Part shown: positions 1 to 42,300 of the stretch, one piece after another
How the letters are laid out: every line of letters starts with the position of its first letter
Position numbering within the stretch: the first letter of the stretch is position 1
Assembly (NCBI GenBank): GCA_002781365.1
Contig: PETN01000080.1
Span: 1-42,300, forward strand
DNA length: 42,300 nt
From: Sulfurimonas sp. CG01_land_8_20_14_3_00_36_23
GTDB taxonomy: Bacteria; Campylobacterota; Campylobacteria; Campylobacterales; Sulfurimonadaceae
Direction of reading: 5' to 3'
Program-made: the position numbers and the translations under genes
The notes under the pieces: model-generated
What the model was told of the DNA's origin: nothing
Database searches by the model: none
What the model saw: only the letters and a program-made list of their open reading frames with translations

Positions 1-24
1 CGCAACGTCTATTTCTATTTTCAT
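1..24 (-). CDS. Probable transposase N-terminus (partial, runs off the window)
   Basis: An ATG at 24 on the minus strand, preceded at good distance by AGAAGGAAA, opens a frame encoding MKIEIDVA before the window ends. It sits about 58 bases inside the IS terminal repeat, where an IS256-family transposase would start. Eight codons cannot identify a protein; the call rests on position. Confidence 0.4.
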
Positions 25-82
25 CTGTATTTCCTTCTGTGTGTTAATTTTACCAAATTGACACAGAATTATTTACAGTCCC
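1..82 (-). mobile_element. End of an IS256-like (mutator-type) insertion sequence, partial
   Basis: Read on the minus strand, the terminus begins GGGACTGTAAATAATT at 82 and runs toward position 1, so the element lies mostly left of the window. The segment 47-84 matches the complement of 42258-42295 at about 32 of 38 positions, so the two window edges carry related terminal inverted repeats facing outward. Just inside the repeat are a ribosome site (AGAAGGAAA, complement of 31-39) and an ATG at 24, the layout expected for the left end of an IS with its transposase. The IS256 assignment comes from the look of the terminal repeat (a GTGT-containing AT-rich end with a GGGAC tip) and is inferred; target duplications cannot be seen. 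Confidence 0.6.
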
Positions 83-599
83 GTTGAGAACTTTGAATAA
101 TAAGTACATTGTTATCTAAAACAAAATCACTCTGTAAAATTTCATTGACAAGCCTATTATCACTATTGGCATGTGGAAATGCATCTACTAACTCTATAAA
201 TGTATCTGCAATAGTTTCAAATATATATTTTCCGTACTCTTTAAAATAGAGGGTTGCAATGGAGTGAACAAACGCAGCTCTTTGTTTTTCCTGAATCTCT
301 TTCAATGCACTCTCTTTTGAATAACCCAGTACTTCTACAGCAAAACTAAGCCACTCGTTTGCGAATTGATTAAAAATAGTTCCTACTATAGAAGAGAGTT
401 TAAACTTAGTTAGAGTATCGAGATATAAAAAGTTTATCTCTTCTTTCAACTTATCTCGCACTAAAGATTGTGCAATTATTTCCATAACCTCTACTCTATC
501 CGCTTCAGTAGATACTTGTACGACTTCTTTTTCAAAAAGAGTTCTATCACTAAATATTTGTGTTACAAACTCTTCTTTCTCTGCTTGGGTTTTAGTCAT
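69..599 (-). CDS. Unknown protein, 3' end replaced by an IS end
   Basis: A predicted soluble, helix-rich, acidic protein of 176 residues that I do not recognise; no signal peptide, membrane segment or catalytic motif is evident. Its ATG overlaps the psd stop codon as TAATG (597-601), so it is the last gene of thiL-truD-psd and probably translationally coupled to psd. The final residues RDCK and the TAA stop are encoded by the IS terminus (69-82), so the natural C-terminus has been lost and the stop is donated by the element. One exact TTCCACATGCCAA motif copy lies inside, encoding FPHAN. The original length and function cannot be judged here. Confidence 0.7.
   Translation of the reverse strand: MTKTQAEKEEFVTQIFSDRTLFEKEVVQVSTEADRVEVMEIIAQSLVRDKLKEEINFLYLDTLTKFKLSSIVGTIFNQFANEWLSFAVEVLGYSKESALKEIQEKQRAAFVHSIATLYFKEYGKYIFETIADTFIELVDAFPHANSDNRLVNEILQSDFVLDNNVLIIQSSQRDCK
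166..178 (-). repeat. TTCCACATGCCAA motif copy, exact
   Basis: Reads TTGGCATGTGGAA on the plus strand. It lies in the IS-truncated unknown gene (minus), where it is read as CCA-CAT-GCC (PHA). Confidence 0.9.
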
Positions 600-1417
600 T
601 ACTTTATCTTTGCTATCGTTTGCCCATATTTAACATTGTCACCAGCTTTTACCTTCAACTCCAAAGTCTCTTTCTCTGCTAGTATGACAATTGTAGAACC
701 CATTTCAAAACATCCAAAATCATCACCCTTATTGAGATGTAAGTTCTCAAAAATATAAGCTCTCTCACCTTCGACATCTGCATTTGTTTGTATTTTTGGC
801 TCAAAAGAAACCTGCATAACACCAACGTTTAAAGCACTCACTAGAACCATATAAAATCTTTTTTTAGAAGATGTTTCACAAAGTAAGACAACACGTTCAT
901 TTTCTACAAAAAGGTTGAGTCTCTTTTTTAATGAAGGCATATTTACAGGATAAAATTTACCTGGAATATGAACAGCTTTGAGTACTTTGAGATTTGTCGG
1001 TATATGATAACGATGGTAATCTTTAGGAGAGAGATAAAAGTTTATAAAAGTACCATTATGTACTCTATCTTTTTCCTCTTGCAAAAAGTTATCTCCCAAG
1101 AGTGCATCACTGCTATATTGCATTCCTTTTATTTGAAGAGCATACGCTTCATGTAACTCGCCACACTCAGAGATTAATGCGTCACATGGAGAGATAAAAT
1201 CTTCTGCATCAAGCGAATATTTTCTATCTTCTCTTAAGGTTCTTGTAAAAAGAGCATTTAAACTCTTATAAGTGTTAGGTGAATGAAATTCATCCATATC
1301 TAATCCCATCAAGCCGACATAGGAGTTATTTACAATATTTTGAACCCATGTCGGGAACTCTTTTGAAGCGAACTTTCCAAAATTTTGAGAAATAAGTGAA
1401 GTAATATGTTTTGACAT
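599..1417 (-). CDS. psd: Phosphatidylserine decarboxylase proenzyme
   Basis: Makes phosphatidylethanolamine from phosphatidylserine at the inner membrane. The 272-residue protein has the family's C-terminal self-cleavage site as MGST, with G240/S241 the expected scissile bond; the serine becomes the pyruvoyl group of the small alpha chain. The histidine-rich core YHRYHIP is present (as SPKDYHRYHIPTN). Length is usual for a prokaryotic type I-like Psd. The gene follows truD by 14 bases and its stop overlaps the next start as TAATG, so it is mid-operon. The MGST variant replaces the more common LGST but keeps the Gly-Ser bond. Confidence 0.93.
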   Translation of the reverse strand: MSKHITSLISQNFGKFASKEFPTWVQNIVNNSYVGLMGLDMDEFHSPNTYKSLNALFTRTLREDRKYSLDAEDFISPCDALISECGELHEAYALQIKGMQYSSDALLGDNFLQEEKDRVHNGTFINFYLSPKDYHRYHIPTNLKVLKAVHIPGKFYPVNMPSLKKRLNLFVENERVVLLCETSSKKRFYMVLVSALNVGVMQVSFEPKIQTNADVEGERAYIFENLHLNKGDDFGCFEMGSTIVILAEKETLELKVKAGDNVKYGQTIAKIK

Positions 1418-1431
1418 TTGTAGAGTCTACC

Positions 1432-2505
1432 TTAATTGATTTTTCTTTTTGCTATTTCTTCAATGAGCACAGTTGCATAGGAACCTTTTGGAAGTGTAAA
1501 GTTCATCTCATATTGAGCTTCAACTTGGTTAAACCTTCCCTCTATCTCTGTTGGATAGACCCATGCATACCTTCTAGCACCATCCACACTAATCTTATCA
1601 TTAAACTCTTTTTCAATCTCCCCAGCAACCCCTGAAGAGAGCTTTACTTTTGCTCCACAAAGAAGACCTGTGACAGAGATTGTTCTCTCTAAAAACCTAT
1701 TTAAATCATCCTCTGCATGATTAAATTCAAAGAGTCTTCCATATGGATAGTGCTCCATAATATCACCAGCAATCACTTTAAAAGGGTGTTTCTGAGCTTT
1801 GAGTTTTGAGACTTCATCATTTGGCATATTTAAAATGGATTCTAACTCTTCTGCTTTAAAATTTTGGACAAGCGTATTAATTTCTAATCTTCTACTGAGC
1901 CATAAGTTAAACAGATGACTTTGATATGCATTGATAAGTAGTTTTTTTATCTTTGGATTACGCTCTTTTTTCTCGCCTTTTGCAATTTTTTCTCCATCTA
2001 TATGATTTACACCATCTGTTCCAAAACGCTGATAACCAAAAAAGTTAGGCATTCCAAAGTCAGAAATATTTTTCAAAGCCTCATCAATTTTTTTGGCAGA
2101 GGTAGGATTTACTTTTTTAACTTTTATATAAAATCTGTTACCCTTTAAGTGACCTATTTTTATTTTATTATTATGGTATGTTTTTGAAATTATTTTTACA
2201 TCTTCGTGTGTAAAATTTTCAAGTGCTTCTTCATGTTTTTTATGTATTGAGATATATTGTTTTGTCATTGCATGCTTGTCTTTAAGCCCTGCATAGCCTA
2301 TCTCTTTGTTTTGAATACCTAAATATCTTGCAAACAAACTTACAAGTTCCAAGGTTGAAAGATTTTTCTTTCTCACAAAAAGGACAAGATGCTCTCCCTC
2401 CCCTGAAAATTCATAAAGAGGTATCTCTTCAACAACAAAATCTCGTGGAGACTGTTTAAAATGAAAATCTATACTTGAGTGACCGAGTGAATAAAATCTA
2501 TCCAT
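1432..2505 (-). CDS. truD: tRNA pseudouridine(13) synthase TruD
   Basis: Isomerises U13 of certain tRNAs to pseudouridine. The protein has 357 residues. The motif GYAGLKDKHAMT (residues 70-81) carries the catalytic aspartate D76, and NFFGYQRFG and the family segment NAYQSHLFN follow in order. The N-terminal segment DFVVEEIPLYEFSGEGEH is also typical. It lies between thiL (23 bases upstream) and psd (14 bases downstream) on the same strand, consistent with one transcript. Nothing is missing from the family core. Confidence 0.95.
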   Translation of the reverse strand: MDRFYSLGHSSIDFHFKQSPRDFVVEEIPLYEFSGEGEHLVLFVRKKNLSTLELVSLFARYLGIQNKEIGYAGLKDKHAMTKQYISIHKKHEEALENFTHEDVKIISKTYHNNKIKIGHLKGNRFYIKVKKVNPTSAKKIDEALKNISDFGMPNFFGYQRFGTDGVNHIDGEKIAKGEKKERNPKIKKLLINAYQSHLFNLWLSRRLEINTLVQNFKAEELESILNMPNDEVSKLKAQKHPFKVIAGDIMEHYPYGRLFEFNHAEDDLNRFLERTISVTGLLCGAKVKLSSGVAGEIEKEFNDKISVDGARRYAWVYPTEIEGRFNQVEAQYEMNFTLPKGSYATVLIEEIAKRKIN

Positions 2506-2528
2506 ATTATTAATTCCTGCTTCTTTTT

Positions 2529-3347
2529 CTAAAAATGGTGTGCTTTACAGCTGTTAAAATATTTTGTTCTTTGTGAAGTTGCGAAAATCGTAAGTGGTGT
2601 TCTACTCTGTTTTGCTCTTCTTTGTACTTTCTTTCTATCTCTTTTATCAAATGCAACCAACATCTCATACTCTTCACCACTACAACCAACGGATTTTGCT
2701 ATTTTTTTATGAAATCTAAATCCAATCTTATTTACTGTAGACAATTTCTGTAAGTCACAAAAAAGTCCATCGGAGATATCCATCCCAGAACGTAAGAATC
2801 TTGCTGTATTTTTTATAAATTCTGCTCTGAGTTTAAGATTTACAAATTTCGATTGTTTATGAATTTTTCCCAAGTTTAAAAGCTTTTTCAAATCCTTAGC
2901 AGAGCGTCCAAGTTCTCCAGTGTAAGCTAAAAGATAACCATCTCTTATACCTCTTCTCAAAAGTGGTTTTATAGTTGTTGAGACAAGCGTAACACTAATA
3001 TCTAATTTACTATTGCTGATGGTGTCTCCGCCAATAATTTCTATACCATATGCATCTGCTGCATCTTGAAATCCACATGCCAACTCTCTCATCTGAGTTT
3101 TTGTAATATTTTTTGGCATGGCTACACTTAAGAGAGCATATTGAGGTTCTGCATTCATCGCTATAGCATCGGAGATATTTACATCCATTGCTTTTTTAGC
3201 TATTTGATAAAAACTCATCCAAGTTGTCTTAAAATGTACATTTTCAAAAAAAGCATCTTTTGAGTAGACATTGGTGCCAATGAGAGCACCATCATCACCA
3301 ATATGCTTATTGTGAAACTGCGATATAAAATAATTTTCTAAATTCAA
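2529..3347 (-). CDS. thiL: Thiamine-monophosphate kinase
   Basis: Phosphorylates thiamine monophosphate to the coenzyme thiamine diphosphate. Metal- and nucleotide-binding signatures are visible: GDDGALIG near the N-terminus, then NISDAIAMNAEP, GGDTI and GMDISDGL. At 272 residues it is shorter than the roughly 320-residue enterobacterial enzyme, but the missing length is C-terminal and the motif core is complete. The start is a TTG at 3347 with a G-rich element (GGGG) about nine bases upstream; the next in-frame ATG would remove the first motif. It begins the minus-strand set thiL-truD-psd-unknown and is divergent from the GGDEF gene. A one-mismatch copy of the recurrent motif lies at 3071-3083. 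Confidence 0.9.
   Translation of the reverse strand: MNLENYFISQFHNKHIGDDGALIGTNVYSKDAFFENVHFKTTWMSFYQIAKKAMDVNISDAIAMNAEPQYALLSVAMPKNITKTQMRELACGFQDAADAYGIEIIGGDTISNSKLDISVTLVSTTIKPLLRRGIRDGYLLAYTGELGRSAKDLKKLLNLGKIHKQSKFVNLKLRAEFIKNTARFLRSGMDISDGLFCDLQKLSTVNKIGFRFHKKIAKSVGCSGEEYEMLVAFDKRDRKKVQRRAKQSRTPLTIFATSQRTKYFNSCKAHHF
3071..3083 (+). repeat. TTCCACATGCCAA motif copy, one mismatch
   Basis: ATCCACATGCCAA, inside thiL (minus strand), where it is read in the antisense frame giving LACG. Confidence 0.75.
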
Positions 3348-3394
3348 TAAAACTAACCCCTAATCTTACTATAAAAGTATATAATGCAATTAAG

Positions 3395-3422
3395 TGGACA
3401 TTAAACACTGTAGCTATAGAAT
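3395..3422 (+). promoter_or_regulatory. Candidate sigma-70 promoter for the GGDEF gene
   Basis: TGGACA at 3395-3400 and TAGAAT at 3417-3422 are separated by 16 bases, each one base from consensus. A strong ribosome site (TTAGGAG) and the ATG at 3457 follow. Another TATAAT at 3380-3385 lacks a recognisable -35. Low-moderate confidence because such boxes are easy to find in AT-rich DNA. Confidence 0.4.
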
Positions 3423-3456
3423 AACGTCGCATTATAACATTTTTAGGAGCATTCAT

Positions 3457-4662
3457 ATGAAACATTCAATAAACAAAATATTTAATAATTTAATTATGAT
3501 TTTAACACTTATTACAATGATAAGTTTTTTTCTTGGCTTAGCCATTTATGGACAAAATAGTTCCTCATCTAAAATAAATAATTTAAATATGCAAAAAAGT
3601 ATCCTCTCCTCTCTTACAAAACTGAATAAAGAGGATGTGGAACTTGCTATTATTCAACTCAATGGAAAGAGTACGCAACTTCACTATGAGATAGAAAAGT
3701 TAAAAGCTGTTTATCAGTATGACTACCTAGGACAATACTTTTTAAACAATAGCAATGAATACTTAGCCGATCTAAACGAACTGAGTTTGCTTACCTCTTC
3801 TTTTAATCAAAAGGCAAGTTTATATTATACGAAAGAGAGTGAAAATGAAGATATTAAAAAGCAAGAACTCCAAAAGTCTTACAGTTACCTTGCAAATCAT
3901 ATCAATAGCCTCTTATTAAAAGAACTCTCCTATAACCAAAAAAAGTTCTACCTCTTTGAAAAAGTCGCAATACTCCTATTTGCACTCCTTTTAGTTGTAA
4001 CAATTTGGTATAGAAAAAGATTGCAACTTATCTATAATGATATACTCTTTTTATATGCAGTTGAAAACAATAAAAAAGGGTATGGAGTTTTTTCCGAAGA
4101 GATTGATGCTATCTCATTAAGAATGAAACGTAAACCTGTAATAAGTGATAACCCTGCAATGATTGACACTGTGACTGATATAAATAACAACAAAGGGCTT
4201 ATGCACTCTTATGCAGAAAAAAAGGGAATGAAAGATAGTAACTTCACATCTGTTACTGTTTTTGAAGTAGATAATTTTTCGAAGTCCAACAGAGTTTTTT
4301 CTCAAGATTTCACACAGGCAATCCTCAAAAAAATTGCTTTTACAATGACTCTGCATGAACAAGCAACCGATGTTATAGCCAGAACAGATTACAATCAGTT
4401 TACCCTTGTTTTTTCAAGAGCCTCAAAAGAGCAACTGTTTAAAGATATGGAGATTATTCGTCAAAGTATATCTGAACTAAAATTTAGAACCCCAGAAAAA
4501 GAATCCGTACAAATTACTGTAACAGGTGGATTGGTAATCAAACCAAATAATACAAATCTTGAAGAGTCTATCAGACAAGCAAAAGAGGTTCTAGAACATG
4601 CGAAATCAACTGGTAGAAATAAAATATCACAACTCTCTGATGTCGCGCATAAACATTTTTAA
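3457..4662 (+). CDS. Membrane protein with a degenerate GGDEF domain
   Basis: The chosen ATG at 3457 has AGGAG seven bases upstream; an earlier in-frame ATG at 3394 lacks a ribosome site and would precede the likely promoter. The 401-residue protein has a membrane segment near residues 9-32, a periplasmic helical region of about 130 residues rich in Q/N/K, a second membrane segment (LLFALLLVVTIW), and a C-terminal GGDEF-like fold. The diguanylate cyclase signature GG(D/E)EF is replaced: the expected R-Y-G-G-D-E-F reads R-T-D-Y-N-Q-F (residues 309-315), and the substrate loop is FEVDNFSKSN. It is therefore probably catalytically inactive and may act as a nucleotide-binding sensor or partner protein. 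The ligand is unknown and the gene is followed by sdhA 155 bases downstream, apparently as a separate unit. Confidence 0.75.
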   Translation: MKHSINKIFNNLIMILTLITMISFFLGLAIYGQNSSSSKINNLNMQKSILSSLTKLNKEDVELAIIQLNGKSTQLHYEIEKLKAVYQYDYLGQYFLNNSNEYLADLNELSLLTSSFNQKASLYYTKESENEDIKKQELQKSYSYLANHINSLLLKELSYNQKKFYLFEKVAILLFALLLVVTIWYRKRLQLIYNDILFLYAVENNKKGYGVFSEEIDAISLRMKRKPVISDNPAMIDTVTDINNNKGLMHSYAEKKGMKDSNFTSVTVFEVDNFSKSNRVFSQDFTQAILKKIAFTMTLHEQATDVIARTDYNQFTLVFSRASKEQLFKDMEIIRQSISELKFRTPEKESVQITVTGGLVIKPNNTNLEESIRQAKEVLEHAKSTGRNKISQLSDVAHKHF

Positions 4663-4680
4663 TATGTTACTTTAAAGCAC

Positions 4681-4732
4681 ACTTTATCTTTACAATACGC
4701 TCTAGTGTCTCAAATCGTAACAAAGATAAAGT
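4681..4732. repeat. Perfect 11-base inverted repeat upstream of sdhA
   Basis: ACTTTATCTTT (4681-4691) is exactly complementary to AAAGATAAAGT (4722-4732), with a 30-base loop. It lies between the GGDEF stop and the sdhA start. It has no GC-rich stem and no adjacent T-run typical of an intrinsic terminator, so it may instead be a split operator or mRNA structure. Function is not shown. Confidence 0.5.
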
Positions 4733-4779
4733 TCCTCTAAATAAAGCCTCTATTTAATCATCCCCAAGAGTTATAACGG

Positions 4780-4785
4780 TACAAT
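4780..4785 (+). promoter_or_regulatory. Candidate -10 element for sdhABE
   Basis: TACAAT lies 33 bases before the sdhA ATG, just downstream of a TTATAAC. No good -35 is present, which is common in this phylum where sigma-70 promoters often lack one. Weak evidence. Confidence 0.3.
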
Positions 4786-4817
4786 CAAGCTTATTTCATA
4801 TCTAATAAGGAAAGTTG

Positions 4818-6530
4818 ATGAGTATTCCAATTTATACTTACGATGCTATTATTGTTGGTGCAGGTCTAGCAGGATGTGCAGCAGCAAGAGAGTTACAAAA
4901 TGCGGGGAAAAAAGTTGCTGTTATCACAAAACTTCATCCACTAAGAAGTCATTCAGGTGCGGCACAAGGTGGTATTAATGCTGCTTTTAGTGATAAAGAC
5001 AGTGTAGAACTTCATGAGTTTGACACAGTAAAAGGTTCAGACTATTTAGCTGATCAAGACGCAGTTGAGTTTATGTGTCAAAAAGCTCCTGAAACTATAC
5101 GTTGGGCAGAAAGAATGGGTGCTGCATTTAGCCGTACGCCAGATGGTAAAATCGCGCAACGACCTTTTGGTGGTCAATCTTCTCCTCGTGCATGTTATGC
5201 AAAAGATAGAACGGGATTAACTCTTCTTCAAACTATATATGAACAAGCGCATCGTGTGGGTGTAAAATTCTGGGATGAGTGGTATGCAGCTGATCTTATC
5301 TATAAAGATGGAAAAGTATCTGGTGTTGTAGCTTTTAATATTCGTGATATGCAAATAGCTATCTTTAATGCAAAATCAGTAATGTTTGCAACAGGTGGTT
5401 ATGCAAGAGCTTTTAAAATAAATTCCAATGCACACGCAAATACTGGAGATGGTTTATCTATTGTTGCACGTCATGGTCTTCCTTTAGAAGATATGGAGTT
5501 TGTGCAGTTTCATCCATCAGGTCTTTCAGGAAATGGTGTTTTAATTTCTGAAGCAGCACGTGGTGAAGGTGGTCGTCTTTTTAATTCAAAAGGCGAAAGA
5601 TTCATGGAGAAATATGCTCCAAATGCGTTGGAATTAGCTTCTCGTGATGTTGTTTCTCGTGCTATCATTAATGAAATAAGAGAGGGTCGCGGTGTCGGCC
5701 CAAGAAAAGATGCAGTTTTCCTAGATGTTACACATCTTGGAAAAGATTTAATTATGGAGAGACTTCCTGAACTTCGCGATTTAGCAATCACTTTTTTAGG
5801 TTTAGATATGATTCAAGAGCCTATTTTAATCTCTGCTACAGCACACTACTCAATGGGTGGAATTCCAGTAAATACTGCTGGAAATGTTCGTAAAAACAAC
5901 ACTGAATTTATTGAAGGTTTTTATGCTGCTGGTGAGTGTTCTTGTGTCTCTGTACATGGAGCAAATCGTCTTGGAGCAAACTCAGTTTTAGAAGCTCTTC
6001 TTTTTGGTCGTTTCGTTGGTAAAACTATGGTTTCTGAGATTGACAATATTGAACTTCGCACAGCAACACAAGCAGATGCACAAACAGCACTCGATGAGAT
6101 AAATTGGATTTTACAAAACAATGGGGATGAAACAGTTCCTGGTCTTCGTGAAGAACTTCAACAAGGTATGACAGCAAATGCTGGTGCTTTTAGAACTAAA
6201 GAGTCTCTTGCGGCTCAAATCGTTATCATCAATGACCTTCGTAGTAGATTTAAAAACATACGTATTCAAGATAAGTCAAAAGTATTTAACACAGAACTTC
6301 AAGAAGCAATAGAATTTGGGCATATGCTTGATTATTCTCTCTTTATTGTTGAAAGTGCAATAGCTAGAAATGAGAGTCGTGGTGCTCATTTTAGAGAAGA
6401 TTTTGAAAATCGTGATGATGAAAATTTCTTAAAGCACACAATGGCTTATATGAATGAAAATGGCGAAATTACGCTTGATTACATGGATGTTGTTCTCGGC
6501 AAACATGAGCTTAAAGCTAGAACATACTAG
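4818..6530 (+). CDS. sdhA: Succinate dehydrogenase/fumarate reductase flavoprotein subunit
   Basis: Catalytic FAD subunit interconverting succinate and fumarate. ATG 4818 is preferred over a TTG three bases earlier because AAGGA sits at the right distance. Residues 14-19 form the dinucleotide motif GAGLAG; H45 in RSHSGAAQGG is the expected covalent FAD attachment site; R276 (SRDVVSRAI), H343 (HYSMGG) and R384 (HGANRLGAN) match the substrate and proton-transfer residues of E. coli FrdA. There is no twin-arginine signal, so unlike the periplasmic MfrA methylmenaquinol:fumarate reductase it should be cytoplasmic. It is followed by sdhB (18 bases) and a CCG-domain subunit, the type E arrangement. 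In a reductive TCA organism this enzyme would run as fumarate reductase; the sequence cannot decide direction. Confidence 0.93.
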   Translation: MSIPIYTYDAIIVGAGLAGCAAARELQNAGKKVAVITKLHPLRSHSGAAQGGINAAFSDKDSVELHEFDTVKGSDYLADQDAVEFMCQKAPETIRWAERMGAAFSRTPDGKIAQRPFGGQSSPRACYAKDRTGLTLLQTIYEQAHRVGVKFWDEWYAADLIYKDGKVSGVVAFNIRDMQIAIFNAKSVMFATGGYARAFKINSNAHANTGDGLSIVARHGLPLEDMEFVQFHPSGLSGNGVLISEAARGEGGRLFNSKGERFMEKYAPNALELASRDVVSRAIINEIREGRGVGPRKDAVFLDVTHLGKDLIMERLPELRDLAITFLGLDMIQEPILISATAHYSMGGIPVNTAGNVRKNNTEFIEGFYAAGECSCVSVHGANRLGANSVLEALLFGRFVGKTMVSEIDNIELRTATQADAQTALDEINWILQNNGDETVPGLREELQQGMTANAGAFRTKESLAAQIVIINDLRSRFKNIRIQDKSKVFNTELQEAIEFGHMLDYSLFIVESAIARNESRGAHFREDFENRDDENFLKHTMAYMNENGEITLDYMDVVLGKHELKARTY

Positions 6531-6548
6531 AAAAGGAAGTATAGACTT

Positions 6549-7529
6549 ATGAGTACACATACAATTACTACACAACAAGTAAATTTCAAAGTATTTCGTT
6601 TTAATGCGAGTGAAGACTATCTTCCATACTATGAAAACTACACGATGGAAGTAACTTCAGAAGAGGTTGTTTTAGATATTTTAAACAGAATCAAGTGGGA
6701 ACTTGATGGTAGTTTTTCTTACCGTAGAAGCTGTCGTCATGGTATCTGTGGAGCTTGTGCTATTAAAGTAAATGGTCGTTCAACTCTTGCGTGTAAAGAG
6801 AGAATGAATGATATGATTGAACTTTTTGGAAATGAGTTAACTATTGAACCGCTAAGTATTAAAAGAGCGGTTAAAGATATGATTATAGATAAGGGTGATT
6901 TTTGGCAGAAACATGATGCTATCCATCCATACTTAATCTCTGATGTTCAAGAGCACCCAGAACATGAGCACTTGGTAACACCAAAAGAAGCAGAAGAGTT
7001 GCTAGAAGCAGATTTATGTATCCAATGTGGTGCTTGTCACTATGCATGTCCAGTTGTAGAGGTAAATAGTGACTTCTTTGGTCCTGCTGCATTTGCAAAA
7101 GCATATCGTTTTGAGGCAGATGTTCGTGATGACGCACATCATGAAAGATTACAAGAACTCCATAAAGAGAAGCAAGGTTTATGGGATTGTGTGAAGTGTT
7201 TTGAGTGTGCTGAGGCTTGTCCTAAAGATGTAAATCCTATTGATAAAATCACTAAACTACATCAGATGTTATTTAGTGAAGGTGTTGCAACTTCAAATGT
7301 AGCGACACGTCACGCTGTTGCTTTTAAAAACTCTATCGCTAAATTTGGTGTACTTGATGAGGGTGGTATGATACTTTATTCTGAAGGTACATCCATTGTT
7401 AAACATATTCCTTTAGCAATTAAAATGTTTACAAAAGGTAAAATTGTTCCACCATGGGGCATTACAAAATCAGAAAATCTTGATGAAATCAAAAAACTTG
7501 TAGCATCATCATCAACAGCAAAGTTTTAG
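6549..7529 (+). CDS. sdhB: Succinate dehydrogenase/fumarate reductase iron-sulfur subunit
   Basis: Electron-transfer subunit of 326 residues. C62, C67, C70 and C82 (SCRHGICGAC...LAC) form the plant-type [2Fe-2S] site. C157, C160, C163 and C167 (CIQCGACHYACP) and C214, C217, C220 and C224 (CVKCFECAEACPKD) form the C-terminal ferredoxin-like pair. In classical SdhB/FrdB the residue matching C217 is not cysteine and centre 3 is [3Fe-4S]; the cysteine here predicts a [4Fe-4S] centre 3, as established for archaeal type E enzymes. A C-terminal tail of about 90 residues beyond the last cysteine is long compared with E. coli FrdB (244 residues). It lies between sdhA and sdhE with short gaps, so one operon. 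Confidence 0.92.
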   Translation: MSTHTITTQQVNFKVFRFNASEDYLPYYENYTMEVTSEEVVLDILNRIKWELDGSFSYRRSCRHGICGACAIKVNGRSTLACKERMNDMIELFGNELTIEPLSIKRAVKDMIIDKGDFWQKHDAIHPYLISDVQEHPEHEHLVTPKEAEELLEADLCIQCGACHYACPVVEVNSDFFGPAAFAKAYRFEADVRDDAHHERLQELHKEKQGLWDCVKCFECAEACPKDVNPIDKITKLHQMLFSEGVATSNVATRHAVAFKNSIAKFGVLDEGGMILYSEGTSIVKHIPLAIKMFTKGKIVPPWGITKSENLDEIKKLVASSSTAKF

Positions 7530-7539
7530 GAGTAATTAT

Positions 7540-8421
7540 ATGAAAAAATTAAAATATGCACTTTTTACAGGATGTACCGCCAAACAAAGTACTCCTGAAC
7601 AATATATGTCAACTTTTGCTGTTGCGGAAAAACTTGGAATCGAACTTGTAGAACTTGTAGAAGCATCATGCTGTGGAGCTTCTCACCTACAAGATTATGA
7701 TGACTTTTTATCTCTTGTTTTAAATGCTAGAAATATAGCGTATGCTGAAAAACATGGTCTAACTATGGTTACTATTTGTAATACTTGTCAACTTAATACT
7801 GCAATGACAAAACATCGTTTAGATAACAATTCTGAGCTAAAAGAGAAGGTGAACGAAAAGCTTAAAGAGGTTGGCTTAGAGTACAAAGGCACTTCTAATA
7901 TAATACACTTCTTATATGCTATTATTGATGATATTGGTCTTGATAAAATCAAAGAGATGGTAGTTACTCCTCTTAGCCAATTCAATATTGCACCTTTTTA
8001 CGGTTGTCATAATATCCGCCCTTCTGAGCTTCAAAACGAGTCTCATAAAACGGCAGAAAACCCTTACAACCCAAGATCACTTGATGATTTAATTATCGCT
8101 TGTGGTGGTAATAGTGTTGATTATGTTGAAAAAAATAAATGTTGTGGTTTCCATGTGGAACTTCAAGCACCTCACACATCTGCTGTACTTTCAGGCAAGG
8201 CAGTTGCAGGTGCTATGGATAACAATGCTGACTGGATGGTAACTCCATGTCCACTTTGTCATCTTAAACTTGACACACAAACAAATCATCTCTCAGAAGC
8301 TATTGGTCGTGAAATAGCACTTCCTGTTTTACATATGCAACAAATGTTAGGTTTAGCGCTTGGCTGTTCAAATGAGCAATTAGGCTTTAAACATCATATC
8401 GAAAAAGTAAACTTTATTTAA
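7540..8421 (+). CDS. sdhE: Type E succinate dehydrogenase subunit (CCG domains, HdrB-like)
   Basis: Takes the place of the cytochrome b anchor in type E succinate dehydrogenases and in the MfrABE enzymes of Campylobacter and Wolinella. The 293-residue protein has two cysteine-rich CCG domains like heterodisulfide reductase HdrB: C12, C44-C45-G, C80/C83 (CNTC), then C156, C201-C202-G, C237/C240 (CPLC). Such domains bind noncubane Fe-S clusters in HdrB. There is no transmembrane helix, so quinone contact would be through a membrane-associated surface. It starts 10 bases after sdhB with a GGAG ribosome site. The symbol sdhE here means the CCG subunit, not the flavinylation factor of the same name; annotation pipelines often call it sdhC or HdrB family. 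Confidence 0.88.
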   Translation: MKKLKYALFTGCTAKQSTPEQYMSTFAVAEKLGIELVELVEASCCGASHLQDYDDFLSLVLNARNIAYAEKHGLTMVTICNTCQLNTAMTKHRLDNNSELKEKVNEKLKEVGLEYKGTSNIIHFLYAIIDDIGLDKIKEMVVTPLSQFNIAPFYGCHNIRPSELQNESHKTAENPYNPRSLDDLIIACGGNSVDYVEKNKCCGFHVELQAPHTSAVLSGKAVAGAMDNNADWMVTPCPLCHLKLDTQTNHLSEAIGREIALPVLHMQQMLGLALGCSNEQLGFKHHIEKVNFI

Positions 8422-8428
8422 TTTACAC

Positions 8429-8452
8429 ACCAAAGGAGTTCACTCCTTTGGT
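8429..8452 (+). terminator. Hairpin after sdhE
   Basis: ACCAAAGGAG pairs with CTCCTTTGGT around a TTCA loop, a ten-base-pair perfect stem directly after the sdhE stop. No T-run follows (the next bases are TCGACAC), so it may be an mRNA 3' stabiliser or Rho-associated end rather than a canonical intrinsic terminator. It separates sdhABE from xth. Confidence 0.6.
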
Positions 8453-8520
8453 TCGACACTTCGGTAGCAGGCTCACTCTCTTACTTATAAATTCATATAA
8501 AACCCTCATTTGGAATCAAA

Positions 8521-9297
8521 ATGTCAAACTCAATAGAAATCATATCTTGGAATGTTAATGGAATACGTGCTGTAGGCAATAAAGAAGCACTTAAATGGAT
8601 TGATGAGAGAGAAACTGATATTCTATGCCTTCAAGAGATAAAAGCACTAGAGGAGCAGATACCTGAGAGCCTCTTTGATAAATCCTACAAAGATATTATA
8701 GTCAACTCTGCACAAAAGAAGGGCTACAGCGGAACAATGACTTGGAGTGATATTCAAAGTGACTACAATTCCACATGCCAACATGTTGACACTATGGATG
8801 AGGGAAGAATAGTAGAAACCCACTATGATGACATTGTTCTTTTTAATGTCTACTTTCCAAATGGACAAAAAGATGAAGAGAGACTTGCTTATAAGATGAA
8901 ATTCTATGATGATTTTTTAGCTTATTGTGAAAAACTTAGAGAAGATGGAAAATCTATTATCATTTGTGGTGATGTCAATACAGCACACAAAGAGATAGAT
9001 TTAAAAAATCCAAAAGCAAACTCTAAAACATCAGGCTTTTTGCCCATAGAGAGAGAGTGGATAGATACATTTTTAGCATGTGGATATGTGGATACTTTCA
9101 GATATGTTCATGGAGATAAAGTCGATAGCTACAGCTGGTGGAGTTACCGTTCAAACGCAAGAGCAAACAATGTGGGCTGGAGAATAGACTATTTTTTTAT
9201 CTCTGAGGATTTATGCGAAAGTTTGGAAGATGCTTTTATACTAGAGCAGATAGAGGGCTCGGACCACTGCCCTATCGGCATTCGACTCTCTATCTGA
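8521..9297 (+). CDS. xth: Exodeoxyribonuclease III (AP endonuclease family)
   Basis: Cleaves DNA at abasic sites and trims 3' ends in base excision repair. The 258-residue protein shows the ExoIII order of motifs: SWNVNGIRA at residues 9-17, LQEIKA with the metal-binding glutamate E39, GYSGTMTW, NVYFPNGQKDEERL, GDVNTAHKEIDL, WRIDYFF and the C-terminal GSDHCPIG with the catalytic Asp-His pair. It is about the length of E. coli XthA. It is convergent with the SulP gene (19 bases between stops). An exact motif copy at 8769-8781 (STCQ) and a two-mismatch copy at 9073-9085 (LACG) lie inside. Confidence 0.95.
   Translation: MSNSIEIISWNVNGIRAVGNKEALKWIDERETDILCLQEIKALEEQIPESLFDKSYKDIIVNSAQKKGYSGTMTWSDIQSDYNSTCQHVDTMDEGRIVETHYDDIVLFNVYFPNGQKDEERLAYKMKFYDDFLAYCEKLREDGKSIIICGDVNTAHKEIDLKNPKANSKTSGFLPIEREWIDTFLACGYVDTFRYVHGDKVDSYSWWSYRSNARANNVGWRIDYFFISEDLCESLEDAFILEQIEGSDHCPIGIRLSI
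8769..8781 (+). repeat. TTCCACATGCCAA motif copy, exact
   Basis: Inside xth (plus), read as TCC-ACA-TGC-CAA (STCQ). Confidence 0.9.
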
Positions 9298-9316
9298 GTA
9301 GAAAACTCAAAGCCTT

Positions 9317-10978
9317 CTACTTCTCTATGTTTTTACTCTCTTCTAAAATAAGCATCTCTTTGGCATAACTCAACGCTTTTGGAAAAGATTTTAAAATATT
9401 CTCTTCACCAATCAATGAAACAATATGATTCTGTTTTAAATCTTTATAGACCTCATTATTGACACCTGACATCACTATAATAACCCCTAACTTTTTCAGT
9501 ATCTCTATCGTTGCTTCTAAATTATGAATAGCTGTTTGGTCAATAAAAGGAACATGCCGCATACGGATGATTAAAATTTTACTGGAGTAGCCTATATCTC
9601 GTATGGTTTGCGCATACTGTTTTGCCGATGCGAAAAAGAGTGGACCCCCTATCTCATAAACTGAAATCCCCTCTGGTAGATTAGAATAATTTTCTATGGA
9701 GTCACTCTCAGTATCTTCAGGAATCACAGCTCCAACATCCGCCATTCTTTTCATGAAAAGGAGTGAGGACAAGATAACGCCCACTTGGATTGCTATAGTT
9801 AAGTCCACCATAACAGTCAATATAAATGTGGATAACAAAACTATAATATCAAAATAGGAGCCTTTGAAGATAGAGACAAAAGATCTCCATTCACTCATGT
9901 TATAAGCAACAACAATTAAAATTCCAGCTAAACATGCCATAGGAATCAGTTTCGCCAGACTTGCAAAAAAGAGCATAATCAAAAGAAGTGTGATAGCATG
10001 TACAATCCCAGCGATAGGTGTTCTTCCACCATTTTTTACATTAGTTGCTGTTCTAGCTATAGCTCCTGTTGCAGGGATTCCTCCAAAAAATGGAGTCACA
10101 ACATTTGCGATTCCCTGTGCGATAAGTTCTGTATTGGAACGATGATTTGCACCTATCATTCCATCTGCAACTACGGCAGAGAGGAGAGATTCGATTCCCC
10201 CTAAAAGAGCAATAGTAAGTGCGGGTGCAAAATAGAGTGAGAGCGTACTAAAATCTACAGTTGGAAAAGAAAAGCTAATATCACTCGGAATAGTTCCAAA
10301 AAATGTCTCTATGGTTGTCACTGGAATATCTGCTAACGCTACAATCGCAGTGATAAGAATAATTGCGATAAAGGAGCCCGGGATTTTTGAAGTAATGTTT
10401 TTTGAGTAGATGACTATTAACATCGTAACGATTGTGATAACGAGTGCATAAAGATTTGTATCTTGAATATTAGAAAAATAGAGTTGCCATTTTTGTAAAA
10501 ATTCTGAAGGAAGTTTTTCTATACTTAAACCAAGGGCGTCTTTAATCTGTGTTGAAAAAATCACGACTGCTATTCCACTTGTAAAGCCAACGATTAAAGG
10601 GTGAGGAAAATATCTTAGCAGAGCTCCAAGTCTTAAAAATCCAAAAATAATTAAAATAATCCCTGCCATAATTGTGGAAATAGCAAGCCCATCTATGCCG
10701 TACTGCTCTACGATTGCGAAGATGATGACAAGAAAAGCACCTGTTGGTCCACCGATTTGTACCCTGCTCCCACCAAGAAACGAGATAATAAAACCAGCGA
10801 CTATTGCGGTAATTATTCCCTTTTCAGGAGAGACACCAGAGGCGACAGCGAAGGCGATTGCTAAAGGAAGGGCAACAATTCCAACAATGATTCCAGAAAA
10901 AACATCCGCAAGCAGTTGCTCTTTAGTAATACCTTCTTTAAAGGAAGTGAAAATTTTTGGCTGAAAAATACGGAGCAT
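9317..10978 (-). CDS. SulP family anion transporter with STAS domain
   Basis: Inner-membrane anion permease; family substrates include sulfate and bicarbonate, and the sequence does not choose between them. The 553-residue protein has the usual array of hydrophobic segments (first GIIVGIVALPLAIAFAVASG), the signature region QIGGPTGAFLVIIFA, and a C-terminal cytoplasmic STAS domain from about residue 430, including LIIRMRHVPFIDQTAIHNLE. The start is placed at ATG 10978, which has AGGCAGG just upstream. A longer frame opening with TTG at 11035 would be translated through a consensus promoter and is rejected. It is the last gene of a minus-strand run but has its own promoter. With no carbonic anhydrase gene adjacent, a bicarbonate role is only a possibility. 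Confidence 0.9.
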   Translation of the reverse strand: MLRIFQPKIFTSFKEGITKEQLLADVFSGIIVGIVALPLAIAFAVASGVSPEKGIITAIVAGFIISFLGGSRVQIGGPTGAFLVIIFAIVEQYGIDGLAISTIMAGIILIIFGFLRLGALLRYFPHPLIVGFTSGIAVVIFSTQIKDALGLSIEKLPSEFLQKWQLYFSNIQDTNLYALVITIVTMLIVIYSKNITSKIPGSFIAIILITAIVALADIPVTTIETFFGTIPSDISFSFPTVDFSTLSLYFAPALTIALLGGIESLLSAVVADGMIGANHRSNTELIAQGIANVVTPFFGGIPATGAIARTATNVKNGGRTPIAGIVHAITLLLIMLFFASLAKLIPMACLAGILIVVAYNMSEWRSFVSIFKGSYFDIIVLLSTFILTVMVDLTIAIQVGVILSSLLFMKRMADVGAVIPEDTESDSIENYSNLPEGISVYEIGGPLFFASAKQYAQTIRDIGYSSKILIIRMRHVPFIDQTAIHNLEATIEILKKLGVIIVMSGVNNEVYKDLKQNHIVSLIGEENILKSFPKALSYAKEMLILEESKNIEK

Positions 10979-11005
10979 TAAAACCTGCCTATAATTATGA
11001 TTCGG

Positions 11006-11035
11006 ATTATATCGATTGTTTGCCAGCGATGTCAA
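11006..11035 (-). promoter_or_regulatory. Consensus sigma-70 promoter for the SulP gene
   Basis: On the minus strand TTGACA (11035-11030) and TATAAT (11011-11006) are both perfect consensus hexamers, separated by 18 bases. The expected start site near 11000 leaves a leader of about 20 bases with AGGCAGG before the ATG at 10978. A full -35 match is notable in a phylum where -35 boxes are usually weak. Confidence 0.72.
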
Positions 11036-11065
11036 TTAATAGATATCTAATAATGAACTTGGCTA

Positions 11066-11596
11066 TTATCCCTTAGGTCTAAAGGCCTTGAGAACATCTT
11101 CATTTGTCTCAATAAAGGGACCTTCTATCAAATCTATACAGTATGGAACTGCAGGAAAAACAGCATCTAAACACTCTCGTATCGATTTTGGTTTTCCAGG
11201 GAGATTAATGATTAAACTTTTTCCTCTTATTCCCGCAGTTTGACGTGAGAGAATTGCCGTTGGAACATACTTTAAACTTACTTGACGCATTAACTCACCA
11301 AAACCAGGCATCATCTTCTCACATACATTCTCAGTTGCTTCAGGTGTCACATCACGAAGTGCTGGTCCTGTTCCACCCGTTGTAACTACCAAACAGCACC
11401 CTGCTTCATCACAAAGTTCTTTCATAGTGGTTTCAAGTATCTCTTGTTCATCTGGGATACATCTGTACACTATCTCAAATTCACTTTTTAGATAATCTTT
11501 CATCGTATCTTGAATCGCGACACCTGATATATCTTCATAGATTCCCTTACTTGCTCTATCACTTGCTGTAATAACACCAATTTTTATTTCTGACAT
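11066..11596 (-). CDS. mog: Molybdopterin adenylyltransferase (MogA/MoaB family)
   Basis: Activates molybdopterin by adenylylation before molybdenum insertion. The 176-residue protein carries the family motifs GVITASDRAS at the N-terminus, VVTTGGTGPALRDVTPEAT in the middle (the GGTG loop and the following Asp) and NLPGKPKSI near the C-terminus. The length and the latter motif favour MogA over MoaB. AGAGGAGAG precedes the ATG. It follows bioV by 11 bases and is separated from the SulP gene by 87 bases containing that gene's promoter. No other molybdenum cofactor gene is nearby. Confidence 0.9.
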   Translation of the reverse strand: MSEIKIGVITASDRASKGIYEDISGVAIQDTMKDYLKSEFEIVYRCIPDEQEILETTMKELCDEAGCCLVVTTGGTGPALRDVTPEATENVCEKMMPGFGELMRQVSLKYVPTAILSRQTAGIRGKSLIINLPGKPKSIRECLDAVFPAVPYCIDLIEGPFIETNEDVLKAFRPKG

Positions 11597-11607
11597 CGCT
11601 CTCTCCT

Positions 11608-12129
11608 CTAATTTGTTTGTAAAAAATGGTTTGCATTTTTGATATAGGTTACAGTTGCTACATTTAAAAAGAAGGCTCTTGCACCTTGGGCATCAATAAT
11701 CTTATCTTCGCTTCCTAGATAGACCTCTAATTTCACACCCTTAGCAACAAGCTCTTCTAACTCTTGCAGACTCCATTCATACTCTAGTAACTCTTCTAAC
11801 TCTTCGATTGTAGTTTCTGAATGTTCTACTATTTTCTTGGCATGTGGAAAAAAGCAAGACTCTTCAAACTGCGTAAGATAGGAATCTCTATTTTTTTTAT
11901 AGGAGAGAAGTTGTACTCTTTTAAACTTTACATCTTTTGTTTGAAAGAATACTGGAGAGAGAAGGACTACCCTATCAACCCTTTTTCCACATGCCAATTG
12001 CTCTTGTGCATAATGCAGTGCTTTAATGGCTCCATAGCTAAATCCACATGCCGTATATTGAGAGCCATTTACGTAATTTTTAAAAAGATACAACTCATTA
12101 CGTAAGGAAAATCCACTATAAAATTTCAT
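11608..12129 (-). CDS. bioV: Pimeloyl-ACP methyl ester esterase, BioV type
   Basis: Predicted to release the methyl group from pimeloyl-ACP methyl ester to end the pimelate stage of biotin synthesis, as shown for BioV of Helicobacter. The 173-residue alpha/beta-hydrolase has the nucleophile elbow GFSYG with S31, and a C-terminal ANHFLQ with the likely catalytic histidine H168; an acidic residue in GSEDKIID may complete the triad. The start MKFYSGF and small size fit BioV rather than BioH. It overlaps the end of the FtsH-like gene by 14 bases, so translation is probably coupled. Three copies of the recurrent motif (two exact, one with three mismatches at 12042) fall in this short gene. The assignment is from remembered family features. 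Confidence 0.75.
   Translation of the reverse strand: MKFYSGFSLRNELYLFKNYVNGSQYTACGFSYGAIKALHYAQEQLACGKRVDRVVLLSPVFFQTKDVKFKRVQLLSYKKNRDSYLTQFEESCFFPHAKKIVEHSETTIEELEELLEYEWSLQELEELVAKGVKLEVYLGSEDKIIDAQGARAFFLNVATVTYIKNANHFLQTN
11837..11849 (-). repeat. TTCCACATGCCAA motif copy, exact
   Basis: In bioV (minus), read as PHA (FFPHAK). Confidence 0.9.
11985..11997 (+). repeat. TTCCACATGCCAA motif copy, exact
   Basis: In bioV (minus), antisense reading TTG-GCA-TGT-GGA (LACG). It lies 148 bases from the oppositely oriented copy at 11837. Confidence 0.9.
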
Positions 12130-13771
12130 CTATATAGTTTTTAACCTCTTGCTTTGTAATACTCTCTCTCTCATATAAAACAGCTTCTACTTTTGCGAGA
12201 ACTTGATGGATGCTCTCAAGAAGAAGCTTACATTCTGAGTAGAGTCGATTCATAACAAGCTCTTCCTCTTGTGGTGAGGACATAATAGATGAACCCATAC
12301 CATACTCATTTATCATACTTTTTACGAGTTCTTTTGCCTCATCTAAGTCACCTTTGGCACTATTTGCATGTTCTCCAAATTTGATTCCACATGCCACAAC
12401 ACCTGCTAAAAGCATTTTAACTCTAGACTCTAATTCATGTTTGATAAGAGGTTCACTTGTAGATGGTGTGAGCTTTTCATTGGATAACATAAGTTTCTCA
12501 AATGGAAGGTCAAAATAGGTAGCACAGAGAGCTTTCGCCGCTTGATAGGTAATACGAAACTGCTTCTGTTCACTGTTAAGCATTTGAAGTTTTTTCTTGC
12601 CAAACATCACCTTGTCTTTGACTTGATGAAAATGTTCAATCGTCACATGAAAATCATTTTGTCTTAAGGAGAGAAGTGCCGCTTCATTCACTAAGGCTGC
12701 TAAAGAAGCACCATTAAAACCAACGGTCATATTTGCTACGGCTTTGATATCTAACTCATAAGGAACATTTTTGAGATATTTCGAGAGGATAGACTCTCTC
12801 TCTCGTTTAGTTGGAAGTTCTACAAAAACTCTTCTATCAAATCTTCCTGCACGAAGAAGTGCTGAGTCTAAAACATCTATTTTATTGGTTGCAGCTATAA
12901 CGATAACTCCGCTTGAGCTTTCGAAACCATCCATCTCCGTTAAGAGCTGATTGAGCGTTCCCTCCCTCTCATCATTTCTCTGTCCATCTCGTTTTTTACC
13001 AACAGCATCTATCTCATCAATAAAGATAATAGAGGGAGAGTTCTTTTTAGCAGCGGCAAAAAGTTCATGCACTCTTTTAGCCCCCATACCTACATAAATC
13101 TGAACAAAAGAGGCACCACTTTGATAGTAAAATGGCACACCTGCCTCATGTGCCACAGCTTTTGCTATCATTGTTTTACCAACACCAGGAGGGCCAACTA
13201 AAAGAACACCTCTTGGCATGCGTGCTCCAAAATTTTTATAACGTTTTGGATTTTTCATAAAATCGATTATCTCTTCAAGTTCGATTTTGACATCAGAAAT
13301 CCCCCCGATGTCATTAAAGGTTACATCACTTTTAATCGCCTCGACAGGGGTATCTTTGGTTAAACAGTTCACACCTCCAGAACGACTCTGAAACTGAGTT
13401 CCATCCTCTTGAAAAAAGAGGCCTCTTTTTTGAAACCATCTAAAAAGCAGACTTCCTAAACCTAAAAAAAGAACACCAAGCAGGAGATAGACAATCACAC
13501 TCGAACCACTTTTAACTTCTACTTTATAATCAATAAACATTTTTGGTGTAACTTGTGAAGAGGCGATTTTATATAGAGTATTTTCAGTTTTGAGATAGAC
13601 ATACTCTTTAGTAACCATGACCTCTTTAACTGTATTGTTATCAAGAATCTCTGTGGCTTCTCTAAGTGTTATCTGATTTGCATTGTCTCGCAGGGCTGCG
13701 AACAGCACCAAAACAACGACCAAGAAAGCTGACGCATAAAGTGCGATTCTATTTGTTTTAGAATTGAGCAT
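12116..13771 (-). CDS. FtsH-like membrane AAA+ ATPase lacking the zinc protease motif
   Basis: Start ATG 13771 has AGAGGAG upstream; longer frames from 13822 or 13795 lack this and intrude further into mtaB. Of 551 residues, a membrane segment lies near 10-27, a short periplasmic domain follows, and a second membrane segment lies near 93-110. The AAA+ module is intact: Walker A GPPGVGKT (193-200), Walker B IIFIDEID (248-255), pore loop YVG, and the arginine-finger region [11 protein letters not shown]. Where FtsH has HEXXH (HEAGH) this protein reads QAAKA (residues 410-414), so both zinc histidines and the catalytic glutamate are gone; the third ligand aspartate persists near D475. It should work as an unfoldase or adaptor rather than a protease, like chloroplast FtsHi proteins. 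Helicobacter pylori has a second FtsH-like gene in the same neighbourhood (from memory). Confidence 0.88.
12385..12397 (+). repeat. TTCCACATGCCAA motif copy, one mismatch
   Basis: TTCCACATGCCAC in the FtsH-like gene (minus), antisense reading VACG. Confidence 0.75.
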
Positions 13772-15005
13772 AATTACAATCTCCTCTTGCTTCATAATTT
13801 GAGATATTGATCCAATTTCCAATCAAGTCATCCTCTGATTGAACGAGAACTGTATTGAAATGTTGGTCATGGCCATAGTATAAACCATCTTTTTGACTCT
13901 CAATCAAAACTTCCAACTCTCCTCTAAAAGCTTTTCTAAACTCAAAATTTTTGTTTTGAATCACTGCTTCTAGCTCATGGAGTCTCTCAGATGCCACTTT
14001 TCCATTGACTTCTGGCTTCATTATAGCAGACTTCGTCCCATCGCGCTTGGAATAGGTAAATGCATGGAGATGTGTGAGGGGCAAAGCCTGCGTATTTTGC
14101 ATCGCTTCACGCCATAACGCTTCACTCTCACCAGGGTGTCCTGTGATAAAGTCTGTTCCTATGGCAAAACCCTTATCGTGTAAAAACTCAAAAAGTTCTC
14201 TATCTTGTTTATAGACATTTCTTCTATTCATAAGCTTGAGCATTGTAGGAGAAGTGTGCTGAAGTGCGATATGTAGATGTTTCTCAAGCCATGGCTCATG
14301 AAGAATCTCTTTAAACTCATCCCCTATTTGGATTGGTTCTACACTTCCAACTCTTATGCGTCTTACTCCACGGATTTGAGAAATTCTCTTCATAAGTTTC
14401 GCAAGAGATGTTTGACTCCCCTGTCCATAACTGCCGACATTTGTTCCAGTGAGGATAAACTCACCAAAACCATTAAGTGCCAATCTCGAAATTTGCTCTA
14501 CTATACGACTCTCATCCATACTTCTCGCATCCCCACGTACAAAAGGGATAATACAGTAAGAGCAGCGAAAATCACACCCCTCTTGAATTTTTATAAAGGC
14601 TCTGCTTTTGCCAATAAAATCATCCACAACACTCGCATCAATATGATTTAAATCCCCTGGATTATAGAAAGGTTTCTCTTGAGCGAGAAGAAGATCTATT
14701 TTCTCTTTTTCACTCTGACCAAAAACCCCATGAACTCTCTTTTCCAAAAGGAGTTTTTCCCCTTTTGTATGTGCGCCACAACCAGTTAAAAAGATTTTAG
14801 CACCACCATTTTTTTCCACATGCCCAATATAAGAGCGAACATTAGAGTCTGCTCCATTTGTCACTGTACAGGAGTTCACGACAATGACATCTGCTTGAGA
14901 TTCATCTTCTGTTATCTCATACTCTTTTAAAGAGCTCATCATTACTTGAGAATCGTAAAGATTTGTTCTACATCCAAAAGTTTTAAAAAAGACTTTCTTC
15001 TTCAA
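13758..15005 (-). CDS. mtaB: tRNA t6A37 methylthiotransferase MtaB
   Basis: Radical-SAM enzyme that adds a methylthio group to t6A at position 37 of tRNAs reading ANN codons. The N-terminal UPF0004 domain has C12, C46 and C76 for one Fe-S cluster (FGCRTN, NSCTVTN, TGCGAHT). The radical-SAM triad CDFRCSYC gives C144, C148 and C151, and the C-terminal part is TRAM-like. The FGCRTN start and NSCTVTN favour MtaB over MiaB or RimO. Length is 415 residues. The start directly abuts the mscS stop (15005/15006), and its end overlaps the FtsH-like start by 14 bases. A one-mismatch motif copy lies at 14814-14826. Confidence 0.9.
   Translation of the reverse strand: MKKKVFFKTFGCRTNLYDSQVMMSSLKEYEITEDESQADVIVVNSCTVTNGADSNVRSYIGHVEKNGGAKIFLTGCGAHTKGEKLLLEKRVHGVFGQSEKEKIDLLLAQEKPFYNPGDLNHIDASVVDDFIGKSRAFIKIQEGCDFRCSYCIIPFVRGDARSMDESRIVEQISRLALNGFGEFILTGTNVGSYGQGSQTSLAKLMKRISQIRGVRRIRVGSVEPIQIGDEFKEILHEPWLEKHLHIALQHTSPTMLKLMNRRNVYKQDRELFEFLHDKGFAIGTDFITGHPGESEALWREAMQNTQALPLTHLHAFTYSKRDGTKSAIMKPEVNGKVASERLHELEAVIQNKNFEFRKAFRGELEVLIESQKDGLYYGHDQHFNTVLVQSEDDLIGNWINISNYEARGDCNYAQF
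14814..14826 (+). repeat. TTCCACATGCCAA motif copy, one mismatch
   Basis: TTCCACATGCCCA in mtaB (minus), antisense reading GHVE. Confidence 0.7.
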
Positions 15006-16688
15006 TTAAACATCCTCAGGCGGAGTAGCTAAAGGAGGCGCACTCTTTGCAGGTTTTTCTAAATGTAGCATTTGCGTAGGGTATGCAATCGTAATATCGC
15101 TCTCTGCATTAAAAGCATCTACAATTTCCAAAGAGATAACACTTCTTAAAGTCAAAGTAGCATACGCATTTGTTAAATACCACGCGTCAATGGTTACCCC
15201 ACTTGGGTTAATAAAAGTAAAGATTCTCGGTTCAACATTTGTATTTTTCAGACTGTAGTGATTTCTAAGCTTATTTAACTGTTTTCTCGTTATATCGGTA
15301 TACCCTTTAGAGTATTTTTTTGTTATCTCTTTTGTTAAATGCATCGCTTTTTTGTGATTTGAGTCAAAGGTCACAGTAATGCTAACGCCATCCCATACTG
15401 TTTTTAAAGTACTATGTGTATAGTTCGCAATCATTCTAGTAAAGACATAGTTATTTGGAATAAAAATAATTCGCCCTGCTCTTCTGTTGGTCGTCACGGA
15501 TGTTAAAGTTATATCTTCAAGAATTGTCATACGAAGAAGAGAGATATCCATAACATCTCCAACATACTGCATCCCATCCATATCTACACGGATTCTATCT
15601 CCGACATGGATACTTCCACCAACGACTATTACAAGCCAGCCAAGAATACTCATAAACCAATCTTTCATGGCAATAGCAATACCGGCAGATGCGAATCCTA
15701 AGATAGTTACAAGATAACTAACATTTTCTATATAGTTAAAAAATAGAATCAGAATAATCAACGTTACATTTGTAAATGTTATAATCTTATTTGCCATGTA
15801 AAAGCGTTCGTTATCTGTAATATACTTTTTAACTATTTGCTTGAGTAAAAAGAAGAAAATCAATACAACTACAATCACTATACTTATGTTTACAAGTCGC
15901 CAAACCTGTTTTTCTAAATCTTTGTTTATGTTGAGTTCTATTATCTCTAAGCGTTTTTGATAAACATCCTCCGTCGCAATAATCGTATCTAAGGCAGTTT
16001 CAAATCTTTCTAGCTGCTTCTCTTTAGCTATAAGTTCTTCTTTATATTTATCATCTTGCTCTAAAGCATTCATTTTTTGATAAAGCTCTTTCTCTTTTGC
16101 AAGTAAAGAGATTAAATCTGTTAGCTGCTCTTTTCTTTTGACATAATCATCAAAATCAAATTCCAAATTTTTAATAAGAGAGATACCTGTAAAAATATCA
16201 AATGGATTTGTGATGTTTGGAATCTCTTCAATATGAGGAGGAGTCAACAGTTTTGAAAATGGTGCGCTATCTTTCTCTTTTAATTTTTCAATCTGTGAAG
16301 TTAAAATTTTCTCTTTTGAAATAAGTGCTGTTAACTCATCTTTTTCACTTACATGCTTAGCATTTTTTCTTAAATAGTTGATGCGTTTTTTTATCTTTTC
16401 TAGATTTTCTCTAACATCCAGAGATGTTAAATACGAAGCGTAACTCTTCATCCAAACTTTCTCTTTTGAGATTTGATTGGCTAATAAATTTAACTCTTGC
16501 ACATATTTTTTAATCTCATCTTGCCTCTGTCTCTCTTCCTCTGCAATAGCTTCTTGCTCTTGTTTGGCTTTAATCATTTTTTTCTCTGCAACAGAGAGTT
16601 CTTTATCTGAGAGTTCAGCAATATTAGCGGGTTCTGCTGCAAAAAGAGAGAAGGAAAAAAGCGCAGCAATAATGAATATTTTCTTCAC
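15006..16688 (-). CDS. Large MscS-family mechanosensitive channel with periplasmic coiled-coil domain
   Basis: Inner-membrane channel that opens under membrane tension. The 560-residue protein starts with a cleavable-looking signal (MKKIFIIAALFSFSLFA, cut near 17/18), then about 230 residues of K/E-rich predicted coiled coil in the periplasm. Membrane helices follow from about residue 265 (VNISIVIVVVLIFFFLLKQI, then another pair), with the pore-lining helix region GFASAGIAIAMKDWFMSILG and the beta domain containing GDRIRVDMDGMQYVGDVMDI. It is longer than E. coli MscS (286 residues) and closer in layout to the MscK/YbdG-type extended channels. Its start abuts the aroB stop with no gap, and aroB-mscS-mtaB-ftsH-like is one transcription run. 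Confidence 0.87.
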   Translation of the reverse strand: MKKIFIIAALFSFSLFAAEPANIAELSDKELSVAEKKMIKAKQEQEAIAEEERQRQDEIKKYVQELNLLANQISKEKVWMKSYASYLTSLDVRENLEKIKKRINYLRKNAKHVSEKDELTALISKEKILTSQIEKLKEKDSAPFSKLLTPPHIEEIPNITNPFDIFTGISLIKNLEFDFDDYVKRKEQLTDLISLLAKEKELYQKMNALEQDDKYKEELIAKEKQLERFETALDTIIATEDVYQKRLEIIELNINKDLEKQVWRLVNISIVIVVVLIFFFLLKQIVKKYITDNERFYMANKIITFTNVTLIILILFFNYIENVSYLVTILGFASAGIAIAMKDWFMSILGWLVIVVGGSIHVGDRIRVDMDGMQYVGDVMDISLLRMTILEDITLTSVTTNRRAGRIIFIPNNYVFTRMIANYTHSTLKTVWDGVSITVTFDSNHKKAMHLTKEITKKYSKGYTDITRKQLNKLRNHYSLKNTNVEPRIFTFINPSGVTIDAWYLTNAYATLTLRSVISLEIVDAFNAESDITIAYPTQMLHLEKPAKSAPPLATPPEDV

Positions 16689-17738
16689 TTAGAGTTCTCC
16701 AAATTTATTTAAAACAGAGAGAATAGTTTCTACTTTTATATCACTATTTATCGTTACATCTCCAATTCCAATTGGGAGAATAAAGGTTATCGCAGAATCA
16801 GAACTTTTTTTATCTAAATAGAATGTCTCATAAAAAGCATCTGGGTTTTTAACTATGTAACTTGTTGGTAAATCATATTTTTCTAGAAGAGTTTTTACTC
16901 TCTGAGCTTCATCTCTACTCATATACTCCATCGCAACAGCTGTCTCATTTGCCATAACCATTCCAATCGCTACAGCCTCTCCGTGCAAGAAAGTTTTATA
17001 GTTTGTTTCACTCTCTATTACATGTCCAAAAGTATGCCCGTAATTAAGTGCTGCCCGTAGGCCATGCTCTTTTTCATCTTCTGCGACCACATTAGCTTTT
17101 GTCTGAACAGCTTGCTGAATCACTTCTTTTAAAACAGCAGCATCTCTTAAATCCGCACTCTCTAAAAATTCAAAAAAATCTTTATTAAAGGTAACAGCCA
17201 TCTTAACTATCTCAGCGACTCCAGCACCAAATTCACGAGAAGGGAGAGTCGTTAAAAAATGGGAATCAATATAAACAGATTTAGGTTGATGGAAGGCACC
17301 GACTAAATTTTTTCCATAGGCGTTGTTCATTCCAGTTTTACCGCCAACACTCGCATCCACCTGAGAGAGCAGAGTCGTAGGAATTTGAATAAAATCAACT
17401 CCTCTTTGAAATATACTTGCAGCATAGCCCGTCATATCTCCGATTACACCACCACCAAATGCTATAAGCATAGAATTTCGGTTAAAACGATGGTTAAAGA
17501 GAGAGTCTAAAATAGTATCAATACTCTTCTGATTTTTGTACTCTTCTCCATCAGGAACGGTAATGATATAAATCTCTTTTGCTGAAATTTTTGAGAGTAA
17601 ATAGGCTAAATGCAGACCAGCGACTTTTGGGTTTGTAACAATAGCTACTTTTCTATCAAAGTGTATCTGAGGAAGGGCATCAATTGTAATATTATAGGAG
17701 TTGTCAACAACTTTCTTTAAGAGGATTTCTACTTGCAT
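16689..17738 (-). CDS. aroB: 3-dehydroquinate synthase
   Basis: Second step of the shikimate pathway: cyclises DAHP to 3-dehydroquinate using NAD and a divalent metal. The 349-residue protein has the NAD-binding GGGVIGDMTG and QIPTTLLSQVDASVGGKTG, the lysine of GKNLVGAFHQP, and the metal-binding histidines in ALNYGHTFGH and in FLHGEAVAIGM. Length is as usual for AroB. It lies between a TrkA-like gene (79 bases upstream) and mscS with zero gap downstream. Confidence 0.96.
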   Translation of the reverse strand: MQVEILLKKVVDNSYNITIDALPQIHFDRKVAIVTNPKVAGLHLAYLLSKISAKEIYIITVPDGEEYKNQKSIDTILDSLFNHRFNRNSMLIAFGGGVIGDMTGYAASIFQRGVDFIQIPTTLLSQVDASVGGKTGMNNAYGKNLVGAFHQPKSVYIDSHFLTTLPSREFGAGVAEIVKMAVTFNKDFFEFLESADLRDAAVLKEVIQQAVQTKANVVAEDEKEHGLRAALNYGHTFGHVIESETNYKTFLHGEAVAIGMVMANETAVAMEYMSRDEAQRVKTLLEKYDLPTSYIVKNPDAFYETFYLDKKSSDSAITFILPIGIGDVTINSDIKVETILSVLNKFGEL

Positions 17739-17750
17739 TATCTATCCAAA

Positions 17751-17763
17751 ATTATAAATTATA
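17751..17763 (-). promoter_or_regulatory. Candidate -10 elements for aroB
   Basis: Two overlapping-range TATAAT hexamers occur on the minus strand (complements of 17751-17756 and 17758-17763), 13-25 bases before the aroB ATG. No convincing -35 is seen, and the nearer one leaves a very short leader. The 79-base gap otherwise holds only AT-rich sequence. Confidence 0.3.
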
Positions 17764-17817
17764 TAGTTGTGTAGATAATACTTAAAAAATACTAAAAAGC
17801 CGCTAAATCATCCTTTG

Positions 17818-19233
17818 TTACAGCTGAACTGGTATAAACATTTGATGATAGGAGTCAAGTTTATGATAGTGTCTTTCACTATCTGTTGAAAACATCGAGT
17901 ATAGCTCTCTTTTAGTTAACTTCTCTGTAAAAGGTAAAATCTGAAGAAAATTCTCTTTTTGTTTTAAAGCGCGGATAGGATTGTCGTTCTCTTGTATCAC
18001 TTTAATAGACTTCGTAAATATTGTTGATAGATTATTATAATGCTCGATTACTTGCTCTTTTTCATCTTGGTGTTCACTGATGTAGTTGTGCAATTCTATA
18101 TTGAATCCCATCTGTACAGAGATGTCAAATATAGTTGTCGAAACCTTCTCTAAATCTCGATTTTCTGTAAGAACCAATACTGCATCTTTGACAGCAGAAA
18201 AAGATTGATCAGAAATTTTCAGAACTGGGACATGTGATTCATACAGCATTGTCCTCATACTCCTTTTAGCAAAAATCTCTTTTGAAACGATAACAAGACC
18301 TATGTGATACTCTTTTATATCATTATGATAACTATTGACTAAATCCTCGCTCTCATAATCAATATCTATAACAACATTCTCATCTCGATATTCATTGATA
18401 TGCTCAATGATAGAGATATTACTAGGATTCACAATTTTAATAATCAGATCATGCTTAAATTTTTTATGCGCAAAAACAGCACGTCGGACTAACTCTTCTA
18501 TAGTTGTGTGATTGACAACATTCATATCTATATAAAGATAAAGGTTTGAACCAAATGGCTCAGGAAACTGTCCCAACTCTCTTTTAATCGCACGATAAAC
18601 TGAACGAAGGACTTCTGGGTCTCCTACTAAAACAAGTAAATCATTGGGCTGAATCATTCTGCGACGTGAGGGCATGATAAGTTTTCTGTTTCTGTACATC
18701 GCAACAATGCGCCAATTTTTTTGCTCTATTACACCTATATGACGATAAACAAATGAGCTTCCAAAAGGAACTAAAACCTCCATGATTTCGCCTTCGCCTA
18801 TGCCTACATTCTGAGCTATAACAGGTACATTAGGCAAATAATCCAAAAGTCTAGAAGCTATAATTTCGTTCGAATTGACGAGCACAACATTAGGGGTTTC
18901 ATTTACTAAATCCCATTTATTTAAGACGACAACACGAAGCTGTTTTTTAATAGTTCTAATATTTTTAATAGTGTGTTCAACATCTTTCAGTTCATCCATT
19001 GCTATAAAAACTTGAACAAACTCCATCTTAAGTAAATTTGCTAACTTATAGAGACTTGTAGGATCAAATTGATAAAATTTAAAGCGCGCAGGGTTCACAT
19101 CTTCATATTTTATATCTTTCATTTGAACCACATAATATATATTTTCACTAGTATATGTTTCTATGATTCGCTTTATAAAATGTTCACCTATCTCACCGTC
19201 ACTAATTATTAATATCTTTTTCAAAACTACCAT
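17818..19233 (-). CDS. TrkA-like soluble RCK protein (NAD-binding fold plus RCK_C)
   Basis: A 471-residue protein without membrane segments. Residues 1-130 form a Rossmann-like TrkA-N domain (KILIISDGEIGEHF, then VVVLNKWDLVNET), although the glycine motif GDGEIG-type is weak. Residues around 140-225 read as an RCK_C/TrkA-C domain (EGEIMEVLVPFGSSF ... NDLLVLVGDPEVL). A third alpha/beta domain with alternating beta strands occupies the C-terminal half. Relatives regulate K+ transporters or channels, but no Trk/Ktr membrane partner is in this window; the adjacent MscS-type channel is two genes downstream. Specific function is unknown. It is divergent from the rhodanese gene across 95 bases. Confidence 0.65.
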   Translation of the reverse strand: MVVLKKILIISDGEIGEHFIKRIIETYTSENIYYVVQMKDIKYEDVNPARFKFYQFDPTSLYKLANLLKMEFVQVFIAMDELKDVEHTIKNIRTIKKQLRVVVLNKWDLVNETPNVVLVNSNEIIASRLLDYLPNVPVIAQNVGIGEGEIMEVLVPFGSSFVYRHIGVIEQKNWRIVAMYRNRKLIMPSRRRMIQPNDLLVLVGDPEVLRSVYRAIKRELGQFPEPFGSNLYLYIDMNVVNHTTIEELVRRAVFAHKKFKHDLIIKIVNPSNISIIEHINEYRDENVVIDIDYESEDLVNSYHNDIKEYHIGLVIVSKEIFAKRSMRTMLYESHVPVLKISDQSFSAVKDAVLVLTENRDLEKVSTTIFDISVQMGFNIELHNYISEHQDEKEQVIEHYNNLSTIFTKSIKVIQENDNPIRALKQKENFLQILPFTEKLTKRELYSMFSTDSERHYHKLDSYHQMFIPVQL

Positions 19234-19328
19234 CTTATTTATAAAATTTTCGTAATTATATCATTTTCTATGAGCTGTTAACTTATGATAACTATAATGA
19301 GAACGAAATTTAATAATTAGGAAAGTAT

Positions 19329-19838
19329 ATGAAACTCTTATTAATATTTGTAAGCATTTTTTCTCTCTCTTTTGGAGACTCCTATGAGGGGGACTTAAGT
19401 GCGCAAGAGGCTTATGATATGCAAAAAGAAGGTAAAGCCATCATTGTAGATGTTCGAACGACATTAGAGTATATCTATACTGGACATGGTGAAGGTTTTA
19501 TTAATATTCCTGCTTATGATTGGACTTATGTGCCAAAATCAGTACAAACACGTGTAAAAAGTGCTGAGTATGAGATAAAAAATTCAAAAGTAAAAGAGCA
19601 CAAATCTGCTATGAAACTTTATGATGCTAAAGAAGTTCGCAATAAAGAGTTTGTTAAAGAGGTGATGCAAGCTATGAAAATACGAGGGGCGCAGAGTGTT
19701 ATTTTAGTTTGTCGTAGTGGTCCCCGTTCTAAAGCTGCAGCAAACCTATTGTCTAAAGAGGGAATCATAGCCTATAATCTAGAGGATGGTTATATTTTTG
19801 GATGGCAAAAAGAGAAAATGCCTTGGGGTGGGAATTAA
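19329..19838 (+). CDS. Periplasmic rhodanese-domain protein
   Basis: A single-domain rhodanese of 169 residues with an N-terminal signal peptide (MKLLLIFVSIFSLSFG, cut near 16/17). The active-site loop CRSGPRS has the nucleophilic cysteine C128, so sulfur transfer is plausible; VDVRTTLEY matches the start of the rhodanese fold. An inserted helix-rich stretch (about residues 70-115) lies between the two halves. AGGAAAG precedes the ATG. It stands alone between a divergent and a convergent neighbour, and its stop codon directly abuts the stop of the opposite gene. A role in periplasmic sulfur metabolism would fit a sulfur oxidiser but is inferred. Confidence 0.85.
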   Translation: MKLLLIFVSIFSLSFGDSYEGDLSAQEAYDMQKEGKAIIVDVRTTLEYIYTGHGEGFINIPAYDWTYVPKSVQTRVKSAEYEIKNSKVKEHKSAMKLYDAKEVRNKEFVKEVMQAMKIRGAQSVILVCRSGPRSKAAANLLSKEGIIAYNLEDGYIFGWQKEKMPWGGN

Positions 19839-20432
19839 TTACTTTTTTAAGACCTGTTCCTCTTTTATCCACATATTAGTTTTAGAACTGATCCATTTTT
19901 TATCTATAAAATATCCAGTGATTTTTATCCAATTTTTGGCTCTTTTATTGGATGTAAATGAGGTCTCTTTTTCCCAACTCTCTATTTTTGCTCCATCTGG
20001 AGCATCATAAATCATAGCATCTACTTTGAGATGAAATGTAGTCGGTGCCATTGCTCTAACTTTCAATGGAGCCTTTAGGGAATCTTTTGGCGACTCTTTC
20101 ATCATAAGTTTTGGAAAAGGGTTCTCCTCTTCACATACTTGTGCTACAACAACTGTTTTATTTTTAGGTTTTTGTAATAATTTTTCCAGATAAGCTATCT
20201 TTTTATCTTGGGTCAATAAAAGTTTCTCTTGCTTTTGCAGCTTTTTTTCTAACTTCTCTCTCTCTTCATCTAAGGATGGAATAATGGTTATCTTTTTTGA
20301 TTGAAGTGCAATTTCACACGCTTCATAATCACTTCTAAGTTGCGTAATCTCTTTTACAATAGTTTCAAGTCTCTGTATATCATCACTCCACAAAAAAGAG
20401 GAGAGAACGAAACTTACTATAATAAGTTTCAT
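19839..20432 (-). CDS. Secreted coiled-coil protein with SH3-like C-terminus, unknown role
   Basis: I do not recognise a named family. The 197-residue product begins with a signal-like segment (MKLIIVSFVLSSFLWS), then a predicted coiled coil around residues 20-90 (repeats of E/K/L such as REKLEKKLQKQEKLLL), a linker, and a C-terminal beta-rich region (about 125-195) with the pattern of bacterial SH3 domains (MIYDAPDGAKIESWEKETSF ... NWIKITGYF). Its ATG overlaps the trmA stop by four bases (ATGA), so it is coupled to trmA and the motA-motB-fliP set. A cell-wall or envelope role is possible. Confidence 0.7.
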   Translation of the reverse strand: MKLIIVSFVLSSFLWSDDIQRLETIVKEITQLRSDYEACEIALQSKKITIIPSLDEEREKLEKKLQKQEKLLLTQDKKIAYLEKLLQKPKNKTVVVAQVCEEENPFPKLMMKESPKDSLKAPLKVRAMAPTTFHLKVDAMIYDAPDGAKIESWEKETSFTSNKRAKNWIKITGYFIDKKWISSKTNMWIKEEQVLKK

Positions 20433-21544
20433 ACTAAACCTTTCTTTGTAAGTTTTACTCCCATTTCCACATGGTGCGTATATGGAAATTGATCAAACAG
20501 AGCCATTTCAACAACATCATGCGTTTTAGATAAAAGCTCCAAATCTCGGGCTAAAGTCTCTGGATTACATGAAATATATAAAATATGCTCATATCGTGAT
20601 GCAAACTCGCATGAGGCTTCATCCATACCACTTCTAGGAGGATCTACAAAAATACTGTTAATATTATAAGTAGCAACATCGATACTTTTCATTCTGCTAA
20701 ATTCTCTGACTCCATCAAGCGCTTGAACAAACTCTTCCACACTCATTCGAACAAACTCAATATTTTCTACCGAATTTAAAAGCATATTCTCTTTTGCTGC
20801 ATTGATAGAAGATTTAGAAATTTCAGTTGCTAAAACTTTAGTAAAGTGTTTTGCAAAGGGAATAGTAAAATTACCAGCACCACAGTATAACTCTAATAAA
20901 TCACCCTCTATATTTGAGAAATTCTTCAAAGCCCACGCTATCATCTGCTCATTGACTCTTGGATTAGGCTGTGTAAAACTATTTTCTATATGATTAAATT
21001 TAAAGCGTTCACCATTGATAGTTAACTCTTCAGTTATAAAATCCTGCCCGATTATCAACTTCTGCTTTCTACTGCGTCCAATAATATAGATGCCTAGTTT
21101 TTTTGCGATTTTTGTAGCCGCCTCTTGCCACTTCTCATCAAGTCTTCTATGATAGAGAAGAGAAACAACGATTTCTCCCTCACTTGAACTTAAAAAATCA
21201 GCACCAAAAAGCTTAAAGCCAATTCCCTCTTCTCTTATGGAGTCAAAGAGTTTTGGCATAAGTGCGCCTATGTGTTCATTTACCTGTGAACATACATCTA
21301 TGAGAACTACGCCCTTGTGTTCTATGTGATTCATCGCATAAAAAATCTCTTCTTCCACATGCCAAACTTTAAACTCACTACGAGAGCGATAGTGTGCTTG
21401 TGGTGATTTAAAAACTAATATTGCATCACTATAAAATGGTTCAAACCTTTTTCTATTTAGTTCTAATTTTTCACTTAACTGAGCTTCATAGCCATTCTCA
21501 TATACACAGCATGCGCCACACTCTCCGAAATAGTTACATTCCAA
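20429..21544 (-). CDS. trmA: tRNA (uracil-54-C5)-methyltransferase
   Basis: Makes ribothymidine (m5U54) in the tRNA T-loop from SAM. The 371-residue protein follows E. coli TrmA closely in order: SPQAHYRSRSEFKVW, LLYHRRLDE, NSFTQPNPRVNEQM, the SAM motif LLELYCGAGNF, FVDPPRSGMD, and YISCNPETLARDL with the nucleophilic cysteine, then ALFDQFPYTHHVEMG. An N-terminal extension contains C3, C9, C12 and C13 (CNYFGECGACC), which E. coli TrmA lacks and which resembles the Fe-S cysteines of RlmD-type enzymes. One exact motif copy lies at 21353-21365. Confidence 0.93.
   Translation of the reverse strand: MECNYFGECGACCVYENGYEAQLSEKLELNRKRFEPFYSDAILVFKSPQAHYRSRSEFKVWHVEEEIFYAMNHIEHKGVVLIDVCSQVNEHIGALMPKLFDSIREEGIGFKLFGADFLSSSEGEIVVSLLYHRRLDEKWQEAATKIAKKLGIYIIGRSRKQKLIIGQDFITEELTINGERFKFNHIENSFTQPNPRVNEQMIAWALKNFSNIEGDLLELYCGAGNFTIPFAKHFTKVLATEISKSSINAAKENMLLNSVENIEFVRMSVEEFVQALDGVREFSRMKSIDVATYNINSIFVDPPRSGMDEASCEFASRYEHILYISCNPETLARDLELLSKTHDVVEMALFDQFPYTHHVEMGVKLTKKGLV
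21353..21365 (+). repeat. TTCCACATGCCAA motif copy, exact
   Basis: In trmA (minus), antisense reading TGG-CAT-GTG-GAA (WHVE). Confidence 0.9.
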
Positions 21545-21555
21545 TACAACACCTT

Positions 21556-22293
21556 TTATTTTATCGAGGCAATTAAATTGCCTATAATGAGATTCCAGCC
21601 ATCAATGAGCACAAAAATAAGAATCTTAAATGGTAAAGAGATCATTACAGGAGGGAGCATCATCATACCCATAGACATTAATATAGATGCAACAACCATA
21701 TCTATAACCAAAAATGGCAAGAAGAGTAAAAATCCTATTTCAAATGCAGTTTTAAGCTCACTTATTACAAAGGCAGGGATGATGACAGATAAAGGAACAT
21801 CTGCAACAGTTTGCGGATTCTCCATCTTTCTGATTCTAACAAAGAGCGCTAAATCTTTTTCTCTCGTGTTTCGAATCATGAAGTTTTTAAAAGGAAGCAC
21901 TGTTTTATCAAAGGCCTCTTCATACCCTATTTTCTTCTCTATATAGGGTTTGATACCATTTTCATACGATTTTGTTCCAACAGGTTCCATCACATAAAAT
22001 GTCAAAATCATTGCCAACATTACTAAAATCTGTGTTGGTGGGACTTGCTGTGTTCCAAGTGCTTGTCTTAAAAAACCAAATACAATAACAAACCTAGTAA
22101 AAGTTGTCATCACAAGAACCATACTAGGGGCTAAAAAGAGTAATGTAAGGACTACGAGAACATTGAGAGAACTCACAAGTTGCTCAGGAGAATCAGGTGC
22201 TGAGAGAGAAAAATTCATTGTTGGGATAGTAACAGCCTCAGCAGCACCCAATATTGAGGCTATAGAGAGAAATAGGAGAAGTATTCTAATCAT
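21556..22293 (-). CDS. fliP: Flagellar export apparatus protein FliP
   Basis: Core of the flagellar type III export gate, forming the FliP5-FliQ4-FliR1 complex in the inner membrane. The 245-residue protein has a signal-like N-terminus, then NVLVVLTLLFLAPSMVLVMTTFTRFVIVFGFLRQALG, the signature QVPPTQILVMLAMILTFYVM, and C-terminal helices with EIGFLLFLPFLVIDMVVASILMSMGMMMLPP. These are described by position, roughly residues 42-78, 84-105 and 180-220. Its start overlaps the motB stop as TAATG. In this phylum fliP is often away from the other export genes. Confidence 0.95.
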   Translation of the reverse strand: MIRILLLFLSIASILGAAEAVTIPTMNFSLSAPDSPEQLVSSLNVLVVLTLLFLAPSMVLVMTTFTRFVIVFGFLRQALGTQQVPPTQILVMLAMILTFYVMEPVGTKSYENGIKPYIEKKIGYEEAFDKTVLPFKNFMIRNTREKDLALFVRIRKMENPQTVADVPLSVIIPAFVISELKTAFEIGFLLFLPFLVIDMVVASILMSMGMMMLPPVMISLPFKILIFVLIDGWNLIIGNLIASIK

Positions 22294-23069
22294 TATTTAG
22301 CTGTGGTCTTGTCCAAGATAGAACTACTGACACTCTCTTGCTTTTCAGATTTTTTGCCATAAAAATGTAATTCAACTCTACGATTTTTTTCTCTTCCGCT
22401 CTCTGTTACATTGGTTGCGATTGGAGTAAACTCAGCATAACCCGCAGCGCTAATTCTAGCTGGTGCTACACCATCAAGTAAAAGTTCTTGTAAAACTGCT
22501 ATTGCTCTCGCAGAGGAGAGTTCCCAGTTGTCTTTAAAGAGACTATTTTTACCAGGTCCAAGGTTGTCAGTGTGACCACGGACACTCACTTCTAAATTTT
22601 TTGGTAACTCTTCTATTATAAGAGCAATTCTTTTTAAAAATAGAAGTGCATCTTCATTTTCTATAACTGCACTTCCTGATTTGAAAAGCAAAGAGGCAGG
22701 AAGTTCTATAACAAAACCATCTTGAGCCTCTTCAACTGAAATAGTAGGGCTTTGGCTTTTCTCCATCATCTCATTTGCATCTATAGCTGCCTGTGTGACT
22801 TTATTTACAGCCTCTGAAGTTTCATCATTTGAATCAATCGGTGTAGATTGTTGCATACGTTGTTTTGATATTTCAGTTTTCGTTCCACCCTCAAGCACAC
22901 TCATTGCACCAGAGAGAGAACCAATCGCTTCCGATATTTTTTTTGCATCCATACTGGACATTGACAGAAGAAGAACGAAAAAGCATAACAAAAGAGACAT
23001 CAAGTCTCCAAAAGCAGCTAGCCATGCTGGTAAACACTCTTCACAATCAGGACATTTTTTCTTAGCCAT
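22293..23069 (-). CDS. motB: Flagellar stator protein MotB
   Basis: Peptidoglycan-anchored half of the proton-driven stator. The 258-residue protein has a short N-terminal tail with four cysteines (C6, C9, C12 and later), one membrane helix (about 16-37) with the ion-binding aspartate D22 in FGDLMSLLL, a linker, and a C-terminal OmpA-like domain (VRGHTDNLGPG ... SSARAIAVLQELL ... GYAEFTP ... NRRVELHFYG). It is bracketed by TAATG overlaps with motA and fliP, so the three are tightly coupled. Confidence 0.95.
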   Translation of the reverse strand: MAKKKCPDCEECLPAWLAAFGDLMSLLLCFFVLLLSMSSMDAKKISEAIGSLSGAMSVLEGGTKTEISKQRMQQSTPIDSNDETSEAVNKVTQAAIDANEMMEKSQSPTISVEEAQDGFVIELPASLLFKSGSAVIENEDALLFLKRIALIIEELPKNLEVSVRGHTDNLGPGKNSLFKDNWELSSARAIAVLQELLLDGVAPARISAAGYAEFTPIATNVTESGREKNRRVELHFYGKKSEKQESVSSSILDKTTAK

Positions 23070-23833
23070 TATTCAAACTGGCTCACACGTTCTTTAGGAG
23101 CCATAAAAGCTAAAAGCTTAGCTTCTAGTACTCTTGGAGCATCTCCTGATTGGATAGACATGATTCCAGAGATAATCATCTCTCTCACTAAAGTCTCTTC
23201 ATCATTTCTTATAGCTAAAATATTAGAGATAGGTGTTCCAAAAATATTACCAATCATTGCACCATACATGGTTGTAAGCAAGGCAACTGCCATAGATGGA
23301 CCAATTGCAGATGGATCTGCCATATTTAGAAGCATCGCAACAAGACCGATAAGTGTTCCAACCATTCCCATTGCTCCTGCAAGCCCAGCCCACTGATTAA
23401 ATATAGAGCCATGAATTTTATGACGTGTACTTGTTTGTTCCATATCAATCTCTAAGAGTTCTCGGATTGTATCAGGTTCACTCCCATCGATTGCCATAGA
23501 GAGACCTTTTCTTAAAAATTCATTTGGCTCAGCATTTACATCACTCTCTAACGCCAAAATCCCATCTTTTCTAGCTTTAGTTGCAAAATCTACAAGTTTT
23601 TTTATCAACTCACCAACATCCTCTTGTGGAGGTTTAATTGCTATCATAAAGACTTTAGTAAATGCTTTCATTTGTGATGGTTTAAAAGATATCATCAATG
23701 CGCCAATACTACCACCGACAACAATTAAAACAGATGGAATATCAATATAAGCACCAACACCAACACCCATAGACATAGCTCCAAGGAGAAGAGCCATGAT
23801 TAAAACTATACCAATTACTGTGCCTAAATCCAT
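23069..23833 (-). CDS. motA: Flagellar stator protein MotA
   Basis: Four-helix inner-membrane stator subunit that contacts the rotor. The 254-residue protein has helices near residues 3-20, 30-48, 145-168 and 177-200, and the stator motifs AGAMGMVGTLIGLVAMLLN and AVALLTTMYGAMIGN. The cytoplasmic loop (about 60-140) contains the charged region expected to meet FliG (including RKGLSMAIDGSEPD). AAGGT lies before the ATG at 23833. It starts the motA-motB-fliP-trmA run. Confidence 0.95.
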   Translation of the reverse strand: MDLGTVIGIVLIMALLLGAMSMGVGVGAYIDIPSVLIVVGGSIGALMISFKPSQMKAFTKVFMIAIKPPQEDVGELIKKLVDFATKARKDGILALESDVNAEPNEFLRKGLSMAIDGSEPDTIRELLEIDMEQTSTRHKIHGSIFNQWAGLAGAMGMVGTLIGLVAMLLNMADPSAIGPSMAVALLTTMYGAMIGNIFGTPISNILAIRNDEETLVREMIISGIMSIQSGDAPRVLEAKLLAFMAPKERVSQFE

Positions 23834-23982
23834 TCAAATACCTTACAAATTATTATGAGGCTTATAATACCACAAAAAATATTAGGCTAAACAGTAAAAA
23901 AGATTATTTACCAATTTATTTTATATATGCAAGCGAATAGAGTACAATTGCGCTATCAAATAAATTATGGACAATTTTTATT
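23834..23982. promoter_or_regulatory. Divergent intergenic region, motA and glycosyltransferase promoters
   Basis: This 149-base AT-rich gap separates motA (minus) from the first glycan gene (plus). TACAAT at 23943-23948 is a possible plus-strand -10 and TATTAT/TATAAG around 23863-23872 (minus) a possible motA -10. I saw no clear sigma-54 (GG-N10-GC) or sigma-28 promoter. No small ORF or RNA is supported. Confidence 0.35.
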
Positions 23983-25377
23983 ATGCTTAACACTTTATAT
24001 AAAACACCACAAAACAGTGCCTATCTACTCATCTTATTCATTGCAATCCTAAGCACTCTATACAATGCCTACTTACCTCTTCATGGGGATGAAGCATATT
24101 ACTGGATGTGGAGTCATCATCTACAGAGTGGCTACTATGACCATCCTCCCATGATTGCCTATTTTATTTTTTTAACAAATTTTATTTCAGAGTCTGAGTG
24201 GGGAATTAGACTTGTAAATGTTTTTTCTATGAGTATAAGTGCTCTCTATATTTTTAAACTCTCTCATGAAATGTTTGGTGAAAAAGTAGCACTCAATGCA
24301 CTCATAATCTTTAGTAGTGTTATCTTAGTCCACGCAGGTTATATTTTAACAACACCCGATTCGCCTCTTATTCTTTTTTGGACACTCTCTCTATATTATG
24401 CATACAGAGCAATATTTTATGGAGCGACAAAAGATTATCTCCTTACAGGAGTGATGCTCGGATTGATGATGCTCAGCAAATATAGTGCGATACTCTTTGT
24501 TTTTATGCTTTTGATTTTTATAGTTCTTAAAAGACGAGACATCTTTTTAAATAGAAACTTTTACTTCGCGGTACTTGTAGCTTCTATAGTAGTCTCTCCT
24601 ATGTTATGGTGGAACTATCAAAATGAGTGGATAAGTTTTGCTTTTCAATTAGAGCATGGTTCTTCTAAAACATTTGAACTCTATCCAAACCTTTTCTTAG
24701 AGTTTTTTGCAGGTCAATTTGGGATTTTTTCTCCTGTTTTTACCGCTATATTATTTTACTTTCTAGTAAAAGAGAGACTCTACTTCAAAGAGGAAAAACT
24801 CTTTTTTCTTTCACTCAGTATTATCACGATTTTACTCTTTTTCTTTTATAAGAGCTTCTTTACTCGAATGGAACTCAACTATGCAGCTCCCGCTTATATA
24901 GGAGGGGCAATTCTCACAGCTTATATCTTTGAGAGATACAAACTGGTAAGAACCTTCAAAGTAGGTCTCATCATTGCTATCACTTTCACCATCATCGGCA
25001 GGTTAGGATTTCTCTTCTATCTAGAAATCGTACAAGATAGAATGTATGGGAACAGAGAAGCTGTACAACTTCTCCAAACACATTCACAAAAGGGAGATAG
25101 TTTTTATGGAGACCATTTGACTATTGCTGCTTACTTAAACTACTATCTCAAAGAGAGACCAGAGACAGATGTTATTCTTGAATCACGTTTTTCACAGTAT
25201 GATATGTGGAGAGAGGATGATTTTTTAAAAGATGGATTAGTGCTTACAAGAGACCCTGAAGAGGTACGTCTAAGCGCACTCTACAACGATATAAAACTGA
25301 TAGATTCCATTACTGTGAAGAAAGGGATAAAGGGCGAAAAAACGCTCTATATCTATAGAGTTACAAACGTAAAATAA
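23983..25377 (+). CDS. GT39/ArnT-like membrane glycosyltransferase
   Basis: Integral membrane glycosyltransferase of 464 residues with about 10-12 hydrophobic segments. Near the N-terminus it has GDEAYYWMW and YYDHPPM, the acidic and Asp-His pattern of PMT/ArnT-type enzymes that take sugars from polyprenyl-phosphate donors in the periplasm. The central stretch LSKYSAILF and NYQNEWISFAFQ recur in its paralogue at 27566, so the two arose by an old duplication. The C-terminal soluble part contains GDHLTIAAYLNYYL. Acceptor and sugar are unknown. It opens a long plus-strand run and lies in a surface-glycan block. Confidence 0.82.
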   Translation: MLNTLYKTPQNSAYLLILFIAILSTLYNAYLPLHGDEAYYWMWSHHLQSGYYDHPPMIAYFIFLTNFISESEWGIRLVNVFSMSISALYIFKLSHEMFGEKVALNALIIFSSVILVHAGYILTTPDSPLILFWTLSLYYAYRAIFYGATKDYLLTGVMLGLMMLSKYSAILFVFMLLIFIVLKRRDIFLNRNFYFAVLVASIVVSPMLWWNYQNEWISFAFQLEHGSSKTFELYPNLFLEFFAGQFGIFSPVFTAILFYFLVKERLYFKEEKLFFLSLSIITILLFFFYKSFFTRMELNYAAPAYIGGAILTAYIFERYKLVRTFKVGLIIAITFTIIGRLGFLFYLEIVQDRMYGNREAVQLLQTHSQKGDSFYGDHLTIAAYLNYYLKERPETDVILESRFSQYDMWREDDFLKDGLVLTRDPEEVRLSALYNDIKLIDSITVKKGIKGEKTLYIYRVTNVK

Positions 25378-25429
25378 ACTCTTAATAATAATTTTGATAG
25401 AATCACAATAATCCTAAATACGGCAAATC

Positions 25430-26335
25430 ATGAAAAATATTTTAAAACTAATTCTTACTATTGTTATGTTTTATTTTTTATTTCAGTATGTAGATTTTAA
25501 TAACTTACTTAACATTCTTGCAAAGTCCCATGGTGGAACGATACTCATTGCCCTACTTTTCCAATTGTCTAGCACCTATCTCGCTGCATATAGATGGCTT
25601 CTTATTATGAAACTTTTAGTCTTTAAAGAGACTCTTTCCTACTATGTTCAAAGCTATTTTAAAGGTAGCTTTTTCAATCAGGTTCTTCCAAGTAGCATAG
25701 GCGGCGATGCTGTTAAGATAATCGACTTGACACAAAAAGGGTATGACAAAAAAGATGCTATTTACGGTGTGCTTGTGGATAGACTTGTGGGTTTGGTGGG
25801 GCTATTGGTACTCAACCTCATTGCAACTATCCTCTTTTACGGAACTTTTGATAAAGATTTTTCACTTCTTATCATCATCATTACACTTGGTGGCATTATT
25901 GGATTTGCACTTCTTTTTCATCTTGAGAAGATAGCTTTTTTAGCAAACTACAAATTTTTAAATCTTTTTCATCGATTGGCAATAAGACTCAATAAATTAT
26001 ACGCAAATAGAAATCTACTTTATCTTCACATCGCACTCTCTGTAGGTATTCATATCTTGTCTATACTTACTCTTTATGCGCTTGCCCTAAGTATTGATTT
26101 TCACATGAGTTTTCAAACTTTTCTTATTGCCGTTCCCCCTGTTTTTCTACTTACAATCATTCCGATCTCTCTTGCAGGATGGGGAATCAGAGAAGGGGCA
26201 ATGGTGGGTATATTTATGCTTGTAGGTGCCGATGAGACAAAAGTTTTGGCGATGAGTATTCTTTATGGCTTGCTTCTTATTATCAGCTCGCTTCCAGGCT
26301 CATACTTTTGGGTAAAAAGTAAAAGAGCAACTTAA
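25430..26335 (+). CDS. LPG-synthase/AglD-type integral membrane protein (UPF0104)
   Basis: A 301-residue membrane protein with 7-8 predicted helices and the family motif LPSSIGGDAVKI (near residues 85-96), together with LAGWGIREG toward the C-terminus. Relatives include the flippase domain of MprF and proteins near glycosyltransferases in archaea and bacteria; a role in moving or handling lipid-linked glycans is often proposed. Here it sits between two sugar-transferase genes (52 bases after GT39-1, 23 before GT9), supporting that context. No synthase domain is attached. Confidence 0.75.
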   Translation: MKNILKLILTIVMFYFLFQYVDFNNLLNILAKSHGGTILIALLFQLSSTYLAAYRWLLIMKLLVFKETLSYYVQSYFKGSFFNQVLPSSIGGDAVKIIDLTQKGYDKKDAIYGVLVDRLVGLVGLLVLNLIATILFYGTFDKDFSLLIIIITLGGIIGFALLFHLEKIAFLANYKFLNLFHRLAIRLNKLYANRNLLYLHIALSVGIHILSILTLYALALSIDFHMSFQTFLIAVPPVFLLTIIPISLAGWGIREGAMVGIFMLVGADETKVLAMSILYGLLLIISSLPGSYFWVKSKRAT

Positions 26336-26358
26336 ATTTAACTAAGGAAAAAAACTTT

Positions 26359-27582
26359 ATGAATGTAGATACGATGAGAAATATTGATTACTATGCGGGT
26401 GTTCCACTTGCTTTTATTGGCACGATTATTAAAAAAACTGTAGATTTTCTTGCACCGACAAAAAAGATAAAAGCTAAAAATGTACTTTTTATAGAGCTCT
26501 CGGAGATGGGAAGTGCAATCATTGTGGATCCAGCTATGAGAAAACTCAAAGCAAATATAGAAGGCGAACTCTTCTTTGTAATCTTCTCTAAAAACAAAGT
26601 AAGTTTACAACTTTTAGAGACAGTCAAAGAGGAGAATATTTACACTATAGATGAGAGCTCAATTCTCAATCTCGCAACAAGTGCCTTAGGCTTCTTAAGC
26701 TGGTGTCGTAAAAATGAGATTGACTCAGTTATCGACTTAGAACTTTTCTCTCGCTTTACAGCACTTTTAACTGCTACTTGTGGCGCAGTAAACCGTGTTG
26801 GTTTTCATGCTTTTCATAATGAGGGGCTCTACAGAGGTGATTTTTTAACACATAAAGTAGCCTACAATCCGCATCAACACATCGCAAAAACTTTCATCTC
26901 TCTTGTGGATGCACTTCTAAGCGAAAAAGAGGAACTTCCTTACTCAAAAAGAGTGATTGATGACGCAGAGATAACAATAGCAAAAGCAGTTATCTGCGAA
27001 GAGGAGCAACTGAGTGTTCAAGCTATCATTTCTGAGATGTATCCAACATTTGACAAAGAGAAAAATCCAATTATATTAGTCAACTCTAATGCCTCAGACC
27101 TCCTTCCTCAAAGAAGATGGGATAGAGAAAATTATGGGGATGTCATCAAAAAAATCTTAGCCTATAATCCAGATGCGCTTATCCTTCTCACAGGTGCGCC
27201 TGCAGAAAAAGAGGGAGCGCAACTTTTAACGGATTATGTCAACGATGCAAGATGTATCAACTTTGCAGGTGCGGTGAAATTTTTACAGTTACCTGCACTC
27301 TATAGTGTCTCTAAATTTATGCTCACAAATGACTCTGGTCCTGCACACTTTGCGTCTATCACAGAGATGCATACTTTTGTTATTTTTGGACCTGAGACAC
27401 CTGCCCTTTACGGCTCCCTCGGACCAACTACGCCTATCTATGCAGGTATGGCTTGTAGTCCATGTGTAAGTGCTTCAAACCATAGAAAAACGCCATGTAC
27501 AGACAACCAATGTATTCAGGTTATTACACCTGATTTAGTATTTAACACATTAAAATTTAAACTTGATGAACTTACGCACTAA
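26359..27582 (+). CDS. GT9 (heptosyltransferase-like) glycosyltransferase
   Basis: A 407-residue cytoplasmic GT-B enzyme related to ADP-heptose:LPS heptosyltransferases. The N-terminal domain has VLFIELSEMGSAI in place of the usual LRxLGD start, and the C-terminal domain has VNSNASDLLPQRRWDRENY (donor-side loop) and the strong signature LTNDSGPAHFASI. After it comes CSPCVSASNHRKTPC, a cysteine-rich loop typical of this family. An N-terminal extension of about 35 residues precedes the fold. Its last 17 bases overlap the next gene. It probably adds a sugar to a surface glycan, LPS core or lipid-linked intermediate; the acceptor is unknown. Confidence 0.8.
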   Translation: MNVDTMRNIDYYAGVPLAFIGTIIKKTVDFLAPTKKIKAKNVLFIELSEMGSAIIVDPAMRKLKANIEGELFFVIFSKNKVSLQLLETVKEENIYTIDESSILNLATSALGFLSWCRKNEIDSVIDLELFSRFTALLTATCGAVNRVGFHAFHNEGLYRGDFLTHKVAYNPHQHIAKTFISLVDALLSEKEELPYSKRVIDDAEITIAKAVICEEEQLSVQAIISEMYPTFDKEKNPIILVNSNASDLLPQRRWDRENYGDVIKKILAYNPDALILLTGAPAEKEGAQLLTDYVNDARCINFAGAVKFLQLPALYSVSKFMLTNDSGPAHFASITEMHTFVIFGPETPALYGSLGPTTPIYAGMACSPCVSASNHRKTPCTDNQCIQVITPDLVFNTLKFKLDELTH

Positions 27583-28993
27583 AGAACACGCTCCTTTTTT
27601 ATACTTCATCAGCTTTGTAGCTCTTATAAGGCTAACTCTCGCTCCATTTGTGGGCTTAGGCGTCGATGAAGCACACTATGTTCTCTATGCACTCCACTTA
27701 GATTTAAGCTACTTTGACCACCCTCCTTTAGTTGGTTGGGTAGAGTATATTTTCACCTCTCTCTTTGGAGTCAATGAGTTTGGAGCACGTGTTGCGGCAG
27801 TAATTATCGGCTTTGTAACCTCTCTTTTTATCTATAAACTCATTTATGAAATCAACCAAAAATCGAGTGAGGCTTTTGTAGCTGTTCTTGCCCTGCATGC
27901 CTCTTTTTTATTTAATGCACTTTTTCTTATGCTTATGCCCGATACGCTCCTTTTCCTCCTTCTCTTACCAATTATTTTCACGGTGATTCAGCTGGAAAAA
28001 ACGAACTCTTTTGGCATGTGGATTTTGCTTGGTCTGCTTCTTGGTCTGGCAGGTTTGAGTAAATATACGGCGGTTCTTTTTGTTCTTCCGATTCTTCTCT
28101 ATTTTCTCATCAAAAAAAGATATGAGCTCTTCTTTACACCTAAAATTATTCCTAGCATTTTTATTGCACTGCTTCTCATTTCACCTGTACTTCTCTGGAA
28201 TATTCAAAACGATTGGATAAGTTTCAGCTATCAAAGCAGCCATGTTGTTGGAGCAAAGCAGATCAATTGGGGTGGTTTTCTAAGTTCCATCGCGGCACAG
28301 TTTGGAGCCTATAACCCTTTTCTTTTTCCTCTCGCTTTTTATGGCTTATACAGAGCAACAAAAAGTAAAAACGATTCTCTCTTTTTGAGTGCGCTTTTTG
28401 GCTGGGTTATGATTGGCTTTTTTACCTATGCTTCCCTCTACAAAACTGCCCTTCCACACTGGTCGGCTCTTTTTTATATGCTTTTTATCCCTATTGGAAC
28501 TTTTTATCTTATAGGCTTTAAAAAATATTTGAAATTTGCCATAGGGTTTGGACTTCTTCTAAGCTCTCTTGCATACGCTGAACTTGGCTTTAAGTTTATT
28601 CCTCTGCCAGATTATCAATCCCTTCATCGTGATATTTATGGCTGGGACACTATTATGCAAAGGGCAAATGGGACGATACAAGAGAATCCAAATGCTGCAA
28701 TAGCCGTCACAAACTGGACGCTCGCTTCACGTGCTCTTTTTTACAACCAGCCCTACAACTCCTCCGTTTATCTTCTTGATGACAGGAAGGATCAGTTTGA
28801 TATTTGGCAAGAGGGTTCTCCTTTGGGAAAAGATATACTCATCATCAACACACACTTTTTCAAAAAAGATTTATCCAAATATATGAAGTGTGAGCGACTC
28901 ATTCCACATGCCAAGTTTGATATAATACTCAACGAAAGAAGAGTCAATACTATCGACTTTTCCACATGCCAAAACTACCAAGGTCTCAAATGA
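27566..28993 (+). CDS. GT39/ArnT-like membrane glycosyltransferase, second copy
   Basis: A 475-residue paralogue of the gene at 23983. ATG 27566 is preferred over a TTG three bases earlier. It has VDEAHYVLY and YFDHPPL near the N-terminus, LSKYTAVLF, and NIQNDWISFSYQ, each matching the first copy in the same order. Roughly ten membrane helices are predicted. The start overlaps the GT9 end and the stop overlaps the PAP2 start (ATGA). Three motif copies are inside: one at 28011 and two exact ones only 58 bases apart at 28902 and 28960. Confidence 0.82.
   Translation: MNLRTKEHAPFLYFISFVALIRLTLAPFVGLGVDEAHYVLYALHLDLSYFDHPPLVGWVEYIFTSLFGVNEFGARVAAVIIGFVTSLFIYKLIYEINQKSSEAFVAVLALHASFLFNALFLMLMPDTLLFLLLLPIIFTVIQLEKTNSFGMWILLGLLLGLAGLSKYTAVLFVLPILLYFLIKKRYELFFTPKIIPSIFIALLLISPVLLWNIQNDWISFSYQSSHVVGAKQINWGGFLSSIAAQFGAYNPFLFPLAFYGLYRATKSKNDSLFLSALFGWVMIGFFTYASLYKTALPHWSALFYMLFIPIGTFYLIGFKKYLKFAIGFGLLLSSLAYAELGFKFIPLPDYQSLHRDIYGWDTIMQRANGTIQENPNAAIAVTNWTLASRALFYNQPYNSSVYLLDDRKDQFDIWQEGSPLGKDILIINTHFFKKDLSKYMKCERLIPHAKFDIILNERRVNTIDFSTCQNYQGLK
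28011..28023 (-). repeat. TTCCACATGCCAA motif copy, one mismatch
   Basis: TTGGCATGTGGAT on the plus strand in the second GT39 gene, read as GGC-ATG-TGG (GMW). Confidence 0.7.
28902..28914 (+). repeat. TTCCACATGCCAA motif copy, exact
   Basis: Near the end of the second GT39 gene, read as PHA (IPHAK). Confidence 0.9.
28960..28972 (+). repeat. TTCCACATGCCAA motif copy, exact
   Basis: Same gene, 58 bases after the previous copy but in a different frame (FSTCQ). Confidence 0.9.
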
Positions 28994-29664
28994 TATTTTC
29001 AAAAAAAACATATATAGTTTATACGCTCTCTCTCCTGAGCGCTATACTCTTCTCATACTTTTTTTTAGATAGAACGATTGCACTCTATTTTATACACAAC
29101 AGAGAGACCTACGAAGCTTTGGGTGATTTTATCAGTATGTTCGGGGAGTCGCATTGGTACATTGGCTCTGCTATTCTCGGCTCTGTTTTTTTCAAGTACA
29201 TCAAACAAAATACGCTTTATAAAGAGAGATTTCTTTTTTTACTCTATGTCAACATCTTCTCAGGACTCATAAGCCTTTTTTCAAAGTTTATCTTTGCTCG
29301 CATCCGTCCATGGGGTTTAAGAGACGATGGCGATGCTTATGGATTTCTACTTTTTCAAAACTTTGATATGGGGATTGTTGAAAAGTTCAAGTTCCATCTT
29401 TTAACTGTTGCAGAAGCTCCCACAACCTACAGCTCTTTTCCCTCAGGACATACAACCACGCTTTTTGCACTCTTTACCTATTTTGTGATTTTATTTCCAA
29501 AATATATCTATTTGTGGCTTACTTTAGCAGTAGTTTGTGCAAGTGCAAGACTCCTTGATAGCGACCATTTTTTAAGTGATATTTTTGCTGGTATAATTAT
29601 AGGAACACTCTCAACCATGTTTATTTACTCCAAGATGAAGGACAAAATTGAAAAAGTATATTAG
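28990..29664 (+). CDS. PAP2-family phosphatase
   Basis: Membrane phosphatase acting on lipid phosphates or pyrophosphates on the periplasmic face. ATG 28990 overlaps the previous stop as ATGA and has AAGG upstream; an ATG at 28966 would begin inside the recurrent motif without a ribosome site. The 224-residue protein has six hydrophobic segments and the three PAP2 motifs: KFIFARIRP, FPSGHTT, and ARLLDSDHFLSD with the catalytic His. In this block it could recycle undecaprenyl pyrophosphate or dephosphorylate lipid A; neither can be chosen. It overlaps the next gene by 17 bases. Confidence 0.85.
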   Translation: MIFSKKTYIVYTLSLLSAILFSYFFLDRTIALYFIHNRETYEALGDFISMFGESHWYIGSAILGSVFFKYIKQNTLYKERFLFLLYVNIFSGLISLFSKFIFARIRPWGLRDDGDAYGFLLFQNFDMGIVEKFKFHLLTVAEAPTTYSSFPSGHTTTLFALFTYFVILFPKYIYLWLTLAVVCASARLLDSDHFLSDIFAGIIIGTLSTMFIYSKMKDKIEKVY

Positions 29665-30961
29665 AAACTCCATTCTCTTTATTCTTCTGCTTGCTTCTCT
29701 TTACGGCGTTGGCAGATTGATTGATGTATCTTACGGAAGCTATCAGTTTGTAGAGCGTCAGCCCTATCTACTGATGCAGACACAAAACTCTATTACTCTG
29801 AAGTGGCAAACGCCTCAAGAGGAGTTTTCAAACGTAGCATATGGACTTACTCCACAAAATCTCAATCACGTCCTTATGGGAGATAAACTCGAAAAGAAAC
29901 ACAAAGTCGTGATTCCAAAACTCCAAGAGTGTACAAAATATTTCTACTCTGTATCCTCGGAGTCTATGAGCATTGACAACAGCGGAAGAAGTTTTACAAC
30001 CTTATGTAAAAATGCCGATTCACAAAGAGTTTGGGTCATCGGTGACAGCGGAGAAAAAGGCGAGAATCAAAAAAAAGTTTATGCGCAGATGCTCCAATAT
30101 ATCAACAATAATTTCAACGCGCTTAGCATGTGGATTCTTCTAGGGGACAACGCCTACAGAAGCGGAACGCAAAAACAGTACAATGAGACTCTTTTTGAAC
30201 CCTACATAGAACTCGTAAAAAGATTTGTTCCTTGGGCGATTATTGGAAATCACGATAACAGAAGATGGGCATTCGATGAGATATGGGATTTCCCAGCGCA
30301 AGGAGAGAGTGGCGGAGTTAGAAGTAGAAGTGAAAATTATTACTCTATAGATAACGGCAATCTACACTTGGTGATGCTCGATAGCGAAAGAGTAGATAGA
30401 AGTTCAGATGGCGCAATGGCTGCGTGGCTCAGAGAAGATTTAAAAGCAAATACAAAACCTTGGGTTGTTGTGACCTTTCACTCTCCAGCCTACACAGATG
30501 GCGGACACAAATCTGATAACTTTTATGACAGTATGGGAAGAATGACACAGATGAGAGAGAACTTTGTTCCTATTTTTGATGCATTTGGTGTGGACTTAGT
30601 TTTAAGTGGACACTCTCACGGCTATGAGCGCTCTAAACTGATGGTGGCACATGTTGGAAAAAGTATTACCTTCAATGCACAAAAGCACCTTGTACAAGAT
30701 AATAGGTCTTGCTACACGAAGCCTCTACAAGCATCTAGCAATAGTGGTACACTCTATCAACTCTGCGGCTCTTCATCCAAGTTAGACCAAGCAACGCTCA
30801 AACACCCTGCTATGCCATTTGCATTTGAGACGATGGGTTCGATTATCCTTGAGATAACACCAACGACGCTCACTTCCAAGTTTTTAACAATAGAGGGTAA
30901 AATAGCGGACGAATTTATAATTAGAAAAGATAATATTTCCTGTAAAGAAGAGAGTAAATGA
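29648..30961 (+). CDS. Purple-acid-phosphatase-like secreted metallophosphoesterase
   Basis: Start is TTG 29648, with AAGGA just upstream and no ATG before the signal anchor. The 437-residue protein has an N-terminal hydrophobic anchor ([15 protein letters not shown]), a fibronectin-III-like domain (about 35-115, with ITLKWQTP and TKYFYSV), then a calcineurin-like metallophosphatase: D133 in GDSG, D167-N168 and Y170 in GDNAY, N201-H202 in GNHD, TFHSP, and GHSHGYER. The FN3-plus-phosphatase order and the GDNAY tyrosine are those of purple acid phosphatases, so it likely hydrolyses a phosphomonoester outside the cytoplasm. It overlaps PAP2 upstream and glmU downstream (ATGA). A two-mismatch motif copy lies at 30123-30135. 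Confidence 0.8.
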
Positions 30962-32262
30962 ATAAAAATAATCTAAGTATCGTAATTTTGGCTGCTGGTA
31001 AAGGGAGTCGAATGAAATCCAATACAGCAAAAGTGCTTCATAAGATAAGCGGAAAACCTATGCTTTATCATATCATCAAAGCTTCGCGTGAACTCTCAGA
31101 TGATATAACAGTCGTAGTCGCCCACCAAAAAGAGAGAGTCATGGAGCAAATGAGCACCCTTTTTGATGATGTAAAGTTTTCCATACAAGATGCAGAGAAC
31201 TTCCCTGGAACGGGCGGAGCGATGAAAAATGTCACTCTAAAAAATGAAAAAGTTTTAGTCCTCAATGGAGATATGCCACTCCTAAGAGCAGACTCCCTGC
31301 AAGGTTTTTTAGAGCAGAGTTCTGAGATTATTATGTCGATTTTTGATTTAGAAAATCCAGATGGCTATGGTCGTGTTATCATAGAAGATGGGCATGTACA
31401 AAAGATAGTCGAACAAAAAGATGCTTCAGAAGATGAACTCAAAGTAAGCACGGTCAATGCAGGAATCTACTCTTTTTCAAAAGCTATTTTAGAAAAGTAT
31501 ATACCGCTTTTAAATAACAACAACGCGCAAAAAGAGTACTATCTTACGGATGTTATAGCCCTTGCAAAAGCGGATGGAGTCACCATTTCACCACTTTTGG
31601 TGGATGAAGAGCAGTTCAAAGGGGTAAACTCTAAGAAAGATTTGAGCGATTCAGAAGAGATTATGCAGGAGCGAATCAAAACAGCTTGGATGAATGCAGG
31701 TGTCATCATGCAACTCCCTAGCACGACTTTTATCGAAGAGAGTGTTATGTTCGAAGGCGAATGCATCGTTGAGAATGGGTGTAGAATCACAGGAAATAGT
31801 TTTATCAAAGATTCCCATATCAAAGCAGGAACTATCATCGAAGACTCTATTGTAAAAAACTCAGATGTTGGACCTTTAGCCCATCTTCGCCCACTCTCTA
31901 GCATAGAAGATACGCATGTCGGAAACTTTGTAGAGATTAAAAAAAGCAGACTTAAAGGTGTTAAAGCTGGGCATCTGAGCTATTTAGGCGATGCAGAGAT
32001 AGATGAGGGCACAAACATCGGAGCGGGTACGATAACCTGCAACTATGATGGCATCCACAAATATAAAACGATTATCGGTAAAAATGTCTTTATAGGAAGC
32101 GACAGCCAGTTAATCGCACCTCTCACGATTGAAGATGACGTGATGATTGCGGCAGGTACGACACTTCCAAGCGGAAGAGTGGAGCGTGGCTCTTTGGCTA
32201 TCAGTAGAACAAAGATGAGAATCATCAAAGATTTTTACTACAAGTTTTTTGCAAAAAAATAA
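30958..32262 (+). CDS. glmU: Bifunctional UDP-GlcNAc pyrophosphorylase/GlcN-1-P acetyltransferase
   Basis: Makes UDP-GlcNAc for peptidoglycan and LPS. The N-terminal nucleotidyltransferase has [20 protein letters not shown] and the sugar-binding VLNGDMPLL and FPGTGGAMK. The C-terminal part is a left-handed beta-helix acetyltransferase with hexapeptide turns ([42 protein letters not shown]). At 434 residues it is slightly shorter than E. coli GlmU (456) at the C-terminus. ATGA overlap with the phosphatase upstream places it in the glycan operon. Confidence 0.95.
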
Positions 32263-32271
32263 AGGATAATC

Positions 32272-33540
32272 ATGCTTATTCCAACAGATTTATTAAAAGA
32301 GAAAAAGATACTTTTAGGTGTTACAGGCTCTATTGCAGTTTACAAATCACTCGAACTTGTACGACTCTTTATAAAAGCTGGTGCAGAGGTCAAAGTAGTG
32401 ATGAGCGAAGCCGCGAAAAAGTTCATCACGCCACTTACCTTTGAGACCCTCACTTCAAATCAGGTACTTGACGATACAAATGAGTCGTGGGTCAATAACC
32501 ATAACCATATCAAAACTACAGAGTGGGCAGATTTGTTTGTTATCGCCCCTGCAACTGCGAACACGATTGCTAAACTTGCAAATGCGATAGCGGACAATAT
32601 GCTTCTTCAATGTGCGCTTGCATTTCCACATGCCAAAGTACTTGCGCCCTCAGCAAATACAAATATGCTCTTCAACCCTATAACACAAGCAAACCTAAAA
32701 ATGTTAGCCATTGCAAACTACACACTTTTAGATACACAGACCAAAGAACTCGCTTGCAAAACTACAGGCGATGGTGCGATGGCTGAGCCAATAGACATCT
32801 TTTGGCAAAGTGCTAGAACCTTGCTTAAAGAGGAGTTTTGGGAAGATAGAATGGTAGTTGTTACAGGTGGCGGAACGGTAGAGAAGATTGACGAAGTTCG
32901 TTTTTTATCTAACTTTTCAAGCGGGAAAATGGCTTCAACTCTTGCAACTGCGCTCTATTGCAGAGGTGCAGATGTCAACATTATCGCTACAAAGTTTGAC
33001 ACACAACTTCCAAAAAATATGCATACTATAGAGGTTTCAGACACAGCAGAGATGCTAGAGTATCTCGAAGCCTCACTTCGCATTGCAAAAAAGGGTAAAC
33101 TCTCTAAGGCAACACTTATGCGCGATGAACATATCCACCAGATTCAGAAAAAACCCTACCTCTTTATGGCGGCGGCAGTGAGTGATTATGTTCCTCTATC
33201 TGCACAAAAAGGTAAACTCAAAAAAGAGGCATTAGGCGAGAAGTTTGAGCTTACTTTAAAAAAGAACATTGATATTTTGGCTTCTCTAGACAAAGAGGGA
33301 ATCACAACCGTTGGCTTCAAAGCGGAGATGGATGAACTTAACGCCATTACAAATGCTTCGTCTATGCTCAAAGCTAAAAATCTCGATGCTGTTTGTTTAA
33401 ATCTTCTCAAAGACTCTTCGGACTTTGGAAGCGATACAAACAAGATAGAGTTCATCACCAGAGACATAGTCGAGTCCATTCCACATGCAGATAAACTCAA
33501 ACTCTCCTTTGGCATTTTAGACTGCGCAAAGAGTCTATGA
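32272..33540 (+). CDS. coaBC: Phosphopantothenoylcysteine decarboxylase/synthetase
   Basis: Bifunctional coenzyme A enzyme of 422 residues. The N-terminal CoaC flavodomain has GVTGSIAVYKSLELV, the histidine in NHIKTTEW, SANTNMLFNP as the substrate asparagine region, and the catalytic cysteine in ELACKTTGDGAMAEP. The CoaB part starts around residue 195 with VVTGGGTVEKIDEVRFLSN and contains GFKAEMD and NKIEFI. One exact motif copy (FPHAK) lies at 32624 and a two-mismatch copy at 33479 (IPHAD). The gene begins 9 bases after glmU and overlaps the next gene by four bases. Confidence 0.93.
   Translation: MLIPTDLLKEKKILLGVTGSIAVYKSLELVRLFIKAGAEVKVVMSEAAKKFITPLTFETLTSNQVLDDTNESWVNNHNHIKTTEWADLFVIAPATANTIAKLANAIADNMLLQCALAFPHAKVLAPSANTNMLFNPITQANLKMLAIANYTLLDTQTKELACKTTGDGAMAEPIDIFWQSARTLLKEEFWEDRMVVVTGGGTVEKIDEVRFLSNFSSGKMASTLATALYCRGADVNIIATKFDTQLPKNMHTIEVSDTAEMLEYLEASLRIAKKGKLSKATLMRDEHIHQIQKKPYLFMAAAVSDYVPLSAQKGKLKKEALGEKFELTLKKNIDILASLDKEGITTVGFKAEMDELNAITNASSMLKAKNLDAVCLNLLKDSSDFGSDTNKIEFITRDIVESIPHADKLKLSFGILDCAKSL
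32624..32636 (+). repeat. TTCCACATGCCAA motif copy, exact
   Basis: In coaBC (plus), read as PHA (FPHAK). Confidence 0.9.
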
Positions 33541-34289
33541 GTTTTTCTCTCTCACAGATAACTTCTTTAGCGAAGATTCTCGCTTCTAACCCTACAGAGG
33601 CAAAAGCAATTCTAAAACTTGCCTCGGTTGAGATTTTAAAAAACTTAGGAAGTAACAAATATTCTGTCTTGCTTGAGAGCAAAACACTCACGGCACAGAG
33701 TGACAAACCCTTAAGTGAAGGGGCAAAATATTGGTCGCAAATCACACAAGGTAAAGATTCACTTCCAAACCTCTCAAACCTTGTGAAAATGCCTAAACTC
33801 TTAACGCTCTTTCAAAATGCTCCACAGCACTACACTTTAAAAGATTTAGCCACACTCCTAAACTCTCCTAAGCCCGAAGCTACGCTCAAGCAAGCACTTA
33901 TGGAACAACTCACAAATGCGACATCCAAAGAGGAGTTCACAAACAGTGCCAATCTTTTGCTCTCTTTACAAAACCAGACGATGACAATCCCTCTACAGTA
34001 TCAAAACTATTTCTCCATTTTACAAATGAAAAAAAGGTACAATAAGAAAACAAAAAAAAGCCAGATAGATTTCTATGCAGCCTTAGAGTTTTTGGGTCCA
34101 ATCTCGGGTATTGTATCTCTTGAAAACGAGAGCGTAAGTGTAAATCTCAATGTAGCCTTTGAAAAAACAAAAAACTTTTTGGAAGAGAATATGAACCAAT
34201 TTTCCTATACAATCACTATCACTCTTGCACAAAACATCTCGCCGCTTTATGAGGCAAATATCAACTCTCTTTTGGATGTTAGTATATGA
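33537..34289 (+). CDS. Unknown protein, possibly FliK-like C-terminal domain
   Basis: I do not recognise a named family with certainty. The 250-residue protein has no signal peptide or membrane helix. The N-terminal two thirds are helix- and S/T/N/Q-rich (leucine-rich, low complexity around 20-150). The C-terminal part, from about residue 175, reads AALEFLGPISGIVSLENESV followed by a helix with KTKNFLEENMNQF, which resembles the hook-length-control domain of FliK (an LGxVxVxL-like strand pattern followed by a helix). That resemblance is by eye only. ATGA overlaps with coaBC and uppS indicate coupled expression. Confidence 0.55.
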   Translation: MSFSLSQITSLAKILASNPTEAKAILKLASVEILKNLGSNKYSVLLESKTLTAQSDKPLSEGAKYWSQITQGKDSLPNLSNLVKMPKLLTLFQNAPQHYTLKDLATLLNSPKPEATLKQALMEQLTNATSKEEFTNSANLLLSLQNQTMTIPLQYQNYFSILQMKKRYNKKTKKSQIDFYAALEFLGPISGIVSLENESVSVNLNVAFEKTKNFLEENMNQFSYTITITLAQNISPLYEANINSLLDVSI

Positions 34290-34963
34290 ACAAAGCCAAA
34301 CATATCGCCATCGTTATGGATGGCAATGGTCGCTGGGCAGAGCTTCAAGGTAAAAAGAGAGTCAAAGGGCATGAAGCAGGTGCGAAAGTTGTTAAAGAGA
34401 TTACAACCTACTGCGCCAAAAACAGTGATATTGAGCGACTGACCCTCTACGCTTTTTCAACTGAAAACTGGAAACGCCCTCGTTTGGAAGTTGAGTTTTT
34501 GATGAAACTTTTAGAGAACTATCTCAAAAATGAGACAGAGGTTTATCTGCAAAACAATGTACGCTTTGAACCGATTGGCGATATAGGAGGATTTTCAAAA
34601 TCTCTTCAGAAGGTTATTCTAGAAGTTCAAGAAAAAAGCGCACATTGTGATGGTTTGGTACAATCTTTAGCGCTCAACTATGGTGCGCAAGATGAGATTC
34701 TCCGAGCAGTCAATAAGATAAAAAACAGCCCAGAAGAGATAACCCAAGAGATGCTCAGTGAGGCTCTTGATTGTAAGCATGAAGTAGACTTATTTATCCG
34801 AACAGGTGGCGATCACAGACTTTCAAACTTTTTACTCTGGCAGTCCGCCTATGCAGAGCTTTTCTTTTGCGACACTTTGTGGCCAGATTTTTCTACAGAT
34901 GAACTAGAAACAATTATAAAAAAATTCAAAAAAATTGAACGCCGCTTTGGAGGGCTTAAATGA
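34286..34963 (+). CDS. uppS: Undecaprenyl diphosphate synthase
   Basis: Builds the C55 carrier for peptidoglycan and glycan assembly from FPP and IPP. The 225-residue protein has IAIVMDGNGRWA with the catalytic D12, GHEAGAKVV, LYAFSTENWKRP, SLALNYGAQDEI, and the C-terminal DLFIRTGGDHRLSNFLLWQ. It overlaps its neighbours by four bases on each side. It supplies the lipid carrier that the upstream glycosyltransferases would use. Confidence 0.96.
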   Translation: MNKAKHIAIVMDGNGRWAELQGKKRVKGHEAGAKVVKEITTYCAKNSDIERLTLYAFSTENWKRPRLEVEFLMKLLENYLKNETEVYLQNNVRFEPIGDIGGFSKSLQKVILEVQEKSAHCDGLVQSLALNYGAQDEILRAVNKIKNSPEEITQEMLSEALDCKHEVDLFIRTGGDHRLSNFLLWQSAYAELFFCDTLWPDFSTDELETIIKKFKKIERRFGGLK

Positions 34964-35781
34964 CAGAACAACTACTTTTCGCATTTATTTTAGGAACACT
35001 TATCGGCTCCTTTTTAAATGTCGTGATTTTGCGAGTTCCAAAAGATGAGAGCATTCTTTTTCCAGCTTCGCACTGTTACTCTTGCCAAAACAAGCTCAAA
35101 CCTTGGCATAACATCCCTATCATCTCGTGGATACTTCTGCGAGGAAAATGTTACTTTTGCGATGCAAAAATCTCTATACAGTACCCTCTTATCGAACTCG
35201 CATCAGGTTTGATTTTTCTAATGTTGGCATACAAATATGGCATCAGTTACCCTATCTTTTTAATCGCTCTAAGTTTTTTAATGCTTTTTGCACTCTCTGT
35301 GATTGACTTTAGATACAAGATGGTTCCAGACTCTTTAAACCTACTTGCCATGGTATTCGCTATTTTTGGAGCGTGGAATATAGAGGGCATATTTTCTAAC
35401 TTTGAGAATGCACTTCTCTTTGCAGGTGGTTTTACACTCCTTCGATTTTATCTCTCATACATTCTCACGTCAGCCGCGCGCTCGAACGCGAAAAAAGCTA
35501 TCACATCTTGGACAAAGAACTATCACACCTACCCTTTTATTGAGGCTTTAGGTGAGGGAGATATTATGGTTGCGGCAACGATGGGTGCGCTTCTTGGAGT
35601 GAAACTCACCCTTGTAGCTATCTTTTTATCTGCACTTTTAGCCTTGCCTGTGATGCTTGTTATTCGAGGTAGAGGCAAAGAGAGTGAGACGGTTCCATTT
35701 GTCCCTTTTCTTGCACTCTCCACCTTTATAGTTTTCATGCTTGATAGCCCTATTTTGGCTTATATTGAGGCAAATTACTAG
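34960..35781 (+). CDS. Prepilin peptidase (type IV leader peptidase)
   Basis: Inner-membrane aspartyl protease that cuts and methylates type IV pilin or type II secretion pseudopilin leaders. The 273-residue protein has the N-terminal methyltransferase zinc cysteines C39, C42, C64 and C67, GSFLNVVILRVP, and the catalytic aspartates D116 (VIDFRYKMVPD) and D201 (GEGDIMVAATMGALLG). About eight membrane helices. No pilin, PilB or secretin gene is in the window. It matters here because type IV pilus-type machinery is what takes up DNA in naturally competent bacteria. Confidence 0.92.
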   Translation: MTEQLLFAFILGTLIGSFLNVVILRVPKDESILFPASHCYSCQNKLKPWHNIPIISWILLRGKCYFCDAKISIQYPLIELASGLIFLMLAYKYGISYPIFLIALSFLMLFALSVIDFRYKMVPDSLNLLAMVFAIFGAWNIEGIFSNFENALLFAGGFTLLRFYLSYILTSAARSNAKKAITSWTKNYHTYPFIEALGEGDIMVAATMGALLGVKLTLVAIFLSALLALPVMLVIRGRGKESETVPFVPFLALSTFIVFMLDSPILAYIEANY

Positions 35782-35783
35782 AG

Positions 35784-36803
35784 ATGAATAGACTTAAAAA
35801 ATATATTATCAACAACCTTTCTCTTCTCTTTTTATCTATATTTTTGCCGCTTTTTTCCATTGCGTCTGTTATCTTTCTTATCAAGTTAGCGACCTATACT
35901 GCCATCATTCAGCTCAGTATATGGGAGATGGCGAAGCTCTATTTCTTTGTTTTACCAGAGATTCTCTTTTACACTCTGCCTGTTACTTTTTTTATTGCGG
36001 CGACACTTTCACTCTTTAGACTCTCAACAGACAATGAAATCGTTGTCCTTTTTTCACTGGGGATTCGTCCGAACTTTATTATAAAAACACTCCTCAAGCC
36101 CGCCCTGCTTCTCTCAACGCTTTTGGCTTTTGACTTTTTTGTTCTCTTTCCACATGCCACAGTTTTATCGAGTAACTTTATCTCCTATAAAAAGAGTGAA
36201 GCGAAGTTTAACCTCTCCGCTTCGGAGTTTGGGCATAGTTTTGGCGAATGGCTCCTTTATGTAGGAGAGAACAATCCTGATGGTTCTTACTCCGATATTG
36301 TTTTGTTTAAAAAAGATAAAAAAGAGGAGATTCTTATCGGTGCTAAAAAAGCAGAGATTATCAATGACTCTGGAGTTCTTCGCCTCAAACTTTTAAATGG
36401 CGAAGGCTACAGCTACTCAAATGAGAGCTTCTCGCAGATAAACTTTGAGACGATGTTTATCAACGACACTATGACAACAAGTCTGACAAAGTACCGCTCG
36501 CCTATTGCGTATTGGACTTCGGAGGATAGAAAAGAGAGTAAAACGCACATGTTTATTACAGATGTGCTCTTAAGTATCTTTCCTGTTATCAGTCTTTTTT
36601 TGGTTGCAAGTATTGGGGTGGTGCATGTTCGACATCAAAAAGGAAGAGTCTATCTCTACCTCTTTTTGGGGATTTTACTCTACTATGGTGCCACCTTGGC
36701 ACTTCAAGGAACGCTCGTGTTTTACACGATTCCTATCGTTGCCATCACTTGGCTTGCGGTGACCTATGTCATCTACAGAAAAAAAATAGTTGCCAGATTT
36801 TAG
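35784..36803 (+). CDS. LptF/LptG-family LPS export permease
   Basis: A YjgP/YjgQ-type membrane protein of 339 residues. It has three N-terminal helices, a periplasmic beta-rich domain (about residues 130-265, with LLYVGENNPDGSYSDIVLF), then three C-terminal helices. As part of the LptB2FG transporter it would help lift LPS from the inner membrane. LptF and LptG cannot be separated by sequence alone. It starts three bases after the prepilin peptidase stop and its stop abuts truA, a pairing also found in Helicobacter (from memory). A one-mismatch motif copy lies at 36148. Confidence 0.87.
   Translation: MNRLKKYIINNLSLLFLSIFLPLFSIASVIFLIKLATYTAIIQLSIWEMAKLYFFVLPEILFYTLPVTFFIAATLSLFRLSTDNEIVVLFSLGIRPNFIIKTLLKPALLLSTLLAFDFFVLFPHATVLSSNFISYKKSEAKFNLSASEFGHSFGEWLLYVGENNPDGSYSDIVLFKKDKKEEILIGAKKAEIINDSGVLRLKLLNGEGYSYSNESFSQINFETMFINDTMTTSLTKYRSPIAYWTSEDRKESKTHMFITDVLLSIFPVISLFLVASIGVVHVRHQKGRVYLYLFLGILLYYGATLALQGTLVFYTIPIVAITWLAVTYVIYRKKIVARF
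36148..36160 (+). repeat. TTCCACATGCCAA motif copy, one mismatch
   Basis: TTCCACATGCCAC in the LptF/G permease gene, read as PHA (FPHAT). Confidence 0.75.
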
Positions 36804-37514
36804 ATGCGATGTGCTTTAACCCTTGCTTATAATGGCACCCATTTTTTAGGTTCGCAAGTTCAAACTGAGACCTCTAACACCATCTTCTCTCAGCTTGAAA
36901 AAGTACTTCATCAGCTTGGTATCGACTTTCGTGTTGTAGCAAGTGGAAGAACGGACAAAGGCGTTCATGCAACGGGGCAAGTGTGCCATATCGATTTACC
37001 AGAGTTTTGGAGTGACTTAAAAAGGCTCCAAGTCGTTCTCAACCAGATGCTCCCAAAAACCATCCATGTCAAAAAGATAGTAGAGGTACAAGAGAGTTTT
37101 CATGCGAGATACAGTGCGAAAAAAAGAGTCTATCGTTACCTTATAAAAGAGGGAGAGCCTAACCCCTTCTCAGATGATTTCATCACTTATTTAGAGCATG
37201 TGGATTTCACAAAGCTTGCACAAAATATCCAACTCTTTAGAGGCGAACATGACTTCAAAAACTTTATGAAGACAGGAAGTGATGTAAACTCCACCACCAG
37301 AGTTATCTACAAAGCTTTCGCCTACAGACATAAAGGTTTCATCGTTTTAAACTTTGAAGCGAATGGCTTTTTACGTAGCCAGATAAGGCTTATGGTCAGT
37401 GCACTTTTAAACCTTAATGCACACGAGATAAACGAGCAGTTAACATCTATGAAGGTATATAAGATAAAACCCGCACCAAGTAACGGTCTCTATCTTGCAC
37501 GCATAAAATACTAA
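36804..37514 (+). CDS. truA: tRNA pseudouridine(38-40) synthase TruA
   Basis: Isomerises uridines 38-40 in the anticodon arm. The 236-residue protein has ASGRTDKGVHATGQ with catalytic D51, FHARYSAKKRVYRY, and the C-terminal GFLRSQIRLMVSALL. The start codon follows the permease stop with no gap (TAG-ATG), and it is the last gene of the 13.5-kb run. Confidence 0.95.
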   Translation: MRCALTLAYNGTHFLGSQVQTETSNTIFSQLEKVLHQLGIDFRVVASGRTDKGVHATGQVCHIDLPEFWSDLKRLQVVLNQMLPKTIHVKKIVEVQESFHARYSAKKRVYRYLIKEGEPNPFSDDFITYLEHVDFTKLAQNIQLFRGEHDFKNFMKTGSDVNSTTRVIYKAFAYRHKGFIVLNFEANGFLRSQIRLMVSALLNLNAHEINEQLTSMKVYKIKPAPSNGLYLARIKY

Positions 37515-37520
37515 CTATTT

Positions 37521-37550
37521 TTGTGAAAAAAAGAGTTATTTAGATAAAAT
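37521..37550 (+). promoter_or_regulatory. Candidate promoter for sbcDC
   Basis: TTGTGA at 37521-37526 and TAAAAT at 37545-37550 are 18 bases apart in the 61-base gap between truA and sbcD. A purine-rich ribosome site (AAGGGGAT) then precedes the TTG start. Confidence 0.45.
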
Positions 37551-37575
37551 ATTTTAACTTTTCTAAGGGGATATT

Positions 37576-38724
37576 TTGAAAATCATTCACTTCAGCGACA
37601 CACACCTTGGCTACAACGACCTTGACGTTCTAAACGAAGAGAACATTAACCAAAGAGAAGCAGACTTTTACGATGCTTTTTCCCAAGTCGTAGAGCAAAT
37701 CAAGCAAATCAAACCTGACTTCGTCTTACACACAGGCGACCTTTTTCACCGTTCAAGCCCGAGTAATCGAGCCATCACTTTTGCACTTGAACAGTTTAAA
37801 ATCATCAATGCTCTCAACATCCCGTTTATCCTCATTGCAGGAAACCACTCCACACCAAGAACAAACCTAAGCTCACCCATTTTAAAGATTTTTGAGAACT
37901 TTGAGAATATCTATGTTTCATATAACCAAGAGTACAAAAAGGTGGAGTTTGCAGATGCAATCTTCCACACTCTGCCCCACATGAACGACGAGACAACTGC
38001 TCTTTCACAAATTGAGCTTTGCGAAGCAAATATTGACAAGAGCAAAAAGAACATTATGATGATGCACTGCTCCGTCGGAGCCTCCTACTTAATGCAGGAG
38101 TTTGGCGAGTGGGTATTTCCACATGCCAAAGAGTATCTTTTCAACGAAATGGATTATGTCGCACTCGGACATTGGCACGGTTTTGGGCATGTGGGAAAAC
38201 ATGAAAACGTTTACTACAGCGGTTCAACCGAACGCACAAGTTTAAATGACAAACGTAACTCCAAAGGGTTTGTAGAGATTAACTTAGACGATGCAACTAA
38301 CTCTAAAACTGCCTCACTTTTCCACATGCCAAGAAGTATAGAATTCAAAGAGATAAAGATTCGCCCGATTGTCCAAAAAGAGCTTGATTGTGAAGATTAT
38401 GAAAATGCGCTCATAGATGCCAGTGACACAGAAGATGCAATCGTCGAAGTGAAGCTCATAAACCTCACACCGCTGCAATCTATCGACATCCAAAACACTG
38501 ACATCAAAAAACTCTTTCCACATGCCATGAGTGTGAGCATAAAAAGAGAGTTCAAGCTTGGTACAAACGACACAGAGCTTAGCGACATTGAAGCTCTCTC
38601 TTTGGAAGAGTTTTTCTTAGAGCACATCAAAGAAGATGCAAACGAAAAAGAGTACGACAGACTAAAAGGCAAAGTGCAGGAACTATTTGCCAAGTATGAG
38701 GAGGCTCGTGATGATTCTCTCTAA
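37576..38724 (+). CDS. sbcD: DNA exonuclease subunit SbcD (Mre11 family)
   Basis: Nuclease half of the SbcCD/Mre11-Rad50 complex that opens DNA hairpins and blocked ends. Start is TTG 37576 behind AAGGGGAT. In 382 residues the Mre11 phosphoesterase motifs run D8-H10 (FSDTHLG), D55 (GDLFH), N90-H91 (GNHS), the MMHC region, and ALGHWHGFG. The C-terminal capping domain is less conserved. Its end overlaps sbcC by 14 bases. It is exceptional for motif density: three strong copies at 38117, 38320 and 38516 and a weaker one at 38184. Confidence 0.94.
   Translation: MKIIHFSDTHLGYNDLDVLNEENINQREADFYDAFSQVVEQIKQIKPDFVLHTGDLFHRSSPSNRAITFALEQFKIINALNIPFILIAGNHSTPRTNLSSPILKIFENFENIYVSYNQEYKKVEFADAIFHTLPHMNDETTALSQIELCEANIDKSKKNIMMMHCSVGASYLMQEFGEWVFPHAKEYLFNEMDYVALGHWHGFGHVGKHENVYYSGSTERTSLNDKRNSKGFVEINLDDATNSKTASLFHMPRSIEFKEIKIRPIVQKELDCEDYENALIDASDTEDAIVEVKLINLTPLQSIDIQNTDIKKLFPHAMSVSIKREFKLGTNDTELSDIEALSLEEFFLEHIKEDANEKEYDRLKGKVQELFAKYEEARDDSL
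38117..38129 (+). repeat. TTCCACATGCCAA motif copy, exact
   Basis: In sbcD, read as PHA (FPHAK). Confidence 0.9.
38320..38332 (+). repeat. TTCCACATGCCAA motif copy, exact
   Basis: In sbcD, read in a different frame from its neighbours, TTC-CAC-ATG-CCA (FHMP). Confidence 0.9.
38516..38528 (+). repeat. TTCCACATGCCAA motif copy, one mismatch
   Basis: TTCCACATGCCAT in sbcD, read as PHA (FPHAM). Confidence 0.75.
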
Positions 38725-41080
38725 ACTCCACCTAGAAAACTTTAAAAAATACACTTCGTACGACATCGAATTTGGCGAGGGTTTGGTGGGCATCATCGGC
38801 AAAAACGGAAGCGGAAAATCGACCCTTTTTGAAGCGATACTTTTCGCACTTTACGGAGAACTCAAAAACAGAGGCACAAAAGATGTCATTCGCAATGCAA
38901 ATGCCTCCGAAAAAGATGCCGTAGTTGTAGAACTCGAGTTTGAGTTTGAAGACGCAGAGTACAAAATACAAAGAGAGTTCCGCGGAAAAGCTCTAACAGC
39001 CAATGCAAAGCTCTACAAAAACGGCGATTTAACGACCACAGGAGCCAAAGAGGTTACCACCGCCATAGTCAACCTCACAAAGATGAGCCGCGATGCTTTT
39101 ATGCACACCCTCTTCGCTTCACAAAAAGAGCTGACAAGTCTAAGCACCCTCAAAAATGAAGACCGTAAAAAAATGATACGCAAGCTTTTAGGTTTGGAGA
39201 AAATCGACTTCATAGAAAACTCTTTAGTTGAGAAAAGTCGTGAGCTAAAACGAGAAATAAACGCTTTTGATGAAGTGCTACTAAGCGCAGAAGATGTAAA
39301 AGAAAAACAGGAGCAGATACAAACCAACAAAACTACAAAAGAGGCATTTGCCAAAGATGTGGAGCTAAAGGCAAAAGAGCTTGACGCCATCAAACTCCAT
39401 GAGCAGAAGCTAAAAAAAGAGTTGGAAATATTTGCCAAAACAAAAGAGGAAAAACAGAAACGTTTCTCAGAACTTGAACTCATAAAAAACAGCAAAAGTC
39501 TGGAGCTTCTAAACGAAGCAAAACTTATTGCACAAAACCATGAACTAGAGCATAAACAGCAAAAACTCCAAGAGCTTTCACATTTTAAGATAGAATATAT
39601 TTCCCTGCAAGAACAACTTAAAGAGCAAGAAAAACTCAAAGAGTACTACCTCAAAAAAGAGGGACTTACCAAAGAACTCGTGCAACTAAGAGAGCAGTAC
39701 AGCAAAAGTAAAACCGACATTCAAGCCTTAGAATTGGCATGTGGAAACTACGACGAGTTACTCTTTACGCTCAAAAATTTGGAGTTAACTCTCGCAGGAC
39801 TCGATGAAAACATAAAGAACAAACACACCATAGAAAACGAGCTCAAAGCCGAAATAGCAGGCGAACAGAAGCAGATAGATATCACAAACGAAAAAATCAC
39901 GAAACTCAGAGAGCTCGGAAGCGATTCAGCCTGCCCTACCTGCACAAGACCGCTTTTAGAAGAGTATGACAATGTCATCCACTCGCTTGTTTCAGTCGTA
40001 AATAACGCGCATCAGAAAAAAATAGACGAGTACAAAAAACAGCTCCAAAATGTAGTGACTCAAAAAGCTGCGTTTGAAGCACAAATGAAACCAAAAGAGA
40101 AAGAGTTTTTGGAGCTTACAAACACGCTAAAAGTGATAGAAAGTAAACTGGGCGACCTCAAAATTGCACAAGAGCATTTCAAACAAGTTGAGCAAAAAGG
40201 GCTTAAAAACAAAGAAGAACTCAAAGCACTTGAGACGTTCTCATACGATGAGAAACTGCATAAAGAGATCATAACAAAATTCACACTTATAGAAGCGCAA
40301 TACAAGCACGTAGTGAGCTTGGAAACAGAGCTTAAACGTGCACCACTCGTTAAAGCAGAACTCACAGCCATTATAAAAAAGATAGAAGAACTCACCGTGG
40401 CTGAACAGGCAAAAGAAGCAGAGTTTAACCTCGTCATCTACGAAGATGTAAAGCACAAACATACACTTGAAGAGCATGAAGCAACGCTCAAAACCATAGA
40501 GACTAAAGCGACCATATTAAATGAGATAAAAGTACAAATCGCAAGTATAGAGGGCGAAATAAAAACTATCCAAAACGCTCTTGACAACAACGAAACACAC
40601 AAGAAAAAAGTACAGAGTAAAAAAGATGATTTGGTGGATTATGAAAAAATAAAAACAAGCCTAGCAGAGTTTAAAACCAAACTCAACGCAAAAGTCGCAC
40701 CACGCATCTCCGCCATCGCCTCGGAGATGTACGCGCAAATAACCAAGGGAAAATACCAACACATAGAAGTAAGCAACGACTTCGACTTTTTCATCTACGA
40801 CGAGGGCAAAAAATACCCCATAGAACGCTACTCAGGCGGAGAAATAGACCTAGCAAACTTAGTTCTACGCATCGCCATAAGCAAAACTCTAACGGAACTA
40901 AGCGGAGCAAGTTCCATTGGTTTCTTGGCATTTGATGAAGTTTTTGGAAGTCAAGACGAGGCAAGAAGGATGGAGATACTAGAAGCCTTCCACACCATCA
41001 AAGAGCAATACCGACAGATATTTCTAATAAGCCACGAGATGGAGATTAAGGAGATGTTTGAGCGGGTTGTGGAGTTGTGA
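38711..41080 (+). CDS. sbcC: DNA repair ATPase SbcC (Rad50 family)
   Basis: ATPase and tether half of SbcCD. ATG 38711 has AGGAGG six bases upstream, better than an in-frame TTG at 38687. Of 789 residues, the Walker A is GKNGSGKST (30-38), two long E/K-rich coiled-coil arms follow, and the zinc hook CPTC with C408 and C411 sits between them. The ABC signature YSGGEIDLANLVLRIA and the Walker B FLAFDEVFGSQD (D742, E743) lie at the C-terminus. An exact motif copy on the opposite strand lies at 39734. The protein is shorter than E. coli SbcC (about 1050) but all key parts are present. Confidence 0.95.
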   Translation: MILSKLHLENFKKYTSYDIEFGEGLVGIIGKNGSGKSTLFEAILFALYGELKNRGTKDVIRNANASEKDAVVVELEFEFEDAEYKIQREFRGKALTANAKLYKNGDLTTTGAKEVTTAIVNLTKMSRDAFMHTLFASQKELTSLSTLKNEDRKKMIRKLLGLEKIDFIENSLVEKSRELKREINAFDEVLLSAEDVKEKQEQIQTNKTTKEAFAKDVELKAKELDAIKLHEQKLKKELEIFAKTKEEKQKRFSELELIKNSKSLELLNEAKLIAQNHELEHKQQKLQELSHFKIEYISLQEQLKEQEKLKEYYLKKEGLTKELVQLREQYSKSKTDIQALELACGNYDELLFTLKNLELTLAGLDENIKNKHTIENELKAEIAGEQKQIDITNEKITKLRELGSDSACPTCTRPLLEEYDNVIHSLVSVVNNAHQKKIDEYKKQLQNVVTQKAAFEAQMKPKEKEFLELTNTLKVIESKLGDLKIAQEHFKQVEQKGLKNKEELKALETFSYDEKLHKEIITKFTLIEAQYKHVVSLETELKRAPLVKAELTAIIKKIEELTVAEQAKEAEFNLVIYEDVKHKHTLEEHEATLKTIETKATILNEIKVQIASIEGEIKTIQNALDNNETHKKKVQSKKDDLVDYEKIKTSLAEFKTKLNAKVAPRISAIASEMYAQITKGKYQHIEVSNDFDFFIYDEGKKYPIERYSGGEIDLANLVLRIAISKTLTELSGASSIGFLAFDEVFGSQDEARRMEILEAFHTIKEQYRQIFLISHEMEIKEMFERVVEL
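39734..39746 (-). repeat. TTCCACATGCCAA motif copy, exact
   Basis: TTGGCATGTGGAA on the plus strand in sbcC, read as LACG (ELACGN). Confidence 0.9.
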
Positions 41081-41167
41081 TGAAATTTAAAATTATTTCA
41101 AAATGTCATATTTTTAGCCAAAACATTTTTTTAACGCCATAATATATAAAAGCACTTAGGATTGGCT

Positions 41168-42091
41168 ATGCATAAAATATCAGTGATAAACGAAGAAAAT
41201 ATCAAAGACAAAATTTTTACCATTCGTGGTATGCAAGTGATGCTTGACAGAGATTTGGCAGAGCTTTATGAAGTGGAAACAAAAGTTTTAAATCAAGCAG
41301 TAAAAAGAAATGAGAACAGATTTCCTGATGATTTTAGATTTCAGCTAAGTGAAGCTGAGTATCAAAACTTGAGGTCACAAATTGTGACCTCAAGCGAACA
41401 AAATTCTTTAAGGTCACAATCTGTGACCTTAGAAAGCAACAGAGGCAAGCACACAAAATATTTACCTTATGCTTTCACAGAACAAGGTGTCTCAATGCTG
41501 AGTGCAGTTTTAAAAAGCGATATTGCCGTGGAGATAAGTGTAAAAATCATCAGAAGCTTTGTAAACATGCGAAAACTCATCTCAAACAACGCTCTTGTAT
41601 TTCAAAGACTCGAAACTTTAGAACAAAAACAATTCACAAACGACGAAAAATTCAACAAACTTTTTGAAGCCATAGAAGCAAAATCTCTCAAACCTACACA
41701 AGGCATCTTTTACGATGGAGAGATTTACGATGCCTATCTCTTCGTCTCAAACCTTATCAAAAGTGCAAAAGAGAGCATCGTGCTTGTGGATAATTACATT
41801 GATGAGAGTGTTTTGACCATGCTTTGCAAAAGAGAACAAAATGTAAGTGCCACCCTCTACACCAAAAACATCACCGCACAACTAGAACTCGACATCAAAA
41901 AACACAACGCCCAGTACCCAAAAATCACTCTCAAAAAGTTCGACGCCTCCCACGACAGATTTCTCATCCTAGATGGCAAAGAACTCTACCACATAGGAGC
42001 AAGTCTAAAAGATTTAGGCAAAAAATGGTTCGCTTTTTCTAAGTTTGAAATGGAGAGTTTTGATATTTTGAAGAGGTTGGAGGGGAAATGA
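41168..42091 (+). CDS. ORF6N-domain DNA-binding protein with PLD-like C-terminus
   Basis: ATG 41168 follows AGGA; a TTG six bases earlier is less likely. In 307 residues the N-terminal ORF6N/KilA-N-type domain reads IFTIRGMQVMLDRDLAELY, NRFPDDFRF and LPYAFTEQGVSMLSAVL. A short coiled coil follows (about 130-170), then a C-terminal half-HKD (phospholipase D-like) domain with HDRFLILD and HIGASLKDLGKKWFAF. Proteins of this type are common on prophages and genomic islands; their role is mostly unknown, and some are called RhuM-like. Inside the ORF6N domain is a 39-base tandem repeat, residues 68-93, encoding LRSQIVTS and LRSQSVTL, each carrying a long DNA palindrome. It overlaps the next short ORF (ATGA), next to an IS end. 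Confidence 0.8.
   Translation: MHKISVINEENIKDKIFTIRGMQVMLDRDLAELYEVETKVLNQAVKRNENRFPDDFRFQLSEAEYQNLRSQIVTSSEQNSLRSQSVTLESNRGKHTKYLPYAFTEQGVSMLSAVLKSDIAVEISVKIIRSFVNMRKLISNNALVFQRLETLEQKQFTNDEKFNKLFEAIEAKSLKPTQGIFYDGEIYDAYLFVSNLIKSAKESIVLVDNYIDESVLTMLCKREQNVSATLYTKNITAQLELDIKKHNAQYPKITLKKFDASHDRFLILDGKELYHIGASLKDLGKKWFAFSKFEMESFDILKRLEGK
41368..41394. repeat. 27-base palindrome inside the ORF6N gene
   Basis: CTTGAGGTCACAA and TTGTGACCTCAAG are perfect 13-base complements around a single A. It encodes LRSQIVTS in frame. Forty bases on, a second palindrome shares the GGTCACA/TGTGACC core. Confidence 0.85.
41409..41431. repeat. 23-base palindrome inside the ORF6N gene
   Basis: TAAGGTCACA and TGTGACCTTA are perfect ten-base complements around ATC. 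It encodes LRSQSVTL and is the second unit of a 39-base tandem repeat. Confidence 0.85.
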
Positions 42092-42273
42092 ATAAAGAGA
42101 TATTTAAACGGATTGTGGAGTTGAATTATATAAAAAGAAAATTACAAGTATATTTTCAATCAATTAATAAATTTTATAAAAAAAGCATAAGTGCAGTTTT
42201 GTTTGCAATTAATCTTAGTATCTATAAGGCAGACCATTATTTTATTTATCAAACTTTACGGGACCGTTCATAA
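42088..42273 (+). pseudogene. Short ORF truncated by an IS end
   Basis: A 61-codon frame coupled to the ORF6N gene by an ATGA overlap. The opening MNKEIFKRIVELN resembles the first residues of some predicted ATPases, but the rest is AT-rich and matches nothing I know. Its last codons, RDRS then TAA, are encoded by the IS terminus beginning near 42260, so the reading frame is cut by the element and the stop is donated. It is probably the 5' remnant of a longer gene. Confidence 0.5.
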
Positions 42274-42300
42274 TTCCGTGTCAATCGGGTAAAATGATAT
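42260..42300 (+). mobile_element. Start of a second IS256-like element, partial
   Basis: The terminus begins GGGACCGTTCATAATTCC and runs right out of the window; the complement of 42258-42295 matches 47-84 at about 32 of 38 positions. It therefore faces the opposite way from the left-edge element, with both elements lying outside the window. The differences show the two are not identical copies. Family call is inferred from the terminal repeat only. Confidence 0.6.

Follow-up and report, generated by a model that had tools for sequence, protein, structure and literature searches.

Two palindromes inside the coding region of an ORF6N gene of Sulfurimonas sp. CG01_land_8_20_14_3_00_36_23 are very probably operators of the protein that the gene itself encodes, where binding of a dimer would likely exert negative feedback by stalling RNA polymerase. 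The window referred to throughout is the whole analysed stretch of 42,300 nucleotides (contig PETN01000080.1, positions 1 to 42,300). The palindromic DNA is kept in two reading frames across the family, and the bases of its half-sites track residues of one helix of the encoded protein. On these sequence comparisons we strongly infer that the ORF6N protein binds its own gene.

The ORF6N gene of the window and its two palindromes

The ORF6N gene spans positions 41162..42091 and, like all features given here, lies on the + strand. It is listed with a TTG start at 41162, an alternative ATG being found at 41168, and was assigned from the open reading frame list, Pfam, a structure model and Foldseek. 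The protein scored 118.2 bits against Pfam PF10543 (ORF6N), for which the cut-off is 27.8, and therefore belongs to the family. Its closest relatives among the matches listed came from Helicobacteraceae and Sulfurimonas MAGs.

Candidate operator 1 (41368..41394) is a perfect palindrome, CTTGAGGTCACAA-A-TTGTGACCTCAAG, with 13-bp arms and 1 nt between them. Candidate operator 2 (41409..41431), TAAGGTCACA-ATC-TGTGACCTTA, has 10-bp arms with 3 nt between them, and its centre lies 39 bases downstream of that of operator 1. Both carry the half-site CACA at d5-d2, where low numbers lie near the centre, and fall into the class designated by Gln45/Arg49 of the protein. They are in frame with the gene, about 210 bases past its start codon, and encode about residues 69-78 and 83-90. 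The arm lengths, the spacing, the shared GGTCACA/TGTGACC core and the in-frame position were all as described in the sequence-only reading. A search for further GGTCACA-n-TGTGACC copies in the 2.43-Mb host genome returned the exact site at only these two places, both in this ORF6N gene, while near-matches with up to 3 mismatches numbered 17 against 24 for a reversed control.

By Pfam, the structure model and Foldseek taken together, the product comprises an N-terminal ORF6N DNA-binding domain followed by a C-terminal PLD-like domain. In the AlphaFold2 model (mean pLDDT 71, pTM 0.46) residues 40-49, TKVLNQAVKR, form one helix, numbering from the TTG-encoded residue as 1. This is the predicted recognition helix (codons 41279..41308), so designated from the model and from covariation with palindrome bases; its putative specificity residues are Lys41, Val42, Gln45 and Arg49, the columns that covary with the palindrome. 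Residues 75-98 (41384..41455) were predicted to be disordered, with pLDDT below 50. In the model, operator 1 straddles the end of a helix at 64-77 and the start of the disordered stretch, and operator 2 falls wholly within the latter. The PLD-like domain, about residues 180-307 (41699..42082), was delimited from model secondary structure and from Foldseek matches to NucT, Zucchini, PLD, MITD1 and TrmB, and the C-terminal half of the modelled protein resembles PLD-type folds. With the whole model as query Foldseek mainly retrieved the C-terminal PLD-like fold; the top TrmBL2 matches had TM <0.4 and rmsd of at least 17, and no fold is claimed for the ORF6N domain. A phmmer search of the PDB with the window protein gave 0 matches at E up to 1, and an NCBIfam search gave nothing above threshold.

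Upstream are found an SbcD/Mre11-like metallophosphoesterase gene (37576..38724; PF00149), which we take to be SbcD from its position, and an SbcC/Rad50-like ATPase gene (38687..41080; SMC_N and AAA_23, with SbcC_Walker_B at 24.3 bits, under the cut-off of 27). The ORF6N gene directly follows this sbcD-sbcC pair (37576-41080), with 81 bases between the end of the SbcC/Rad50-like gene and the TTG start. SbcCD is a nuclease acting on hairpins and palindromes. The surroundings of ORF6N genes were otherwise varied: among 80 scanned neighbour proteins, out of 297 neighbouring open frames listed, matches were obtained to N6_Mtase (10), Methylase_S (6), PDDEXK_1 (6), SbcC_Walker_B (5), NeuB (3) and RadC (3). 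Identity of the window protein as the controller (C) protein of a type II restriction-modification system was considered and dropped, since Pfam returned ORF6N plus a sub-threshold pRha match only and the gene follows sbcCD.

Conservation of the palindrome across the ORF6N family

The set of relatives comprised the best 80 of 545 from a search of genome contigs, best-scoring ORF6N genes of the window's phylum (37/298 genomes with a match), of other groups (16 genomes) and of the phyla to which three of these 16 belong (74/247, 42/398 and 41/198 genomes), and 80 further stretches picked by hand from match lists. Genome searches gave at most 30 best matches each; one genome may enter the comparison by two routes, and only identical sequences were removed. 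Relatives found with the window query included 2 from viral contigs, 8 from phage records and 71 from plasmid records. The linker was defined as the DNA that separates the domain's two conserved halves, cut by two profile HMMs that had been built blind to palindromes. Both halves were found in 275/312 loci (285 pairs), and the 37 other loci, which held truncated genes and distant phage types and stand outside the comparison, were inspected by eye. The removal of linkers of >300 or <40 bases and of identical linkers left 252.

A palindrome scoring at least 6 was observed at the same place in the coding region in 246 of the 252 distinct linkers, with 84.9% scoring at least 8 and 57.1% at least 10. 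The corresponding figures were 8.2%, 1.5% and 0.28% for synonymous-codon shuffles (100 per gene), and 3.3%, 0.2% and 0.2% for 491 flanking windows of the same genes. In a separate comparison of 78 genes, in which arm length was counted outwards from a 3-nt loop, an unbroken arm of >10 bp was present in 22/78 real genes and in 0/3900 synonymous-codon shuffles. Of the six low scorers, L087, L224, L217 and L286 have a visible core, L291 has a poor one and L272 is frame-shifted. No homologue with the same peptide and without DNA symmetry was encountered among the 252, L087 and L224 retaining a TCACA...TGTGA core. The homologue comparison called for by the sequence-only reading thus gave 1 to 5 palindrome copies per gene and symmetry that is kept at silent sites. 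Its idea of a repeat that grows and shrinks holds insofar as copy number varies between genes; growth and shrinkage appear only as a by-product.

The palindrome centre falls on two codon positions, in frame A (typically LRSQ-x-VT-S) in 201 genes and in frame B (typically LVTNCDR) in 39, the remaining 6 palindrome genes being frame-shifted or in the third frame. At least 22 changes of palindrome frame were counted on a tree. The third base of the frame A Ser codon pairs with the base eight downstream in 174/179 cases, 2 of the 5 exceptions being G.T, and pairing in frame A is strictest beside the centre (96-99% at d2-d4). Among 77 close-relative pairs, which are not independent of one another, 54 two-sided differences with pairing kept in both were counted, along with 19 one-sided changes and 23 two-sided changes that involve an unpaired state. 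Because the palindrome persists in either reading frame and extends to silent codon positions, it is the DNA rather than the peptide that is conserved. The earlier supposition that the peptide is a family feature was half right: it does recur, as LRSQxVTS in one frame or LVTNCDR in the other, yet it looks like a consequence of the DNA site.

Several loci depart from the common arrangement. Symmetry is weaker in the phage ORF6N branch L316-L348; in this branch and in L293, arms such as ATTTGCGCGT and ACGCGCAAAT were seen 11 bases apart at the same place, and half-site spacing may differ there. In a Rha-like phage group 15/23 genes scored at least 6 and the rest 3-5, clear sites including GTCCGAATTTCGGAC with the helix motif TARKRF and GACGAATTTCGTC with TAGRNF. 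In L261 the gene is broken inside the palindrome by a hairpin-rich stretch (linker of 173 bases, by eye), an insert that looks like a small mobile element. In truncated or internally deleted copies (L003, L146, L249, L252, L255, L256, L258-L260, L262 and L263) homology was judged by eye to end within about 20 codons past the palindrome. A break hotspot or swapping of halves at the palindrome was considered and rejected, as only 4 of 91 pairs with one half >85% alike had the other <68%, one of the four involving a gene with a stop. In the Chlorobi genes L042, L046, L048 and L051 a decayed frame-B-like LATNWER or FATNWER is followed by an intact frame A site, as if a new operator had replaced an old one.

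Covariation of half-site bases with the predicted recognition helix

Mutual information between protein columns and palindrome bases singled out one helix, that of residues 40-49. Trees and code tables were built from 239 genes after dropping those with a stop, an incomplete half or a palindrome score <6 and those identical to another; the code tables used the best-scoring palindrome per gene, and the exclusion of 3 genes with uncoded residues left 236. Residue 49 accounted for 0.32 of 0.40 bits at d3, residues 45 and 42 for 1.18 and 1.04 of 1.45 bits at d4 and for 0.55 and 0.41 of 0.85 bits at d5. Residue 41 accounted for 0.49 of 0.82 bits at d7 and 0.32 of 1.2 bits at d8, and the signal was weaker and more scattered from d9. 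Because columns outside the helix also reach up to 0.22 bits at d3, part of the d3 signal is ancestry. Judging from their spacing, residues 42, 45 and 49 would lie on one face of the modelled helix.

The association can be written as a code, in which the half-site base is A for Gln45, G for Glu45 and C for Arg45 or Lys45, C for Arg49 and A for Asn49, and G for Lys41. In frame A, Gln45 occurs with A-T in 91/95 genes, Glu45 with G-C in 66/69, Arg45 with C-G in 20/22 and Lys45 with C-G in 9/9, while Arg49 occurs with C-G in 179/179 and Asn49 with A-T in 14/17. The same rule for residue 45 holds in frame B (Gln with A-T 24/24, Glu with G-C 12/12, one Arg without a pair). Lys41 was found with G-C at d7 in 157/159 genes, and Arg41 with A-T or mixed pairs. 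The code extends to silent positions: the Ser codon of frame A is TCA with Gln45 in 92/92 genes and TCG with Glu45 in 65/67, and the right-hand Cys codon of frame B is TGT with Gln in 23/24 and TGC with Glu in 11/12, the two others being TTT and TTC. Both half-sites fitted at d3 and d4 together in 224/236 genes, and the d4 pair alone fitted in both half-sites in 225/236, whereas 2000 residue shuffles averaged 93 and never exceeded 117. Classical side-chain/base contacts include Gln-adenine, Asn-adenine, Arg/Lys-guanine and Glu-cytosine.

Relatedness was controlled for on a tree built without the contact columns, on which at least 81 changes of residue 45 were counted. Independent pairs with support were few throughout (3 to 12); they agreed for Gln/Glu with A/G in 6/6 (median p 0.03) and for Arg or Lys with C in about 7/7 (p 0.016). 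For residue 49 about 3/3 agreed, which is too few for a test, and Asn at this residue is partly a clade mark. The two sides of the palindrome covaried in about 9/9 independent pairs at d4 and about 8/8 at d10; at d7 the support was weaker, with about 7/12 pairs changing together and 0.7 against (median p 0.07).

The rule was then applied to held-out genes, 50 from a further phylum (52/174 genomes with a match) and 3 from plasmids, two rows without the helix motif having been dropped. A palindrome was present in 52/53, and the base at d4 was predicted correctly in 47/52, against a mean of 16.7 and a maximum of 29 in 5000 shuffles. The misses were two Leu45 genes, two genes with RLNQQVTRN and a GGTTGCA site, and one Lys gene with TCACA. 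Since Arg49 and C at d3 are common to all 52, the set is uninformative on residue 49. The autoregulation proposed in the sequence-only reading, by way of operator-like palindromes, finds strong support well beyond this one gene: half-site bases covary with the gene's own predicted recognition helix in both frames and at silent sites, and the residue-base rule also predicts the key base in genes held out.

In 14 genomes, hand-picked for the several ORF6N genes available from each, a site of the gene's own d4 class was found in 44/45 genes with a coded residue and a palindrome (4 being uncoded and 1 without a palindrome) and more than one class in 14/14 genomes. Combinations at residues 45 and 49 in these genomes include Gln/Asn with CAAA, Glu/Asn with CGAA and Arg/Asn with GCAA. 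The genome of the window holds three readable ORF6N genes, with Gln, Arg and Lys at residue 45 and the sites TCACA twice, TTCCA/TGGCA and TTCCA/TGGAA, as well as a fourth, broken one. In 29 genes with at least two counted palindromes, 18 of the 67 palindromes misfit the gene's own residue 45, some being low-scoring chance stems (score 5-6). Misfitting copies were compared with paralogues for four genes; those of L158 and L259 match a paralogue in their own genome, a hint of cross-regulation, and for L253 and L276 none of the paralogues compared fits. Extra palindromes that misfit the gene's own residue 45 were also seen in L045, L127 and L063.

Proposed autoregulation, alternative explanations and wider reach

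In the proposed mechanism each subunit of an ORF6N-domain dimer would dock its TKVLNQAVKR helix on a half-site of its own. Residue 49, at the C-terminal end of the helix, would contact d3 close to the centre, while d4-d5 would be read by residues 45 and 42, and d7-d8 by residue 41. The DNA would stay self-complementary while its sequence tracks the protein because both half-sites must fit the same helix. Protein bound about 210 bases past the start would stall RNA polymerase, giving negative feedback that does not depend on the promoter. We infer physical binding, the dimer and repression by a roadblock alike. A site that occurs only in its own gene, about 210 bases in, with an upstream copy being rare, fits autorepression by polymerase stalling.

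Matches to a gene's own half-site in the upstream flank, allowing up to 3 mismatches, numbered 10 against 3.2 expected; they amount to 7 sites in 6 loci, several having been counted on both strands or in two genes. Three of the sites belong to loci that carry several ORF6N genes (L028 and L065) and the four others are in L020, L021, L036 and L075. An operator in the promoter was accordingly rejected as a general feature, though a few genes may have a copy upstream. In the window a weak promoter-like match at 41115-41143 agrees at 9/12 positions, 9 such sites being found in the stretch compared with 4.5 expected.

Self-complementarity could also be selected in the mRNA, where a hairpin would slow translation, attract an RNase or regulate expression, as the sequence-only reading allowed. 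In favour are the covariation of paired positions, the room for a 3-nt loop and the persistence of pairing within extra copies whose sequences differ. Where a silent substitution could create a G.U pair, however, such pairs hardly ever occur (TCG opposite T in 2/106, TTG opposite T in 1/33), and internal mismatches show no G.U bias, with 69 A.C versus 45 G.T, a ratio on which codon constraints also act. Nor does an mRNA hairpin give a reason for residues 41, 45 and 49 to track single bases; three Rfam matches at E up to 1 all fell below the gathering score (best 27.4 versus 62), and we consider this explanation very unlikely. Just as unlikely is a DNA hairpin or cruciform, or quasipalindrome correction by template switching, with no sequence-specific recognition. 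Strict Watson-Crick covariation, the AT-rich centre and the symmetry of each of the differing copies within one gene would be in keeping with such processes, but they leave both the residue-base code and the d4 success in held-out genes unexplained, and pairing is strictest by the centre, where foldback copying would anneal least. Selection on pairing itself, suggested by extra copies that differ at d4 and are each symmetric, was overturned by the residue-base table.

The covariation might in principle arise within the protein, if the palindrome-encoded peptide touched the helix and DNA symmetry were secondary, and in frame A d4 does switch Val/Ala in that peptide. The same code nevertheless applies to silent Ser and Cys codons and to frame B, in which d4 switches Thr/Ala at a different position, and most of the palindrome-encoded stretch is predicted to be disordered, which leaves this an exceedingly slim prospect. 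Rickettsia palindromic elements are in-frame palindromes in coding sequence that occur as dispersed repeats, whereas the ORF6N site sits in a single gene, at a fixed place and in one or a few copies. The in-frame insertion of a mobile or repeated element of this kind would agree with the copy number of 1-5 and with the hairpin-rich insertion in L261; the search of the window's own genome, however, located the exact core only in this gene, and the site keeps its position within the gene while varying in sequence with the protein, so that we give such an insertion practically no weight. Self-binding could, finally, serve mainly to silence ORF6N genes of the same class on incoming phages or plasmids and thus constitute a system of immunity groups. 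The frequent change of half-site class (the changes of residue 45 on the tree), the coexistence of paralogues of different class and the presence of sites in phage genes too speak for this, but autoregulation alone accounts for the data, and we regard it as unlikely.

Autoregulation by an operator within the gene has parallels. Intragenic operators are found in purB (bound by PurR), as lac O2 in lacZ and as gal OI in galE, and a roadblock has been proposed for purB; in these the regulator is encoded elsewhere, whereas in ORF6N genes regulator and candidate operator share codons. For C.Kpn2I, an elongation roadblock at a site in the regulator's own reading frame is established, and negative feedback there needs no promoter operator (PMC6237814). 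The likeness lies in a palindromic site inside the regulator's own coding region and, as predicted here for the ORF6N protein, in binding and feedback, and by analogy repression would most likely proceed by blocking RNA polymerase. Unlike ORF6N proteins, C.Kpn2I is a controller of a type II restriction-modification system related to XRE proteins, and the motif of its relatives is found at or just upstream of the start of the reading frame (PMC6237814), in contrast to about 210 bases in for ORF6N. The ORF6N site further differs in being found across phyla with a readable residue-base code. The authors of that report noted that a regulator of this type works independently of the promoter, lends itself to horizontal transfer and could be common among C.Kpn2I-like proteins (PMC6237814). 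Promoter-independent feedback would be useful for a gene found in many operon contexts such as ORF6N.

Intragenic palindromes in excess were also observed in KilA-N, Bro-N and pRha genes, the residue-base analysis covering ORF6N alone. In a cruder whole-gene scan, where the gene was taken as the longest open frame over the locus middle and may at times be another gene, stems scoring at least 9 were present in 17/30 Bro-N genes (3.3% of synonymous shuffles), in 13/30 pRha genes (shuffles 5.0%), or 11/30 over a slightly shorter stretch (4.4%), and in 18/27 KilA-N genes (shuffles 4.9%), several of which share one palindrome; 27 of 30 KilA-N loci were counted, identical or short genes having been left out. 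The same scan gave 21/30 for an ORF6N set and 8 of 174 neighbour genes (4.6%, shuffles 2.5%), the top one of which, L059, has a KilA-N-like motif by eye. Strong palindromes were seen in the Bro-N (L419-L448), pRha (L449-L478) and KilA-N (L479-L508) loci, for example TTCACTGAGCGCAATTTTGCGCTCAGTGAA in L458 and TTTTAAACCCCTCGAATTCGAGGGGTTTAAAA in L484.

To our knowledge the DNA bound by other proteins of the Bro network is poorly known. The same is said of the DNA targets of KilA-N outside fungi in a 2016 article (PMC4862756). In the open-access literature searched, including parts of PMC6591296, PMC10111431, PMC4862756 and PMC6237814, no account of intragenic operators in ORF6N, KilA-N, Bro-N or pRha was found. 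As far as searched, the family-wide occurrence and the readable code are thus new, and the kind of mechanism has one well-studied precedent. Whether self-encoded operators are a general, overlooked trait of the phage-derived regulators of the Bro network (ORF6N, KilA-N, Bro-N and pRha), with half-site classes as orthogonal specificity groups, we hold to be evenly balanced. If they are, each gene of the network would be a portable, self-limiting and promoter-independent module whose site can be read from the gene alone, and half-site classes would possibly decide which resident copies silence which incoming ones.

Genes of the ORF6N family, which is widespread in bacteria and phages, seem to curb their own expression wherever they land. 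If each carries its own operator, its target could be read directly from the gene and its specificity would be predictable, and it would be clear in concrete terms how such genes could function once moved into many different operons. One stretch of DNA would then be at once coding sequence, operator and coevolving partner of the protein it encodes.
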